Below are positions 1-64,000 of a stretch of DNA of 64,000 bases, in pieces. This stretch comes from an uncultured Campylobacterota bacterium. Its GTDB lineage: Bacteria > Campylobacterota > Campylobacteria > Campylobacterales > Sulfurovaceae. Made by a program: the position numbers and the translations under genes. How positions within the stretch are numbered: the stretch's first letter is position 1; every line of letters starts with the position of its first letter. The notes below the pieces were generated by a model, which saw only the letters and a list, made by a program, of their open reading frames with translations, was not told the DNA's origin and did not search any database. The stretch spans positions 248,001 to 312,000 of the forward strand of contig CAKZQQ010000005.1 of the NCBI GenBank assembly GCA_937141405.1, given 5' to 3'.

Positions 1-278
1 TTCGTGATTTACCGATAAAGAACAAAACAGAAAAAGTCGCACAAAACAGAGAACTCTCCGAAGGTACAATACGCAAGATATTTGGGGCACACTACTGGTG
101 CAACGAAAAGTTTTATTCCAAGCATTATAAAATCAATATTTTTGAGAAAGTCTATTTTAGAGCACTTCTTCAGCCTCTTCGCTTTATAAAGCGCTTACGA
201 TTCGATGCTTTTAGAAATAAACAGGAAATAGATTTTTTGAAGAAGTCTCATAATCAGAATAGTAAAGAGTCCCTATAA
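1..278 (+). CDS. C-terminal part of an unidentified protein, possibly polysaccharide biosynthesis
   Basis: An open frame enters from the left edge and stops with TAA at 276-278, giving the last 91 residues of a protein. The tail is basic and aromatic-rich (for example RKIFGAHYWCNEKFYSKHY) and shows no catalytic motif I recognise. It lies 93 bp upstream of a UDP-glucose dehydrogenase and a nucleotide-sugar epimerase on the same strand. A glycosyltransferase or other surface-polysaccharide enzyme is a reasonable guess from context only. The start is outside the window. Confidence 0.55.
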   Translation, partial: RDLPIKNKTEKVAQNRELSEGTIRKIFGAHYWCNEKFYSKHYKINIFEKVYFRALLQPLRFIKRLRFDAFRNKQEIDFLKKSHNQNSKESL

Positions 279-371
279 AGAAAATTCGATAAAATTTTAA
301 TAGTTATTATGGATCGGTTTTTAAAATTGATCTATCTAGATATCTTAAAATAGAATCACAAAGGGAGTTCG

Positions 372-1565
372 ATGAAGATAGCCATAGCAGGAACGGGATA
401 TGTGGGGCTTAGTAATGGACTCTTACTGGCACAACACAATGAAGTGGTAGCGCTCGATATCGATCCTAAAAAAGTGGAGATGCTTAATGCTAACATATCT
501 CCTATCGAAGATAGGGAGATACAAGAATACCTCGCAAGAGACGATATCAACTTCAAAGCAACACTAGATAAGGCTAAAGCTTATAAGGGCGCTACATATA
601 TCATCATCTCTACTCCTACTAACTATGACCCCGAGACAAATTATTTTGATACAAAATCGATAGAGAGTGTCATAAAAGATGTGTTAGAGATCAATCCTGA
701 TGCAACTATGGTGATAAAATCAACAGTTCCCGTCGGCTATACCAAGTCTGTCAATAATCGATTTGAGACAACTAACATAATCTTCTCCCCGGAATTTTTA
801 AGAGAAGGAAAAGCACTCCATGACAATCTTTATCCAAGCAGGATTATCGTGGGAGAGAAGTCTAAAAGGGCAGAGAAATTTGCCATGCTATTAGCTAGCG
901 GTGCACTTAAAGAAGATATACCGGTTCTTTTTACAGATGCGACTGAAGCTGAGGCGATTAAGCTGTTTTCAAATACCTATCTTGCTATGAGAGTTGCCTA
1001 TTTTAATGAGTTGGACTCTTATGCGCAGATGCATAATCTTAACACTAAAGATATCATAGAAGGCGTAGGGTTTGATCCAAGAATCGGGAATCACTACAAT
1101 AACCCAAGCTTTGGATATGGCGGGTATTGTCTGCCAAAAGATACGAAGCAACTTTTAGCAAATTACAAGGATGTGCCTTCAAATATAATCGAAGCGATAG
1201 TTAACGCCAACGCTACTAGAAAAGACTTTATAGCTAATTCAATCATCAAAAAACTACAAGAGAATGGCAAAGAGTCTCAAGGGGGAACTGTAGGCATCTA
1301 TAGGCTTGTAATGAAGAGTGGATCAGATAACTTCAGAAGCTCGGCCATTCAAGGGATTATGAAGAGAATCAAAGCAAAGGGGATACCTGTGGTTATCTAT
1401 GAACCGGCATTGGGTGATGATGAATTTTTTGGCTCTAGAGTGATAAAAGATATCGATGAGTTTAAAGTGATTTCAGATGTAATCGTAGCAAATAGGCTTT
1501 CCGATGATATCTCTGATATTAAAGAGAAGGTCTATACAAGAGATATTTTCAATAGTGATAGTTAG
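372..1565 (+). CDS. ugd: UDP-glucose 6-dehydrogenase
   Basis: Oxidises UDP-glucose to UDP-glucuronate with two NAD+ in the cytoplasm, feeding surface polysaccharide synthesis. The 397-residue length fits the short E. coli-type family. The N-terminal Rossmann motif GTGYVG is at residues 7-12. The region around [11 protein letters not shown] is the substrate-binding segment. The catalytic cysteine is Cys253 in [14 protein letters not shown]. An AGGGAG ribosome site precedes the ATG. It is followed after 6 bp by a UDP-glucuronate 4-epimerase-like gene, so the pair would convert UDP-Glc to UDP-GlcA to UDP-GalA. A different nucleotide-sugar dehydrogenase of the same superfamily is possible but less likely. 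Confidence 0.93.
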
Positions 1566-1571
1566 ATATAC

Positions 1572-2633
1572 ATGAAGATACTCATAACAGGTACGGCAGG
1601 TTTTATAGGCTTTCATCTGGCCAAAAGACTTCTTGAGCGTGGTGATGAAGTGGTTGGGCTTGATAATATCAATGATTATTATGATGTCAATCTAAAATAT
1701 GCGAGATTAAATGAGCTTGGTATAAGTCAACGAAAGATAAAAGATAATATTTTAGTACCTTCAAGCGTGTATCCTCGTCACAAATTTATAAAAACAAATC
1801 TGGAAGATAGAGAAAATATCAATACCTTATTTGAGTCTGCAAGATTTGATGCGCTCTGCAATCTAGCAGCCCAAGCGGGAGTAAGGTACTCCTTGGAGAA
1901 TCCACATGTTTATATCCAATCCAATATAGTCGGCTTCATGAATATTCTTGAAGCCTGTAGGCAAAATGGTATCAAAAATCTCTCTTATGCAAGTAGTTCC
2001 AGTGTGTATGGTTTAAACGAATCGCAACCTTTTCAAACAAGTGATTATGCCGATCATCCTATATCTTTGTATGCGGCGACCAAAAAGAGCAATGAGCTTA
2101 TGGCACATACATATAGTCATCTTTATGGTATCTCTACGACAGGGTTGAGGTTTTTTACCGCTTATGGTCCATGGGGACGCCCCGATATGGCTCCGATGCT
2201 TTTTGCGGATGCCATACTTAACGATAGGGAGATAAAAATATTTAATCATGGAAAGATGAGTAGAGATTTTACCTATATCGATGATATAATTGACGGCATT
2301 ATAAAAGTGATAGATAATCCTGCAAGAGCAAATGAACATTTTGATACAAACAATCCTGACCCGTCTATCTCTAGTGCTCCATATAAAATCTACAATATGG
2401 GCAATAGTGCACCTGTAAATTTAATGAATTTTATAGAGATACTCGAAAAGACTTTAGGGAAAAAAGCAAAGAAGAAGCTTGTTGATATGCAGCCGGGTGA
2501 TATCGAATCAACATATGCGGATACTAATGATTTTGCCAGTGACTTTGGTTATAAACCGCACACAGAACTTTTAAAAGGGATAAGTGAATTTGTGAAATGG
2601 TATAAGGAGTTTTACAAAAGAGCAAAATCATAG
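1572..2633 (+). CDS. UDP-glucuronate 4-epimerase-like NAD-dependent epimerase
   Basis: Extended short-chain dehydrogenase/reductase of 353 residues. It begins MKILITGTAGFIGFHLAKRL with the NAD-binding GxxGxxG at residues 7-13. The catalytic YxxxK is Tyr167/Lys171 (SLYAATKKS), with the Ser-rich strand SYASSSSVYG before it. The GLDNINDYYDVNLKYARL segment is typical of UDP-glucuronate 4-epimerases of the Cap1J/LspL type. That fits its position 6 bp behind the UDP-glucose dehydrogenase, so UDP-galacturonate is the likely product. The gene ends 17 bp before the left attachment repeat of the prophage, so it marks the host boundary. Confidence 0.88.
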   Translation: MKILITGTAGFIGFHLAKRLLERGDEVVGLDNINDYYDVNLKYARLNELGISQRKIKDNILVPSSVYPRHKFIKTNLEDRENINTLFESARFDALCNLAAQAGVRYSLENPHVYIQSNIVGFMNILEACRQNGIKNLSYASSSSVYGLNESQPFQTSDYADHPISLYAATKKSNELMAHTYSHLYGISTTGLRFFTAYGPWGRPDMAPMLFADAILNDREIKIFNHGKMSRDFTYIDDIIDGIIKVIDNPARANEHFDTNNPDPSISSAPYKIYNMGNSAPVNLMNFIEILEKTLGKKAKKKLVDMQPGDIESTYADTNDFASDFGYKPHTELLKGISEFVKWYKEFYKRAKS

Positions 2634-2650
2634 GTGGTATTTTTTTGATT

Positions 2651-2697
2651 TTTGGTTGCGGGAGACGGATTTGAACCGCCGACCTTTGGGTTATGAG
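2651..2697 (-). repeat. attL: 3' half of tRNA-fMet, left attachment repeat
   Basis: Identical over 47 bp to 11481-11527. Read on the minus strand it runs from the anticodon loop (CTCATAA) through the T arm to CCA. It lacks the 5' half, so it is a tRNA remnant and not a gene. After 2697 the sequence departs from the tRNA (ACC versus CCC on the right). Confidence 0.95.
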
Positions 2698-3001
2698 ACC
2701 TAAGAATTTTATAGAACTGTCATTATGTTACCCTCAAAAAGGGTAAAAATCTCTCCTTTTCCTCTTAATTGCCTCTCTTTTTTTGCGTTTTGCTGCTAGT
2801 CAAGAGTAGCGAAGCTATCTACATCGCTCTTGACTTGCTGCATAGCAAAAATACAATTATCAATTAAGAAAAGGTAGAGACAAGAGACAAAAAGCGCCGT
2901 AGGGAGCACGCCTTTGCGCGCGCATTCACGGCGCGTCTTGTCTATCTATCAAAAGTTGTTGGAGTTTTCTTTTTTTGGTATAATTTTTTGAGTATCGACC
3001 T
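2698..3001. other. Structured non-coding region of the phage: candidate replication origin and packaging signal
   Basis: About 300 bp without a credible gene but rich in inverted repeats. Hairpin A: TTACCCT/AGGGTAA at 2728-2734 and 2740-2746. Nested long cruciform B: CTTAATTG/CAATTAAG (2764-2771, 2861-2868), inside it TTTTGCT/AGCAAAA (2788-2794, 2844-2850), inside that AGTCAAGAG..GCG/CGCTCTTGACT (2798-2811, 2825-2835). Hairpin C: GCGCCGT/ACGGCGC (2894-2900, 2928-2934) enclosed by AGACAAGA/TCTTGTCT (2878-2885, 2936-2943). Filamentous phages such as M13 carry both strand origins and the packaging hairpin in one intergenic region. This is the only such region in the element, so the same role is inferred. 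A TTGTTG-17-TATAAT promoter-like pair lies at 2956-2984. Confidence 0.7.
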
Positions 3002-3289
3002 TTAAAACATTTTTTTATAATCTTCTTTGGCTTTTTTCTGCATAGTCTTTGCTTGGTTTTCATATGCTTTTATGTTATTTTGTATATCTTGCTCAAATTG
3101 GCTTGTCATTGATTTTATTATTATCCATATGATGATAAAAATTATTATCCCTATTATTCCCATTACTATTTTTATATTACTTTCAGCATCATCTCCGCAG
3201 TGTGGGCAGGTTTTTGCTGTTTTTGAAATCATTTCGTGGCAACTTTTACAAGGTTTGAGATTATTATTAGGTTTCAAAATTTTTGCCAT
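3002..3289 (-). CDS. Zinc-ribbon single-pass membrane protein of the prophage
   Basis: 95 residues from the ATG at 3289, chosen because AAAGGAT lies just upstream and the HTH gene ends 11 bp before it; a longer open frame upstream would overlap that gene. Near residues 13-30 is a zinc ribbon of two CxxC pairs (CKSC...CPHCG). A hydrophobic helix rich in Ile follows (about residues 38-58), then a charged, Lys/Gln-rich tail predicted as a coiled helix. It is on the minus strand with the HTH gene, opposite to the virion genes, which suggests a lysogeny or host-interaction role. No specific function is recognised. Confidence 0.72.
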   Translation of the reverse strand: MAKILKPNNNLKPCKSCHEMISKTAKTCPHCGDDAESNIKIVMGIIGIIIFIIIWIIIKSMTSQFEQDIQNNIKAYENQAKTMQKKAKEDYKKMF

Positions 3290-3300
3290 TTTATATCCTT

Positions 3301-3483
3301 TTATTTGTTTGCTTTTTCTTTTAATTTTTTTAATTCGTCTAAATATTTTTCTGTTGCTTTTATTGTTTCGTCTAGTGCTAACCCTTGTCTTAATAGTCTT
3401 ATTCTTTCGGGGTATTCTGTCTTCCATCTTCCAATAGATTGTCTAGTTGTTCCTATAAGTTTGGCTAGTTCTTCATCTGTCAT
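3301..3483 (-). CDS. Small HTH DNA-binding protein, candidate phage repressor/Cro
   Basis: 60 residues. The N-terminal half (MTDEELAKLIGTTRQSIGRW) reads as a helix-turn-helix of the Cro/XRE or small-terminase-like type; the C-terminal half is a Lys/Glu-rich helix that could dimerise. AAGGA precedes the ATG at a good distance. It is divergent from the integrase gene. A 10-bp inverted repeat lies in the shared upstream region (3544-3579). It is therefore the best candidate for a regulator of integrase and its own expression; that role is inferred. Confidence 0.75.
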   Translation of the reverse strand: MTDEELAKLIGTTRQSIGRWKTEYPERIRLLRQGLALDETIKATEKYLDELKKLKEKANK

Positions 3484-3543
3484 ATTGCATTTTCCTTGAA
3501 ATTTGTAAAATAATATTGCATTTTTAATATTTCCTTAAGTAAT

Positions 3544-3579
3544 ATAATGTTACGATTTGCTTAATTTGTGTAACATTAT
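3544..3579. promoter_or_regulatory. Inverted-repeat operator candidate between HTH gene and integrase
   Basis: ATAATGTTAC at 3544-3553 is the exact reverse complement of GTAACATTAT at 3570-3579, with a 16-bp spacer. The left arm overlaps a TATAAT hexamer at 3543-3548 that could be the -10 of a rightward integrase promoter. The site lies in the 112-bp gap between divergent regulator and integrase genes, the usual place for a phage operator. Confidence 0.6.
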
Positions 3580-3595
3580 TTTGCAAAGGCTCAAA

Positions 3596-4546
3596 ATGAA
3601 AGTTTCCGACCTTTTCGACATTTACATTGACTTGAAAAATCAGTCATTATCTCCTACAACGCTCCGCTCAATAAAAGCGAGTTATTATAATCATATTGAC
3701 CCCGTTATTGGCGATAAAGATTATACAACGCTCCGCTATGTAGATTATCAAAATTTAGCTAATAAAATGCTTCAAGAGGGTTTAAAGCCTAAGACTGTCA
3801 AAAATGCCTTTGGCATCCTTTCCGGTATGTATCTTATTGCTAAAAAAACAGAGATTTACATTGGCGAAAACTGGGTTTCATTTGTAGAACTTCCTAGTTT
3901 TGATAATAAACAATATTTTACAATTTCTAAAGATATGCAAGTCCGATATATTAAAGCGTTAATGAATTTTAACGAGCCTATCTATCGTGATATATTTGTC
4001 TTCTTACTTCATGGTAGAAGATTAAATGAAGTCTTAAGTTTGCGTTGGGAGTTTATAGATATTTCTAATCGCATGATGTACCTTCCTGCATCAATCAATA
4101 AGTCTAAAAAGAATCTCTCTTTTATGCTGACTGATGAACAGTTAGAAATTCTCAATCGTCATCTAAGCATAGCTGAGTTTCAGCAAGATAGGGCTTTACC
4201 TTTTGGATATGTATTTAAAAATCCTTTTACGGGCAAAAGATATAGCAATATCAGAAAACCTTTTGAGCGTATGTTAAAGCGCGCTAATCTTCCTAAAATT
4301 CGTATTCATGACATTCGACATCTTGTCGGTACTCATTTAATTAATGAGCTTGATTTATCTGTTGAGGTTGTGAGTCAACTTCTAGGTCATAGTGACATAA
4401 CTATAACTCAAAGATATATCAATAAAAAACCCCAAAATGCAAAATTTGCAATGGATAAGCTTTTTGATTCTCTTAAGTCTTACAAGCGACCTAATCAAGA
4501 AGATTTAGGGGTTGATTTATCTGAACTTAGAAAGGAAATACAATGA
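3596..4546 (+). CDS. Tyrosine recombinase, prophage integrase
   Basis: 316 residues from the ATG at 3596, preceded by AAAGG; an in-frame TTG further upstream has no ribosome site. An N-terminal core-binding (SAM-like) domain of about 90 residues is followed by the catalytic domain. Catalytic residues are visible: Arg142 in GRRLNEV, His238 and Arg241 in HDIRH, His265 in LLGHSD and the nucleophile Tyr274 in TQRYI. It would catalyse recombination at the 47-bp tRNA-fMet repeat. Many inoviruses borrow host XerCD; this one carries its own enzyme. It lies at the left end of the element, next to attL but beyond the non-coding region. Confidence 0.93.
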   Translation: MKVSDLFDIYIDLKNQSLSPTTLRSIKASYYNHIDPVIGDKDYTTLRYVDYQNLANKMLQEGLKPKTVKNAFGILSGMYLIAKKTEIYIGENWVSFVELPSFDNKQYFTISKDMQVRYIKALMNFNEPIYRDIFVFLLHGRRLNEVLSLRWEFIDISNRMMYLPASINKSKKNLSFMLTDEQLEILNRHLSIAEFQQDRALPFGYVFKNPFTGKRYSNIRKPFERMLKRANLPKIRIHDIRHLVGTHLINELDLSVEVVSQLLGHSDITITQRYINKKPQNAKFAMDKLFDSLKSYKRPNQEDLGVDLSELRKEIQ

Positions 4547-4690
4547 ATAGATTATTGCATCTACAAATTTGCAAATTTTCTTGTTTTGTATGGTCGCGTT
4601 GATTTTATGTTTTGTTCGTACAGAATAAAACCACTTCAGAAAGAGACTCTTTTTGAAGAGGCTATCCGGGAGCATACTGCTTGATTAATT

Positions 4691-4729
4691 GCTATGAGAC
4701 AAAATAGCTCTACTCATAGCCAAGAGCTA
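4691..4729 (+). promoter_or_regulatory. Two overlapping hairpins / possible pseudoknot before the ssDNA-binding gene
   Basis: GCTATGAG (4691-4698) pairs perfectly with CTCATAGC (4713-4720). TAGCTCT in its loop (4705-4711) pairs perfectly with AGAGCTA (4723-4729). The arms interleave, so the helices either form an H-type pseudoknot or exclude each other. The linker crossing stem 1 is only 2 nt, which makes a full pseudoknot strained and a two-state switch more likely. The structure ends 11 nt before the AAGGAG of the gene at 4752. Gene V protein of Ff phages is a known mRNA-binding translational repressor, so autoregulation is a reasonable inference. Confidence 0.55.
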
Positions 4730-4751
4730 AATACCAAAAAAAGGAGAGACA

Positions 4752-5132
4752 ATGGCAAAGATTTTGAAGAGAGGGTTTTCAATGGAATATAGAATTCTTG
4801 AAGTTAGCTCTCAAAAGGTCGTTGAAAGTGGCGAGTACCAAGGTAACAAATATACTGGAAGTGTTCAAATCAAAGCAATAACTATAGAGCAGGTCGAGGG
4901 AGAGTATGGTCTCGAAGAAAAAGAGATGATAGTGCTTTTTAAAATTCCGACGCCTGATGATAAGTTAAGAAGCTTTAACGAGTGGTTGCGTAAATATGAT
5001 TTTGATAAAGAGCCACTTCATATCGTCGGCGGTATCCCTCGTGATAGCGGTAAAGATAGCTATCAAGTTACTAGCTATCTTAATAGTGATGAGGTCATAC
5101 AGCTCAACACTGGTAAGGCTAAAGTGTCGTAG
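4752..5132 (+). CDS. Probable phage ssDNA-binding protein (gene V-like)
   Basis: 126 residues, mostly predicted beta strands with charged and aromatic residues (MEYRILEVSSQKVVESGEYQ near the N-terminus), consistent with an OB-fold ssDNA-binding protein. Position and size match the gene V slot of filamentous phages, after the regulatory module and before the small coat genes. Such proteins coat the single-stranded genome before packaging. The ATG at 4752 follows AAGGAG at good spacing; an internal ATG at 4782 is an alternative start. Identification rests on size, fold impression and position, not on a sequence signature. Confidence 0.62.
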   Translation: MAKILKRGFSMEYRILEVSSQKVVESGEYQGNKYTGSVQIKAITIEQVEGEYGLEEKEMIVLFKIPTPDDKLRSFNEWLRKYDFDKEPLHIVGGIPRDSGKDSYQVTSYLNSDEVIQLNTGKAKVS

Positions 5133-5134
5133 TG

Positions 5135-5203
5135 ATGAAAGAAATATTGTTTTATGTGTATGTTTTTGCATTGACTTTGTTTTTTTTCTATTTATACATA
5201 TAG
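5135..5203 (+). CDS. 22-residue single-helix membrane peptide
   Basis: Begins 3 nt after the stop of the ssDNA-binding gene (TAGTGATG), so translation may be coupled. After a short charged start (MKEI) the whole peptide is one hydrophobic, aromatic-rich helix. Size and position resemble the pVII/pIX tip proteins of filamentous phages. There is no strong ribosome site of its own, so the call is tentative. Confidence 0.4.
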   Translation: MKEILFYVYVFALTLFFFYLYI

Positions 5204-5214
5204 CTATTCAAATG

Positions 5215-5234
5215 AAGCTCACTAGGGTGGGCTT
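5215..5234 (+). promoter_or_regulatory. Leader hairpin before the first coat gene
   Basis: AAGCTCAC (5215-5222) pairs with GTGGGCTT (5227-5234), with one G-T wobble and a 4-nt loop. A matching hairpin with different stem bases precedes the second coat gene at 5431-5451. Each is followed by GGGGTCGCTCCCC, a second small hairpin, before the ribosome site. Confidence 0.5.
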
Positions 5235-5283
5235 TGTTGGGGTCGCTCCCCTTATTATATTTATGAAAGGAGGTCATCATGAC
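5230..5283 (+). repeat. 54-bp direct repeat, copy 1 (coat gene leader)
   Basis: Identical to 5447-5500, 217 bp downstream. It contains a GGGG/CCCC mini-hairpin, an ideal AAAGGAGGT ribosome site and the start codon of the coat gene. It is part of a tandem duplication of a coat-gene cassette. Confidence 0.93.
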
Positions 5284-5431
5284 TGGTGCAGAGTTTGCCC
5301 CGGATATTAGTTTAGTGCTAACAATTGGTGGTATTATCCTTGTGGTTCTTGGTACGATTTGGGGCGTAAGTTTTTTATGTCAGGACTCGGTAAAAAGTTT
5401 TGTAGAAGATCTTAATAAGCTATCCGACTGA
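5279..5431 (+). CDS. Coat protein paralogue with acidic tail
   Basis: 50 residues, no signal peptide. Residues 1-30 match the next gene at 26 of 30 positions: an acidic start (MTGAEFAPDIS) and a hydrophobic helix (LVLTIGGIILVVLGTIWGV). After residue 30 it diverges completely: instead of a short basic tail it has about 20 residues with a net acidic character and a cysteine (SFLCQDSVKSFVEDLNKLSD). Major coat proteins need a basic C-terminus to face the DNA, so this copy is probably a minor or specialised capsid subunit. It has a very strong ribosome site (AAAGGAGGT). Confidence 0.78.
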   Translation: MTGAEFAPDISLVLTIGGIILVVLGTIWGVSFLCQDSVKSFVEDLNKLSD

Positions 5432-5451
5432 AGCCTACTAATCGTAGGCTT
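5431..5451 (+). promoter_or_regulatory. Leader hairpin between the two coat genes
   Basis: AAGCCTAC (5431-5438) pairs perfectly with GTAGGCTT (5444-5451). It occupies the same place relative to its coat gene as the hairpin at 5215-5234, but the stem bases differ on both sides so that pairing is kept. It could act as an RNA-processing or partial termination signal; the tail is not a clean U-run. Confidence 0.5.
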
Positions 5452-5500
5452 TGTTGGGGTCGCTCCCCTTATTATATTTATGAAAGGAGGTCATCATGAC
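5447..5500 (+). repeat. 54-bp direct repeat, copy 2 (coat gene leader)
   Basis: Exact copy of 5230-5283, ending inside codon 2 of the second coat gene. The non-coding part is perfectly identical, whereas the coding parts that follow differ at many synonymous sites. Confidence 0.93.
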
Positions 5501-5612
5501 AGGTGCAGAATTTTCTCCGGATATCAGTCTAGTACTGACAATCGGCGGTGTTATCCTTGCGGCTCTTGGGACTATTTGGGGTGTTCGTAAAGTACTCTCT
5601 ATGGCTCGTTAA
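5496..5612 (+). CDS. Probable major coat protein (pVIII-like)
   Basis: 38 residues with the classic filamentous-phage coat architecture: an acidic N-terminus (Glu5, Asp9), a central hydrophobic helix (about residues 12-30) and a short basic C-terminus (Arg31, Lys32, Arg38) to contact DNA in the virion. There is no signal peptide, as in the Pf3 coat protein, so membrane insertion would be by YidC (inference). The ribosome site AAAGGAGGT is optimal and a strong hairpin follows the stop, both typical of the most highly expressed phage gene. Confidence 0.85.
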   Translation: MTGAEFSPDISLVLTIGGVILAALGTIWGVRKVLSMAR

Positions 5613-5617
5613 GCGGT

Positions 5618-5634
5618 GGGGTCTTCGTGACCCC
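5618..5634 (+). terminator. Hairpin terminator after the major coat gene
   Basis: GGGGTC (5618-5623) pairs with GACCCC (5629-5634) around a UUCGU loop, followed by CTTT then A-rich sequence. It starts 5 bp after the coat stop codon. Filamentous phages commonly end the coat mRNA here so that downstream structural genes are expressed less. The T-run is short, so termination is probably partial. Confidence 0.6.
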
Positions 5635-5658
5635 TTTAAAAAATTAAAAGGATTATTA

Positions 5659-5760
5659 ATGGAAATATACGAATCAACTTTTATGACTGTATATGGTGCT
5701 TATCTTGTATTTTTTGGAATATATTGGGGGATAGCTTATGCAATCAAGTTTACTCGTTAA
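5659..5760 (+). CDS. 33-residue membrane peptide, minor coat candidate (pVII/pIX-like)
   Basis: Starts at ATG 5659 behind AAAAGGAT. The sequence has an acidic start (MEIYES), one aromatic-rich helix (about residues 8-29) and a basic end (IKFTR). The 3' end overlaps the start of the next gene by 23 bp. Size, topology and position between coat protein and pIII suggest a virion tip protein; this is inferred from architecture. Confidence 0.62.
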   Translation: MEIYESTFMTVYGAYLVFFGIYWGIAYAIKFTR

Positions 5761-5929
5761 TGTAATATTATTATTAGTAATCTTTTTTATGCCTCTTCAA
5801 GCTGACTATATGGACATTAACTCTACAGCTCCGGAGCTTAATTTTCAATATATGTTAATGGGCAATCTTGTTGGATTTGCTACTACTTTTTTACTTTTGT
5901 TCATTGTTATTTTGGTTGGTCGCAAATGA
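5738..5929 (+). CDS. 63-residue coat-like protein with signal peptide
   Basis: GGGGGA precedes the ATG. Residues 1-22 look like a Sec signal peptide (hydrophobic run ending PLQA). The predicted 41-residue mature part has an acidic N-terminus (DYMDINSTAPEL), a long hydrophobic helix and a basic GRK end. That is the layout of signal-bearing major coat proteins such as those of Ff phages, so it is a second coat-type candidate beside the signal-less pair upstream. It could equally be a minor membrane protein. Confidence 0.65.
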   Translation: MQSSLLVNVILLLVIFFMPLQADYMDINSTAPELNFQYMLMGNLVGFATTFLLLFIVILVGRK

Positions 5930-6036
5930 TAGAATTTACTAATTTTGAAGCATTCAATTTGATTTTCAGCGATTGGGTTCATATGCAAGTGTTCTTATTG
6001 CCTATATTTGCAGTGTTTGCTCTTATAAGGAATTAG
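5926..6036 (+). CDS. 36-residue membrane peptide
   Basis: The ATG overlaps the preceding stop (ATGA), so it is probably translated by coupling. It has an acidic amphipathic start (MIEFTNFEAFN) and a C-terminal hydrophobic helix ending in Arg. It ends 2 bp before the pIII-like gene. It is another candidate small virion or assembly protein, with no recognised family. Confidence 0.5.
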   Translation: MIEFTNFEAFNLIFSDWVHMQVFLLPIFAVFALIRN

Positions 6037-6038
6037 AA

Positions 6039-7517
6039 ATGAAAAAAATAGCGGTTTTGTTTTTTGTTTTGTTTCAGTTTTCTTTTTCCGAGATTCCCGA
6101 AGGCGTGTATTGCCCTGAAGATAGCTATTGGAAGCTGACTAGCGTTTCTCATAATTCGAGTTATGAATATTGTTCTTTTGTTGCTATTGAGGCTGGAATT
6201 GATGTTTGTGTAGCAGAAGTGGAGGAGAAATATTATTTGTCTACTTATAGAGTCTTTAGTTCTACAACTTATCAATATCGCTTGCAAGATAATTTTACAT
6301 ATAAGGATAACACTTCACATACACGCGATGTTAGTTATGACATATTGACAGAGACTTATAATTGTACTCTTATCCCTACTTGCGATGAGGGTAAATATTT
6401 TAACACTACAACTGAACAATGTGAAGTATCTTGCCCTGCTGGAACTATCCGTAATGGAGATACTTGCGTATGTGAAGATTTTACAAAATATTTTGATGCT
6501 AATACTTCAACTTGTATATCGCCATGTGATCCGACTGATGAGCCTTTGCCAATCATCCCTTATCTTGATGATCCAAAGAATGCATGTTCAAGTGGTAATT
6601 GTCCTGTAGAACCAATGTGTCATGAAGATGACTTTTTACCTTGTGAAGACGGTTGGCATAGTCTCAATCTCATAATCGTCGATTGCGAAGGTGTGACTGT
6701 TGAAGATGTTCATTTTTGCTCGTCTGTACCTTGCAGTGATATATATGCCCCTAATGGTGATGATAATTCTACTGATACGCCTCAAGATTGTAGTTTGGGT
6801 CAATATTACGACGCATGCCATGGTAAGTGTGTAGATTCTTGTCCCCCCGGTACTGTGTGGAGTAATAAGACTGAACAATGTGAGTGTTGGGATACTCCAC
6901 CACCTACTGATGATAATAATACTGATGATAATAATACTGATGACACTGATGATGATGTTTGTTCAGAGGGTGAGCACTGGGACAATTTTTGGCAAGCTTG
7001 TGTATCTGATAGTGAGGACGGTAGCGACAGTGACGGTGGTTCTACTACTACTATTGACAATAATGATACTGATGATAATGCTACTGGCGACGACGGCACT
7101 GGCGACGACGATAATGCTACTGGAGATACTGGCGACGGTACTGGCGACGACGATAATGCTACTGCTGAATATGAAGACGAAGCGCAAAATATGAAAGATG
7201 AGGCTGAAAAAGAGTATAAGGACACCATGGGCGAATTCGCTCGTGTCTTAGACGGTCACCTTGATGTTTTTCGCTCGCTTGGTACAGAATTTTCGAATAT
7301 TTTTATTATTTCCGCTCCTAATGTAAGTGCTGGTGGTACTTGCATTTTTAGTACGACTGCATACGGCAAAACTTTTAAAATTGATCTAGGATTTGCCATT
7401 AAATTCGCTCCTTATTTTAAAATGATACTTAATTTAATTCTTGCATTTCTCATAATTAGGCTATATGTTTTTATTTTTAGAGACATTTCAAATAAATTTT
7501 TTGCGGGGGGTGATTAA
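6039..7517 (+). CDS. pIII-like minor coat / adsorption protein
   Basis: 492 residues from the ATG at 6039, chosen because AAGGA lies 8 bp upstream and a Sec signal peptide begins there (MKKIAVLFFVLFQFSFS). The mature protein has Cys-rich repeated modules (for example CDEGKYFNTTTEQCEVSC, CSLGQYYDACHGKCVDSC, CSEGEHWDNFWQACV), then two Asp/Asn/Thr/Gly-rich low-complexity linkers (coding about 6898-6957 and 7020-7165). A conserved-looking membrane-anchoring C-terminal domain with two hydrophobic stretches follows. This mirrors Ff pIII: receptor-binding domains, flexible linkers and a C-terminal anchor. The receptor is unknown. The sequence is unlike Ff pIII, so the call rests on layout and position before a pVI-like gene. 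Confidence 0.82.
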   Translation: MKKIAVLFFVLFQFSFSEIPEGVYCPEDSYWKLTSVSHNSSYEYCSFVAIEAGIDVCVAEVEEKYYLSTYRVFSSTTYQYRLQDNFTYKDNTSHTRDVSYDILTETYNCTLIPTCDEGKYFNTTTEQCEVSCPAGTIRNGDTCVCEDFTKYFDANTSTCISPCDPTDEPLPIIPYLDDPKNACSSGNCPVEPMCHEDDFLPCEDGWHSLNLIIVDCEGVTVEDVHFCSSVPCSDIYAPNGDDNSTDTPQDCSLGQYYDACHGKCVDSCPPGTVWSNKTEQCECWDTPPPTDDNNTDDNNTDDTDDDVCSEGEHWDNFWQACVSDSEDGSDSDGGSTTTIDNNDTDDNATGDDGTGDDDNATGDTGDGTGDDDNATAEYEDEAQNMKDEAEKEYKDTMGEFARVLDGHLDVFRSLGTEFSNIFIISAPNVSAGGTCIFSTTAYGKTFKIDLGFAIKFAPYFKMILNLILAFLIIRLYVFIFRDISNKFFAGGD

Positions 7518-7894
7518 TGCCTTTATTGTTGAATTTGTTGGGTGGTATTGCGGCTTGGTTCACTGCTAAGCTTGGTACAGATGTTGTCAAGCTTTTGGTA
7601 AAGTTGGGATTTTTTACAACTATGTTCACACTTGTTGTGTATCCTGGTATCAAAGCATTAATGAGTATTTCTAGTTCAATCAGACATATGATAGAAAATG
7701 CTTTGTCTGCTTTTGCTTCAAATGCGAGCAATGGAGGTTGTCTTTTTGCTCTTCTTGGTATTGACGACTTTCTTACATCAGCTCTTTCAGTGTTTACTGG
7801 AGCTATTACAGTATATGGTACCTTTTTAGGTGTTATTTTGACTTATAAGTTTTCACTTAAAGCTTATAATTACTTTTTTAAAGCGACGGTTTGA
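7517..7894 (+). CDS. pVI-like inner-membrane minor coat protein
   Basis: 125 residues with about three hydrophobic segments (near residues 5-18, 28-50 and 90-118) separated by a short polar loop containing Cys75. The start overlaps the previous stop (TAATG). In filamentous phages the gene after pIII encodes pVI, a small polytopic protein that joins pIII at the virion end. Size and topology agree. Confidence 0.7.
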   Translation: MPLLLNLLGGIAAWFTAKLGTDVVKLLVKLGFFTTMFTLVVYPGIKALMSISSSIRHMIENALSAFASNASNGGCLFALLGIDDFLTSALSVFTGAITVYGTFLGVILTYKFSLKAYNYFFKATV

Positions 7895-7895
7895 T

Positions 7896-8888
7896 ATGTT
7901 CATTGGTATTGACGGAATTATGGGTTCGGGTAAGACTTATTATGCAGTAGATTACATGTATAAGAATATGCAAAAATATTATAAAATATATAATAATATT
8001 AATGGTTTTCAATATCAATATAATATTTTTCCTTTGAGTTTTGGTTGGCTTTTTGGTCATCTTCGTCATTGTCATGATATTTTTTTAATTCAACGTGAGC
8101 AAGATATTACTAATGATGATGTTATTTTTGATTATTTGGTTGAAAATAGTATTCTTGGCAAAGATAGAAAGCCTGTATTAATAGTCATAGATGAAGCTCA
8201 TAATGAGTTTTCAAAAAAAGATGATTTTTTAACTTGGGTCATTACTTATTCTCGTCACTATTATATAGACTTTATCTTGATCACTCAATCTTATACTCTT
8301 ATCAATCGTGAGTATTTTAAAATATTTGAGTATTTTTTGTCTGCTACACCTGCAAGTAGAAAGTTATCACAGTCAACTTTTTCTTATACAAAATATATTG
8401 CTCCTCCTTTTAATAAGGATACAAAAGTCGGTACTGAATATCTTAAGGCCCGGTCTGATGTATTTGCTTTCTATAAGTCGGGTGACAAAGTTCGTGTTAA
8501 GTCTTTTTTACGCAAATATTTGCTGATTACTATATTAATTGCTTTAGTTACAGTTTTTGCTTTTTTTCAATATATTCAAGTTTTTTTTGGTAGTTCTACC
8601 AAGAAAGTTGAAGTTTCTGAAAGATTAATATCATCTTCTAGTATATCTAATTCGAGCAAGTTCTTATCTTTTAATTGTGTTAATAACTTTTGTATAGTAA
8701 ATGATAAAAAAATAAAATTTTCTGATCTAATATATCTTGTTAAAAATAGTAATTCAAAAGTTGTTAGAAGCGATATTTTTAGTGATAAGTATGCTGAGAT
8801 ATCTATATTAGCTACCCCTCTTTTTTTTAGTTTTATTGAAAGGAAAAGTGATGAAAAAAATATTTTTAATTCTGCTACTGATAAGTAG
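7896..8888 (+). CDS. Zot-like assembly ATPase (pI)
   Basis: 330 residues. Walker A is GIMGSGKT at residues 7-14 and Walker B is VLIVIDEAH around Asp99/Glu100. An arginine-rich segment precedes a single transmembrane helix at about residues 208-230, followed by a periplasmic C-terminal tail. This is the layout of the inovirus pI/Zot morphogenesis protein, which drives virion extrusion at the inner membrane with the pIV secretin. It starts 1 bp after the pVI-like gene and its last 38 bp overlap the secretin gene. It is the best hallmark gene of the prophage. Confidence 0.93.
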   Translation: MFIGIDGIMGSGKTYYAVDYMYKNMQKYYKIYNNINGFQYQYNIFPLSFGWLFGHLRHCHDIFLIQREQDITNDDVIFDYLVENSILGKDRKPVLIVIDEAHNEFSKKDDFLTWVITYSRHYYIDFILITQSYTLINREYFKIFEYFLSATPASRKLSQSTFSYTKYIAPPFNKDTKVGTEYLKARSDVFAFYKSGDKVRVKSFLRKYLLITILIALVTVFAFFQYIQVFFGSSTKKVEVSERLISSSSISNSSKFLSFNCVNNFCIVNDKKIKFSDLIYLVKNSNSKVVRSDIFSDKYAEISILATPLFFSFIERKSDEKNIFNSATDK

Positions 8889-10020
8889 TCTCTATGGTTC
8901 AGAGATTACTTTTTTTAACCTTACTGATATTTATGAAACACAATTGAAATTGCGAATTGATAGAAGTGCAAAAGTTCAAGACTTTAATATTGAATTTGAT
9001 CCTAATATACTTAAGGATGATAATGCTTTGAGGGGTTTCTATAATTCAATTTTATATAAGAATAATTTATTTTTAGATAAGGTTTCTGAAGGATTTTATC
9101 GGTTGAAATATAAAGAGACTTTTAATAATATAGAAGATGTTGATGATAATATCACATTGCAAATTCCACAAGTCTTCGATACTCATATTTATCGAATCAA
9201 GAATATTACTAATGAGGATCTCGAAACTGTTTTGTCTGTATATGGAGAAGATTTTAGTTATAAGTATCTTCCTCAATCGAATACTCTTGTGTATTCTTGT
9301 TCGGACGCATTATCAGAACAAGTTTATACTACTTTATCTACATTAGATATTCCGACGAAGCAAGCTCAAATTAAAGTAACTATTATGATTAACGATAATT
9401 CATTACTCAAAGAGTTTGGCTCTAATATTCAAGACTTTGGTTTAGATTTAGATATGCAAAAGACATTTCAAGACTTTTTCTCAAAAAGAGCTTCTAGCTC
9501 CTATGATTCGACCGCTTTTTTACGATTTAATACTCTCATCCGGTTTATGCAGACGGCGGGTGTTACAGCAGTTGAGCAATCTCCAACTCTTCTTCTCAAA
9601 AACGGTACTAAAAGCACTCTAAAAAGTGTTAAGACTGTTCCATATATTGAAAGTACCACAAGCGTTCAGGATACCAAAGAGAGCACTACAGAGAGCATTA
9701 AATATAAAGATATTGGACTTCAACTCGCGATTACTCCTAAGATCGATAAAGATTATATTTTTATGAATATATCTCTAATCAGTGAAGAGCTGTTAGATAT
9801 GAACGATAATAAGCCGATAACTCAAAAAGTAGAATACACAAATAGTGTATATCTTCGCGATAAGCCCGTACTTTTAACAGGCATAGTAAAAAAGAGTAAT
9901 CGTTCAACTGTGGTGGGTGTACCTTTACTTAAAGATATACCTATCTTGGGGCATTTTTTTAAGTATACGAATAAGGATGATAGTTCTCAAACTATCTCAA
10001 TATTAATTGAAAGGCTTTAG
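8851..10020 (+). CDS. Secretin (pIV-like) outer-membrane export channel
   Basis: 389 residues from the ATG at 8851, behind AAAGGA. A signal peptide (MKKIFLILLLISSLYGS) is followed by small N-domain-type periplasmic modules and a C-terminal secretin domain (about residues 230-389). The latter includes the segments KYKDIGLQLAITPKI and GVPLLKDIPILGHFF, the latter a typical secretin signature. It would oligomerise in the outer membrane so that the phage leaves without lysis. Having its own secretin means the phage does not depend on a host type II or type IV pilus secretin. Confidence 0.92.
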   Translation: MKKIFLILLLISSLYGSEITFFNLTDIYETQLKLRIDRSAKVQDFNIEFDPNILKDDNALRGFYNSILYKNNLFLDKVSEGFYRLKYKETFNNIEDVDDNITLQIPQVFDTHIYRIKNITNEDLETVLSVYGEDFSYKYLPQSNTLVYSCSDALSEQVYTTLSTLDIPTKQAQIKVTIMINDNSLLKEFGSNIQDFGLDLDMQKTFQDFFSKRASSSYDSTAFLRFNTLIRFMQTAGVTAVEQSPTLLLKNGTKSTLKSVKTVPYIESTTSVQDTKESTTESIKYKDIGLQLAITPKIDKDYIFMNISLISEELLDMNDNKPITQKVEYTNSVYLRDKPVLLTGIVKKSNRSTVVGVPLLKDIPILGHFFKYTNKDDSSQTISILIERL

Positions 10021-10022
10021 TT

Positions 10023-10157
10023 ATGCAATATTATATTATTCCGACTCTTGATTCAGATGTATTTTTATTGACTACTTCTAAATTTGATTGCTTTAATTGT
10101 TGCGTATATAAAGGTAATTTTGAATCTGTTATTGATTATTTTTTTCGTATTTTGTGA
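10023..10157 (+). CDS. 44-residue hypothetical phage protein
   Basis: Starts 2 bp after the secretin stop, with GAAAGG 9 bp upstream of the ATG. It is soluble-looking with a CFNCC cysteine cluster in the middle. It ends 4 bp before the replication initiator, so it sits snugly in the operon. No family is recognised. It is listed because of its ribosome site and tight spacing. Confidence 0.5.
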   Translation: MQYYIIPTLDSDVFLLTTSKFDCFNCCVYKGNFESVIDYFFRIL

Positions 10158-10161
10158 TAGG

Positions 10162-11559
<1,398 letters not shown>

Positions 11560-11576
11560 TTAGAATAGGTTGTGAG

Positions 11577-11651
11577 TGGATGGGGTAGAGGGATTCGAAC
11601 CCCCGAGTGACTGGACCAAAACCAGTTGCCTTACCGCTTGGCTATACCCCA
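11577..11651 (-). tRNA. tRNA-Gln (TTG)
   Basis: 75 nt including CCA (11577-11579). The acceptor stem begins TGGGGTA, the anticodon stem ACTGG/CCAGT encloses loop TTTTGGT with anticodon TTG, and the T arm is GGGGG-TTCGAAT-CCCTC. It lies upstream of tRNA-fMet in the same transcript. In Campylobacterota this tRNA is charged with Glu and then amidated. Confidence 0.93.
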
Positions 11652-11687
11652 ATTGAAAGAAAATAAAACCTTTTCTTTGTGGGCGAG

Positions 11688-11716
11688 ATTATAGCCAAAA
11701 GATATTGCATTGTCAA
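11688..11716 (-). promoter_or_regulatory. Consensus sigma-70 promoter for the tRNA-Gln/tRNA-fMet operon
   Basis: Read on the minus strand: TTGACA (11716-11711), a 17-bp spacer and TATAAT (11693-11688), both perfect consensus. It lies 37 bp upstream of tRNA-Gln. Transcription points through both tRNAs into the 3' end of the prophage rep gene, antisense to it. Confidence 0.85.
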
Positions 11717-11802
11717 CACTTATGTCTTTATTTTTTCAAAAATATTCGTTAAGAACAAGAAGATATAATACCATAATAATTATATTAATAAAGAGAGAAA
11801 AT

Positions 11803-12837
11803 ATGCAACACTCAATTTCTAGAGTCAAAAAGGCTATAGAGGAGATTAAAAACGGCCGTATGGTCATTATGATGGATGATGAAGATCGTGAGAATGAGGG
11901 TGATTTGGTGTATGCAGGTGTTTTTACTACGCCTGAGAAGGTAAATTTTATGCTCAAAGAAGCGAGAGGACTTATCTGTGCGCCTGTAACAAAAGAGATA
12001 GCCTCCAGGCTGGAGCTTTATCCTATGGTCAAAGAGAATGATTCCAATCATGAGACAGCATTTACGATATCAATTGATAGTGCGAGTGCCGATACGGGCA
12101 TCTCTGCTTTTGAGCGAGATGATTGTCTTAAAAAACTCTCGGATCCACTAGTGCAAGCCAAAGATTTTGTGCGTCCAGGGCATATCTTTCCTTTGATTGC
12201 AAAAGATGGTGGTGTGCTTGTGAGGACAGGGCATACAGAGGGCTCTGTTGATCTTTGTAAATTAGCGGGGCTCGCTCCCGTATCTGTGATATGTGAGATT
12301 GTCAAAGATGATGGTGCAATGGCAAGAAAAGATGATTTGGAGTTATTTGCAGCAAAACATAATCTCTCTATCATCTATATCTCAGATATTGTTTCCTATA
12401 GACTTGCAAATGAAAATCTTGTTAAAAAGATAGGTAAAACGCAAGAGTCTGAATTGATGGGAGCCAAGGTAAATGTCAGTGAATATAGTGATCATCTAGG
12501 AAGAAAGCACAAGGTAATCGAGTTTTATAAAACGCACTCTTTGAGTAATGTGCGATTTCACAATATCGGGCTTGATAGCGATCTTATATTGGGTGAAAAG
12601 AAGCTGGAGGTACTTATAAGCAGTATTGAGTATCTCAAAAGTAATGGCGGTGTATTGATATTGCTTGATACTAAGACCATCTCAAAAGAACAGGCAAAAG
12701 AGTTTGGTGTAGGCGCGCAGATACTCAAAGACTTAGGCATTAAGCAGATTAGGCTACTTACAACGCATTCCGATACTGAATTTGTTGGCTTAAGCGGCTT
12801 TGGTCTTGATGTTATAGAGAAGATATTGCTGAGCTAA
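11803..12837 (+). CDS. ribB: 3,4-dihydroxy-2-butanone 4-phosphate synthase with degenerate GTP cyclohydrolase II domain
   Basis: 344 residues from the ATG at 11803, preceded by AAGAGAG. The N-terminal half is RibB: acidic DDEDRENEGDLV motif, RPGHIFPL and GHTEGSVDL. It makes the four-carbon unit of riboflavin from ribulose 5-phosphate. The C-terminal half (about 205-344) aligns with the RibA region but lacks the zinc-binding CxxGx7CxC cluster and ends early, so it cannot be a working GTP cyclohydrolase II. Degenerate RibBA proteins are known in Helicobacter and Campylobacter, where a separate RibA exists. Its stop overlaps the start of the histidine kinase (TAATG), suggesting one operon. Confidence 0.88.
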   Translation: MQHSISRVKKAIEEIKNGRMVIMMDDEDRENEGDLVYAGVFTTPEKVNFMLKEARGLICAPVTKEIASRLELYPMVKENDSNHETAFTISIDSASADTGISAFERDDCLKKLSDPLVQAKDFVRPGHIFPLIAKDGGVLVRTGHTEGSVDLCKLAGLAPVSVICEIVKDDGAMARKDDLELFAAKHNLSIIYISDIVSYRLANENLVKKIGKTQESELMGAKVNVSEYSDHLGRKHKVIEFYKTHSLSNVRFHNIGLDSDLILGEKKLEVLISSIEYLKSNGGVLILLDTKTISKEQAKEFGVGAQILKDLGIKQIRLLTTHSDTEFVGLSGFGLDVIEKILLS

Positions 12838-14363
12838 TGTTTAAAAATAAGAGCATTGCCACTATCTATATCTATGGTATGGCGATTATGCTTTGTATTA
12901 CACTTTTGTTTATATTGCTGCTTATCTACGAGGAGTATAATGAGTTTGAGAGAGATTCCGTTAGACTCAGGGCATCAAATATCAAAATACAAAAGACAAA
13001 AATGGTAGATGATACCAAGAGAATTGTCTCTTTTTTGACGCAGGAAAAAGAGACAATCAAGTCGATGAGCCAAACGGAGCGTTCTGATTTTTTTAACAAT
13101 ATCTACTTTTCAAATGAAAATAGAAAGCTCTTTTTTGTTTATGATCTTCAAAACAGTACATTTGTTGTCTTGCCGACCTTTGGAGTAAAAAAGATTGAGC
13201 AGGCTATACAGGAGTTTAAAAACGGCACATCTGACACCTATGAAAATGAACTCGTCTATATAGAGAGTATAAAGGGTTTAAAGTGGGTGCTTGGTTTTAG
13301 TGTTGATACGGAGGCTATCAATGCGGATATCTTGACGCAAAAAGAGAAGCTCAGAAAACGGCTTATAAAGCTTATGATGGAGATACTCTCACTTGGGGTT
13401 ATACTCTTTGGGTTTATGCTTATCTTGGCATGGGTGTTGCATGCAATCATGAAAAAACAGGTAGATATCTTTAGGGATTATTTTCAGATAGCCTCAAAGA
13501 GTTATAGTGTTATAGATCAAAATAGGATTGATCTGATTGAGTTTAAAGAGATGGTTTACTATATCAATAACATGGTTGAAGAGATCCATAAAAGAAAAGC
13601 AAAACTCAAAGAGATCAATCAAAAGTTGGAGAAAAAGGTTGAAGAGAAGACGCGCGACATAAGCTTGCAAAATAGACTTTTGGAAAAAGAGAAGAGTTTT
13701 AGCGAGTCTCTAGTTAAAGCACAAGATAGTTTTATACGCCACTCTATCCATGAGATCAATACACCGCTTGCCGTGATACTCAACCATATAGACATCTACA
13801 AGATGAAAAAGGGCGATGATCCTTATATGATGAAGATAGAAGCTGCTACAAAGATGATTGCCAATATCTATGATGATTTAGGGTATATGGTTAAAAAAGA
13901 TAGGCTGGAGTATAAAAAAGAGTGGATTGAGATGACTCAGTTCTGTAAAGAGAGAATCGAGTTTTTCAAAGAGATAGCCATAGGCAATCTTCATGATATA
14001 CAGAGTGATTGTGAGGATGATGTGCAAATCTATTTTAACCCTATAGAGTTGCAACGCATTATCGATAACAATCTCTCAAACTCTATCAAATATTCAAAAA
14101 AAGAGAGCACCATCAAACTCTCTTTGCATCAAGAAGAGGGCAGAATCTTACTACGATTTATCACGCGCTCAAACAAAAAAATCGAAGATACAGATAAGAT
14201 ATTTAACCCTTTTCATAGGGAAAACAGTGAAGATATAGGATTTGGTATCGGCTTAGAAATCGTTAAGACCATATGCGACAAAGAGAAGATAGCGATAGAT
14301 GTAAGCTCGGATGAGCATGAGACGATTTTTAGTTATATATTTCCTACAAAAGAGCTTTTATGA
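12837..14363 (+). CDS. Membrane sensor histidine kinase
   Basis: 508 residues: a transmembrane helix near residues 12-31, a periplasmic sensor of about 145 residues, a second helix near 180-205 and a long coiled coil (about 245-290). Then comes the dimerisation box with His305 (HSIHEINTPLAVI) and a HATPase domain with the N box NNLSNSIKYS and G box GFGIGLEIVKT. The coding end overlaps the response regulator by 4 bp (ATGA). With the acetate-uptake genes following, it may sense acetate or a related carbon source; that link is by position only. Confidence 0.92.
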   Translation: MFKNKSIATIYIYGMAIMLCITLLFILLLIYEEYNEFERDSVRLRASNIKIQKTKMVDDTKRIVSFLTQEKETIKSMSQTERSDFFNNIYFSNENRKLFFVYDLQNSTFVVLPTFGVKKIEQAIQEFKNGTSDTYENELVYIESIKGLKWVLGFSVDTEAINADILTQKEKLRKRLIKLMMEILSLGVILFGFMLILAWVLHAIMKKQVDIFRDYFQIASKSYSVIDQNRIDLIEFKEMVYYINNMVEEIHKRKAKLKEINQKLEKKVEEKTRDISLQNRLLEKEKSFSESLVKAQDSFIRHSIHEINTPLAVILNHIDIYKMKKGDDPYMMKIEAATKMIANIYDDLGYMVKKDRLEYKKEWIEMTQFCKERIEFFKEIAIGNLHDIQSDCEDDVQIYFNPIELQRIIDNNLSNSIKYSKKESTIKLSLHQEEGRILLRFITRSNKKIEDTDKIFNPFHRENSEDIGFGIGLEIVKTICDKEKIAIDVSSDEHETIFSYIFPTKELL

Positions 14364-15019
14364 GAATACTTCTGCTTGAAGATGAGTTGATGTTGCAAAG
14401 TGCGATAGTTGAGTATCTTACAAATATCGGGCATGAGATTGAGGCCTTTGAAGATGGAGAAGATGCCTATGAAGCAGCATGCACAAAGAGACATGATCTT
14501 TTCATCTTTGATATCAATACACCTACGATAAAAGGGCTTGATCTTTTAGAGAAACTCCAAGCTTGCAAGATACATGTGCCGGCTATCTTTATAAGTGCTA
14601 TTACGGAGATAGAGCAGATAAGTAAAGCCTATGAACTTGGTTGTTACGGCTATATGAAAAAACCTTTCCATCTCAAAGAGCTAGAGCTTCAGATACAAAG
14701 GTGGACAAAGATTGGCGATATAGACTCTAAACATCTCGTGAAGATTAGCGCTATGTATACCTTTGATATCGACTCTAACAGGCTTCTTTTTGATGGGGAA
14801 GAGCAGAGATTGAGCCAGAAGCAGATAGATATCATCTCGCTCCTTGCTAGAAATAGTGGTAAAATCATAGATTTTGATCGCTTGCGTTATGAGATATGGG
14901 ATAGGGTAGACATCGATAATCCTACGATAAGAGCAGAGGTCCATAGGCTTAGAAGCGTACTTAAAGAGGATATCATAGAGACGATTAAGGGTGTTGGTTA
15001 TAGATTAAAAGCCAAATAA
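14360..15019 (+). CDS. OmpR-family response regulator
   Basis: 219 residues. The receiver domain has the acidic pair Glu7/Asp8, phospho-acceptor Asp51 (DLFIFDINTP) and the KKPF lysine motif; the C-terminal winged helix ends GVGYRLKAK, typical of OmpR/PhoB regulators. It is translationally coupled to the kinase. The next gene is the porin at 15152, with a direct-repeat candidate binding box between them. Confidence 0.93.
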   Translation: MRILLLEDELMLQSAIVEYLTNIGHEIEAFEDGEDAYEAACTKRHDLFIFDINTPTIKGLDLLEKLQACKIHVPAIFISAITEIEQISKAYELGCYGYMKKPFHLKELELQIQRWTKIGDIDSKHLVKISAMYTFDIDSNRLLFDGEEQRLSQKQIDIISLLARNSGKIIDFDRLRYEIWDRVDIDNPTIRAEVHRLRSVLKEDIIETIKGVGYRLKAK

Positions 15020-15029
15020 TGAGATAATG

Positions 15030-15046
15030 TGTAACTTAAAGTTACA
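15030..15046. promoter_or_regulatory. 17-bp palindrome between response regulator and porin
   Basis: TGTAACT-TAA-AGTTACA is a perfect 7-bp inverted repeat 11 bp after the regulator stop. It may be an operator (two-fold symmetric regulators) or a weak transcript end. There is no U-run on the plus strand. Confidence 0.4.
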
Positions 15047-15086
15047 ATTAAAGATATTTTTTTATTTTTTTTCTAAAATATACTTG

Positions 15087-15105
15087 ATGCTATGTTAATG
15101 CTATG
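15087..15105 (+). promoter_or_regulatory. Direct-repeat candidate box for the OmpR-type regulator
   Basis: ATGCTATG occurs at 15087-15094 and again at 15098-15105, 11 bp apart, about one helical turn. OmpR-family regulators bind head-to-tail direct repeats at this spacing. The box lies 47 bp upstream of the porin start. Assignment to the neighbouring regulator is inferred. Confidence 0.4.
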
Positions 15106-15151
15106 CAAGCACTTCATAATGATAATGCATAAATATATTAAGGAGGAATGC

Positions 15152-16459
15152 ATGGGGAAAATAAAACTTAGTTTAGCTACGGCTATTTTACTTAGTGGGG
15201 TGTCTTTGACGGCAGATTCACTTGGTGAAGCTTTTGAGAATGGGAAATTCTCAGGTCAAGCGAGATTCTTCTATATAGATAGAACTTATAGCGGTACTGT
15301 AGAAAATAATAGAAATTCACTTGCTGCGGGAGGCTATCTCAAATATGAGAGCGCACCTTTTTACGGATTGTCAGTCGGTACGGCTCTCTACTCAACAAAT
15401 TTGGTAGATATCCACGATGATGATCCAAGAACAAGTGCGAGTTATGATCCTTCTCTCTTTGGAGGTGATTTTGACTCTTATACATATGTAGGGGAGCTAT
15501 ATCTCAACTATGCTATCGGAAATACAAATATAAAATTAGGTCGCCAAAAACTAGATACTCCACTTGCGGGAAGCGATGATGCAAGAATGCTACCAAACCT
15601 TTTTGAGGCACTCGTTGTGAGCAACACGGATATTCCGGATACTACGCTCATCGCAGCGCATGTAACAAAAGAGGCAGTAGGAACTTTTGGGAATGTATAC
15701 TCTGAGGGAGCTTTGAGTCTTCAAAGCGGTTATGGACTTGGGTTCAAAGAGGCTACAAGCGGAAGTTTCAGAGACATGGGTGTTGTTGCGCTTGGTGCAG
15801 GAACAGATACAGACGGTGTGAGTGCCGTTGCTGCTATTTATAGTGGAGTTGAGGGGCTGAAGCTTCAAGCATGGGATTACTATGCGCATGATATCCTCAA
15901 TGCACTCTATTTGCAAGCTGACTACAGCATAAAGATAAATGATAGCGTAGGTATCAAGGGGGCTTTGCAGTATATCAACGAGAGTGATATCGGCGATAAA
16001 CTTGCAGGTGATGTTGATAGTAACTATTGGGCTGCTAAGATAGGCGCTAATTATGGTGCTTTGAGTGGTTATGTTGCATATTCGCAAACAGATTCAAGTA
16101 GCGGCTCTATGAATGGCGGTATAATAACCCCATGGGGCGGAATGCCGGCATTTACCCAAGGCATGGTTACAAGACATCAATTTTTCTCTGATACTGATGC
16201 TTTGAAAGTAGCAGTAGGATATGATTTTGATAGTTTAGGTGTGCCACTCAAAGCAACGCTCTACCATACAGAGTTCGATGTAGGAGCGAGCAACACCTAT
16301 CAACCGGGCACGGCTTGGACGGCAAAAGAGGATGGGTTTGATCTTATCTATCAAGCAAGAAGTGATTTGCAGCTTAGATTTAGAGGGAACTTCCCGAGCG
16401 ATTTTGCTCCCGGGCTTGATTGGAATGAGTATAGATTTATCGTCAATTACAACTTTTAA
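15152..16459 (+). CDS. OprD-like outer membrane porin
   Basis: 435 residues from the ATG at 15152, preceded by an excellent AAGGAGG. A signal peptide (MGKIKLSLATAILLSGVSLTA) is followed by a beta-rich protein with alternating aromatic strands, an early GQARFFYIDRTYSG strand and a C-terminal phenylalanine (FIVNYNF), the outer-membrane assembly signal. Campylobacterota carry many OprD-family porins. Here it directly precedes an acetate symporter module, so it probably admits acetate or other small carboxylates. Confidence 0.88.
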   Translation: MGKIKLSLATAILLSGVSLTADSLGEAFENGKFSGQARFFYIDRTYSGTVENNRNSLAAGGYLKYESAPFYGLSVGTALYSTNLVDIHDDDPRTSASYDPSLFGGDFDSYTYVGELYLNYAIGNTNIKLGRQKLDTPLAGSDDARMLPNLFEALVVSNTDIPDTTLIAAHVTKEAVGTFGNVYSEGALSLQSGYGLGFKEATSGSFRDMGVVALGAGTDTDGVSAVAAIYSGVEGLKLQAWDYYAHDILNALYLQADYSIKINDSVGIKGALQYINESDIGDKLAGDVDSNYWAAKIGANYGALSGYVAYSQTDSSSGSMNGGIITPWGGMPAFTQGMVTRHQFFSDTDALKVAVGYDFDSLGVPLKATLYHTEFDVGASNTYQPGTAWTAKEDGFDLIYQARSDLQLRFRGNFPSDFAPGLDWNEYRFIVNYNF

Positions 16460-16469
16460 AGGATAAAAG

Positions 16470-16778
16470 ATGAAACAAGAGATCGTAAAACAGATTCAAG
16501 AGAATCCAAAATATCAAGAGCTCGTAAGCAAAAGAAGTAAATTTGCTTGGACTCTTTCTATAGCTATGTTAGTTATCTATTATGCCTTTATTTTGGTAAT
16601 AGCATTTGATCCATCGCTTCTAGGCACTAAGATGGGTGATGGGGTGATGACTATTGGTATTCCAATCGGTGTACTTATCATAGTTTTTGCATTTGTGTTG
16701 ACAGGTATCTATGTCAGAAGAGCAAACGGAGAGTTCGATGAGCTGAGCCGTGAAATCAAAGAATCGGTGAAGGGATAA
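16470..16778 (+). CDS. DUF485 membrane protein (YjcH-like)
   Basis: 102 residues with two transmembrane helices (about 29-49 and 66-87) and charged ends. DUF485 proteins such as E. coli YjcH are encoded directly upstream of ActP/DctA-like symporters. This one ends 2 bp before actP, matching that arrangement. Probably an accessory subunit or stability factor for the symporter. Confidence 0.88.
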
Positions 16779-16780
16779 TT

Positions 16781-18457
16781 ATGAAGAAGATTATATTTGC
16801 ATTTTTAGCTTTGGGTGTAGCGGCATTTGCTGCAGGTGCACTTGAAGGTGAGGTTGAAAAACAACCATTGAATATCTCTGCTATCATCATGTTCTTAGTC
16901 TTTGTGAGCGGTACGCTTGGTATCACCTATTGGGCTGCGAAAAGAACAAAAACAGCAAAAGATTTTTATACCGCAGGCGGGGGCATCACAGGACTTCAAA
17001 ATGGACTTGCGATTGCCGGTGATTATATGTCTGCAGCGTCGTTTCTTGGTATCTCGGGACTTGTCTACGCGGCAGGTTATGACGGCCTTATCTACTCAAT
17101 CGGATTTCTAGTCGGTTGGCCGGTAATCCTCTTTTTGGTATCTGAGAGACTAAGAAACCTTGGAAAATATACATTTGCAGATGTGGCTGCATATAGATTG
17201 AAGCAAGGTCCTATCAGAACGCTTGCTGCGTTTGGTTCGATCGCAACTGTTATACTCTATCTCATCGCACAGATGGTTGGTTCAGGCAAGCTTATTCAGC
17301 TCCTTTTCGGACTTCCATACTCTTGGGCTGTTGTGTTGGTTGGTGCGCTTATGGTGCTTTATGTTACTTTTGGCGGTATGCTTGCGACAACTTGGGTGCA
17401 GATCATCAAAGCCGTATTGCTCCTTTCAGGCGCTACATTTATGGCGCTTGCCGTTATGTTGCAGTTTGGTTTCTCTCCGGAAGCTCTCTTTGCAAAAGCC
17501 GTTGAAGTGCATGCTAACGGAGAAGCGATCATGGCTCCGGGTGGTTTGGTGAGTGATCCTGTCTCGGCTATCTCCCTTGGTATAGCACTTATGTTTGGGA
17601 CAGCGGGACTTCCGCATATATTGATGAGATTCTTTACGGTTGCTGATGCAAAAGAGGCGAGAAAATCTGTCTTCTTTGCAACAGGCTTCATAGGGTACTT
17701 CTATATCCTTACCTTTATCATCGGTTTTGGTGCGATTGTTATGGTGTTGAACCATCCTGAATATCTCGATCTTGCTAAACAGGCTATCGAAGGTGGCTCA
17801 CCGATACTTGGTGGCAATAATATGGCAGCGATTCACCTTTCACATGCTGTTGGCGGAAACTTCTTCTTAGGATTTATCTCTGCTGTGGCTTTTGCAACGA
17901 TCTTAGCAGTTGTTTCAGGGCTTACGCTTGCAGGTGCTTCGGCTATCTCGCATGACCTTTACGCAAGTGTATTTATGAAAGGGAAGATTGATGAGCAGCG
18001 CGAGATGAAAGTCTCAAAGATAGCAACTCTTTTGCTTGGAATCATCGCGATTATCCTTGGAATTGCGTTTGAGAAGCAAAATATCGCATTTATGGTTGGT
18101 CTCGCCTTTGCTATCGCAGCAAGCGCAAACTTTCCTGTTCTCTTCCTTTCGATGTTTTGGAAAAAACTCACGACAAGAGGTGCGGTTATCGGTGGATCAC
18201 TTGGTCTATTGACAGCAGTTGTATTGGTTGTTCTAGGACCAATCGTTTGGGGTCAGATCATCAATGGAGACGCAGCCGCTGCTATATTCCCATATAAATA
18301 TCCGGCACTCTTCTCAGTGACGGTAGCATTTATCGGCATTTGGTTCTTCTCTGTAACAGACAAGAGTGATGATGCCAAAAAAGAGATTGAGGCATTTGAT
18401 GCACAAGATGTACGATCACAAACAGGGATCGGAGCAGAGGGTGCAGTTTCACACTAA
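16781..18457 (+). CDS. actP: Cation/acetate symporter
   Basis: 558 residues, sodium:solute symporter family, with an N-terminal signal-like helix ([18 protein letters not shown]) as in E. coli ActP and about 13 further helices. The segment [44 protein letters not shown] is the family signature region; I cite only its core DFYTAGG...[11 protein letters not shown]. It imports acetate, which the downstream acetyl-CoA synthetase activates. It sits in a same-strand cluster with porin, DUF485 protein, DUF294 protein, exonuclease and acs. Confidence 0.93.
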
Positions 18458-18460
18458 AAA

Positions 18461-18480
18461 AGTGTCGCTTTTGCGACGCT
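18461..18480 (+). terminator. Intercistronic hairpin after actP
   Basis: AGTGTCGC (18461-18468) pairs with GCGACGCT (18473-18480) around TTTT, with one wobble pair. No U-run follows and the next gene starts 18 bp later. It is better seen as a partial terminator or mRNA-stabilising hairpin. Confidence 0.45.
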
Positions 18481-18498
18481 TAAAAGAGGGACAAACTA

Positions 18499-20325
18499 TT
18501 GACTGAATTATTGAAAAATCTTCACCCACATCCACCATTCTCTTTGGTGGATGAAAAAGCTTTTATACTTCTTGAAGATAGTATGCAGATCGCTTATTAC
18601 CCTGATGATACGGTGCTTATCGATCAAAGAGGAGTATGCGATAGGGTCTATATTGTTATCAAGGGTGCCGTGGAGTCTTTTCGGGATGAAGAGGTAGTCA
18701 ATATCTATCATGAAAACGATATCTTTGGAGGCGAAGAGATACTCAAAGAGCAGCCCTCAAAAGAGAGATACCTCGTAACCCAAGAGCTTATATGTTATGA
18801 ACTGGAAAAAGAGCCATTTTTGCAACTTTGTGAAAATTATCCCTCATTTAAAGAGTATTTTTTCTCATCAATCATCCAAAAGATAGAACTTATCAAACAG
18901 AAAAAAGAGTTTGCTTCTATGAGTGATATTATGCTTGCGCGTGTTGAGCGTAGTATCTTGCATAAGCCTTGCGTTGTTGCACATGATATGCCCATCAAAG
19001 AAGCTCTACAGATCATGCAAGATCAGGGAGTCAACTCTCTTTTGGTTAGAAATATAAAGGGGTATGGGATCGTCACAGATGCGGATCTTCGCTATTTTAT
19101 CCTCAATGAGGAGAGAAAAAACCTCAAGGTAATATCTGATATCCAGAGTTATCCTATCTTAAGTTTACGCGAAGGAGCCTATCTCTTTAGTGCACTCCTT
19201 TTTATGACAAAAAATTCAATCAAACATATGCCGATATTGGATGATGAGGAGAATATACTCGGTAGTTTAGAGCTCATCGATATTATGAGTTTTTTCTCAA
19301 ATCAGTCCTATCTTCTCAGCACGCAGATAGATAAAGCGAGCAGTATCGAAGAGGTTGTTGATGCTTCAAGTAGGCTTGATATCATGATAAGCTCTCTCTA
19401 TACTAAGGGCGTTAAGAGTAGATATATCGCTAAACTTGTTAATGAGATCAACACAAAGATGTACAATAAACTTTTTATGCTCATCTTTCCAGAATCATGG
19501 AGAGGCAAGATGGCTCTTTTGCTTTTGGGGAGTGAAGCACGAGCTGAGCAGATACTCAGAACAGATCAAGACAATGCTATCATCTTTGAAGATGGATTTG
19601 AGCCCAAAGATGCCGAGAAGTACTGTGATATCTTCTATGATACACTAGAGAAGATAGGCTACCCGAGATGTGCGGGCAATATCATGCTTACAAACCCTAA
19701 ATGGAGACAGAGTTTAAGCGGGTACAAACATGCAATCAATGAGTGGATAGACAATCCTCTCCAGAGAAATCTTATAGATATGGCAACACTCTTTGATTCG
19801 CGTATTATTGCCGGCAGAGAAGATCTCCATGGAATACTCATAGATTATATGTTTGAATCAACGGCAAATAGTGCAAATATCATAAGACATTTTGCAAAAC
19901 CGATTGAGAGTTTTGAGTCGGCACTCGGACTCTTTTCACAGTTTGTAACGGCAACAGGGGAGCATAAGAACGAGATAGATATCAAAAAGACGGCTCTCTT
20001 CTTGATAGTGCATGGAGCAAGAGTCCTAGCTTTGGAAAACGGTATCAGGACGACAAATACTTACGATAGGATAAAAGAGCTCAATAATCTTGGCTTTTTA
20101 AATCGTGAGGATAGTAGGGATATACTTCAAGCACTTATCGCTATCAATACGCTGAGACTGGGGGCTCAGCTTAAAAAAAGAGAGAATGGTGAACCCATAG
20201 ACAACTATGTTTCCATTGAAAATATGGGCAAAATGGATAAAGATATGCTCAAAGATGCACTCAAAACAGCTGAAAAATTTAAGCAAATAGTGAGTTATCA
20301 TTTTAAACTCTCATCTTTGGGGTGA
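18499..20325 (+). CDS. Cyclic-nucleotide-binding / CBS / DUF294 nucleotidyltransferase-like protein
   Basis: 608 residues from a TTG start with AGAGGG 8 bp upstream. Domains in order: a cNMP-binding fold (about 10-125), a CBS pair (about 150-275), a GlnD-like DUF294 nucleotidyltransferase domain with LGSEARAEQILRTDQDNAI near residue 345, and a C-terminal DUF294_C helical domain. Such proteins recur beside actP and acs together with a DnaQ-like exonuclease in many proteobacteria. A signal-transduction role in acetate metabolism is the usual suggestion, but the substrate is unknown. Confidence 0.87.
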   Translation: MTELLKNLHPHPPFSLVDEKAFILLEDSMQIAYYPDDTVLIDQRGVCDRVYIVIKGAVESFRDEEVVNIYHENDIFGGEEILKEQPSKERYLVTQELICYELEKEPFLQLCENYPSFKEYFFSSIIQKIELIKQKKEFASMSDIMLARVERSILHKPCVVAHDMPIKEALQIMQDQGVNSLLVRNIKGYGIVTDADLRYFILNEERKNLKVISDIQSYPILSLREGAYLFSALLFMTKNSIKHMPILDDEENILGSLELIDIMSFFSNQSYLLSTQIDKASSIEEVVDASSRLDIMISSLYTKGVKSRYIAKLVNEINTKMYNKLFMLIFPESWRGKMALLLLGSEARAEQILRTDQDNAIIFEDGFEPKDAEKYCDIFYDTLEKIGYPRCAGNIMLTNPKWRQSLSGYKHAINEWIDNPLQRNLIDMATLFDSRIIAGREDLHGILIDYMFESTANSANIIRHFAKPIESFESALGLFSQFVTATGEHKNEIDIKKTALFLIVHGARVLALENGIRTTNTYDRIKELNNLGFLNREDSRDILQALIAINTLRLGAQLKKRENGEPIDNYVSIENMGKMDKDMLKDALKTAEKFKQIVSYHFKLSSLG

Positions 20326-20329
20326 TACA

Positions 20330-20947
20330 ATGTTGGGCACATTTTTTAGAAAACAAAATGAAAAATCTTTAAAAGATGAGAGATTTGCCTCTCTTTTTGA
20401 TAAAAATGTTCCTGAAGACGAATGTGTTGTTTTCGATACAGAGACGACCGGACTGGATAAAAAGAGAGATTCTATCATCTCTATAGGTGCCGTTAAGGTA
20501 AAACAAAATAAAATTTTAAGCAACGAAGCTCTAAACATCTTGATAAAACAAGATTGTTTGATAAACAAAGAGAGCATAAAGATCCATATGATACGAAATT
20601 GTGATCTAGAAGAGGCTGTTGATATCAAAGAGGCGATGGAGGAATTTTTGTTTTTTATTGGCAATAGAACACTTGTCGGATACTATCTTGAATTTGATGT
20701 TGCGATGATAGATAAGTATATAAAACCTCTTTTTGGAATCAAACTCCCAAATAAGCAGGTTGAGGTCTCAGCAATGTACTATGATAAGAAGATAAAATTC
20801 ATTCCCCAAGGCAATATTGACCTAAGATTTGATACGATACTAAAAAATCTTTGTCTGCCAAAACTCAATTCGCATGATGCACTCAATGATGCGATAATGA
20901 CAGCTATGATGTATTTGAAGTTAAAAAATATAGAAAAAATTAAATAA
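20330..20947 (+). CDS. DnaQ-like 3'-5' exonuclease
   Basis: 205 residues. DEDD motifs: Exo [10 protein letters not shown], Exo II in [12 protein letters not shown], Exo III in [12 protein letters not shown] with the DEDDh histidine. It resembles the epsilon proofreading subunit but is a stand-alone copy 4 bp after the DUF294 gene and 16 bp before acs. The pairing of DUF294 and this exonuclease inside acetate operons is recurrent, so the partner is probably metabolic signalling and not the replisome (inference). Confidence 0.85.
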
Positions 20948-20963
20948 CAAAGAAGGAGAAAGT

Positions 20964-22928
20964 ATGTTAAAAGAAGTGTATTACCCAAGTGAAAAGCTCT
21001 CAAAAAATGCAACTATTAAAAGCATGGATGAGTATCGCGCACTTGCCGAAGAGGCAAGCAAAGATTATGAGGGGTTTTGGGCTAAATATGCAAAGGAGAA
21101 GATAGATTGGTTTGCACCTTTTACAAGAGTGCTCAACGAAGATAACGCTCCGTTTTATAAGTGGTTTGAGGGTGGGAAACTCAATGTCGCACATCAATGT
21201 GTCGGTAGACATTTAGCCACGAAGAAAAATAAAGCTGCTATTATCTTTGAAGGTGATAACGGGGATCAAAAAATCCTTACCTATAGAGAGCTTTGGTATG
21301 AGATTAACAAAGTGGCAAATATGTTCAAAAACCAATTTGGCATTAAAAAGGGCGATAGAGTTGTTCTTTATATGCCGATGATTCCTGAAGCAGCGATCAG
21401 TATGCTCGCTTGTGCAAAGATCGGGGCTATCCACTCTGTCGTTTTTGGTGGATTTAGTGCTGAGGCATTAAGAGATAGAATTATTGATGCTGAAGCAAAA
21501 CTTGTTATAACAGCCGATGGCGCATTTAGAAAGGGTAATCCTTATATGCTCAAACCTGTTGTCGATAAAGCCCTTGAGCATGGTTGTGAGTGTGTCAAAG
21601 CTGTTTGTGTTGTAGAGAGAAACGGCGAAGATATCCAGTGGGTTGCAGGTCGTGATTATGCCTATAACGAACTTGTCAAAAATGAGTCAAATGTTTGTGA
21701 AGATGAGATTATGGAGAGTGAAGATCCACTCTTTTTACTCTATACAAGTGGAAGTACCGGAAAACCTAAGGGTGTGCAACACTCAACAGCCGGATATATC
21801 CTGTGGGCACAGATGACTATGGAGTGGGTTTTTGATATCAAAGATAATGATACCTATTGGTGTACTGCCGATGTTGGTTGGATTACAGGACATACCTATA
21901 TAGTCTATGGACCACTCGCAGCAGGCGCTACAACAGTTATGTTTGAGGGTGTGCCGACCTTCCCTGATGCAGGAAGATGTTGGAGAATGGTAGAGGAGTA
22001 TCAAATCAACCAATTCTATACAGCACCTACGGCTATCAGATTGCTCCATAAAATGGGAGCTGATGAGCCTAAAAAATATGACCTCTCTTCATTGCGAATT
22101 CTTGGAACGGTGGGCGAGCCTATCGATCCACCTGCGTGGAAATGGTACTATGAGGAGATAGGGGGAGGTCAATGCTCAATCGTTGATACCTATTGGCAGA
22201 CAGAAACAGGGGGGCATATGATCTCTCCACTTCCCGGCGCAACTCCTATCAAACCGGCGTGTGCTACATTCCCACTTCCGGGTATCATCGCTGAAGTGAT
22301 AGACGAAGAGGGCCATCCTACCCCTATAGGCGAAAAAGGCTTTATGTGTATCACAAAGCCTTGGCCAAGTATGATACGAACGATTTGGGGCGATCCTGAT
22401 AGATTTGTCAAGTCATATTTTGGGGATTGTAAAAAAGATGGTAAACCTGTCTATTTTACGGGTGACGGTGCCATGATAGACGAAGAGGGTTATGTCACTA
22501 TCACCGGTAGAACAGATGATGTTATCAACGTTTCAGGGCACAGAATGGGAACAGCTGAAGTTGAAGCTGCCGTGAAAAAACATAGCCATGTTGCTGCTGT
22601 TGCGGTTGTTGGAAAGCCACACCCTATAAAAGGTGAGGGTATCTTTGCCTATATCGTCTTAAAAGAGACAATCAAAGATACAACAACAGAAGAGATGGAT
22701 ATAGCGCAAGATATCAATAAAATCATCAAAGAAGAGATTGGTGCTATCGCAGTTTGCGACTCTATAGTCGTCGTACCTGACCTACCAAAAACAAGATCAG
22801 GTAAGATCATGAGAAGAATTCTTCGCTCTATCGCCAAAGGTGAGCCTATCACACAAGATACATCGACACTTGAAGATCCAAGTATCGTGAAAAAAATAGA
22901 AGATATCGTAAACTCTGACGATATCTAA
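20964..22928 (+). CDS. acs: Acetyl-CoA synthetase
   Basis: 654 residues, the usual length. AMP-binding motifs are [12 protein letters not shown] and [10 protein letters not shown]; the C-terminal lysine of [11 protein letters not shown] is Lys614, the residue whose acetylation silences Acs in other bacteria. It converts acetate, ATP and CoA to acetyl-CoA through acetyl-AMP. AAGGAG precedes the ATG. It is the last gene of the acetate cluster and is followed by a strong terminator hairpin. Confidence 0.96.
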
Positions 22929-22932
22929 TGAG

Positions 22933-22954
22933 TGTTAGAGCGTTTGCTCTAACA
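22933..22954. terminator. Bidirectional terminator between acs and udg
   Basis: TGTTAGAGC (22933-22941) pairs perfectly with GCTCTAACA (22946-22954) around GTTT, followed by TCTCTTTT on the plus strand. It lies between convergent genes and includes the last codons of the glycosylase gene on the other strand. Confidence 0.75.
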
Positions 22955-23609
22955 TCTCTTTTATCTTCTTTAAATCTTCCAAAACATCTTTTTTATATGA
23001 GGGATTTTTAAGTAAAAAACTCGGATGATATGTAGGTATGATGGTGTAGTTATTTCTCTGTATCAAAGCACCTCTAATCTGCTCTAGAGCAGTATCATCG
23101 CCACTAAGGTTTTGATAGGCTTTCTCGCCTAGCGTGACGATAATTTTTGGCTTTATAAGTTCTATCTGCTTTAAAACATAGGGGTGGCACGCGTGGATAT
23201 CTATCGGGCTAATCTTTTTGCCGCCATATGGTTTACATTTGACAAGGTTGGTGACATAGACATCTTTTGTTTGAAGTTTTAATACCTTTGTGATCATATC
23301 ACTGAGCATCTCTCCTGATCTTCCTAAAAAGAATTTACCCTCATTATCTTCACTAGAGCTTGGAGCATCACCGATAAACATAATCTTTGCTTTTTTATCT
23401 CCTGTGCCAAAGAGAACAGACTTTCTCGTCTTACTTAGCTCACATAGCATGCATTTTTTAGCCTGTTTTTCGAGGTTTTCTATGTTGCTAGGAAGTATGA
23501 CATTGTGCTCTGTTGCGTCTGATATTGCGATATTGTCCATATATCTATATCCCAATATTCTCATGAGGTAAAGCTGTTTAAGGAGAAGGGCGTTTTTTAG
23601 ATTTTTCAT
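22935..23609 (-). CDS. Type 4 uracil-DNA glycosylase (Fe-S)
   Basis: 224 residues from the ATG at 23609; a longer frame to 23657 is possible but MKNLKNALLLKQLY is the better N-terminus. Family 4/5 features: a cysteine pair CMLC near residues 53-56 and further cysteines in VKCKPYGG and HACHPYV as [4Fe-4S] ligands, the active-site loop GDAPSSSED and the YHPSFLL motif. It removes uracil from DNA. The family is often annotated as a phage-polymerase-like domain. Confidence 0.88.
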   Translation of the reverse strand: MKNLKNALLLKQLYLMRILGYRYMDNIAISDATEHNVILPSNIENLEKQAKKCMLCELSKTRKSVLFGTGDKKAKIMFIGDAPSSSEDNEGKFFLGRSGEMLSDMITKVLKLQTKDVYVTNLVKCKPYGGKKISPIDIHACHPYVLKQIELIKPKIIVTLGEKAYQNLSGDDTALEQIRGALIQRNNYTIIPTYHPSFLLKNPSYKKDVLEDLKKIKEMLEQTL

Positions 23610-23674
23610 AGTAAAATTATATCCTAAGCTATCTTTATAAGGAGGATTTGCTACCATAATACAAAGGAGTTTTT

Positions 23675-24295
23675 TTGCATTGTATATTGTGTGGTAGTAC
23701 CTCTATAGCATGGAAACTCTCAAACAGATTTTACCATTGTGATATATGTGATTGCATCATGAAACCCAAGAGCAGTTTTCTTACAAAAAATGAGGAAAAA
23801 GGGCGCTATGATTTGCATAAAAATGATGCAAATGAGCGTGGATATAGGGCGTTTGTCTCTCCTGTTGTTGAGCGCATAAAAAAAGAGCAATCTTGTGATG
23901 CAAAAGGGCTTGATTTTGGCTCAGGCAGGGACTCTGCAGTGGTTGCACAGCTCCAAGAGGTTGGATATGATATTAAATCATATGACCCCTATTATTTTGC
24001 TGATGAAGAGATTTTAGAGAGAAGATATGACTACATATCTTGCACAGAGGTTATAGAGCATTTTTATAGCCCTCAAAAAGAGTTTCAAAGGTTAAAAGAT
24101 ATGCTTCAAAAGGGTGGGGCGCTCTATATCATGACAGAGTTATATAGTGATGATATCGACTTTGAAAATTGGTACTACAAAGAGGATCCGACGCATGTTA
24201 TCTTCTATACTAAAAAGAGTTTTGAGTGGATCAAAGAGTATTATGGCTTTAAAAGCCTAGAGATAAACGGGAGAGCTATAAAATTGGCGCTCTAA
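23675..24295 (+). CDS. SAM-dependent methyltransferase with N-terminal zinc ribbon
   Basis: 206 residues from a TTG start with AAAGGAG 5 bp upstream. Two CxxC pairs open the protein (CILC, CDIC). The class I methyltransferase motif GLDFGSGRDS follows near residue 75, then YDYISCTEVIEHF. Zinc-ribbon plus methyltransferase is common for small-molecule or tRNA methyltransferases, but no substrate can be given. It starts 65 bp from the divergent uracil-DNA glycosylase. Confidence 0.8.
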   Translation: MHCILCGSTSIAWKLSNRFYHCDICDCIMKPKSSFLTKNEEKGRYDLHKNDANERGYRAFVSPVVERIKKEQSCDAKGLDFGSGRDSAVVAQLQEVGYDIKSYDPYYFADEEILERRYDYISCTEVIEHFYSPQKEFQRLKDMLQKGGALYIMTELYSDDIDFENWYYKEDPTHVIFYTKKSFEWIKEYYGFKSLEINGRAIKLAL

Positions 24296-24310
24296 AGCAT
24301 AATCTCTCTA

Positions 24311-24838
24311 CTACACTTTTGTTCTGAGTTCCTTGAGAAGTTTTCTCTCGGCAATGCTAAAGAGTGAGGGCATCGCATCAACAACACGTATCGGGACTTT
24401 TTGCATGGCAAGAAGTTTGGGAAGTAGGTGTGATTCATCTAGCGGAAGTTCAAAAAGATCGGTGAGCCTCTCTCCTGCATAGTTTACAGAGATAGTACAG
24501 CGGATAACCCCATCTTTTGTATCTGTCTCTCGCGTCATTTCAGCAATATCAGCATCTCTATAGCGTCCATACTTCTTGACAATCTCTTTTTCATAGTAAT
24601 AGCGAATACTGGAAATATTCATATAGAGAAACACGATAGATATGAGTGTTAAGATTGCTATAAAAAAAGCGATGACAATAATTTCAAAGAGATTCAAACC
24701 ATCATTTGCATAAAAGAGAAAGTAAATTCCGCCACAGCTGACTAAAAGAAGCATAAAGTTAAAGACAAGAAGCGCAAGGTGTCTTTTGAGTGCTGCAATA
24801 AAAAATCCAATCTTTGTACCGGCAGTGATATGAAACAT
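24311..24838 (-). CDS. Two-helix membrane protein of unknown function
   Basis: 175 residues with two hydrophobic helices (about 21-43 and 50-73) and a soluble C-terminal half with no recognised domain. It lies 35 bp downstream of a small conserved-looking gene in the fbp/mobB minus-strand run. No function assigned. Confidence 0.7.
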   Translation of the reverse strand: MFHITAGTKIGFFIAALKRHLALLVFNFMLLLVSCGGIYFLFYANDGLNLFEIIVIAFFIAILTLISIVFLYMNISSIRYYYEKEIVKKYGRYRDADIAEMTRETDTKDGVIRCTISVNYAGERLTDLFELPLDESHLLPKLLAMQKVPIRVVDAMPSLFSIAERKLLKELRTKV

Positions 24839-24873
24839 CGACAGTTCCTTTATGACTATAGATAGCGAGATGC

Positions 24874-25083
24874 TTAGAACTCGAAATCTCCCTCTTCACC
24901 CTTGTTCATACTCTCGTACACAGCCCTGACGAACTCATCTCTGATAGTGCACTCTAAAATCTTGTCACAATCCATGCAGCTCTTGAGTGATTTTTCACTT
25001 TGGCAGGCTTTGAGCTCTTGTGTCTTAAGCTCTAGTGCTTCAATCCAGCGGTCTTTAGTCTCCATCTTAGACTCCATACGCAC
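24874..25083 (-). CDS. Small cysteine-containing protein downstream of fbp
   Basis: 69 residues or fewer; the ATG at 25083 overlaps the end of fbp by 17 bp and ATGs at 25074 and 25065 are alternatives. It has an [20 protein letters not shown] cluster of four cysteines that could bind a metal, and an acidic tail (EEGDFEF). It is cotranscribed with fbp by position. No family recognised. Confidence 0.65.
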
Positions 25084-25915
25084 TCTTAAGCGCCTCTATC
25101 TCGCTTTTTGAGCCGAAGAAGCATGGGGTTGTATCGTGGATATGATCCGGTTTGAGCGTTAAGAGTCGCTCCCCCTTATCATTGATAGCCGCGCCACCGG
25201 CTTTTTCATAGATGAGTGCAAAAGGAAGCACCTCAAAGAGTTGTCTGAGTTTCCCCTTTGGTTTATCATCTGTGCCGGGATAGCTAAAGAGTCCTCCGCC
25301 TTTGAGAAGGATTTGATGCAAATCAGGCACCATACCACCTGAGTATCTAAGTCTATAGCCCTCGGCAAAAAGTGAGTCTATGAAGCTCTTATGTATGTGT
25401 GACCAGTATTGTTGCGTACCGCCAGGAGCACAGAGCTTGCCTTTAGTTTGAAGTTCAATGGATGCAATCTTTTTAAAGTCATCTCCCATAAGTCTAAAAA
25501 GAGTAGGGCGAGCATCTTCAAGTGTAGCGATGCTCATCTCCACTCTTGGACCATAGACGACATAGACAGAGGCAACGAGACTTTTTCCATCCAAGCCATC
25601 TTTGTAGATGCCAAAGATGCTCCCCACGGAGAGATTGACATCAACGAGGCTTGAGCCGTCGAGTGGATCATAGCAGACACTATAGATACCGTCCTTATGA
25701 AGCTCTAAGATTCCCTCTTTTTCTTCACTGATGATATCTTTAATCACGCCAACACTTTTAAAGCGTTCTTCGATAATCAAATCGCTCTTTACATCAAGCT
25801 TAAGCTGATCCTCTCCTGATGCGTTTGCACTTTTAGCGAAACCAAGGTCTTCACTTTTTATCGCAGTGTCTATCGCTTTTGCACACTCTTTGATAGCTTC
25901 AAATATACTCTGCAT
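25067..25915 (-). CDS. fbp: Class I fructose-1,6-bisphosphatase
   Basis: 282 residues from the ATG at 25915, which overlaps the mobB stop by one base (TAATG). Metal-binding motif [17 protein letters not shown] is present, with GTQQYWSH and the sugar-phosphate-binding [14 protein letters not shown]. It hydrolyses fructose 1,6-bisphosphate in gluconeogenesis, which fits growth on acetate or autotrophic growth. Shorter than E. coli Fbp (332) but normal for this lineage. Confidence 0.92.
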
Positions 25916-26400
25916 TATATCTCCTTCGCGTTTTTTTCTATCCACTTTATGACCATATCGACATCATTTAGATCAAGTATATCTATATCTTTTGGTAAAT
26001 CCTTTTTGTCGAGGCTCTCATCTACGGCTAATGCCTCACTAAAGCCAAGATACTCGGCGTGAAATGTATCTCTAGCGACACAAATTCTTGGAAGTGGAAG
26101 CATCTTGAGTCCCTCGACAAGCAAAAGATCAAAATCGCCAAGCATTCTTATGACGCCCTCAAGCTCCATAGATTGATGGGAAAAGAGTGTTGTCCTAGTC
26201 GATGAGACCACGACAACATCGGCGCCACTCTCAAAGAATTTATGACTATCTTTGCCTTGGGTATCGAAGACGGCTTTATCTTTGGGATCATTTTTGATGA
26301 TGCAGACTCTGAGCTCTTTAGAGAGTTTTTGAGATATTTTTTCGATCAAAGTCGTTTTTCCGCTATTTGATACCCCCGTGAAGGCAACAGCTTTAGCCAT
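25915..26400 (-). CDS. mobB: Molybdopterin-guanine dinucleotide adapter protein MobB
   Basis: 161 residues. P-loop [10 protein letters not shown] at residues 9-18, then [23 protein letters not shown] and the VEGLK motif near 96, all typical of MobB. It binds GTP and assists MobA in forming the MGD cofactor for molybdenum enzymes such as nitrate and formate reductases. It is translationally coupled to fbp; the two functions are unrelated. Confidence 0.9.
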
Positions 26401-26485
26401 AAACTTTCCCTTTTTGTTTTGGCTAATTATACTTAAATATTTATTGAAACTATGTTAAAATCAAAAAAAAGAGGCAACCATATAT

Positions 26486-26992
26486 ATGCATAAAATAGCC
26501 CTTACTTTAGTGCTCTCCATCTTCTTTCTCGGGTGTTCTTCCAAAGATGATAGCGCATTGCTCAAGCACTTAAACGAAAACAGTACGCGATATACCAACT
26601 TGCAACAGACAAAAAACATCAAAGTAATGCAAGAAGATAGAATCTTTGGACTTGTAAGCCTAACATACCTCTATGAAAAAGGGATGGTGGATTATGATGA
26701 TGCAAGTGATGAGCGATTTATTGTGGGCATCTATCACCAAGAAGATGATCTTAGCAGGTGGTCTTTAAGACTCAATGACAAAGAGCCTAAAAAGATAGAA
26801 GCGCTCGAGGAAAATAGTAGCTATTTGCAAAACTTACCGCTGATTAATAGCTGGACAAAGTACTACCTTGTAACTTTTGAGCATACAAAGAGCGCAGATA
26901 TCAATCTGCTCTATGCAGACCCGTCTTTAGGGGCACACAAGGTGCAATTTTCAAAGAAATTTATCTATGAAAAGACAGGCAAGATATACTAA
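26486..26992 (+). CDS. Predicted lipoprotein
   Basis: 168 residues. A signal peptide with lipobox FLGC|SS places Cys17 as the lipidated residue. The mature part is charged, with no known domain. The 3' end overlaps the convergent transglycosylase gene by 4 bp. Confidence 0.75.
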   Translation: MHKIALTLVLSIFFLGCSSKDDSALLKHLNENSTRYTNLQQTKNIKVMQEDRIFGLVSLTYLYEKGMVDYDDASDERFIVGIYHQEDDLSRWSLRLNDKEPKKIEALEENSSYLQNLPLINSWTKYYLVTFEHTKSADINLLYADPSLGAHKVQFSKKFIYEKTGKIY

Positions 26993-28254
26993 TCTCTAAA
27001 CTTATCCGTTTTTTCCGGGTTGATTAAAAGTTTTATGAGTGGTAGAAGTCTTGTGGGTTTACCAAGCTTATTTCTATAGATTACATAGTTTGCTAAGACT
27101 TTCTTGCCATACTCTCTTGTCTCGATATTATCCATCTTCTCTATGCTAAGATAAGGTTCAAACGGGCCTTTTTGAAAGTGATTGCTTCTAATTAGTTTCC
27201 TTGTAAATCCGATACCGCCATTGTAAGCGTATGCAACAAAGAGCGGATGGTAGAGAAATTTTGTGAGATAGTCAAGATGATAATCGGCATACTCGATAGC
27301 CTTATACGGGTTGAACATAGCATCAAGATTGACGGGCTCACCCTTTTCTTTGGCTATATGTTTGACAAGAAACGGCATGATTTGCATCATCCCAAGTGCA
27401 AAAGAGGTCGAAACCGAAGCTGAAACAAATCTACTCTCTTGTCTCGCGATCGCGTATATGAGTGCTTGTCTATTGACAGAGAGTTTAGACATCGCATCAC
27501 GGTACGGCATAGGAAAATAGTGCTCAGTATATCCGGATGCATATGCTTTGATATAGGTGTATGGACCGATTGATTTTTGAGAATTATATCTCTTGGCGAG
27601 TTGTTTTAGATTGACTCTCGGGTTAAAAAGTTGATATTTTATCTTTACCCAATCTATCGGGTCTTCTACATCAAAATCAATATTTCTATTTGGAAGATTT
27701 TCCGTGATTGTTTTCGGGTATCTTCCACCGACAAGGTCTTGTGCTATGAGTGTATAGTAGTTTGGGTTTTTACTTTTTAAGAGTTCATCTAAAAAGACTT
27801 TCTTTTGTGTAGTTAGGTAGAGCCAAAAGTTTGCTTGATCTCTTTCTGTCTCTTTGATCGCAACTTTTTGTGCCCATCCGAAGTGCTGTTTTGCCTTTTG
27901 AATGTTCTTCTGCTCTAAAGCCTTGATGCCGGCTGAAAAATAGGTACTGCTACCATATTTTGTTTTGCGTTTTGTGCGTTTAGGGGAGGGGTAACTATTT
28001 TTCTTATATAATTTCGGCGTGTATCCCGTCTTTCTTACGTAGGCACTTTTGAGTTTTGAGTTGAGTCGACTTGCATGCTGTATGATAACTTTTGCTTCAT
28101 CTTTAGTCGTTGTATTTTGTGATATAAATTTCCATATATAATAATCTTTTTCGATGCTTGTGGGCATATTGTAGACCTCGCCATAGGTGAGGATTCGAGC
28201 ATACGACAATGTGCAAAGCAGAGTAGCGACCAAAAAGAGTTTGTGAAGCTTCAT
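26989..28254 (-). CDS. Soluble lytic murein transglycosylase
   Basis: 421 residues with a signal peptide (MKLHKLFLVATLLCTLSYA), a helical superhelical region and a C-terminal SLT domain. The catalytic Glu lies in YAIARQESRFV, followed by SFALGMMQIMP and YNGG motifs of family 1 transglycosylases. It cleaves peptidoglycan glycan strands in the periplasm. It follows a YggT-family gene and gltX in a tight minus-strand run. Confidence 0.9.
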   Translation of the reverse strand: MKLHKLFLVATLLCTLSYARILTYGEVYNMPTSIEKDYYIWKFISQNTTTKDEAKVIIQHASRLNSKLKSAYVRKTGYTPKLYKKNSYPSPKRTKRKTKYGSSTYFSAGIKALEQKNIQKAKQHFGWAQKVAIKETERDQANFWLYLTTQKKVFLDELLKSKNPNYYTLIAQDLVGGRYPKTITENLPNRNIDFDVEDPIDWVKIKYQLFNPRVNLKQLAKRYNSQKSIGPYTYIKAYASGYTEHYFPMPYRDAMSKLSVNRQALIYAIARQESRFVSASVSTSFALGMMQIMPFLVKHIAKEKGEPVNLDAMFNPYKAIEYADYHLDYLTKFLYHPLFVAYAYNGGIGFTRKLIRSNHFQKGPFEPYLSIEKMDNIETREYGKKVLANYVIYRNKLGKPTRLLPLIKLLINPEKTDKFRD

Positions 28255-28257
28255 CGG

Positions 28258-28512
28258 CTACCTTAAAATCAGATTCATAAGTATTTCAAGGGCAAATATC
28301 AAAACAAGCGGAGAGAAGTCTAGGGTATCGGTGACCACAAAAGGCATCTTCTCGCGGATAAAACGAAGTGGCGGATAGACTAAACCCCTAAAAGCGTTGA
28401 GGATCGGGTTGTTGAGTCCTGGCTTGACCATATCGATGATAATCACGATGATAATCAGCCAGATATAGAGCGTGATAATCGAACAGATAAGTGAAACGAG
28501 AGTGGCTGTCAT
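28258..28512 (-). CDS. YggT-family membrane protein
   Basis: 84 residues, two hydrophobic helices flanking a [20 protein letters not shown] loop, the YggT family signature. Function unclear; the family is linked to osmotic tolerance and cell division or membrane organisation in other bacteria. The start overlaps the gltX stop by 4 bp. Confidence 0.85.
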
Positions 28513-29816
28513 GCTATTAGATCCTTTATGTAGGGTTTGATGTAAGTGTATATCTCTTTGAGTTCCGGACCATGCTCGGCACCTGTGAGCAATAGTCGCA
28601 ACGGCTTAAAGAGCTCTTTACCTTTGAGACCTGCTGTTTGCGAGATGTGATCTTTGAAGTCATTGTACGCTTCAAAATAGGGCGCTTTATCAATGATATC
28701 AGCGATAATCCTCATCGATCCTCCCCATTCACCTCCAAAATCTTTCGGTGCAAATATCGCTTTAATCTTAGGCTCAAGCTCACTAAGCGTGCTTGCCTCT
28801 TCAAGATAGAGTTTTGCAAGTTTACCAAGCTCGGCATCGCTAAAGCCAAAGAGCGAAGAGAGGAGCTTGTCATCCATTCTCTCAAAATGCTTTCTATTTA
28901 AAAATCTCAATTTATCTAAATCAAACTTAGCAGCACCCTTGGAGATATTATCCAGATCAAACCATGTGACGGCTTCAGGGAGCGTAAAGACCTCTGTGGG
29001 TGTTTTATTGCCAAGCAGTAGGAGATAGTTGAGGATCGCATCAGGTAAGAAACCTTGCTCAAAGAGCCATTTGACCGAGCTTGCATCATCTCTTTTGCTC
29101 ATCTTCTTGTTTTCACTATTGAGGATGATTGGCAAGTGTGCATATGCAGTCTCTTTGTCAAATCCAAGCATCTGTTTGATGTGTATCTGTTTTGGTGTAT
29201 TGCTGATGTGATCTTCGCCTCGGATGACCATATCGATATCCATAAGCATATCATCACATGCACATGCGAAGTTATAAGTAGGAGTATTGTCCTCTCTAAG
29301 GATCACAAAGCTATCAACCTCATTTGGCGCGAAGCTAAACTCACCCTTGATAGCATCCGTGAAAGTTATATTTTCACTCGGTTTTTTAAGTCGCACCACA
29401 AAAGGGGTGCCGCTCTCTTTGAGTGCTTTGATCTCTTCTTCACTTTTGTGCTCACAGATACCGCTGTATCTATAGGCTCTTTTTTGATCTTTTGCTTGTT
29501 CTCTTTGTGCTTCAAGCTCTTCCGGAGAGCAAGTGCAGACAAAAGCTTTTTTCTCATCTAGGAGCTTGATAGCAAGACCTTGATGGATATGAAGATTTTT
29601 ACTTTGGTAGAAGGTACCGCTATCGTGGAGAGAGAATTTTTTGAGAATCTCAAGTATCTCCTCATCTTTCCCCTCGATATTTCTCGCTTTGTCGGTATCT
29701 TCTATGCGGACTAAGAAGCCCTCTTTCTTTTGCATCGCAACGATATAGTTGATGATCGCAACACGCAAATTTCCTATGTGCATATCACCGGTGGGCGATG
29801 GGGCAAATCTAAGCAT
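28509..29816 (-). CDS. gltX: Glutamyl-tRNA synthetase, GltX2-like
   Basis: 435 residues. Class I motifs: HIGN within [18 protein letters not shown] and KMSKR. It joins glutamate to tRNA. Campylobacterota such as Helicobacter carry two copies; the start [16 protein letters not shown] and shorter length resemble the GltX2 copy, which charges tRNA-Gln for later amidation by GatCAB. No glutaminyl-tRNA synthetase is seen in this window. Assignment to the GltX2 subgroup is from memory of the family. Confidence 0.9.
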
Positions 29817-29911
29817 CTTTTCTCCGTTAAACTCAATTAGTATAGTTTGAAATTATATGGTTTTTAGATAAAATTTGGTAGTTTAAAGATACCTTATACA
29901 AAAAGAACACT

Positions 29912-30973
29912 ATGAAACTTCTCTATCCATTAAAAATCAACAATGATTTTGCCTTCAACTCTTCATCGCGGGACTTCATCGTCACTGAGATACCGCTCTA
30001 CGAGTTTAGCGGTGAGGGCGAACATCTCGTGCTCAAAGTCCGCAAAAAAGAGCTCACGACATGGGAGATGATATTGCGATTTGCAAAACATCTCGGTATC
30101 GACAAAAGAGATATCGGTTATGCAGGGCTCAAAGATAAGCACGCTATGACGGTGCAGCATATCTCTATCCTTGCAAAACATGAAGAGAAGCTGAACGGTT
30201 TTGATGATGAGCATATCAAGATACTAAGCACCACAAGACACAATAACAAGATACGCACGGGGCATCTCAAAGGCAATCGCTTTGACATTCGACTCAAAAA
30301 AGTACTTGGTGTGAGTCGTGATAAGCTAGACTCTTCGCTTGAGTGGATAAAAGAAAATGGTGTGCCAAACTACTTTGGAGTACAACGCTTCGGCATAGAG
30401 GGAGATAATTATCTCAAGGGCAAAGAGATCATCGACGGGAAGCTCAAGATAAAAGATAGAAAGATGCGCGATTTTCTCATAAGCGCCTATCAGAGCTATC
30501 TTTTCAATGCATGGCTCTCTAAAAGGGTGGAATTGAGCCTTCTAGTGGACGAATTTAGCCAAAAAGAGTGTGAGGGTATACTCGGAGTGGCTGAGGGGAC
30601 TTTTGAGGGCATAAAGGGGCAAAAGAACTTCTTTAAGCTCCTTAAAGGCGATCAGATGATGCACTATCCGCATGGAAAGCTCTTTGAAGTAGAGGATATC
30701 GCAAAAGAATCGGAGCGATTTAGCACGAGAGATATCTCGCCTACAGGTCTACTAAGCGGGAAGCGAGCGACGCATGCCACAGCAAATGCATTTACGCTTG
30801 AAGAGCCTTTTATCGAGCCTATCAATGCTGATGGGTCGCGTAGATATGCGTGGATATGGGCGGAAGATATCAAGAAGAAGTATATAGCTGAAAAAGCACA
30901 TTATGAGCTTAGCTTCACACTACCTAAAGGCTGCTACGCCACCAATGTGCTGGATGTGTTGAGAGGAAATTAA
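29912..30973 (+). CDS. truD: tRNA pseudouridine(13) synthase TruD
   Basis: 353 residues. The TruD signature is clear: GYAGLKDKHAMTVQHIS with the catalytic Asp in KDKHA, plus FDIRLKK, NYFGVQRFG and the long insertion domain. It modifies U13 in tRNA-Glu. It is divergent from gltX (95 bp apart). REP hairpins follow its stop. Confidence 0.95.
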   Translation: MKLLYPLKINNDFAFNSSSRDFIVTEIPLYEFSGEGEHLVLKVRKKELTTWEMILRFAKHLGIDKRDIGYAGLKDKHAMTVQHISILAKHEEKLNGFDDEHIKILSTTRHNNKIRTGHLKGNRFDIRLKKVLGVSRDKLDSSLEWIKENGVPNYFGVQRFGIEGDNYLKGKEIIDGKLKIKDRKMRDFLISAYQSYLFNAWLSKRVELSLLVDEFSQKECEGILGVAEGTFEGIKGQKNFFKLLKGDQMMHYPHGKLFEVEDIAKESERFSTRDISPTGLLSGKRATHATANAFTLEEPFIEPINADGSRRYAWIWAEDIKKKYIAEKAHYELSFTLPKGCYATNVLDVLRGN

Positions 30974-30983
30974 TGTTTTCTTA

Positions 30984-31004
30984 TTCTCATGCTTTGCGTG
31001 GGAA
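30984..31004 (+). repeat. REP-like hairpin, copy 1
   Basis: Variant of the 21-bp palindrome: TTCTCATGC-TTT-GCGTGGGAA. One base off the perfect copy at 31037. It lies 11 bp after truD. Confidence 0.8.
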
Positions 31005-31036
31005 TACATACTCTTTTTCTCTCGTTCCTTTTCTCG

Positions 31037-31057
31037 TTCCCATGCTTTGCGTGGGAA
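31037..31057 (+). repeat. REP hairpin, copy 2 (left of RAYT gene)
   Basis: Arms TTCCCATGC and GCGTGGGAA around TTT. Same sequence, inverted, lies right of the transposase at 31693-31713, and the same orientation recurs at 61007-61027. Confidence 0.9.
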
Positions 31058-31074
31058 TGCATATTTTTAAAATT

Positions 31075-31091
31075 TATGACATTTTGTCATA
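31075..31091. promoter_or_regulatory. Palindrome upstream of the RAYT gene
   Basis: TATGACA-TTT-TGTCATA, a perfect 7-bp inverted repeat 51 bp before the start codon. It may be an operator or part of the upstream hairpin series. No evidence beyond symmetry. Confidence 0.35.
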
Positions 31092-31142
31092 TTATTTAAC
31101 TTTTCTATTTTAAAACTATATCATTAAATAAAAAGTGTAGTT

Positions 31143-31676
31143 ATGGGTAGAAGTAGATATAAGATATATGAATCGACGCATCCTCATTTTATGACATGCA
31201 CTGTGCTACACTGGATACCTATATTTACCAAGGTAGAAAGTGTCGATATAGTTCTTGATAGTTTGAGATATTTACAAAAAAGTGACAATCTTAAGATTTA
31301 TGCTTATGTGATATTGGAAAATCATATTCATATTTTGGCTCAAAGTGATGATACAGGAAAGAGCATGGCGAAGTTTAAAGCTCATACGGCTACAGCTCTC
31401 ATAAGATTGCTTCAAGATAAAAATGCTAAACCCATTTTGGATCAATTGGCATTTTATAAAAAGGCACATAAAGCAGATAGGCAGTATCAATTTTGGCAAG
31501 AGGGAATTCAAGCAAAACTCATACAAAGTGATGCGATGATGAAATCTAAAATAGACTATATACATCAAAACCCAGTTAAAAGAGGATATGTGGATAAGGC
31601 TGCTTATTGGCGTTATAGTTCAGCTAGAGATTATGAGGGAACAAATGGTCTTTTAGATATTGAGAGGTTTTGGTAG
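31143..31676 (+). CDS. REP-associated tyrosine transposase (RAYT)
   Basis: 177 residues, Y1 HUH transposase of the IS200-like superfamily. The HUH motif is His-Ile-His in LENHIHILAQ; the nucleophile tyrosine is in DYIHQNPVKRGYV, a motif typical of RAYTs. It is flanked by REP hairpins in inverted orientation (31037 and 31693), the arrangement expected for a RAYT that recognises REP sequences. These enzymes are usually domesticated and spread REPs rather than themselves. There is no strong ribosome site. Confidence 0.9.
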   Translation: MGRSRYKIYESTHPHFMTCTVLHWIPIFTKVESVDIVLDSLRYLQKSDNLKIYAYVILENHIHILAQSDDTGKSMAKFKAHTATALIRLLQDKNAKPILDQLAFYKKAHKADRQYQFWQEGIQAKLIQSDAMMKSKIDYIHQNPVKRGYVDKAAYWRYSSARDYEGTNGLLDIERFW

Positions 31677-31692
31677 GATATATCAATATGCA

Positions 31693-31713
31693 TTCCCACG
31701 CAAAGCATGGGAA
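31693..31713 (-). repeat. REP hairpin, copy 3 (right of RAYT gene, inverted)
   Basis: Exact reverse complement of 31037-31057, 16 bp after the transposase stop. Confidence 0.9.
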
Positions 31714-31746
31714 TGAGCTAAAATGTGGGTTTTTGGCTGTCAAACT

Positions 31747-32568
31747 TTATTTACTACCTAGACTTCCACAATAATCTAGCTCAATATCTATTTCATCTTG
31801 AATAATTTTTATAAATTCCTCCACATTCGCCGCGTAAGCTTTTAAAACTTCCAAAACATTCAATTCAAAATCAACTCGCCAAAATTGACCATACATACCT
31901 TGAAAATAAAATATACCCCACCCATTAATTCCTTCTTTGGATGGAGTTACTGTTGTGTAGCCAAATCCACCAGTTTGAGCTGAACCAAAATCTACTGTTT
32001 CCCAGTCTTCTGTTTTTTGGACATAATTTGGAGAAATTAATCCCATATATGGGATTAATTTAAAACCTTCAATTTTTCCTCGTGCCACAACGCAGTGTCC
32101 ACCTACTGTTGGGAATTGAGAATTTGCAATGACATTTTCGAAATTATATTGTAATTGAAATCTGTTGTTGCCATCTAATTTTGAAACATAGTTCGCTGCA
32201 TCAGCATCACCTATCCAATAAATACCATCATCTTCTAAGATAGAAATTTTACCTTCTGATATTTTTGTAATCATAGGCTTTTCCCCAGATTGGGCTAACA
32301 AAAAATCTACTTTGTCGTCAAAGCTTTTGCATATTTGTTTTGCTAAAAGTTTTATATTGCCTTTGTGCCCTTGTGTATATATGGCATATAACCTACTATG
32401 TGCAATTTTTCCCGCAGCACCTGAGTATGCGATAGCTATATTTTGGTTAAGAAAGAAAATTTTTAATCCATGAAATGGTTTTTTTCCTGTTTTTTCTGGG
32501 AAAGACAATAAAGTATCAGCCATCAAGAAAACTTCATTATTATCTATGATAGCGATACATAAACTCAT
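31747..32568 (-). CDS. Proteasome-like Ntn hydrolase homologue
   Basis: 273 residues. The first 55 residues have the pattern of a proteasome/HslV beta subunit: after Met removal Ser1, then a hydrophobic strand, NNEVFLMADT with Asp17, Lys35 in GLKIFF and a Gly-rich IAIAYSGAAG strand. In proteasome subunits Thr1, Asp17 and Lys33 form the active site, so this looks like an N-terminal serine variant. The C-terminal 80 residues are an extra domain. No partner ATPase or second subunit is encoded nearby. It lies in the RAYT/toxin-antitoxin island. The fold call is by motif reading only; the substrate is unknown. Confidence 0.6.
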   Translation of the reverse strand: MSLCIAIIDNNEVFLMADTLLSFPEKTGKKPFHGLKIFFLNQNIAIAYSGAAGKIAHSRLYAIYTQGHKGNIKLLAKQICKSFDDKVDFLLAQSGEKPMITKISEGKISILEDDGIYWIGDADAANYVSKLDGNNRFQLQYNFENVIANSQFPTVGGHCVVARGKIEGFKLIPYMGLISPNYVQKTEDWETVDFGSAQTGGFGYTTVTPSKEGINGWGIFYFQGMYGQFWRVDFELNVLEVLKAYAANVEEFIKIIQDEIDIELDYCGSLGSK

Positions 32569-32650
32569 ATGATTAATACCCCATAATCTATTTTCTATAA
32601 CATCAAGTATATATAAAATTGCTCAATCTTGCAAGGGAAGGGGTAGTGTT

Positions 32651-32680
32651 TGTCATCGCGAGCATAGCGTGGCGATCCAT
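32651..32680. repeat. Degenerate palindromic repeat
   Basis: ATCGC (32655-32659) and GCGAT (32671-32675) enclose GAGCATAGCGTG. A partly similar string (AAGCGAAGCGTGGCGAT) lies at about 35060-35076, so it appears to be a dispersed intergenic repeat. Confidence 0.45.
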
Positions 32681-32708
32681 GTGATATGCATTTCTGCGGA
32701 AACCAAAT

Positions 32709-32978
32709 TTATCGAAAAAGTTGTGAATGTGTACCTATGCGGAGTAGTTGAAGCGTTTGCTCTTCTACGCGGTAAATCACAAGCAGATCACCGCTTATAT
32801 GGAACTCCTTTGTGTCTTGATATTCACCGCTAAGAGCATGATCTCTTGATGTTGGTGGCAATTCTTCTTCATAGAGTAAAAGAGAGATATACATAAAAAG
32901 TTTAGCGGTGTTGGTAGGATTGAGTTGTGCTTTCTTTAGGTCTTTATTGAAAGATTTATGGATAGCAATACTAAGCAC
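32709..32978 (-). CDS. YafQ-family toxin (mRNA interferase)
   Basis: 89 residues from a GTG at 32978 that follows AAAGGA and overlaps the antitoxin stop by 8 bp; a TTG one codon earlier is an alternative. RelE/ParE-superfamily features: HKSFNKDLKKA at the start, RDHALSGEYQ in the middle and VIYRVEEQTLQLLRIGTHSQLF at the end, close to YafQ. YafQ cuts mRNA in the ribosome. The gene pair is a type II toxin-antitoxin system. Confidence 0.88.
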   Translation of the reverse strand: MLSIAIHKSFNKDLKKAQLNPTNTAKLFMYISLLLYEEELPPTSRDHALSGEYQDTKEFHISGDLLVIYRVEEQTLQLLRIGTHSQLFR

Positions 32979-33237
32979 CAAGTTCCTTTTTAAGCTCATC
33001 GAGGGATATTTTTGACATATTTTTACCTTCTCTCGCATCTTCTATGGCTTTCAAGGTCTCATCATTTGGTATCTTGACCTCAAAAGGGATGCCTTTTTCC
33101 ATGACGGCTTGTGATAGGAAAATATTGAAGGCATCGCTTAATCCAAGCCCGTATTGTTTAAATATCTCTTTTGCTTTCTCTTTCATCTCTGCATTCAAAT
33201 AGACATTTGTTCTTGATCTTTGTGTTGTTGAAATCAT
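32971..33237 (-). CDS. DinJ/RelB-family antitoxin
   Basis: 88 residues from the ATG at 33237 behind AAAGG. The N-terminal ribbon-helix-helix segment RTNVYLNAEMKEKAKEIF is followed by the DinJ signature LGLSDAFNIFLSQAV and IPFEVKIPN. It would bind and neutralise the toxin encoded directly downstream and repress the operon through the palindrome in its promoter. Confidence 0.9.
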   Translation of the reverse strand: MISTTQRSRTNVYLNAEMKEKAKEIFKQYGLGLSDAFNIFLSQAVMEKGIPFEVKIPNDETLKAIEDAREGKNMSKISLDELKKELGA

Positions 33238-33266
33238 TTTATGACCTTTACGATTTATTTGATTCC

Positions 33267-33295
33267 ATTTTAACACACAATGTGTGTTTTGTCAA
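33267..33295 (-). promoter_or_regulatory. Promoter and operator of the toxin-antitoxin operon
   Basis: On the minus strand: TTGACA (33295-33290), a 17-bp spacer, TAAAAT (33272-33267). The palindrome AACACAC-AAT-GTGTGTT at 33272-33288 fills the spacer, an ideal position for a ribbon-helix-helix antitoxin to block RNA polymerase. Confidence 0.8.
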
Positions 33296-33424
33296 TTTTT
33301 ATAATAAAATGAATACAACAAATAAACCTATAATGCTAAATATACAGAATTTTATTCTTGTTTGTATAAAATATGGCAAATTGTCATATTTGGAGGTAGT
33401 AATAAACTTATAAGCACTACCTAG

Positions 33425-33733
33425 CTACATCTGCACTAATGCATCGCGCATTTGCATATAACCAATCAAAAACTCAAATAACATTCTCCAAAACAGCTCC
33501 ATAAAGAAAAAAGAGAAGATGTAAAAAGCTACAAACTGCATTTTTTGCTTTGCGCTCAACAATCTCCACAATAACTCTTTCCCTTTTTCATAGGTCGTGT
33601 TCATTAGTTTGTATTTTTTGATAAGCCAAGCAAGAAAGAGCCACAAGCCGATAGGCAATACAAGTGCCCCAAGATAATAAAATAGTATCAAGGCCTCAGT
33701 GCTGATAAATGTTTTAAATGTAAGAAAATCCAT
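33425..33733 (-). CDS. Small membrane protein of unknown function
   Basis: 102 residues with hydrophobic helices near 14-38 and 65-90 and a Lys-rich loop (IKKYKLMNTTYEKGKELLW). No family recognised. It stands alone between the toxin-antitoxin pair and a flavoprotein gene. Confidence 0.65.
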   Translation of the reverse strand: MDFLTFKTFISTEALILFYYLGALVLPIGLWLFLAWLIKKYKLMNTTYEKGKELLWRLLSAKQKMQFVAFYIFSFFFMELFWRMLFEFLIGYMQMRDALVQM

Positions 33734-33883
33734 TGTGCAAATCCTAATCCAAGATGATTATTGTTTGATAAAAATCGAGTTTACCGATAAATAGCTTTAG
33801 TATGGTTTCTTGCTTTCATAGGAGTGGCGCATTTTTCATCCTAATTACTTGAAATTAAATAAAACTATCCTACACTACACTCT

Positions 33884-35047
33884 ATGAATAATAAAAAGAG
33901 AAAAATCGCCATCATCGGTGCAGGTGCATCGGGTATGATGTGTGCGATTACGGCCAAAAAGCAGAATAGTGAGCTTGACATTACGATATTTGAAAAGAAC
34001 GACAAGATGGGCAAAAAGATACTTGCAAGCGGTAACGGTAGATGCAACATCATCAACACAACATTTGATGAGACTAACTACCACGCGGGTGATTCGCTCT
34101 TTGTGAAAAAAGCATTGGAGCAGTTCTCTTTCGCGACTTTTAAGAAGTTTTGTCTTGATATCGGTTTGGTTTTAGATGTTAAAGAGGATGGCAGGTGCTA
34201 TCCGCTAAGCAATGAAGCAAAATCGGTCGTGACGCTTTTTAGCAAAGCTTTGAGCGAGCAGGGCGTACAAGTGCGCTTAGAGCATGATGTGGGGCAGATA
34301 CGCCATGAAAAAGGTGTGTTTTTTGTAGATGATGAGCCTTTTGATACACTTGTGGTAAGTAGTGGACTCGGTGCAGCAAGTCAGCTTGGCAGTAGTGAGG
34401 ATGGTTTGGACTTTGCGCGGAGCTTTGGGCATACTGTAGCGCCGACATTTCCCGCTTTGGTAGGGTTAGAACTAGCAGATGCCACAAAGCGCCTCTTTGG
34501 TGTGAAGATGCGAGCCAAAGTGAGCCTCTATATCGATGGACTCTTCAAAGAGGAGGCGTTTGATGATATCCTCTTTACAAATTACGGCATATCGGGATTT
34601 GCTATACTTGATATCAGCACTGCTGCTTCGTATGCTCTGAGTTTAGGCTCTAGTGTGTATATCGAGATTGATTTGCTCCCCCAATTTGATAGAAATGCAC
34701 TCTTTACGCTCCTAAGAAAGGTTGACGGTGATCTTACAGGGCTATTACCCGCAAAGCTTGTAGATATCGTCAGTTCAAAAAGCATCAAAGAGACTACCCA
34801 TAACATCCAACATCTACGTTTTGATGTGAGTGCTACGCATGGGTTTGACCATGCAGAAGCGAGCGGGGGAGGCGTCTTAACCTCCCAGATAAATCCGCAC
34901 ACGATGGAGTCTCAAAAGATCAATGATCTATATTTTGCGGGTGAAGTTTTAGATGTGGTTGGAGAAAGAGGCGGGTACAATTTTGCTTTTGCTTGGGCAA
35001 GCGGTTACAATGCCGGAAAGTCTTTAGCGGGGGAAATCATCAAATAG
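33884..35047 (+). CDS. HI0933/BaiN-family flavoprotein oxidoreductase
   Basis: 387 residues. An N-terminal FAD-binding GAGASGMMCAI motif (residues 11-21) is followed by GKKILASGNGRCNIINT, the signature of the YhiN/HI0933 family, and a C-terminal GGYNFAFAWASGYNAGKSL flavin-closing segment. The reaction of this widespread family is not established. Confidence 0.88.
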   Translation: MNNKKRKIAIIGAGASGMMCAITAKKQNSELDITIFEKNDKMGKKILASGNGRCNIINTTFDETNYHAGDSLFVKKALEQFSFATFKKFCLDIGLVLDVKEDGRCYPLSNEAKSVVTLFSKALSEQGVQVRLEHDVGQIRHEKGVFFVDDEPFDTLVVSSGLGAASQLGSSEDGLDFARSFGHTVAPTFPALVGLELADATKRLFGVKMRAKVSLYIDGLFKEEAFDDILFTNYGISGFAILDISTAASYALSLGSSVYIEIDLLPQFDRNALFTLLRKVDGDLTGLLPAKLVDIVSSKSIKETTHNIQHLRFDVSATHGFDHAEASGGGVLTSQINPHTMESQKINDLYFAGEVLDVVGERGGYNFAFAWASGYNAGKSLAGEIIK

Positions 35048-35081
35048 TCCACACTGTCACAAGCGAAGCGTGGCGATTTAT

Positions 35082-35768
35082 TTATTCAATCTGACCCAAT
35101 GTCATTGTGATGACACTATGACTGTTGGTATCTTTAGCATCCATTGTCATAACAATTTTGTATAATCCTACTCCTTCAGCTATAAACCAATCATCACTAT
35201 TGACGACATCTCTCTCAATTTCATATGTACATTGAGTATGTATCACCTCTCTTGTTTTTTCTAAAATATTTTCCTTGGACAATGATACAAAATGACACTT
35301 TGATTCAATAATTTTTTCTTCTCCACTTGCAAGAACATTATGAAGCTCCATCGTCCAATCTCCCCTTTTATCATAGAGAATTGGTGAGCTATGGTAATAG
35401 ATTTTATCTTCATCGGCACACAGTTGCTCCGTTATCCCTTTCATCTTACCATCTACGATATATTTTTTCGCATTGTCGGGTATGTGAGATAGATCTTCTT
35501 CGTCAAGAAGCGTGTAATGATCCATAAAGACACAATTATCATCTCTTGAAGTTATTACCTTTTCTGCATATTGATTTTTACCTTTTATAACTCCACTTTC
35601 TAGGGATTTGTGGGAAGAAGTTGTTTTGTAGCTATACCTAGTTGCATTGCTTCCTGAAGGAAGAAACTTTGTTAGATTTGTGGGATGATTTGATTCTTCT
35701 TCACAACCGGATAGTGTTAATGCGGTGATGATGACTAGTGCGCTCAAAGTTATATTTGAAAATTTCAT
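35082..35768 (-). CDS. Predicted lipoprotein
   Basis: 228 residues with a signal peptide and lipobox LSGC|EE (Cys22). The mature protein has several cysteines and beta-rich segments, but no known domain. It stands alone. Confidence 0.7.
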   Translation of the reverse strand: MKFSNITLSALVIITALTLSGCEEESNHPTNLTKFLPSGSNATRYSYKTTSSHKSLESGVIKGKNQYAEKVITSRDDNCVFMDHYTLLDEEDLSHIPDNAKKYIVDGKMKGITEQLCADEDKIYYHSSPILYDKRGDWTMELHNVLASGEEKIIESKCHFVSLSKENILEKTREVIHTQCTYEIERDVVNSDDWFIAEGVGLYKIVMTMDAKDTNSHSVITMTLGQIE

Positions 35769-35920
35769 TTTTGCCCTTTGTTTTTTTATATTGTCAAGTA
35801 TATAAGATTTTTTTCAATCTTACAAGCAATCTATCAAAATAGTCTATCATGCGAGTATCCTTGTAGCTTATAAAGCAGCCATATCTGTGGCGGTATTTTG
35901 GTGTGAAAAAATAACACCGA

Positions 35921-35988
35921 TGTTTTTGGACTTAAAAGCCCCTCTATGTAATAATTTCGTAATGTTTTTGACTTAAAATCCCGCTATG
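35921..35988 (+). repeat. Imperfect direct repeat at the phosphoesterase start
   Basis: TGTTTTTGGACTTAAAAG...CTATG at 35921-35948 and TGTTTTTGACTTAAAATC...CTATG at 35963-35988. The second copy ends with the start codon of the downstream gene, so it looks like a short tandem duplication of the translation-start region. Confidence 0.6.
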
Positions 35989-36732
35989 AACTATAAGTCG
36001 ATTTTTGTCTCAGATGTCCATTTAGGCACACGCTTTTCGCAAGCTGAACATTTACTAGAGTTACTGAAAGAGACAGAGTGTGAAAACCTTTTTTTTGTCG
36101 GTGACATCATTGATGGTTGGGCTATTAGGCGAAAGTTTAAATGGGCACAATCTCATTCTGATGTGATCCAAAAAGTACTTAGAAAAGCCAGAAAAGGAAC
36201 AAAAGTTTTTTTCATCACCGGCAATCACGATGAGTTTTTACGCCCTTTTGCCCCTCTATTGATGGGAGAAAATCTTCAGATAATTAATGAAACAGAATAC
36301 GACGCCATAAACGGCAAAAAGTATCTTGTAACGCATGGTGATTTTTTTGACTCCATTACTATGACAAAAAGGTGGCTCGCACTTTTAGGGGATATCGGTT
36401 ATGATTTTGTACTTTATCTCAACCATATACTCAATAAACTTCGTAAACTTCTGCGCATACAAACACATTGGTCTCTTTCAAAATATGTCAAAGATAATGT
36501 CAAAAGTTCCGTAAGCTTTATCACAGACTTTGAAGGAACTCTTTCTGAGCATGCCTCAAAGCAGGGGTATCAAGGTGTTATTTGCGGCCACATACACAAA
36601 GCAGAATCAAAGATGATCGATAAAGTAGAGTATTTAAACTGTGGTGACTGGGTAGAGTCTTGCACTTGTGTCGTTGAGCATTTTGACGGAAAATTTGAGG
36701 TTGTCCATTGGCTAGAGCAATTAAAGAAGTAG
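35986..36732 (+). CDS. LpxH-like metallophosphoesterase
   Basis: 248 residues of the calcineurin-like fold. Metal motifs: SDVHLGT (9-15), VGDIIDGW, GNHDEF, THGDFFD and GHIHKAE, matching UDP-2,3-diacylglucosamine pyrophosphatase-like proteins. The last 25 bp overlap a patatin-like gene, so both may act on lipids or lipid precursors. A second related enzyme is encoded at 58589-59284. Which, if either, performs the lipid A step cannot be decided here. Confidence 0.85.
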   Translation: MNYKSIFVSDVHLGTRFSQAEHLLELLKETECENLFFVGDIIDGWAIRRKFKWAQSHSDVIQKVLRKARKGTKVFFITGNHDEFLRPFAPLLMGENLQIINETEYDAINGKKYLVTHGDFFDSITMTKRWLALLGDIGYDFVLYLNHILNKLRKLLRIQTHWSLSKYVKDNVKSSVSFITDFEGTLSEHASKQGYQGVICGHIHKAESKMIDKVEYLNCGDWVESCTCVVEHFDGKFEVVHWLEQLKK

Positions 36733-37469
36733 TACTTGCACTTTCAGGTGGAGGGGCACGCGGGGCGTATCATCTAGGAGTATTACACTATCTTGATGAA
36801 CAGAACATAAAGGTAAAAGCTATCGCAGCTACTTCGATTGGCTCGATCGTAGCGGCAAGTTACGCCTCGGGAGTTTCTCCAAAAGAGCAGTTAGCGATAT
36901 TGAAGTCTAAAGAGATAAAAAAACTTTTTAGGTTTAACTGGTTTAAAAATTCTGTTTTTCATATAGATATGCAAGCGCCCGTTCTTAAAAAACTCGTCCC
37001 TTTTTCAGATATGAATGAGCTTAGCATCCCTCTTTATATTACCGCAGTTGATCTAGATGTTGCCCAAGAGAGAGTTTTTGATCAAGGAGATATTCGTAAG
37101 CTCTGCCAGGCATCTTCGGCACTTGTGCCGTTTTTTAAAGCTGTTGAGATCGAGCAGAAAACTTATATTGACGGTGGAGTGTTTAACCATATCCCCATAG
37201 CACCGCTTATAAGCTTTAATACACCTATACTCGGGGTCAATCTTCACCCTTTTGTGAAAAATGCAGCTGCCTATAACCTCTTTGCTTACCTTAAACGATC
37301 GATTGTAGCGAGTATGCAAAAAAATGTCTACAAAGCAAAAGAGATTTGTGATTTTTTCATAGAATCTCCCGAGATCACAAACTACTCGATCCTCTCACTT
37401 AAAAATTTTGATGCACTTTTTGAGCTTGGCTATCGAGAGGCAAAGAAAAGTTTACAAGCTCAAGGTTGA
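36708..37469 (+). CDS. Patatin-like phospholipase
   Basis: 253 residues from a TTG start behind GAGG, within the preceding gene. The oxyanion motif LSGGGARGAYHLG is followed by the nucleophile elbow AATSIGS (Ser in A-T-S-I-G; the usual first Gly of GxSxG is Ala) and the DGG motif in YIDGGVFNHIP with catalytic Asp. It probably hydrolyses acyl chains of membrane lipids. Overlap with the LpxH-like gene implies joint expression. Confidence 0.88.
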   Translation: MARAIKEVVLALSGGGARGAYHLGVLHYLDEQNIKVKAIAATSIGSIVAASYASGVSPKEQLAILKSKEIKKLFRFNWFKNSVFHIDMQAPVLKKLVPFSDMNELSIPLYITAVDLDVAQERVFDQGDIRKLCQASSALVPFFKAVEIEQKTYIDGGVFNHIPIAPLISFNTPILGVNLHPFVKNAAAYNLFAYLKRSIVASMQKNVYKAKEICDFFIESPEITNYSILSLKNFDALFELGYREAKKSLQAQG

Positions 37470-37484
37470 TCACAATAAAAGATA

Positions 37485-37949
37485 TCACCATCGCTTAAAA
37501 GGCTTTTGGGCTAAAGCAGCATTGGTATAGCGAGTATCTGTTGAAACTTCTATGGTGACCCAAGAGGGCAGAGCGAAGGACTCATCTGCACTACTCAGCT
37601 CTATCTCTGCGACGATAAGTCCCTTATTTTCTCCCTCAAAGATATCAAGCTCCCAGATATGCCCTTGGTGCTCTATCTCATAGCGTGTTTTAACGATAAG
37701 CAGACCTTTGCATTCTCTCAAGAGTTCTTTGGCATCTTGGAGGGGCAGGGGGTATTCAAATTCACTTCGACTGATGCCGCCATCACTTGAGCTTCCTTTA
37801 ATCGTCAAAAAGGCTTCATCACTAGCCGTGCGCACGCGAATACTCGGCTGATGAAACGAGAGATAGCCTTGTGTGAGCTTTTTGCCATCCGTAAGCTTAG
37901 GGAGTTTTTCTTTGTTGATTAAAAATTTTCTCTCAATCTCTAGCGCCAT
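37485..37949 (-). CDS. CYTH-domain protein (triphosphatase-like)
   Basis: 154 residues. The N-terminal EIERKFL signature of the CYTH superfamily is present, followed by RVRTASDEAFLTIKG and alternating Glu/Arg strands that form the triphosphate tunnel. Bacterial members are inorganic triphosphatases or class IV adenylate cyclases; triphosphatase is more likely for a short stand-alone copy. Confidence 0.87.
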   Translation of the reverse strand: MALEIERKFLINKEKLPKLTDGKKLTQGYLSFHQPSIRVRTASDEAFLTIKGSSSDGGISRSEFEYPLPLQDAKELLRECKGLLIVKTRYEIEHQGHIWELDIFEGENKGLIVAEIELSSADESFALPSWVTIEVSTDTRYTNAALAQKPFKRW

Positions 37950-37950
37950 T

Positions 37951-38310
37951 TTATCCCTTGAGCTTTATCTCATCTCTTAGTTTCTTACTCAAAGATGCAA
38001 ATACGAGATCATAAGAGTGGTCGATAAGCTCTCTAAGTAAGCTTTCATCGGCATGATTGACGATCGTAAAGGTATTCCAGTGCTTTTTATTCATATGGTA
38101 GCCGGATTCTATATAGGAGAAGAGAGAGCGAAGTTCAAGTGCATATATAGGGTCGCATTTGAGATTTATGGATATCGGTTTTTTTGTATCATTAAAAAGG
38201 GCAAATATTTTATTGGCAACCCTGTAAACTCTTGTTGTTTCATCAAAGGGGTAATCAAAGCTGACTCCCTGTTTTGCAATCAGGTATGTATCAAGTCGTT
38301 TAAAATCCAT
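37951..38310 (-). CDS. MmcQ/YjbR-family protein
   Basis: 119 residues with the YjbR double-wing pattern: VSFDYPFDETTRVYRVANKIFAL, INLKCDP and HMNKKHWNTF. The family has a DNA-binding-like fold with unproven function. It is one base from the CYTH gene and one base from murA. Confidence 0.87.
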   Translation of the reverse strand: MDFKRLDTYLIAKQGVSFDYPFDETTRVYRVANKIFALFNDTKKPISINLKCDPIYALELRSLFSYIESGYHMNKKHWNTFTIVNHADESLLRELIDHSYDLVFASLSKKLRDEIKLKG

Positions 38311-38311
38311 G

Positions 38312-39574
38312 CTACTCCTTTTTTCTTTTTATCCTTGCGCCTAGTTTAGCCAATTTACCCTCTAAATTGTCATAGCCTCTATCGAGGTGGTAGATGCGTC
38401 TTACATTTGTAATCCCATTGGCTACAAGTGCCCCAAGTACAAGGGCTGAACTTGCTCTAAGGTCAGTTGCCATCACATCGGCACCATTGAGCTCTTTGAC
38501 CCCACGCACGGCTGCTAAAGAGCCTTTAAGCCAGATATCGGCACCTAAGCGATTGAGTTCACTCACATGCATAAAGCGATTTTCAAAAAGTCGCTCTTCG
38601 ATGATACTCTCGCCTTGCGCGATAGCAGCTATCGCCATAAATTGCGCTTGCATATCAGTTGGAAAGCCGGGGTACTCAGAGGTGGTGATATTGATAGGTT
38701 TGAGTTTTTTGGGACCCTTTATCGCTATAGCATTCTCTTCTATCTTTATAGTGCATCCCATAGACTCAAGTTTATCCAAGATTGCTTTGATGTGGTTACT
38801 CTCTACATTTTCAAGTGTGATCTCTGAGTTTGCAATCGCAGCAGCACAAAGGTAGGTGCCGGCTTCGATCCTATCGGGAATGATTTTGCACTCTTGAAAT
38901 GCAAGCGGTTTTCCATTCGTGCCCGTGATGCTTAGCTCGCTCGTGCCAACTCCCGTGATCTCTACACCTGCGCTTTGGATAAGTTCGCAGAGCTGTACAA
39001 TCTCAGGCTCTTTAGCAGCATTGGTGATAGTCGTAACCCCCTTTGCCATAGAAGCAGCCATAATGACATTTTCCGTGCCCCCGACTGTGATCTTATCGAA
39101 GACAATCTTTGTTCCTTGAAGCCCCTTTGGCGCTTCAGCTTGGACATACCCACCTTTTATCTCTATCTTTGCACCCATCGCCTCGAGTGCTTTGAGGTGC
39201 ATATCTATAGGTCGTTGACCAATCGCGCAACCTCCGGGGAGACTCACTTCACAATGCTTAAAACGGGTGAGTAGGGGGCCAAGGACAAGTATCGAGGCTC
39301 GCATCTGCGAGACAATCTCATAAACAGCTTTTGTGGAGTTCATAGAGCTATTGTCTATAATTGCCGTAGTGTTATCATGTTCGACTTTACCGCCAAGCAT
39401 ATCGACAAGCTTCAAAAGAGTTCTTATATCGACGACATTTGGAAGATTTGTTATCTTGAATGGTTTATCACTTAAGATTGACGCTGCAATTACAGGAAGA
39501 GCAGAATTTTTTGCTCCACTTATGTTGACTCTCCCTTGTAATTTATGTCCGCCTTCTATCTCCAAATAATCCAT
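38312..39574 (-). CDS. murA: UDP-N-acetylglucosamine 1-carboxyvinyltransferase
   Basis: 420 residues from the ATG at 39574 (MDYLEIEGG); a longer frame lacks homology-like sequence. MurA features: [11 protein letters not shown] near the start, the catalytic Cys in [15 protein letters not shown] and the terminal [17 protein letters not shown]. It carries out the first committed step of peptidoglycan synthesis with phosphoenolpyruvate and is the target of fosfomycin; Cys is retained, so sensitivity is expected. Confidence 0.95.
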
Positions 39575-39731
39575 ATACAACCTTATTTTAATCTTTACTA
39601 AAATCAAATTTTACCCTATATATCATTAAATGAGAGGATTTATAATTATAATTAAAATAAAATTTCATATTTTTATATATTATTAAGAAAACATATTATA
39701 AAATATAGACCATAAATGACAAAGGTACTAA

Positions 39732-40316
39732 ATGTCAAATAGTTTAGACAAACTAAAAGCACTTACTGATAGGCTAGAAGAGAAGATTGTTACGCAAAAA
39801 TCTCTGTTTGATGAACCCGAAAGCAGAGAGCCGAAAGAAAAAGATGATCAAACCGCTCAAGTTTCCGAAAATAACGCCTCTATCGAGGTAAAACGAGAAA
39901 AGAGTGTTTCGAAAAGCGATGCTTCTGAAAATTCTGATTTAATAGATGACAGAGCTTTCAATATGAAAAGATTTAAAGAGTTGTATGCTATCTTGGGGAT
40001 TGAAAGTAAGTGCGAAAACTTTATTGATATTTTTTCATATAAAGCTATGAATTTAAGTGGTATCGGTATAAGAGATGAGGACTTTGGCGAGGTTAGAAGC
40101 GGTAAATATATCCAGATTATTGTCATAAGTTATGAGAGTGAAGGGGACCAAAAAAAGAAGGCTAAAAATATATCTTTGGGATATTTTGGCAAAGGCGAAA
40201 CACTCTCTCCCGAGAAGAAAAACCATATCATCGAATTTGTCCTTCGTTGGAGATATGAAAAGGTCTATCAAAACCTGAGCCACTATAAAAATCTTATCAG
40301 CAAGGTGGATAACTAA
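39732..40316 (+). CDS. Conserved-looking hypothetical protein
   Basis: 194 residues. The first 70 residues are polar and low complexity (many Glu, Lys, Ser), the C-terminal 120 residues look folded. No domain recognised. A terminator hairpin follows at 40327-40352. Confidence 0.72.
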   Translation: MSNSLDKLKALTDRLEEKIVTQKSLFDEPESREPKEKDDQTAQVSENNASIEVKREKSVSKSDASENSDLIDDRAFNMKRFKELYAILGIESKCENFIDIFSYKAMNLSGIGIRDEDFGEVRSGKYIQIIVISYESEGDQKKKAKNISLGYFGKGETLSPEKKNHIIEFVLRWRYEKVYQNLSHYKNLISKVDN

Positions 40317-40326
40317 AATACTCCAT

Positions 40327-40352
40327 TTTTCTCTTCAAAAAGAGAAAATTTT
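40327..40352 (+). terminator. Rho-independent terminator
   Basis: TTTTCTCTT (40327-40335) pairs with AAGAGAAAA (40340-40348) around CAAA, followed by TTTT. It lies 11 bp after the gene at 39732-40316. Confidence 0.75.
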
Positions 40353-40408
40353 AAAAGACTCCATATATAAAACCTGCTAAAATCTGACTCTTAAAAGAAG
40401 GAGAGATT

Positions 40409-42448
40409 TTGGCACTGAATGGACTCAATGAAGAGCAGCTCGAAGCAGCAAAAGCACCTCTTGGCAACAATCTCATCATCGCGAGTGCTGGTACAGGAAA
40501 AACTTCAACAATCGTAGGGAGGATAGCCCATCTCCTTTATGAGGGGATTGCACCGGAAAAGATACTCCTGCTTACATTTACCAACAAAGCAGCCGGCGAA
40601 ATGCTTGAGCGATTAGAGCGGCATTTTGATGCCAAGATTGTCTCAAAAATCGAATCGGGCACATTTCATGCCGTGAGTTATAGGTGGCTTAAGGAGTTTG
40701 ATCCCAAATTGAGCCTCAAACAGCCCTTTGAGCTCAAAACACTCTTTAGGAGTGTGTATGAAAAAAGAGATTTCACAAGGCTCAATTTAGAGCAGAGCGC
40801 TTTTTCGTCCGCATTTCTCTATGATATCTACTCACTCTATCAAAATGCTTCCAATAATGGATTTGAGGCGTGGTTTTTGGAGCGATACCCGGAGCACAAA
40901 CCGCTTGTTGATATCTATATGCATATCATAGATGAGTTTGAACAGGAAAAAGAGCAGTTTGGCTTTCTCTCTTTTAATGATCTACTCATACAGGCTATTG
41001 AGAAGAGAGACGTGTTACAAAAAGAGTTCACTGAAGTGCTTGTCGATGAGTACCAAGATACAAATACACTCCAAGGCATCCTCGTAGATGCGCTTAAGGC
41101 AAAATCACTCTTTTGTGTGGGTGATTATGACCAGAGCATCTACGCATTTAATGGTGCAAATATCGAAAATATCTCAACTTTTAAAGATAGATATGAAAAA
41201 GCAAAAATATTTTCGCTAAAAACAAACTATAGATCAAGTGCATCGATACTCTCACTTGCCAATAGAGTTATAGAGCACAATGAGCGAATCTATCCTAAAA
41301 AACTTGAAGTAGGGAGGGTTGGGGAGGATATTTCTCCAAAACTTCTTGTCTATAAGGAGCTTTTTGAGCAATATCAAGCCATAGCAGATACCATAAGAGC
41401 TTCCTATACCCCCGCCAATGAAGTTGCCGTTATCTTTCGCAACAACATAAGCGCGGACGGCATCGAGGCGAGTTTGCGAGAGCGTGGAATCTCATGTAAG
41501 AGGAAAGGCGGTATGAGCTTTTTTGATACAAAAGAGATCAAGTTTCTGCTTGATATGCTCACGCTTCTTGTCAATCCTAAAGATATGATGGCATTTATCC
41601 ACCTCTTTGAGTATGCAAAAGGAGTCGGCTCATCGCACGCTAAAGAGTTCTATACTTCGCTTTTGCATTGCGGTAACGGCAATCTATTTGTCGGCGTACT
41701 TAATCCCAAGACGGATTCATTGCCACCGAGTTCGGCTATTAGCAATCACAATTTAGGACTTTTTGGAGACGATATCCAGATGAGTAGCGCTTCAAGGTTT
41801 ACCACTCTTGGGCTTAGCAGTGATGTGCTCAATCATCCTCTTTTGAAGCACCCGAAAATGACGACAAACGGTGCACTCTTTTTTCAGGGATTTTATGATT
41901 TTCTAGCACTCTATCAAGGCAAGGGGTACCCGAGTAGCATCCTAAACTCGGCTATCAAATCAAAAATGTACGCAGTTGTCGTAGAGTTTCTCTCAAATCA
42001 GAGGGCACGACTCAGAAATGGTGAGATCGACGAAGTAAGAAGAGAAGAGGCAAAAGAGAAGATCATGAAAAAGTGCTCACTTCTCCTTGAGCTTTCTAAA
42101 AATTATAATGATCTCAATAGTTTTTTAAATGCTATGATCTTAGGAGCTAGCGAACTCAGTGAAGGCGAGGGGGTCAATCTGCTTAGCGTGCATGCCAGTA
42201 AAGGGCTTGAGTTTCGTGATGTCTATGTGATCGATCTTATGAAGGGGCGTTTTCCAAATCATAAGCTTATGCATCAAGGCGGAGAGCTTGAAGAGGAGCG
42301 AAGGCTCTTCTATGTCGCTGTTACAAGAGCAAAAGATAAGCTTATGCTCTCGCTTGCGCAGTATGATAAGGTAAAAAAGATAGATTTTAAACCCTCGATT
42401 TTTCTCTACGAAGCAGGCATACTTAAAGGTGAGAAACCAAAGGGGTAA
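40409..42448 (+). CDS. UvrD/Rep-family DNA helicase
   Basis: 679 residues from a TTG start with AAGGAG at good spacing. Superfamily 1A motifs: NEEQLEAAKAP (Q motif), ASAGTGKTSTI (Walker A), LLTFTNKAAGEML, VDEYQDTN (Walker B), GDYDQSIYAFNGA, TNYRSS, SVHASKGLEF and VAVTRAKDKL. It unwinds DNA 3' to 5'. Between motifs IV and V there is a non-standard 2B region with Gly/Asn/Ser-rich loops, characteristic of lineage-specific copies. Confidence 0.92.
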   Translation: MALNGLNEEQLEAAKAPLGNNLIIASAGTGKTSTIVGRIAHLLYEGIAPEKILLLTFTNKAAGEMLERLERHFDAKIVSKIESGTFHAVSYRWLKEFDPKLSLKQPFELKTLFRSVYEKRDFTRLNLEQSAFSSAFLYDIYSLYQNASNNGFEAWFLERYPEHKPLVDIYMHIIDEFEQEKEQFGFLSFNDLLIQAIEKRDVLQKEFTEVLVDEYQDTNTLQGILVDALKAKSLFCVGDYDQSIYAFNGANIENISTFKDRYEKAKIFSLKTNYRSSASILSLANRVIEHNERIYPKKLEVGRVGEDISPKLLVYKELFEQYQAIADTIRASYTPANEVAVIFRNNISADGIEASLRERGISCKRKGGMSFFDTKEIKFLLDMLTLLVNPKDMMAFIHLFEYAKGVGSSHAKEFYTSLLHCGNGNLFVGVLNPKTDSLPPSSAISNHNLGLFGDDIQMSSASRFTTLGLSSDVLNHPLLKHPKMTTNGALFFQGFYDFLALYQGKGYPSSILNSAIKSKMYAVVVEFLSNQRARLRNGEIDEVRREEAKEKIMKKCSLLLELSKNYNDLNSFLNAMILGASELSEGEGVNLLSVHASKGLEFRDVYVIDLMKGRFPNHKLMHQGGELEEERRLFYVAVTRAKDKLMLSLAQYDKVKKIDFKPSIFLYEAGILKGEKPKG

Positions 42449-42469
42449 AAGGTACTGCTTATACCTTTT
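42447..42469. terminator. Bidirectional terminator
   Basis: AAAAGGTA (42447-42454) pairs with TACCTTTT (42462-42469), with A-run and T-run on either side, between the convergent helicase and NYN genes. Confidence 0.75.
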
Positions 42470-43187
42470 TTCTGATACTCATCTGTTTGCTTTGTTCATC
42501 AAAATGGATATCAAAGAGGTCGATCTCTTTGATGAGGGCACTTAGCTTTTTATAGCCGTAATTGACGGTTGAAAATGAGGAGCTGTTGTTGATATATGTG
42601 CCGATATCAGCGAGATTTCCCCAACCGTTTTCGTCCATCGTTTGATCGAGCCCCGTATAGAGAAGATTGACAAGCCATGCATCCTCTCGCATCTCTTGAC
42701 CGCTCTTTTTCTCATCAGTAATGACATCACTGATAGTTTTATCATCCGAAACCATTAGCTTTTCTGTGAAGATAAACTGTGAGCATGCTGCCATAAAGGC
42801 TTTTGGTGTCTTTTTTTCGCCAAAACCAAAGACTTTGATCCCCTCGGCCTGTACACGCATAACCACAGGAGTAAAATCACTATCGCTTGTAGCAAAAGCG
42901 AAAGCATCGATCTCTTTGGTGTGCAAAAGGTCCATCGCATCGATACTCATCAGAATATCGGTAGCATTTTTATGCTTGCTATAATCAAATTGCTGTATCG
43001 GTTTGATAGCAAATTCTAAGAGCTTATCTTCCCAATTTTTGAGATTGTCTTTTGTCCAGTTGCCGTACGCTTGTCTGATATTGACCACACCAAACTTGCT
43101 TAGCTCACTAATGATGCCCTTGATTGCCTTGTGTGAGATGTTATCACAATCTATAAAGAGCGCTATTTTATCCTCTTTGTTCGCCAT
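42459..43187 (-). CDS. NYN-domain (LabA/DUF88) ribonuclease-like protein with OST-HTH
   Basis: 242 residues. The NYN nuclease domain has the acidic residues of FIDCDNIS, NATDILMSIDAMDL and FATSDSDFTPVV. A C-terminal OST-HTH/LOTUS-type winged helix (about 165-240) follows, a domain linked with RNA binding. This combination is typical of LabA-like proteins, proposed to process or degrade RNA. Confidence 0.88.
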   Translation of the reverse strand: MANKEDKIALFIDCDNISHKAIKGIISELSKFGVVNIRQAYGNWTKDNLKNWEDKLLEFAIKPIQQFDYSKHKNATDILMSIDAMDLLHTKEIDAFAFATSDSDFTPVVMRVQAEGIKVFGFGEKKTPKAFMAACSQFIFTEKLMVSDDKTISDVITDEKKSGQEMREDAWLVNLLYTGLDQTMDENGWGNLADIGTYINNSSSFSTVNYGYKKLSALIKEIDLFDIHFDEQSKQMSIRKKV

Positions 43188-43195
43188 TGTTTTCC

Positions 43196-44005
43196 TTAAT
43201 TGAAAGATTCTTTTTGATTCGTGATACTTTGGAGATAGTCACTCATTTGCACAAGTGAAAATGTCACTAAAAATATCATAAGTCCCGGGAAAAAGCTCAC
43301 CCACCAAGCGATTTCCATCACTCCTTTGCCTTCGCTGAGCATACTACCCCAGCTCATCTGTGGGGGCGTGATGCCGAGCCCAAGGTAGCTCAATCCGCTT
43401 TCGGCTAGTATAGCACCGCTGAGTGCAAAAGTAAAGCTGATAAAAAAGATAGGCGCAACAAGAGGCAAGAAGTACTTAAAGATGATAACCAATTTTGAGA
43501 CATCGGCTATCTTAAGTACCTTGATATAGGGTTGTTTTGAGATGTTGTAGCTCTCTTGCCTGATAAGTCTTGAAGTTCCCATCCAGCCTGTAATGGATAT
43601 CACTATGATGAGTACCAAGATTGAGGCATCAACATAGCTGATGAGCGCGAGGAGTAAGAAAAAGGTAGGGAAGGTTAAAAAAAGATCAACGATAATCACA
43701 AATGTTTTATCAAATCTACCTTGAAAATATCCCGCACTCACACCCATAGCAATACCGATTAAAGAGGCGATAAGTGCCGAGCCAAACCCAATGATGAGTG
43801 ATATCTGCCCACCATAGACTATCCTCGCAAAGATATCTCTGCCGAGTCTATCTGTTCCTAGGATATGCTCTAGTGAAGGAGCCTCCAAAATAGCATCTGC
43901 ATTAAATTTAAAAGGTTCAAGCGTAACAACAAGCGGAAGGATAAAGGTAATGAAGATGATAAGGGCTAAAAGAGCAAGACTAATAGAGGGAAGCTTGGCG
44001 TTCAA
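43196..44005 (-). CDS. ABC transporter permease, DppC/OppC family
   Basis: 269 residues, about six membrane helices. The N-terminal ILGTDRLGRDIFARIVYG motif and the EAA loop EAxxxG-like segment define the DppC type. Its partner permease, ATPases and binding protein are not in the window, so the substrate (peptide or nickel-type) is unknown. It starts inside the end of rsmD (4-bp overlap). Confidence 0.88.
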   Translation of the reverse strand: MNAKLPSISLALLALIIFITFILPLVVTLEPFKFNADAILEAPSLEHILGTDRLGRDIFARIVYGGQISLIIGFGSALIASLIGIAMGVSAGYFQGRFDKTFVIIVDLFLTFPTFFLLLALISYVDASILVLIIVISITGWMGTSRLIRQESYNISKQPYIKVLKIADVSKLVIIFKYFLPLVAPIFFISFTFALSGAILAESGLSYLGLGITPPQMSWGSMLSEGKGVMEIAWWVSFFPGLMIFLVTFSLVQMSDYLQSITNQKESFN

Positions 44006-44604
44006 GCTATCTCCTTGGGCACATAGTAACTGATCGTTGTTCTGCCAAATTTCTTCGAGCGTGCAAGCTCAAACGCCCCGATACTTTCTGGTATCACAAG
44101 TGAACTCATATGCTCAAGCATCACCATGTCGCAAACTTCTTGCTCAATACTTGCTATAAGTATCATCGTCTTCTCGTAGATATCATCCATCCCCTCACGT
44201 ATACTAAAAGGAGGGTCAAGGTAGATATAACACTTTTTATTAAGCGATTTTAGCTCACTATAGACTCGTTCAAAAAGCTTAAAACTATCGCCGAGGTAGG
44301 CTCTACATCTATTTGAATCAAGTTTGTCGATGTTGCCTTGGAGGATTTTGTAGGTTTGTGGATTCTTCTCTATAAAAAAAATCTCACTTGCACCTCGTGA
44401 GAGCGCCTCAAGACCAACCGAGCCACTCCCGCCAAATACTTCAAAAAACGGTTTATCTATAATCTTAAATTGAAGTGTATTGAAGATAGACTCTTTCAGT
44501 ATTGCCTTTGAGGCTCTTGTAGTGTCAACTTTAGGGACATCAAGCATGATGCCTTTAAATGTTCCTGCTATGATTTTTGTTCTATAGACGCTTTTTTGTT
44601 TCAT
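44002..44604 (-). CDS. rsmD: 16S rRNA (guanine966-N2)-methyltransferase RsmD
   Basis: 200 residues. Starts with RIIAGTFKG-like KIIAGTFKGIML, then the SAM motif EVFGGSGSVGLEALSRGA and the catalytic DPPF motif in YLDPPFS. It methylates G966 of 16S rRNA. Confidence 0.92.
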   Translation of the reverse strand: MKQKSVYRTKIIAGTFKGIMLDVPKVDTTRASKAILKESIFNTLQFKIIDKPFFEVFGGSGSVGLEALSRGASEIFFIEKNPQTYKILQGNIDKLDSNRCRAYLGDSFKLFERVYSELKSLNKKCYIYLDPPFSIREGMDDIYEKTMILIASIEQEVCDMVMLEHMSSLVIPESIGAFELARSKKFGRTTISYYVPKEIA

Positions 44605-44634
44605 ATAAAATTATAACACAGCAAGGTATAAAAT

Positions 44635-45957
44635 CTAGAAGATAACGATTGATTTAAGCGTCTTGATAAGCGCGGACTCCTCTCTTGTATTTTCAAGCTC
44701 TTTGCCGGGTTGTGTTGTGGTGATAATGGTTCTTGCCGTGATGAGCTTGCTCCAATCCTCTTGTCTTACTCCCCAATAGGTATGTAAGATAACGGGTTCA
44801 TTTTGATATTCACCGATGTAGAGCACGATATGTCCGGGCACAAAGAGCATGGAGCGAAAAGGTTTTGCATATTTTATAATCGCATCTTTTTTTGCCCGCA
44901 CATCTTCTATGTCGGAGATATCGACAACATATCTACCGTTTTTTGCTTGCTCGGCAGAGTTGCGCTCAAGAAAAATCCCAAAAATTGCAAAGAAGTCTCT
45001 CGTGGTAGCTGAGCAGTCTCGTGTTTCGTAACACTCACCCCATCCGTAGGGCTCTCCTTGAAATTCTGCAGCTATCATAGCAACATTTTTTGCGTTAAAT
45101 TGCAAGGGTTTATGAGAGATGATTCCTTTTGCTGTCGCTTTAAAATAGGCTATCTTTGCCATACCTTTTTCATCTTTAGTTGCAAACATATACCCCTTTT
45201 GTGTATAAGGAAAGAGGGTGCCAAGCTTGATGAGGGAGATGTCTCTATCATCGTCAAAGAGCCTGAGGTTATCCTTGATACTCATAGCATAGTTGCCGTT
45301 TTTAAATTTTTTAATGAAAGCATCATCAACAAAAGCGATATCTTTTGTTTGAACCCACCCAAAAGCATAGGCGCCTTTGACAAATGCCCATTTGCCGTCT
45401 TTTGAGAGATGTGAGACAAAAAGCGGCATATTGATAGGGTAGGCGCTGTTTTGATTGTAATCAAAGGGAAAACCTTCTCCCGGACGTTTTGGATTTTTAA
45501 AATACTGTATTGATGTTGGGAACGCTTTGAGATCAACTCTGCGCAAGGTGATTGCACGCAGTCGTTGCGTGTCAAAAGCGTCCATATTTTCATTTTCAAT
45601 CCACTTTTGAATCTCTGATTGCTCAATCAACTTACCAAGGACAGTAAATATCTGCTCTTTTTCGACAAATCGTACCTCCCAGCCAAGCTTATCGTCATCT
45701 ATTTGAGCGCTTTTTTGTGTCCATGGCTCAAAGTATTCACGGTTATATTCTCTATCAAGCTCTTTTTGTATCTTTGTATCAAAAGGAGCTACTTGCTTTG
45801 CATAAAAAGAGAGATCTTGCGGTAAAATTTTCATATCGGCTACGGAGTTTTTCGGGAGTTTATCTATCTTTGTTTTCTCTCTATAACTTGGTTTGAGCAG
45901 ATACTTAGCATCTAAAAAGCTTAACAATAATAAAAAGATTACCAATATTTGTTTCAT
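44635..45957 (-). CDS. NlpC/P60 peptidoglycan hydrolase with SH3 domains
   Basis: 440 residues from the ATG at 45957 with AAGGAG upstream. A signal peptide (MKQILVIFLLLLSFLDA) is followed by an N-terminal stabilising domain, SH3-like domains and a C-terminal NlpC/P60 domain: Cys in TRDCSATTRDFF and His in LFVPGHIVLYIG. It cleaves stem peptides in the periplasm. It follows the rsmD/ABC permease pair on the same strand. Confidence 0.88.
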   Translation of the reverse strand: MKQILVIFLLLLSFLDAKYLLKPSYREKTKIDKLPKNSVADMKILPQDLSFYAKQVAPFDTKIQKELDREYNREYFEPWTQKSAQIDDDKLGWEVRFVEKEQIFTVLGKLIEQSEIQKWIENENMDAFDTQRLRAITLRRVDLKAFPTSIQYFKNPKRPGEGFPFDYNQNSAYPINMPLFVSHLSKDGKWAFVKGAYAFGWVQTKDIAFVDDAFIKKFKNGNYAMSIKDNLRLFDDDRDISLIKLGTLFPYTQKGYMFATKDEKGMAKIAYFKATAKGIISHKPLQFNAKNVAMIAAEFQGEPYGWGECYETRDCSATTRDFFAIFGIFLERNSAEQAKNGRYVVDISDIEDVRAKKDAIIKYAKPFRSMLFVPGHIVLYIGEYQNEPVILHTYWGVRQEDWSKLITARTIITTTQPGKELENTREESALIKTLKSIVIF

Positions 45958-46039
45958 AAAACTCCTTTGTGAAATTATATATCCAATCAATTAACAAAGA
46001 GTGTAAAGATGTTATAATTTTTCAAAAAAAAGAGGGTCT

Positions 46040-46930
46040 ATGGCATATGAGCTAAATGATAAACTTGTTGTTGCGATCTCTTCACGTGCACTCTTTGATC
46101 TCGAAATTGAAAATAAGATTTTTGATGAAAAAGGTCTGCAAGCCTATTATGATTATCAGCTCAGTCATGAAGAGAAGCCTCTTGAGCTTGGAACCGCATA
46201 TAGGTTTGTGAAAAATTTTCTATCTATAAATAAAAAATTTGATGACAAACTTATAGAAGTTATCATACTCTCTCGCAATAATGCCGCTACAGGTCTGCGA
46301 ATAGGGCGAAGTTTAGAGCATTATGGCATAAACATAGAACGCTCAGGTTGGACAGCAGGTACACCCGTAGCGCGATACCTTGAAGCTTTTAAAGTTGATC
46401 TTTTTCTCTCTGCAAATAGTGATGATGTGCAAGATGCTATCAACGCCGGAGTCGCAGCAGCAACTATATTGCCATTTTCTAATCAAGATGAAAATGATTC
46501 CGAAGTGGTGCGCATCGCCTTTGATGGAGACGCAGTACTTTTTGGAGATGAGAGCGAAAGGGTCTATCAAGAAAAGGGGCTTGAAGGATTTTTGGAGTAT
46601 GAGAAAGCAAATGCGAAAAATCCACTCAGCAAAGGACCATTCTTTAAATTTTTAAAAGTAATATCGAATATCCAAGATCGTTTTGGTATGGAGCAATCCC
46701 CCATACGAACTGCTCTAGTAACTGCCCGAAACTTTTCTACACATGAGCGAGTTTTAAGAACACTTGGTGCGTGGGGCGTTAGAGTCGATGAGGCATTTTT
46801 TCAAGGAGGAGTGCGTAAACATGAAGTTATACAGGCTTTTGGTGCAGATATATTTTTTGATGACCAAGATGCTCACCTAGAGGATACTTCAGCGCTCATA
46901 CCGAGCGCAAAGGTGCCTTCTAAGAGCTGA
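46040..46930 (+). CDS. Cytosolic 5'-nucleotidase family protein
   Basis: 296 residues matching the bacterial family related to eukaryotic IMP/GMP 5'-nucleotidase (5-nucleotidase PF06189 type): VVAISSRALFDLE at the start, ILSRNNAATGLRI, FLSANSDDVQDAINAGVAAA and the FDGDAVLFGDESERVYQ motif. Likely dephosphorylates purine monophosphates. Confidence 0.87.
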   Translation: MAYELNDKLVVAISSRALFDLEIENKIFDEKGLQAYYDYQLSHEEKPLELGTAYRFVKNFLSINKKFDDKLIEVIILSRNNAATGLRIGRSLEHYGINIERSGWTAGTPVARYLEAFKVDLFLSANSDDVQDAINAGVAAATILPFSNQDENDSEVVRIAFDGDAVLFGDESERVYQEKGLEGFLEYEKANAKNPLSKGPFFKFLKVISNIQDRFGMEQSPIRTALVTARNFSTHERVLRTLGAWGVRVDEAFFQGGVRKHEVIQAFGADIFFDDQDAHLEDTSALIPSAKVPSKS

Positions 46931-46932
46931 GA

Positions 46933-49689
46933 TTATCTATACTTCTTCTTGTAAAATCTTTCGCCTCTTTTTCCTTTTGCGTGGCACTCGTCACATATGG
47001 AGAAGCGATAAGAGAAATCAAGCACTTTTCCGCATCTGCGACACTCTTTGACGAAGTGTCCCTCTTTTAAGGAGTGCTCTATGAAGTTATTGAGCCTTGC
47101 ACGTGAGCTAATAGCCAGCTCTGTGTCTTTGAAGAAATCAGGAAATCTAAATGAGAGCCAAAGATAGAGCGATATCTCCCTGACTCTATCTTCGGCATTG
47201 AGGAGCATCTCATTTGTCTGTGCAAATTTCGGTAGATCCTTAGGAGGGATGTAGTGCACCTCTTTGTTTTGCTCTATCAAGCGAATGTATTTGTGCATAA
47301 TACTCTCGATATAAGGCGAAGAGATAGAGGCAGGAGCACAGGCTAGGCGGTATCTTGTCTGCAGATCTATCTTATACTCATCAACAATATTTGCTATCTC
47401 TATCATCGAGTCGATATTGGCAGCGACAAAAGGACCATCAAACTCCATATTTTCTGTAAAAAACTCAAGAATTGATGTGAGATTATGCGTATCGAGGATC
47501 TCACCGATAAGCATCACATGCTCTAAGCTCGCCATGACGCTCACAGGAAGAGGGATATCCTCAAGTGGAGTTGTTAAGGCCTTTTTGATGTTATCAAGTA
47601 TACCCCTATCAAGTGCACCCACATAGCCTTTCTCTTCGATACCGTATCTTCCTGCACGACCTGATATTTGCAATACCTCTGATGGTTGCAATTCTCTGCG
47701 TCTAAGTCCGTCAAATTTGTTATCCTTTGCAAAAAGGATTGTTTTGATAGGGAGGTTTAGCCCCATAGCGATTGCATCGGTAGCGACAAGTATATCGCTC
47801 TCTCCCTCTCGAAAGCGTCTTGCCTCTTCTCTTCTTACTTCAGGAGAGAGGTTACCGTAAACTACCGAGACCCTATATTTTTCTGAAAGCTGTTGTTTGA
47901 GTGCTAAAACCTCTCTTCTTGAAAAGGCTATAACGGCACTCTGTTTTTCTATTTGATTTATAGAAGTAGAGTGCTCTAACGGCTCTAGAGGATTTTTTCT
48001 CTCAAATGGTTTGATAGTGAGTGTCTCCCCTAGATAATTGCAGAGCTCTTTGATCGCTTCTATAGCATCGGAGGAGCCTGCGAGAATCACTTTTTTTGCA
48101 GGTATGCCGATAAGTGCATTTGCCCATGCCCAGCCTCTATCACGATCATTGATCATCTGTATCTCATCGATGACACATACATCAACAGCAACCTGTGAGT
48201 TCATCATCTCTATAGTCGAGCTGACATGAGTTGAATCCTCATCTATGATCTCCTCTTCGCCCGTAATCAGCGAGACTTTAACTCCGTCACTTTTAAGTGT
48301 CTCATAGCCCTCAAGCGCCAAGAGTCTCAGTGGAGCAAGATAGTAGCCTGTTGTGGCATCTTTAAGCTCTTTAAGCGCTGCGTAGGTCTTTCCACTGTTG
48401 GTTGGCCCTACATTGAAGACTATCTCCCTTTTGAGTGATCTTGCAAGCGGAAAGAGGAGTTTAAAATCACGAATCGTTTTAGCTAAAAGCTCTTCTCTGT
48501 TTTGTCGCTCCTTAAATGGCTTGAGATACTCTTGCCAATGATACATGATGCGTCTCTTGGTCTTCTCTTTGAGTTTAAGTGAGTGTGAAGAGATGACTTG
48601 AGGCTCAAAATACTCCATGATAAAGTCGATAATAGGCTCTTCATTGATCTTGAGTCCCGAGGCAACATCAAGCATATCATCTTTCATCTCTTGTATAGCG
48701 ATAGAGAGATCTTCAAGAAGCTTCTCATTGACATCTTCAAGTTCGCTTGCTATGGGGAGTGGTTTATTTTGCCAGATAGTCTTATAGATAAACTCTTTCG
48801 TATAAGAGACGGAAATGTTGTAATAGAGGTCTCTGCCGTGAAAGAGAAGTTTTTTTTCTTTTTCGATGATATAGTGATCTTCACTTGATATTAGATAATA
48901 TTTTTTATTAATATCTTGGGTAATTTTTTCTAAAATATCATCCGGAATAGGGGTGTGATATATCTCAACCTCAGGAGACATTATGCTTAGTGCTTCCGTG
49001 ATAGTATCAGCGCTTAGATAGTCATTACTTTTTGAGGTAAGCAGAAACGCATCGATCTCTTTTTGCTTTTGAGCGATAACCTCTTTTTTGATTTCTGAGA
49101 GTTTTTTGATTGTTGCATCTTTTGGAAGATCAAATATCTCTTGTGCTAAAGGCAAGGTTTTACAATGAAGAATCTTATGAAAGTCTCCAAAATTAAATGA
49201 ATGGTACCATGAGAGCTCATCAAGAGTTGTTATCTCGGCATCGATAGCCTCTTCAATACTTTTAAAATGCTCTTTTTTTCGTAGATAATTGAGTTTTGAG
49301 AGTACCTTCTTCTGCGTGATTTTCCTATTTTTTGTATCACTAAAGAGTTCAAGTATCTTCCTAGCTTCTTCTTTTGTATGCTCAATACTCTCAAGTCCAT
49401 ATTTGATTTTTTCAAGCTTTTCTATCTGCTCTTCTTCATCTTTTTTGTTGAGCCCGTTATTGGAGATAAATTTGACGATCTCTCTTTTGGGAGCTATATC
49501 TCTTCCGCTCCATACCCTACGAAGAAACTTTATAAGAGCCTCTCTCTCTTGGATAGTCTCTCCTGTGTCAAAAAGTGAAGCGAGAGTTTTGAGCTGTTCA
49601 TTGCTGAGATTGACTATGCCTTCTTCAAATGAGGCACCATGAAAGAACTCTTTGATTTGTCTGTTATGTTTTTTATTTGTTTTTGCCAT
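46933..49689 (-). CDS. SUV3-like ATP-dependent helicase
   Basis: 918 residues from ATG 49689 (three more from 49698). An N-terminal helical region of about 420 residues is followed by a helicase core: Walker A GPTNSGKTYAAL, DEIQ box CVIDEIQMIND, SSTIEM and QISGRAGRYG. The C-terminus carries a zinc ribbon (CRRCGKVL...CDECH). The order matches SUV3, the RNA helicase of mitochondria and some proteobacteria. It may act on RNA turnover. It is convergent with the 5'-nucleotidase gene, 2 bp apart. Confidence 0.9.
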   Translation of the reverse strand: MAKTNKKHNRQIKEFFHGASFEEGIVNLSNEQLKTLASLFDTGETIQEREALIKFLRRVWSGRDIAPKREIVKFISNNGLNKKDEEEQIEKLEKIKYGLESIEHTKEEARKILELFSDTKNRKITQKKVLSKLNYLRKKEHFKSIEEAIDAEITTLDELSWYHSFNFGDFHKILHCKTLPLAQEIFDLPKDATIKKLSEIKKEVIAQKQKEIDAFLLTSKSNDYLSADTITEALSIMSPEVEIYHTPIPDDILEKITQDINKKYYLISSEDHYIIEKEKKLLFHGRDLYYNISVSYTKEFIYKTIWQNKPLPIASELEDVNEKLLEDLSIAIQEMKDDMLDVASGLKINEEPIIDFIMEYFEPQVISSHSLKLKEKTKRRIMYHWQEYLKPFKERQNREELLAKTIRDFKLLFPLARSLKREIVFNVGPTNSGKTYAALKELKDATTGYYLAPLRLLALEGYETLKSDGVKVSLITGEEEIIDEDSTHVSSTIEMMNSQVAVDVCVIDEIQMINDRDRGWAWANALIGIPAKKVILAGSSDAIEAIKELCNYLGETLTIKPFERKNPLEPLEHSTSINQIEKQSAVIAFSRREVLALKQQLSEKYRVSVVYGNLSPEVRREEARRFREGESDILVATDAIAMGLNLPIKTILFAKDNKFDGLRRRELQPSEVLQISGRAGRYGIEEKGYVGALDRGILDNIKKALTTPLEDIPLPVSVMASLEHVMLIGEILDTHNLTSILEFFTENMEFDGPFVAANIDSMIEIANIVDEYKIDLQTRYRLACAPASISSPYIESIMHKYIRLIEQNKEVHYIPPKDLPKFAQTNEMLLNAEDRVREISLYLWLSFRFPDFFKDTELAISSRARLNNFIEHSLKEGHFVKECRRCGKVLDFSYRFSICDECHAKGKRGERFYKKKYR

Positions 49690-49818
49690 ATTTTTCATTT
49701 AATTATAGCAGAATCAGGACTAAATAGAGGAGATTGATTGTCTATTTATAAAAATTGATAGGTTTAATTCTCTCTTATCTAACATCTGTTACTATTTTTA
49801 TATCTAAAGGAGATCGAA

Positions 49819-50337
49819 ATGGATGAGCAGTATGCAAATAAGCATTTTCTTACTATGCGCTTTATACATCTTGCGATGGTAATGGGTGTTTTTATATACG
49901 GTTTTGTACTTTGGTTTACGCACCACAATACTCCCATGCAACCTCTCTCAAACGATGAAGAGCTGCAAGGGATGGCGAAAATGGGCATTATCATCTATGC
50001 GGTTATTTTGTTTTTTGTTGTATCTGCGTTTAAAAAGTATTTTTTCTCTGTTCGGGGCATAAATTCTAACAAAGGTGAGCAGAAAAAAGATGCAAATGTT
50101 CCTTTGTATTATGGTAAATATCTGACGATACTTTTTATTCTCTGGGCGATGGTGGAGACTCTACCGATATTTGGGATTATCTACTATTTTATGTTTACCG
50201 ATTTAGAGTATGCGCTATTGATCATCGGTTTATCTGTCGTATTAATGCTGTACCATAGACCAAGAAGAGACGAATTGTCGATTTTGGAAAATATCTATAG
50301 AGAAAATAACACTCCTGGCGAGTACGAAAAACTTTAA
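49819..50337 (+). CDS. Four-helix membrane protein
   Basis: 172 residues with hydrophobic helices near 14-34, 55-74, 97-118 and 120-142. No domain recognised. AAAGGAG precedes the start and the gene ends 1 bp before comF, suggesting cotranscription. Confidence 0.72.
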   Translation: MDEQYANKHFLTMRFIHLAMVMGVFIYGFVLWFTHHNTPMQPLSNDEELQGMAKMGIIIYAVILFFVVSAFKKYFFSVRGINSNKGEQKKDANVPLYYGKYLTILFILWAMVETLPIFGIIYYFMFTDLEYALLIIGLSVVLMLYHRPRRDELSILENIYRENNTPGEYEKL

Positions 50338-50338
50338 G

Positions 50339-50914
50339 ATGCGATGTTTTAGTTGTCATGCCTTGAGCCTTAACATCATCTGCAAGCAATGCAAGGATAA
50401 TCTACTTGGAGCAAATATCACCAAAAGGAAGATCGGCTCGCTTGATGTCTATAGTTTTTATAGCTACACCTCTCTCGAGAAGCTTTTGCTTTCTAAGCAT
50501 ACTCCTATCGGCCACAGAGTATACAAAGAGCTTGCCAAAATGACATTTAAGCCGTTTATGGAACATTTTATCGCTCATGATGCACGAGATATTGCCGTTA
50601 TCGGTGTGGATGAGCGCATAAAGGGAGGCTATTCTCATGTTGCTCTTTTGACACACTCCATGAGAGGAGCACACACAAAGGTACTCTATGCATCGCTTAT
50701 GGCAAACAATAAAGTGAGTTATTCTGCTCAAAGCTTGGATTATAGACTTGCAAATCCAAGAGATTTTGTCTATAAAGGCAAGCAAGGTATGGATGCGATA
50801 CTTGTTGATGATATCGTAACGACAGGGACGACGCTTTCGGAGGCGAGGGCAGTGTTGCAAAAGAGCGGCGTTGATGTCTTGTTTGCTCTTACGCTTGCTG
50901 ATGCTAGATTGTAG
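50339..50914 (+). CDS. ComF-family phosphoribosyltransferase-like protein
   Basis: 191 residues. N-terminal zinc finger (CFSCHALSLNIICKQC) and a C-terminal phosphoribosyltransferase fold with the PRPP loop ILVDDIVTTGTTLSEA. ComF proteins are linked to natural transformation and DNA uptake. A palindrome follows at 50975. Confidence 0.88.
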   Translation: MRCFSCHALSLNIICKQCKDNLLGANITKRKIGSLDVYSFYSYTSLEKLLLSKHTPIGHRVYKELAKMTFKPFMEHFIAHDARDIAVIGVDERIKGGYSHVALLTHSMRGAHTKVLYASLMANNKVSYSAQSLDYRLANPRDFVYKGKQGMDAILVDDIVTTGTTLSEARAVLQKSGVDVLFALTLADARL

Positions 50915-50974
50915 CATCATAGATTACAGAACAAGTGCTGATGCGAGCGGAGATACTTCTTGAGTATATGTCGG

Positions 50975-50994
50975 CTGTTTTTTATAAAAAACAG
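50975..50994. terminator. Palindrome downstream of comF
   Basis: A perfect 20-bp palindrome, CTGTTTTTTA/TAAAAAACAG. It could serve as a weak terminator for comF; the stem is A/T rich. Confidence 0.45.
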
Positions 50995-51036
50995 AGAATA
51001 ATATTATGATATAATTAAATCATAAAAGGATTATAT

Positions 51037-51390
51037 ATGAATAAAAATAATAATTCAAAAAGCAAAGAAAGCTCGGAGGGCGAAAAAGAGCTGTTCTCAA
51101 AAATGGGCATTGATATTGAGAGCGAGAAGCTCTCTATCGATTTTGCTAAGACAAAAGAGTTTTTTAATGGACTTAAAGAGAGGATGGAAGATACCTCTAA
51201 AAATATAGAGAAGAATCTTGGCAAAAAAGCGCATGATCTCAAAGAAAACCTCGGAATCAAAGTTGATGATGAGCATATAGAGGTCAATTTGGGCGAAGCT
51301 AAAAGCTTTGTGACAGACTTAGGTGAGAAGATAGAGGAATTTTTAGCAAGCCTAGAGCGAAGCGTTGATAAATACAATAAAAAAAGCTAA
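51037..51390 (+). CDS. Acidic helical hypothetical protein
   Basis: 117 residues, highly charged (Glu, Lys, Asp, Ser), predicted helical with coiled-coil character and no membrane segment. No family recognised. The end overlaps the convergent TRAP gene by 4 bp. Confidence 0.65.
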   Translation: MNKNNNSKSKESSEGEKELFSKMGIDIESEKLSIDFAKTKEFFNGLKERMEDTSKNIEKNLGKKAHDLKENLGIKVDDEHIEVNLGEAKSFVTDLGEKIEEFLASLERSVDKYNKKS

Positions 51391-52481
51391 GAGCGTATAT
51401 TTAAAAAATGCTTCGTTGAGATATCATCCCATTTCTTGTTAAGTCTGTAGAAATCTTCATGACTCTTTAAAACTCTTTTAAAATCAATATTTTTTTCTGC
51501 CTCGTCATGTAAAACACCATTGAGTGCAATCTTTATAGCATCCATCACTTTACTCGGAAGCTCTTTGATCTCAACCTTGTCTTCAAGCTCACTGTAAGCA
51601 AGCGCGTTTTTATAACGAAACTCCTCATTTATCTTTACACTCATCTCTCTTGCGGCCGCTTCTATGATGCCCTGATGCTCAATACTGAGCTTATCCCATT
51701 TTTGTTTATTGAAGGTAACCTCTAAGATGGAGCCGGGCTCATGCCAGCCTTTGTAATAATAGGGCGCTATCTTTGGAAACCCCATCATATTATCCAAAAA
51801 AGGACCGACCCATTCGCTTGCATCGATAAGTCCACGCTCAAGTGCTGTATATATCTCGGCAGCAGCGAGTAAAACAGGTGTTGCGCCGAGTCTTTGCAGC
51901 ACTTCTCCGCCGATGCCGGGCATACGAATCTTGAGCCCTTTAAGATCATCAAGACTTTTTATCTCTTTTTTAAACCATCCACCCATCTGAGGACCCGTTG
52001 TGCCGCCTATATGCGGGTAGAGGTTAAATTTTGCATAGGTCTCTTTCCACAGCTCATAGCCACCTCCAAAATCCATCCAAGTCATCATCTCATCGCTTGT
52101 AAGTCGCAAAGGAACGCCACCAAAGATAGAAAAAGCACTATTTTTCCCTTTCCAGTAGTAAACGCCTGAGTGGAAAGCATCTATCTGCCCTGATGAAGCA
52201 GCGTCAAATACCTGCAGGGCCGGCACGAGTACATCTTTGGAATAGACCTTGATATCGAGTGTTCCGCCACTAAGCTCTAAACATCTCTTAGCAAAAGATT
52301 CTATGCCCGTTCCCATGATAGGGAAGTTTGCCGGCCATGAAGTTGCAAGCGTGAGTTTTGTTTTTTTACCTCTATTGATATTTGTACTTTTTATACTCTC
52401 TTTTTCATCTCTTCTACACCCGCTTAACATCAGTGACGCTCCGCCTACAAGGGAGGCTTGCATAAAATCTCTTCTTTTCAT
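51387..52481 (-). CDS. TRAP transporter substrate-binding protein, Tat lipoprotein
   Basis: 364 residues. The N-terminus MKRRDFMQASLVGGASLMLSGC has a twin-arginine-type motif (KRRDF) and a lipobox (Cys22). The rest is DctP-type: TLATSWPANFPIMGTGIESF, GGWFKKEIKSLDDLKGLKIRMPGIGG and WVGPFLDN. Related proteins bind 2-keto acids. The membrane subunits (DctQ/DctM) are not adjacent in the window. Confidence 0.88.
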   Translation of the reverse strand: MKRRDFMQASLVGGASLMLSGCRRDEKESIKSTNINRGKKTKLTLATSWPANFPIMGTGIESFAKRCLELSGGTLDIKVYSKDVLVPALQVFDAASSGQIDAFHSGVYYWKGKNSAFSIFGGVPLRLTSDEMMTWMDFGGGYELWKETYAKFNLYPHIGGTTGPQMGGWFKKEIKSLDDLKGLKIRMPGIGGEVLQRLGATPVLLAAAEIYTALERGLIDASEWVGPFLDNMMGFPKIAPYYYKGWHEPGSILEVTFNKQKWDKLSIEHQGIIEAAAREMSVKINEEFRYKNALAYSELEDKVEIKELPSKVMDAIKIALNGVLHDEAEKNIDFKRVLKSHEDFYRLNKKWDDISTKHFLNIRS

Positions 52482-52493
52482 AAGGGCTCCTTT

Positions 52494-53486
52494 TTAGAGG
52501 TCAAATAGAGAATACTCTTTTTTGATACTATTTAATATCTTCTTATCAGAACTATAGATAAAGGCATAGTTAAAATCTTTTGTTTTAAGTATTGACCTTA
52601 TCTCATCTTCATTTTCAAACCAGATAGGATTCTTCTTCCCGCAATCAAGCTTTACTTTCGGTGGAGTAAGAAATATACTCTTTACCCATTTCATCTTGTA
52701 GGTGATATACTCTTTTGATTTTTCGATATCTTTGATGTTGTCGCCAAATATAGCAACCTTATCGCTTCTTCCTTTGAGCGTCTGCTCTAGGTTGTTATTG
52801 ATGAAGATAGGGTAGAGATGCTTGGTATAATGGATTTTATCGAGCGAGAACTCTATCTCATGTTTTTTACAAAATGCAACTATTTTGAGGATATAATCAA
52901 AGTGAAATGGGAAAAGATCGATATCTTGATAGATATAGCCATCAAGTTTGAAACTTGTTTTAAAAAGAGTCGCATCTATGATTTCTCCATCGATGCTCCC
53001 TGAAAACTCTTTTATATCCGTCGAGATGATCTCTAAAAGCTCTTTGTCGCTACTTGCGAAGAGTCTATCGTTTGAGTTGACCATCTGCTCAAAAGCTTTT
53101 TTATAATCACTTGAGAGCATAGTAACTCTTTTTTTGTCCTTGAGTATCATCTTGAGAAAATTAAGCTCATGGATATCAAAAAGATAGATATCAAGCTCTT
53201 TTTTAAGCAATACATAGCGTGCTAGTTTCATACTTGCCAATTTGATATCGTTGACTTTAATCCATGCGATTTCATTATCGGTTGGAGTGATAGTATCACC
53301 TTCGAAGATGATGGCATAGGCGCCATTTTCTATGGCACTCTCTATCGCTTCGATATCATCTGAGAAAAAGAGATCGCCTCTCTCAACTTTTGATTGATAG
53401 GTCGTTGCGGCATTAACGGATTGAATCTTTGGGGTATTTAAGAGTTCCCCTTCTGTTATATTAACAACATCGCTTATATTCATCAA
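52494..53486 (-). CDS. MurE/MurF-like N-terminal domain protein
   Basis: 330 residues. The first 100 resemble the N-terminal domain of MurE/MurF ligases (ELLNTPKIQSV..., VERGDLFF, GAYAIIFE, VNDIKLASMKLARYV), but the GTNGKT ATP-binding loop is missing, so it is not a working ligase of that type. The rest (about 105-330) has no recognised domain. The start overlaps the metG stop by 4 bp. Confidence 0.65.
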   Translation of the reverse strand: MMNISDVVNITEGELLNTPKIQSVNAATTYQSKVERGDLFFSDDIEAIESAIENGAYAIIFEGDTITPTDNEIAWIKVNDIKLASMKLARYVLLKKELDIYLFDIHELNFLKMILKDKKRVTMLSSDYKKAFEQMVNSNDRLFASSDKELLEIISTDIKEFSGSIDGEIIDATLFKTSFKLDGYIYQDIDLFPFHFDYILKIVAFCKKHEIEFSLDKIHYTKHLYPIFINNNLEQTLKGRSDKVAIFGDNIKDIEKSKEYITYKMKWVKSIFLTPPKVKLDCGKKNPIWFENEDEIRSILKTKDFNYAFIYSSDKKILNSIKKEYSLFDL

Positions 53487-55414
53487 CCAACCGTCGTTCC
53501 GTTTGATTTTGGAGCCTCAGGTCTGATGAGCGAGAGCCCGTTTTTATCTTTAGCTGCGAGTATCATACCCTCGCTTTTATTGCCCATAAGTTTTGCCGGT
53601 TTTAGATTGGCTACAAGGCATATCTGAGTACCCGGCAGATCTTGAGGGGAGTAGAACTCTTTGATGCCTGCTACGACTTGACGAGGAGAAGCTTCGCCTA
53701 TATCGACTTTAAGCAGGAGAAGTCTATCGCTTTTTTCTATCTCTTGTGCTTCGATGATAGTGCCTATCTTGATAGATGTCTTGAAAAAATCATCGATGCC
53801 GATAAGCGCGATCCCTTCTTCTTTGCTTGATGCCTCTTTTTTCTCCTCTTTTGGTGTTTCTTCAGCTTGTTCGAGTTTTACCTCTTCAATTCTAGGAAAG
53901 AGCGGTGGAATCTGTGTTATCGTAAAGGAGGCGAGCATACTTTTTTCGATGATAAGCTGTGTCCATGAGCTATTATCTATCTCAAATCCAAGTGCTGTGG
54001 CTATTTTTCGTGTAGTTTCAGGCATAACAGGATGGAGCATCACCGAGACACGAGCCAAGATGTTAGCAATGAGCGCAACTAGCGCCATCGCTTCATCGGT
54101 TTTTCCTTCTTTCATCAAGACCCAAGGTTGGTGCTTATCTATGGCTTTATTTGCAATGCTCAGGGGTCTCCAGAGCTCTTCAAGGTATCTATGTATCTGC
54201 ATCTCAAAAAGGAGGGGCTCTAGCTTGTCGATCGACTCTTCTACCTGGGCAAGCTCATCTTTGTAGTAAAGTACGATATCTTTTGAGTCTATTGTTCCCT
54301 CAAAGTATTTGCCACTCATCCCTATGAGTCGATTGAGGAGATTACCGAGATCATTGCCTAGATCAGAGTTGATCCTATCGATAAGTGCTTTTTGGCTAAA
54401 GTCTCCATCGCCACCAAAGGGGACCTCTCGAAGCATAAAATATCTAAAGTTTTCGAGTCCATAGGCATCTGCGACCTCTTTAGGGTTGACGACGTTCCCT
54501 TTGGACTTACTCATCTTTTGACCATCTCTTGTCCACCATCCATGTGCTGCTATATGTTTTGGAAGCGGTTGATCAAGGCTCATTAAAAATGCCGGCCAGT
54601 AGATTGCATGAAATCGCAATATATCTTTACCTATGAGGTGAACACGCGCAGGCCAATAGCGCATATTTACTTCATCGCTTCCATACCCAAGTGCAGTAAG
54701 ATAGTTCATAAGCGCATCAAGCCATACATACATCACATGTTTGGGGTCGTTGAAAGACTCAGGAATCTTCACGCCCCAATCAAAGCTCGTTCGTGTGATT
54801 GAAAGGTCTTCTAATCCGCTCTCAACAAAACGGATTACCTCATTTCTTTTGCTTTTAGGCAAGATGCATGATGGATTTTGCTCGTACCATTCAAGAAGTT
54901 TATCTTGATATTTTGAGAGTCTAAAAAAGTAACTCTCCTCTTCGACTACGGTTGTTGTCTTGCCGCACTCCGGGCAAAATTCCTCTTCGAGTAGTTGGTT
55001 TTTGGTAAAGAAGGTCTCACAAGAGATACAGTAGTGTCCACTATAGACATCTTTGTAGATATCGCCTTTTTGTGCCATCACTTCAAATGCTTTTTGCGCA
55101 CCAATTTTGTGTTTTTCGTCAGTTGTGCGTATGAAAGCATCATAAGATATCTCAAAATCATCCCAGAGGTTTTTAAAAGTCGCGCTTATTGCATCGGCAT
55201 ACTCTTTTGGGCTTTTGCCTTTTGCTTTGGCAGATTCCTCAATCTTTTGACCATGCTCATCGGTTCCTGTGAGGAAGAATGTATCATGACCGATAAGCCT
55301 TGAGTAGCGCGATATGCTATCAGCTATGATAGTGGTATAGGCGTGCCCTATGTGGGCGATATCATTGACATAGTAAATCGGGGTGGTGATGTAGACGGAT
55401 TTTTCGCAAGACAT
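53483..55414 (-). CDS. metG: Methionyl-tRNA synthetase
   Basis: 643 residues from the ATG at 55414. Class I motifs: HIGHAYTTI and KMSKS in GQKMSKSKGNVV. A CxxC zinc knuckle (CISC...CPEC) lies near residue 130. A C-terminal tRNA-binding EMAP-II-like domain (about 540-643) starts at IGIDDFFKTSIKIGTI. It charges both initiator and elongator tRNA-Met; the tRNA-fMet at 11483 is one substrate. Confidence 0.96.
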   Translation of the reverse strand: MSCEKSVYITTPIYYVNDIAHIGHAYTTIIADSISRYSRLIGHDTFFLTGTDEHGQKIEESAKAKGKSPKEYADAISATFKNLWDDFEISYDAFIRTTDEKHKIGAQKAFEVMAQKGDIYKDVYSGHYCISCETFFTKNQLLEEEFCPECGKTTTVVEEESYFFRLSKYQDKLLEWYEQNPSCILPKSKRNEVIRFVESGLEDLSITRTSFDWGVKIPESFNDPKHVMYVWLDALMNYLTALGYGSDEVNMRYWPARVHLIGKDILRFHAIYWPAFLMSLDQPLPKHIAAHGWWTRDGQKMSKSKGNVVNPKEVADAYGLENFRYFMLREVPFGGDGDFSQKALIDRINSDLGNDLGNLLNRLIGMSGKYFEGTIDSKDIVLYYKDELAQVEESIDKLEPLLFEMQIHRYLEELWRPLSIANKAIDKHQPWVLMKEGKTDEAMALVALIANILARVSVMLHPVMPETTRKIATALGFEIDNSSWTQLIIEKSMLASFTITQIPPLFPRIEEVKLEQAEETPKEEKKEASSKEEGIALIGIDDFFKTSIKIGTIIEAQEIEKSDRLLLLKVDIGEASPRQVVAGIKEFYSPQDLPGTQICLVANLKPAKLMGNKSEGMILAAKDKNGLSLIRPEAPKSNGTTVG

Positions 55415-55578
55415 TATGTGTTTCCTTAACAAATGAGTTTTTGGATTTTACATTTTAGGTAAAATATTGTAGTGATTTTATCCAAAAGATGCTGTAACGA
55501 GGATGAAGAATGTAGTTAGAATTTATTTATCCAATTTGCATAATTTGGGTTTAATTTATGATAAACCACATCTAGATT

Positions 55579-56229
55579 TTATTTGTTTGCCAGTATCTTT
55601 TTGATAGCTTCAGAGCATATCATCAGACCAAAACTTCCTGTGACCCCCACAAATGAGCCTTTCTCTTTACATCTTGCCGCTTCACCAGAAAATACTACCG
55701 TAAAGTTTCTATCAAATTTTGCTTTTTTAAGCTCAGTGCGTATCTTGCTTGCGAGTGCATCACCATGCGTTTTCCAGATAGAGGCTACCTCTATCTTTGA
55801 GGCATCAAATCTCTTAGCCGAGCCTACCGACATGATAAGTTTTTTGTACTCTTTTTTTGCCAATTCTATCTTGACTTTTGTGGTATCGCAGGCATCTATG
55901 ATAAGAGCATAGGGGCTAAAATCAAAACTTTCAACCCATGCTATATCTATCTTTTGAGTGATAGTCCGGATATTTGGATAGAGCTCTTTAAGTCTTGTGG
56001 TTTTGAGCTCTCCAAGAGCCTCAGAGCCTATCTGTCTGTTTTGATTGGTGATATCATAGTGATCATAATCGACAATGGTTATATCGCTTATACCGCTCCT
56101 ATAGAGGCAATCAAGTACATATGAGCCAACGCCGCCAACACCGAGGATGATAATCTTGGCTTTTTGTATCTTTGCAAACTCCTCATCTCCAAAGAGCTCT
56201 TCGCATCGCTTAAAGCGTTCTAGAGCCAT
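55579..56229 (-). CDS. ThiF/TcdA-like tRNA threonylcarbamoyladenosine dehydratase
   Basis: 216 residues of the E1-like adenylating family: nucleotide-binding GVGGVGSYVLDCLYRSG, then DYDHYDITNQNRQ and the DACDTTKVK motif. The best match in style is TcdA, which makes cyclic t6A in tRNA; other ThiF-family roles are possible. The start overlaps surE by 10 bp. Confidence 0.85.
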   Translation of the reverse strand: MALERFKRCEELFGDEEFAKIQKAKIIILGVGGVGSYVLDCLYRSGISDITIVDYDHYDITNQNRQIGSEALGELKTTRLKELYPNIRTITQKIDIAWVESFDFSPYALIIDACDTTKVKIELAKKEYKKLIMSVGSAKRFDASKIEVASIWKTHGDALASKIRTELKKAKFDRNFTVVFSGEAARCKEKGSFVGVTGSFGLMICSEAIKKILANK

Positions 56230-57002
56230 TTTTTCACTTTCTCTATATCATCATGACTTGTCATATCAAGATGAATAGGGGTAATGGAGATATATCCTTG
56301 TGCGATCGCTTCAAAATCACTCATGATATCACTTGGAGTATGCTCCCAATCAAGTTTCGGCAATCCTATCCAGTAGTGCTCTATACCTCGCGGATTCCAG
56401 TGGACTTGCGCATCATTGCCATATATCCTTTTGCCGGCTCTTGTGACGCGAAATCCTTTTGATTCCTCTTTTGAGATTGGAGGGATATTCACATTGAGCA
56501 GTTTTCGCTCACCAAGAGGAAAATCATCAGCCAATATTTTTGTTACAAGCGTAGCGATAGCATCTTTTGCAAGTTCATAACCAAAATCATCGATGTTTTG
56601 ACACTGATCTCTACACACTTGTGATATAGCAATAGCGGGGATACCTTGCAATACTGCCTCCATCGCCCCTGCAACCGTTCCGGAGTAGGTGATATCTTCA
56701 CCCATATTGGCACCTTTGTTGACCCCTGAAATTATGATATCAGGCTTGTGTGCATCATCAAAAAGCTTATTGAGTGCTAAAAAGATACAATCAGTCGGGG
56801 TACCGTCATCAAGCTTAAAAAAGTCATCATCAAGTTCTACAAATTTAAGGGGCTGTGTCAATGTTAATGAGTGTCCGCAAGCTGATTTCTCAACGGTTGG
56901 TGCCACCACCGTAACATTGCCTAGTGGTTTGAGTGCTTCGATGAGCGCAAATAGACCTTTTGATTCAAATCCGTCATCATTTGTGATCAATATCTGTTTC
57001 AT
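56220..57002 (-). CDS. surE: 5'/3'-nucleotidase SurE
   Basis: 260 residues. Starts ILITNDDGFESKGL, the SurE metal motif (Asp-Asp), with APTVEKSACGHSLT, SGVNKGANMGEDITYSGTVAGA and the beta-rich C-terminus. It dephosphorylates nucleoside monophosphates in stationary phase in other bacteria. Confidence 0.95.
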   Translation of the reverse strand: MKQILITNDDGFESKGLFALIEALKPLGNVTVVAPTVEKSACGHSLTLTQPLKFVELDDDFFKLDDGTPTDCIFLALNKLFDDAHKPDIIISGVNKGANMGEDITYSGTVAGAMEAVLQGIPAIAISQVCRDQCQNIDDFGYELAKDAIATLVTKILADDFPLGERKLLNVNIPPISKEESKGFRVTRAGKRIYGNDAQVHWNPRGIEHYWIGLPKLDWEHTPSDIMSDFEAIAQGYISITPIHLDMTSHDDIEKVKKWL

Positions 57003-57082
57003 ATATTCCTCTTTCTTTTTTTACAAGATGTATTATAACCATTTTGGTATAATACAAATAAAATATTGCCAAGGAGTAGCAG

Positions 57083-57580
57083 GTGCAAAAAGAGCCGATG
57101 CTAAATGAAACATATCAACGCCTTACTAAAGAGCTTGAACGACTCAAAACTGTTGAGCGGGTAAATATAGCTAAGATTATTGATGAAGCAAGAGCTTTAG
57201 GGGATCTCAAGGAGAATGCAGAGTATCATGCTGCAAAAGATAAGCAGGGGCATATGGAGTCTCGTATCATAGAGCTGCAAGACCTACTTTCTCGTGCTCA
57301 AGTGGTTGACCCGGCAAGTTTTCAGCATACAAGAGTATCTTTTGGCTCGACGGTAACCCTTTGTGATCTCAGTGATGATAGCGAATGTAAATATACGATA
57401 GTAGGCGCTCAAGAATCAAGCCCATCCAAAGGACTTATATCGATATTTTCTCCTTTAGCGAAGTCTATCATGGGCAGAGAAGAGGGTGATGAAGTAGAAG
57501 TAGCGCTTCCGGGTGGTACCAAGCAATATGCGATTGAAGAGATATGTTTTCAAGAGATATGTATAGAGGTAAAACAATGA
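57083..57580 (+). CDS. greA: Transcription elongation factor GreA
   Basis: 165 residues from a GTG start, giving MQKEPM, the usual Campylobacterota start. The N-terminal coiled coil tip contains GDLKENAEYHAAKDKQ with the catalytic acidic residues; the C-terminal FKBP-like domain ends EVALPGGTKQYAI. It rescues backtracked RNA polymerase. It overlaps argC by 4 bp (ATGA). Confidence 0.95.
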   Translation: MQKEPMLNETYQRLTKELERLKTVERVNIAKIIDEARALGDLKENAEYHAAKDKQGHMESRIIELQDLLSRAQVVDPASFQHTRVSFGSTVTLCDLSDDSECKYTIVGAQESSPSKGLISIFSPLAKSIMGREEGDEVEVALPGGTKQYAIEEICFQEICIEVKQ

Positions 57581-58581
57581 AAGCGGGAGTCGTAGGAGCG
57601 AGCGGATATACAGGACTAGAGCTTATAAAACTCCTTTTAAATCATCCCGAGTTTGAGCTTACTTATTTGGCAACTACTGAAGGTGGCGGCAGTGTAAGTG
57701 AGCTTCATCCATCGTTAGAGGGGCTGAGCAGTGTTGCGATATCAAAAGCTTCTATCGAAGAGGTTAAAAAGAGTTGCGAGATCGTCTTCTTAGCACTTCC
57801 TCACAAGGCTTCTATGGGTTTTGTAAAGCAACTTTGGGAGAGCGATATAAAGATAGTTGATCTTTCAGCCGATTATCGCTTAGAGATGGAGACTTATGAA
57901 AAACATTATGAGAAGCATGCTGACCCCAGCAACGCCCACAAAGGCGTGTATGGACTTATAGAGTACTATAGAGATGCGATTAAAGGCGCGAAGCTTGTAG
58001 CTTCTCCGGGATGCTATCCAACAGCAGCTCTTTTGGGATTACTTCCATTTATAGAACATATAGATACAAGCGCACCTATCTATATAGATGCAAAATCGGG
58101 TGTAAGTGGAGCAGGGAAGAAGTGTTCTGAAAATACGACATTTGTGAATGACAATGATAATGTATTTTCCTACAATCCACTTAAGCATCGCCATACACCC
58201 GAGATCAAAGAGAAGGTTAAAAAACTCTGCTCAAAAGATATAGAGCTCGCTTTTGTGCCTCACCTTGTTCCGATGACACGAGGGGAGCTTGTGAGCATCT
58301 ATGCGAAGCTCAAAAGTGATATAGAGCCTCAAAAGGTGCTAAAAGAGCGATATAGTGCTGAGCCATTTGTGCGGGTTCGAGAGACGCCTGTTGATACCAA
58401 AAGCGTCTCAGGGACACATTTTTGTGATATATTTGTAGCGCGTGAGGGCGATATGCTCTTTGTGAGCAGTGCTATAGACAATCTCTTGCGCGGGGCGTCC
58501 TCGCAGGCACTTGCAGCTGCAAATCTTATGTGTGGTTTTGATGAGGCACTTGGGCTTCCTAAGATAGCCTACATCCCATAA
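57577..58581 (+). CDS. argC: N-acetyl-gamma-glutamyl-phosphate reductase
   Basis: 334 residues from ATG 57577. Starts with the NADP-binding GVVGASGYTGLELIKLL; the catalytic Cys is in ASPGCYPTAALLG and HRHTPEI is present. It carries out the third step of arginine synthesis. The coupling to greA is by overlap only. Confidence 0.95.
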   Translation: MKAGVVGASGYTGLELIKLLLNHPEFELTYLATTEGGGSVSELHPSLEGLSSVAISKASIEEVKKSCEIVFLALPHKASMGFVKQLWESDIKIVDLSADYRLEMETYEKHYEKHADPSNAHKGVYGLIEYYRDAIKGAKLVASPGCYPTAALLGLLPFIEHIDTSAPIYIDAKSGVSGAGKKCSENTTFVNDNDNVFSYNPLKHRHTPEIKEKVKKLCSKDIELAFVPHLVPMTRGELVSIYAKLKSDIEPQKVLKERYSAEPFVRVRETPVDTKSVSGTHFCDIFVAREGDMLFVSSAIDNLLRGASSQALAAANLMCGFDEALGLPKIAYIP

Positions 58582-58588
58582 GTTCGCT

Positions 58589-59284
58589 ATGATAGAGATC
58601 AAAGAGGGCGCTCTTTTTATCGCCGATGCTCACTACCCACATCATGGTAATGCATTTTTTCAGATTTTAAAAAAAATAGAGCGAAAAGAGCTTCATGCCT
58701 CGCAGATATTTCTCATGGGCGATATCTTTGATCTCCTCTTTGGATATAACGACTATATCAAGCAACCACTTAGTGGAACAATCGCTTTAGTAGAGAAGCT
58801 TTCAAAAAAGCATGAGATATACTATTTTGAGGGAAATCACGACTTCTGTTTGGAGACTATATTTTCTAATATTAAAATATACAATAGAGCTTCCCAGCCC
58901 GTATATATGGGTCTAGAAGGGAAAAAAATCGGCATCTCACACGGTGATATCTATGAGGCAGGTTTTTGGTATGGAGTGTATTGTTTTTTACTAAGAAATA
59001 AGGTTGCACTGACGCTTTTAAAACCGTTTCAAAAGAAAATTATCGATAATAGACTCGCAAAATTAAAAGTGAAAAATATCTGTGCCAAACTAGAGCATTT
59101 TGAACAAAAAATGAAAGCTATCAGTGAGCATTACCAAAAAGATACCGATCTCATCATAGAGGGGCATTTTCATCAAGCTAAAAAGCTAGGCAGATATATC
59201 TCTTTACCGTCACTTGCTTGCCAAGAGCAGGTTGGAGCGGTGATAGATGGCGAGATACAGTTTATAGATATCAAGGATTTGTAG
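58589..59284 (+). CDS. LpxH/LpxJ-like metallophosphoesterase
   Basis: 231 residues. Metallophosphoesterase motifs: ADAHYPHHG, GDIFDLLFG, GNHDFCL, SHGDIYEAG and GHFHQAK. Campylobacterota lack classical LpxH and use a related enzyme, LpxJ, for UDP-2,3-diacylglucosamine cleavage in lipid A synthesis; the length and the motifs fit such an enzyme, but the paralogue at 35986 competes for this role. Confidence 0.82.
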   Translation: MIEIKEGALFIADAHYPHHGNAFFQILKKIERKELHASQIFLMGDIFDLLFGYNDYIKQPLSGTIALVEKLSKKHEIYYFEGNHDFCLETIFSNIKIYNRASQPVYMGLEGKKIGISHGDIYEAGFWYGVYCFLLRNKVALTLLKPFQKKIIDNRLAKLKVKNICAKLEHFEQKMKAISEHYQKDTDLIIEGHFHQAKKLGRYISLPSLACQEQVGAVIDGEIQFIDIKDL

Positions 59285-59561
59285 TCATTGAATTTGCCGC
59301 AATTCATCAATAATTGTCTGCGACTAAAGCTCTTTCTGTCGCTTTCACACTTCTTGTGCAGTTGTGAATGCGAGCACTGCGAAGCACGAGCGTTGAGCAA
59401 CGCCCGCACAATTGTGAAACGACGATTTTCTTTTCTTACTTTTCTTTACTAAAAAGAAAAGTTATAGAGATTTCTTTTTTCTTTTTACTACTTTTTTAGA
59501 AAAAGTAGCGCAAAACTAGCGAATAGCGATTTTGCAAAGCAAAAAGTTTCTTTAGAAAAAG

Positions 59562-59623
59562 CGTCATGCTGAACTCGTTTCAGCATCTAGATTTTTAGAC
59601 CCTGAAATAAATTCAGGGTGACG
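59562..59623. repeat. Nested hairpin repeat
   Basis: Outer arms CGTCA (59562-59566) and TGACG (59619-59623). Inside are two hairpins: ATGCTGA/TCAGCAT (59566-59572, 59580-59586) and ACCCTGAA/TTCAGGGT (59599-59606, 59612-59619). The string CGTCATGCTGAAC...TTCAGCATCT is like a dispersed palindromic repeat known in many bacterial genomes. Confidence 0.65.
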
Positions 59624-59690
59624 AAATGACCAAAGCATTTTTAACGCCCCGATGGTTCTTAAAGAAACATATATGATGATTGCATATGCA

Positions 59691-59711
59691 CTCTCATGCA
59701 AAGTATGGGAG
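59691..59711 (+). repeat. REP-like hairpin, copy 4 (diverged)
   Basis: CTCTCATGC-AAA-GTATGGGAG, with the same arm length and loop size as the REPs around the transposase at 31143, but several base changes, some of them paired. Confidence 0.6.
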
Positions 59712-59740
59712 TGAGAAAAGAATTATGATATGATATTTTT

Positions 59741-60916
59741 ATGAAAAACATACTCTTTGTACTTATTTTTACATTTATATATGCCGAAGTTCCCGACTTT
59801 CGCCTGCAAGATTATCAAGAGAGATATAGCGTATGCAAGGAAAAGACAGACTATAGCATAGCTCAATGTTTATTGAACGGTAATCTAAACTACTCCGGAC
59901 TTAGAGGAGATAAATATGCTTATAGATTTATCGATAGAGGGAGTATAGCTGCAGCGGCGCAAAACGGCGATATATATGACTATACCGTGAGTCTTATGCC
60001 AAAAACTAGAAGGTACATTTTTTTAAAAGAGTATATCGATTACCTCTACTCTATAAAAGATCAATATTCGCCACCGCAATTCAAAGGAGATGATGCTCAA
60101 GACATCATAGATATCAAAAAAGTGTTGAATCTCTTGCAATTTGCTAGGCTAGAAGAAAATTCCGACTATACTCAAGAGTTTGAAGTTGAGTTGTTAGAGT
60201 ATCAAAAAAGACACGGTTTAGAAGTAGATGGGAAGATAGGGCCAAGCACAAAAAGAGAACTAAAAAAATCGATAGATGAGATCATCATAAAAGCTAAAAA
60301 GAATCTAACATTAGAGAGAATCTCCAGCCCCAAAGGCGCAAACTATGTTTTAGTCAATATCCCTGAATTTAAAATGTACTATTATGATAATGGTGAACAG
60401 GTCTTAAGTATGAAGGTGATTGTAGGCAAAAAGCGCACAAGAACTCCCATACTCAATGAAATGATGCAGTATATCGTCAAAAATCCAAGATGGAATGTAC
60501 CGCCGACAATCTATAAAAATGAGTATGCAGACAAATCAGAGAGTTATTTAAAAAGAAATGGTTTTGCATACAATAGTGAGGGAAAATTGTATCAAAAAGA
60601 GGGCAGTGGAAATGCGTTAGGGGTAGTGAAGTTTCTCTTTCCAAATAGGTTTAATGTCTACATGCACGACACCCCGACGAAATCATTATTTAACAGAAAA
60701 GTGAGAACATTTTCGCATGGTTGCATCAGGCTAGAGAAGCCTATAGCCTTGCTCAATGAGCTAGGATTTGATTATGATACGAAAAAAAATAGATGGATCA
60801 CTTTAGAGAAACAGATACCCGTCTATGTGGAGTACCATACACTTTGGGTGGATGATGATGGCATCGTCCAATTTAGAGATGATATCTATGGGTATGAGCA
60901 GAGTTTGTTTCGCTAA
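59741..60916 (+). CDS. L,D-transpeptidase (YkuD) with peptidoglycan-binding domain
   Basis: 391 residues with a signal peptide (MKNILFVLIFTFIYA). A PG_binding_1 domain (LLEYQKRHGLEVDGKIGPST, about 150-180) precedes the YkuD catalytic domain with HDTPTKSLF and the active-site SHGCIRLEKP. The order resembles E. coli LdtD (YcbB). It makes 3-3 peptidoglycan cross-links or anchors proteins in the periplasm. Confidence 0.9.
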   Translation: MKNILFVLIFTFIYAEVPDFRLQDYQERYSVCKEKTDYSIAQCLLNGNLNYSGLRGDKYAYRFIDRGSIAAAAQNGDIYDYTVSLMPKTRRYIFLKEYIDYLYSIKDQYSPPQFKGDDAQDIIDIKKVLNLLQFARLEENSDYTQEFEVELLEYQKRHGLEVDGKIGPSTKRELKKSIDEIIIKAKKNLTLERISSPKGANYVLVNIPEFKMYYYDNGEQVLSMKVIVGKKRTRTPILNEMMQYIVKNPRWNVPPTIYKNEYADKSESYLKRNGFAYNSEGKLYQKEGSGNALGVVKFLFPNRFNVYMHDTPTKSLFNRKVRTFSHGCIRLEKPIALLNELGFDYDTKKNRWITLEKQIPVYVEYHTLWVDDDGIVQFRDDIYGYEQSLFR

Positions 60917-61006
60917 GATAAGATATTAACTATTTCTTCTATTGTTTTTCGCACTTTTCTAAAAAGTGCAAAGAAATAAGAAGAAAAGCATGGATTTTTG
61001 CTCTTG

Positions 61007-61027
61007 TTCCCATGCTTTGCGTGGGAA
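61007..61027 (+). repeat. REP hairpin, copy 5
   Basis: Identical to the REP at 31037-31057, 30 kb away. A further degenerate copy (GTTCCCGC...GTAGGAAC) follows at 61053-61075. Confidence 0.85.
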
Positions 61028-61127
61028 TACATACTCTCAGTATTCTATATGTGTTCCCGCAAAAACCGTAGGAACGAGAAGAAACAAATATGCTAAAATA
61101 TAGAAATTAAAGACCATGGAGGCATAA

Positions 61128-61730
61128 ATGGCATGGCTTATAACAGCGGGCTTGACTGTTCTTATGGCGTTAACACTTGTGGTGATGCTCGTTAAGCGTA
61201 CAGGTACAAAGCGTATTTTTAAAACTTTAATGGGGTTTGTTGTGGTTATCGGACTCTTTGTTATCTATGCAAATAAAACTTGTGGTCCAAATACAAAAGA
61301 TATTGAGATCATGACATCGCAGATAAATGCTATAGCAAAACATATAGTTGCTAATGGCGTGCCTAGCTCTTTGGCTGATATTGATAATTTAGATTATGAT
61401 TTAAAAGAGTGTAAACGAAATGAGAGATATCACAATAGTTATAATGAGCTTGTGGAAAGCAAGAATGAAGCTATTTTTTTAGAAATTGATGAAGGGTGTC
61501 AGTTTGAAGCGCAGGGGAGAGTGTATGAGGTTGAATTTCATTTTGTTCAATATTATAGAGCAACTGAAAATACACATGGAACTTTAAAGATTAGAAATAT
61601 CATTACAGATACAGGCATTCTTATTTCTTTTGAGCCACATTACGGTGGAGGTATTGTCGTCGATTTTGAAAAATACCCAGCAGTTTATAGTGTCAAAACA
61701 ACCGGAATTTGTAATCCAATGAGACAATAA
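61128..61730 (+). CDS. Membrane-anchored hypothetical protein
   Basis: 200 residues. One long hydrophobic region (about 3-49, likely two helices around Lys/Arg residues) precedes a soluble domain of 150 residues with three cysteines. No family recognised. Confidence 0.7.
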   Translation: MAWLITAGLTVLMALTLVVMLVKRTGTKRIFKTLMGFVVVIGLFVIYANKTCGPNTKDIEIMTSQINAIAKHIVANGVPSSLADIDNLDYDLKECKRNERYHNSYNELVESKNEAIFLEIDEGCQFEAQGRVYEVEFHFVQYYRATENTHGTLKIRNIITDTGILISFEPHYGGGIVVDFEKYPAVYSVKTTGICNPMRQ

Positions 61731-61747
61731 AGAGAACGGAGAGGCGA

Positions 61748-64000
<2,253 letters not shown>

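Follow-up and report, generated by a model that had tools for sequence, protein, structure and literature searches.

The gene at positions 31747-32568 of the window (the whole 64,000-nucleotide stretch of DNA that was analysed) encodes P0001, a protein of 273 aa. We consider it fairly probable that P0001 is a divergent proteasome-like Ntn hydrolase with Ser1 as its nucleophile, that it acts independently of an unfoldase, and that it is carried as an accessory cassette in a RAYT/REP hotspot, where it probably serves conflict among mobile elements, phages and their host. Four kinds of evidence favour its assignment to the proteasome-like Ntn proteins: the rank of the protein in a genome-wide PF00227 search, HMM and hhalign comparisons, an alignment-based structural model and invariant Asp17, Lys35 and Gly49 residues. 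The initial annotation gave the coordinates without a strand; they correspond to a real open reading frame on the minus strand. The coding sequence and the parts of it considered below are as follows:

31747..32568, minus strand: coding sequence of P0001 (273 aa, ATG start), the candidate Ntn hydrolase of proteasome-like type
32563..32565, minus strand: AGT codon of Ser1 (second codon), the candidate nucleophile by sequence, Thr in 18 of 18 aligned relatives
32515..32517, minus strand: codon of Asp17 of the mature protein, invariant in 19 aligned sequences
32461..32463, minus strand: codon of Lys35 of the mature protein, the equivalent of proteasome Lys33, invariant in 19 aligned sequences
32419..32421, minus strand: codon of Gly49 of the mature protein, within 'YSGA', the equivalent of proteasome Gly47 at the oxyanion hole, invariant in 19 sequences
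32059..32250, minus strand: residues 107-170, IGDADA to TVGG, covering S8-H3-H4-S9-S10, with homology outside the motif used for selection
31750..32046, minus strand: C-terminal extension, residues 175-273, of which 175-239 are predicted at pLDDT < 50, with helices at 238-247 and 249-269

There is no in-frame ATG, GTG or TTG upstream of the start codon, and M1 lies in exact register with M1 of 18 relatives, all of which begin with Met-Thr in our alignment A5; the N-terminus is therefore well placed. Met before Ser or Thr is normally removed by methionine aminopeptidase. Numbered without it, the mature protein has Ser1, Cys3, Asp17, Lys35 and Gly49 (the last three are D18, K36 and G50 when Met is counted), and the spacing of Ser1, Asp17 and Lys35 proposed in the initial annotation agrees with the sequence. 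A perfect 28-base palindrome is present within the coding sequence at window positions 32034-32061 (AAATTAATCCCATA/TATGGGATTAATTT).

As a single sequence, P0001 has no match in Pfam, NCBIfam, PHROGs or PADLOC, and none of the single-sequence database searches gave a significant hit. The PF00227 (Proteasome) model was run over the whole genome, so that proteins were ranked without any prior selection. The genome carries a separate hslV, whose product ranked first (E 7.5e-22), and P0001 ranked second with E 0.135 and 11.9 bits, below the curated cut-off of 22.4. A degenerate motif, M[ST]xC[IV][AG]-(9-12)-[AGS]D[ST]-(12-19)-K[hydrophobic][FY], was written as a DNA pattern for scanning. It was found once in the window and in 0 of 100 shuffles, which argues that the residue spacing in P0001 did not arise by chance. 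The scan of ~85,000 genomes with this motif yielded 39 ORFs with a length of 100 aa or more. Judged by inspection of the sequences, the majority are evidently proteasome-like, and three of ten such ORFs scanned against Pfam reached the Proteasome cut-off. The best relatives found by the motif constitute a family starting with MT(L/I)CIAW (L052, L055, L077, L103, the viral L121, and plasmid or prophage proteins such as WP_104769329.1 and WP_050559183.1).

Because the N-terminal motif had served to select these relatives, the remainder of P0001 was tested apart. An initial HMM test had relied on relatives selected by the motif and was circular for the N-terminus; it was discounted and redone without this part. 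Residues 107-161 matched a four-member profile of relatives with P 8.5e-6 in hhalign. With a seven-member HMM, residues 100-273 scored above 5000 of 5000 shuffles and residues 60-273 ranked third; when the set was extended to 14 relatives, the majority gathered independently of the motif, residues 60-273 scored above all 5000 shuffles as well. Residues 1-170 aligned to 15 diverse proteasome-like relatives with P 6.4e-7 and a probability of 92% (hhalign), and two other proteins of the window, taken as controls against the same relatives, reached 0.1-0.3%.

AlphaFold2 without an alignment gave no usable model of P0001 (pLDDT 34). When supplied with the 19 sequences of A5 (P0001 and 18 relatives), it predicted an S1-S10/H1-H4 Ntn fold for residues 1-172, at a pLDDT of about 90 across most of this region. 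The elements follow in the order S1 3-9, S2 12-18, S3 37-39, S4 44-49, H1 53-65, H2 72-83, S5 88-93, S6 99-104, S7 107-111, S8 115-120, H3 122-130, H4 136-148, S9 159-165 and S10 168-172. The best Foldseek matches of the model were 20S proteasome subunits and HslV, with E of about 1e-9 to 1e-8 and TM scores, normalised to the target, mostly of 0.60-0.69; its matches in the viral library were HslV-like and proteasome-like proteins of phages. The proteasome-like fold and strand order suggested at the outset are borne out by this model and its matches. Since A5 consists of proteasome-like proteins, the model cannot count as independent evidence of homology. It is conceivable that P0001 is not an Ntn protein, that its N-terminal motif is coincidental and that the model merely follows the proteasome-like alignment, as the missing matches in Pfam, NCBIfam, PHROGs and PADLOC and the low pLDDT of the single-sequence prediction would allow. 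We regard this as very improbable: the C-terminal region beyond the selection motif independently matches the relatives, and PF00227 places P0001 second in its genome without prior selection.

None of the 19 sequences in alignment A5 deviates at Asp17, Lys35 or Gly49, and position 1 is Ser in P0001 only and Thr in all 18 relatives. Thus, Ser1 is the exception, and the conservation expected of the three residues in the initial annotation held for Asp17 and Lys35 and failed for Ser1. The DNA pattern used for finding relatives accepted all Thr codons and only two of the six Ser codons, so that Ser may be somewhat under-counted at this position. The triad proposed for the proteasome consists of Thr1, Lys33 and Asp17 (PMC4792962), and Fuchs et al. 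2021 (PMC8665760) define the proteasome-like family by the set Thr1/Ser1, Asp17, Lys33 and Gly47. A T1S mutant of the yeast beta5 subunit is still active, with 40-45% less activity (PMC4792962); by analogy, Ser would be a workable nucleophile in place of Thr.

Because its relatives all have Thr at the position of Ser1, the activity of P0001 could be reduced or lost. The protein might then have a proteasome-like fold without being a hydrolase, either as a decayed or repurposed binder comparable to the proteasome alpha subunits or as a transpeptidase or ligase comparable to connectase, the member of the proteasome-like family which ligates instead of hydrolysing (PMC8665760). The replacement of an otherwise invariant Thr1 and the precedent of ligation within the family are in keeping with this idea. 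However, P0001 has kept Asp17, Lys35 and Gly49, the yeast T1S mutant retains activity, and the two-helix insertion between S3 and S4 of connectase is absent from P0001, in whose model a short turn joins these strands. We therefore hold a non-hydrolytic role to be unlikely.

In its fold, its T/S1-D17-K33-G47 residues and its lack of an AAA+ partner, P0001 is like the families of Fuchs, Alva and Lupas 2021 (WPH, PMI, GPH, PHD, FC and others). That study described 22 further proteasome-like families that have neither a co-occurring AAA+ partner nor a genomic context pointing to function (PMC8665760). P0001 belongs to this proteasome-like family, and not to HslV or Anbu. With HslV and the 20S beta subunit it shares the fold and the catalytic residues; it differs from them in Ser1 and in length, its 273 residues exceeding the approximately 175-200 of these proteins, as had been stated for HslV from the start. 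Membership in HslV was rejected because P0001 falls below the PF00227 cut-off and no HslU-type gene is nearby. Anbu has a similar M[T]xC[IV][AG] start, D17 and K, and membership there was rejected too, the hhalign match to an Anbu-like alignment being 4% probable and confined to residues 1-25.

The MT(L/I)CIAW family resembles P0001 in having a hydroxyl residue straight after Met, D17, K, the oxyanion Gly and no propeptide. Both also have IG[DS]..A before H3 and [TV][VI]GG before S9, in register, together with an extended C-terminus and mobile-element contexts. They differ at position 1, which is Ser in P0001 and Thr in the family, and in the C-terminal extension, which in P0001 is of another kind and longer. 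P0001 shares only about 20% identity with the family and lacks the S3/S4 insertion of roughly 15-25 residues that the family shows in A5. The C-terminal region had been called novel; that of P0001 is indeed longer, but extended C-termini are common to the relatives too. The S3/S4 insertion and the taxonomic spread of the MT(L/I)CIAW family recall PMI-6, which we take as a lead only. This family overlaps PHROG 16034, whose function is unknown.

Searches for orthologues of P0001 were negative. The single-sequence search found nothing in the family to which the genome belongs or in about 400 genomes of its phylum; tblastn against phages and plasmids and exact-peptide scans of genomes and viral contigs also found nothing. 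Two viral scans that used alignments of P0001 with artificially varied copies, included only to widen the pattern, revealed no viral homologue, and the DNA motif scan of viral contigs gave chance matches only. Profile searches found no close orthologue in 347 genomes of its own phylum or in 248, 299 and 125 genomes from the phyla of a Sphingobacteriales, a Thiotrichaceae and a Shouchella genome, respectively; apart from family members found here and there, they gave only Anbu and a BPH-like gene. Two weak matches, L112 and L113, are methyltransferase-like by sequence and were rejected as homologues. As these searches yielded no close orthologue, conservation of the P0001 gene itself gives no indication of its function.

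The P0001 gene has truD, a RAYT transposase gene, a YafQ/RelB pair, a DUF4282 gene and an HI0933-like gene as its neighbours, and the features of the region are:

29912..30973, plus strand: truD, the left flank of the hotspot, conserved in the sister species G006
30976..31068, no strand: two copies of a REP-type palindrome upstream of the RAYT gene
31143..31676, plus strand: RAYT gene, for a Y1 or IS200-like transposase of the REP-associated tyrosine type (177 aa); its Pfam match of E 0.006 does not reach the cut-off, and the flanking REP palindromes lend support
31685..31724, no strand: REP-type palindrome downstream of the RAYT gene, where homology with the sister species stops
31718..32581, no strand: segment swapped in G006 for unrelated DNA with two other small genes
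32709..33038, minus strand: YafQ toxin (PF15738, E 8e-28)
32971..33276, minus strand: RelB/DinJ antitoxin (PF04221, E 2e-14)
33884..35047, plus strand: HI0933-like flavoprotein gene, the conserved right flank of the hotspot

The sister species G006, whose truD is 97% identical and whose DNA identity is about 90%, keeps truD-RAYT on one side and DUF4282-HI0933 on the other. Positions 31718-32581, which hold exactly the P0001 gene, are replaced there by 1.3 kb with two small genes. The G006 cargo (L135:4668-6489) consists of a membrane-type ORF of 142 aa, a DUF2846-like lipoprotein of 149 aa and, in place of the YafQ/RelB pair, two small ORFs that by sequence look like a BrnT/BrnA toxin-antitoxin pair. 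In the congener G009, the HI0933-like gene directly follows truD, representing an empty site. The P0001 gene is absent from 174 of 174 other genomes of its family that were searched. The swap in G006, the empty site in G009 and this absence indicate that the gene forms one accessory cassette of a hotspot in which cargo is exchanged. It is AT-richer than its neighbours (GC3 of 0.22 vs. 0.38 ± 0.07 (sd) for 28 long ORFs), and it is a single, horizontally acquired gene. The mobile-looking island noted initially is confirmed and strengthened; the reported lack of an ATPase partner also holds, no AAA+ gene being seen in the immediate neighbourhood. The RAYT-associated palindrome has only about five copies in the 1.75 Mb genome at no more than one mismatch, four of them on this contig, among which is one at C5:309007-309027.

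The nearest relatives of P0001 often reside on mobile DNA. The MTLCIAW family was found in 43 of 5,426 complete E. coli genomes, where the prophage copies adjoin intS or tail-fibre genes and the ICE copies lie directly downstream of a conjugative transfer ATPase. Conjugative plasmids from E. coli, Enterobacter and Vibrio also carry it, as does one viral contig. On a Vibrio nigripulchritudo plasmid, the gene is located between PDC-M27A/B/C genes (PADLOC) and a CBASS cyclase with its Cap15 effector, which are followed by a pair of SLATT and UG17 reverse transcriptase (DRT) genes. In a Chlorobiaceae MAG, a gene of this family follows a type ISP restriction gene and a gene of unknown function on the same strand, and on a Bacteroidetes contig another adjoins an AIPR gene. 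The counts of such contexts are small and have no matched background, and the relatives are distant from P0001.

Several side observations were made at these loci. On the V. nigripulchritudo plasmid (NZ_AP027051.1, L142:6990-7080), the proteasome-like gene is annotated as starting at 7043, which cuts off its catalytic N-terminus. Homology already sets in at 7001 with ATC ACT, six bases past an AGGAG, which suggests a rare ATC start codon. A RAYT/Y1-transposase-like ORF (L145:10506-11546) lies ~1.6 kb downstream of a proteasome-like gene of the relative family, and a transposase adjoins P0001 too, possibly by coincidence. Proteins of about 410 aa adjoin the proteasome-like gene in two cases, between the restriction and Ntn genes (L140:10894-12117) and after the Ntn gene (L120:7335-8567); neither has a PADLOC or Pfam match, and they are possible partners of the proteasome-like gene.

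Because the nearest relatives are often found on phages, conjugative elements and plasmids, and some of them beside anti-phage systems, P0001 may be a small conflict enzyme. A defence or conflict role, as raised in the initial annotation, is a hypothesis suggested only by these contexts of distant relatives. Against such a role, the genes next to P0001 are a transposase and a toxin-antitoxin pair and form no defence system, and six other copies of the MTLCIAW or related proteasome-like families (L077, L103, L078, L107, L141 and L145) are found among housekeeping genes. No PADLOC model matches P0001 or any of three relatives. P0001 might instead be a working proteasome-like peptidase with a housekeeping, stress or processing role, for which the mobile DNA is incidental. 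The relatives among housekeeping genes agree with this, as do the 22 families of Fuchs et al. 2021, which show no function-suggesting context and no AAA+ partner (PMC8665760). However, the P0001 gene is rare and patchy (0 of 174 other family genomes), its site is a hotspot of cargo swapping, and prophages, ICEs or plasmids often carry its nearest relatives as cargo. We consider this alternative less probable.

A conflict-serving hydrolase would work as follows. Methionine aminopeptidase would expose Ser1 with no propeptide to be removed. By analogy with the chemistry of the proteasome, Lys35, oriented by Asp17, would activate the hydroxyl of Ser1, and the main chain around Gly49 would form the oxyanion hole. 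Because there is no AAA+ partner nearby and the C-terminal extension is long, P0001 most likely needs no unfoldase and acts on a limited range of peptides or proteins that are accessible to it, probably as a monomer or small oligomer rather than a gated barrel of the HslV type. Like its nearest relatives, it probably serves mobile element, phage and host conflict, and not housekeeping proteolysis. These features are best accounted for by a peptidase of mobile elements that is independent of an ATPase and narrow in its specificity.

The kind of protein described here is already known, since proteasome-like families without AAA+ partners were reported by Fuchs et al. 2021 (PMC8665760). What is new, as judged from sequence, is a member with a candidate serine nucleophile and without close relatives, together with the mobile-cargo and partly defence-island context of its nearest relatives, on which we found no earlier report in the literature. 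As a speculative extension, small ATPase-independent proteasome-like proteases could be an overlooked cargo shared by prophages, ICEs, plasmids and hotspots, acting as effectors against phages or plasmids, or as anti-defence factors of mobile elements, with P0001 as a serine-nucleophile offshoot; we hold this wider view to be doubtful at present. The proteasome-like family is large and most of its branches are without known function, and the relatives in E. coli prophages and ICEs and beside Vibrio plasmid defence systems provide a tractable test system. The Ser1 variant offers a natural test of why proteasomes have kept threonine.
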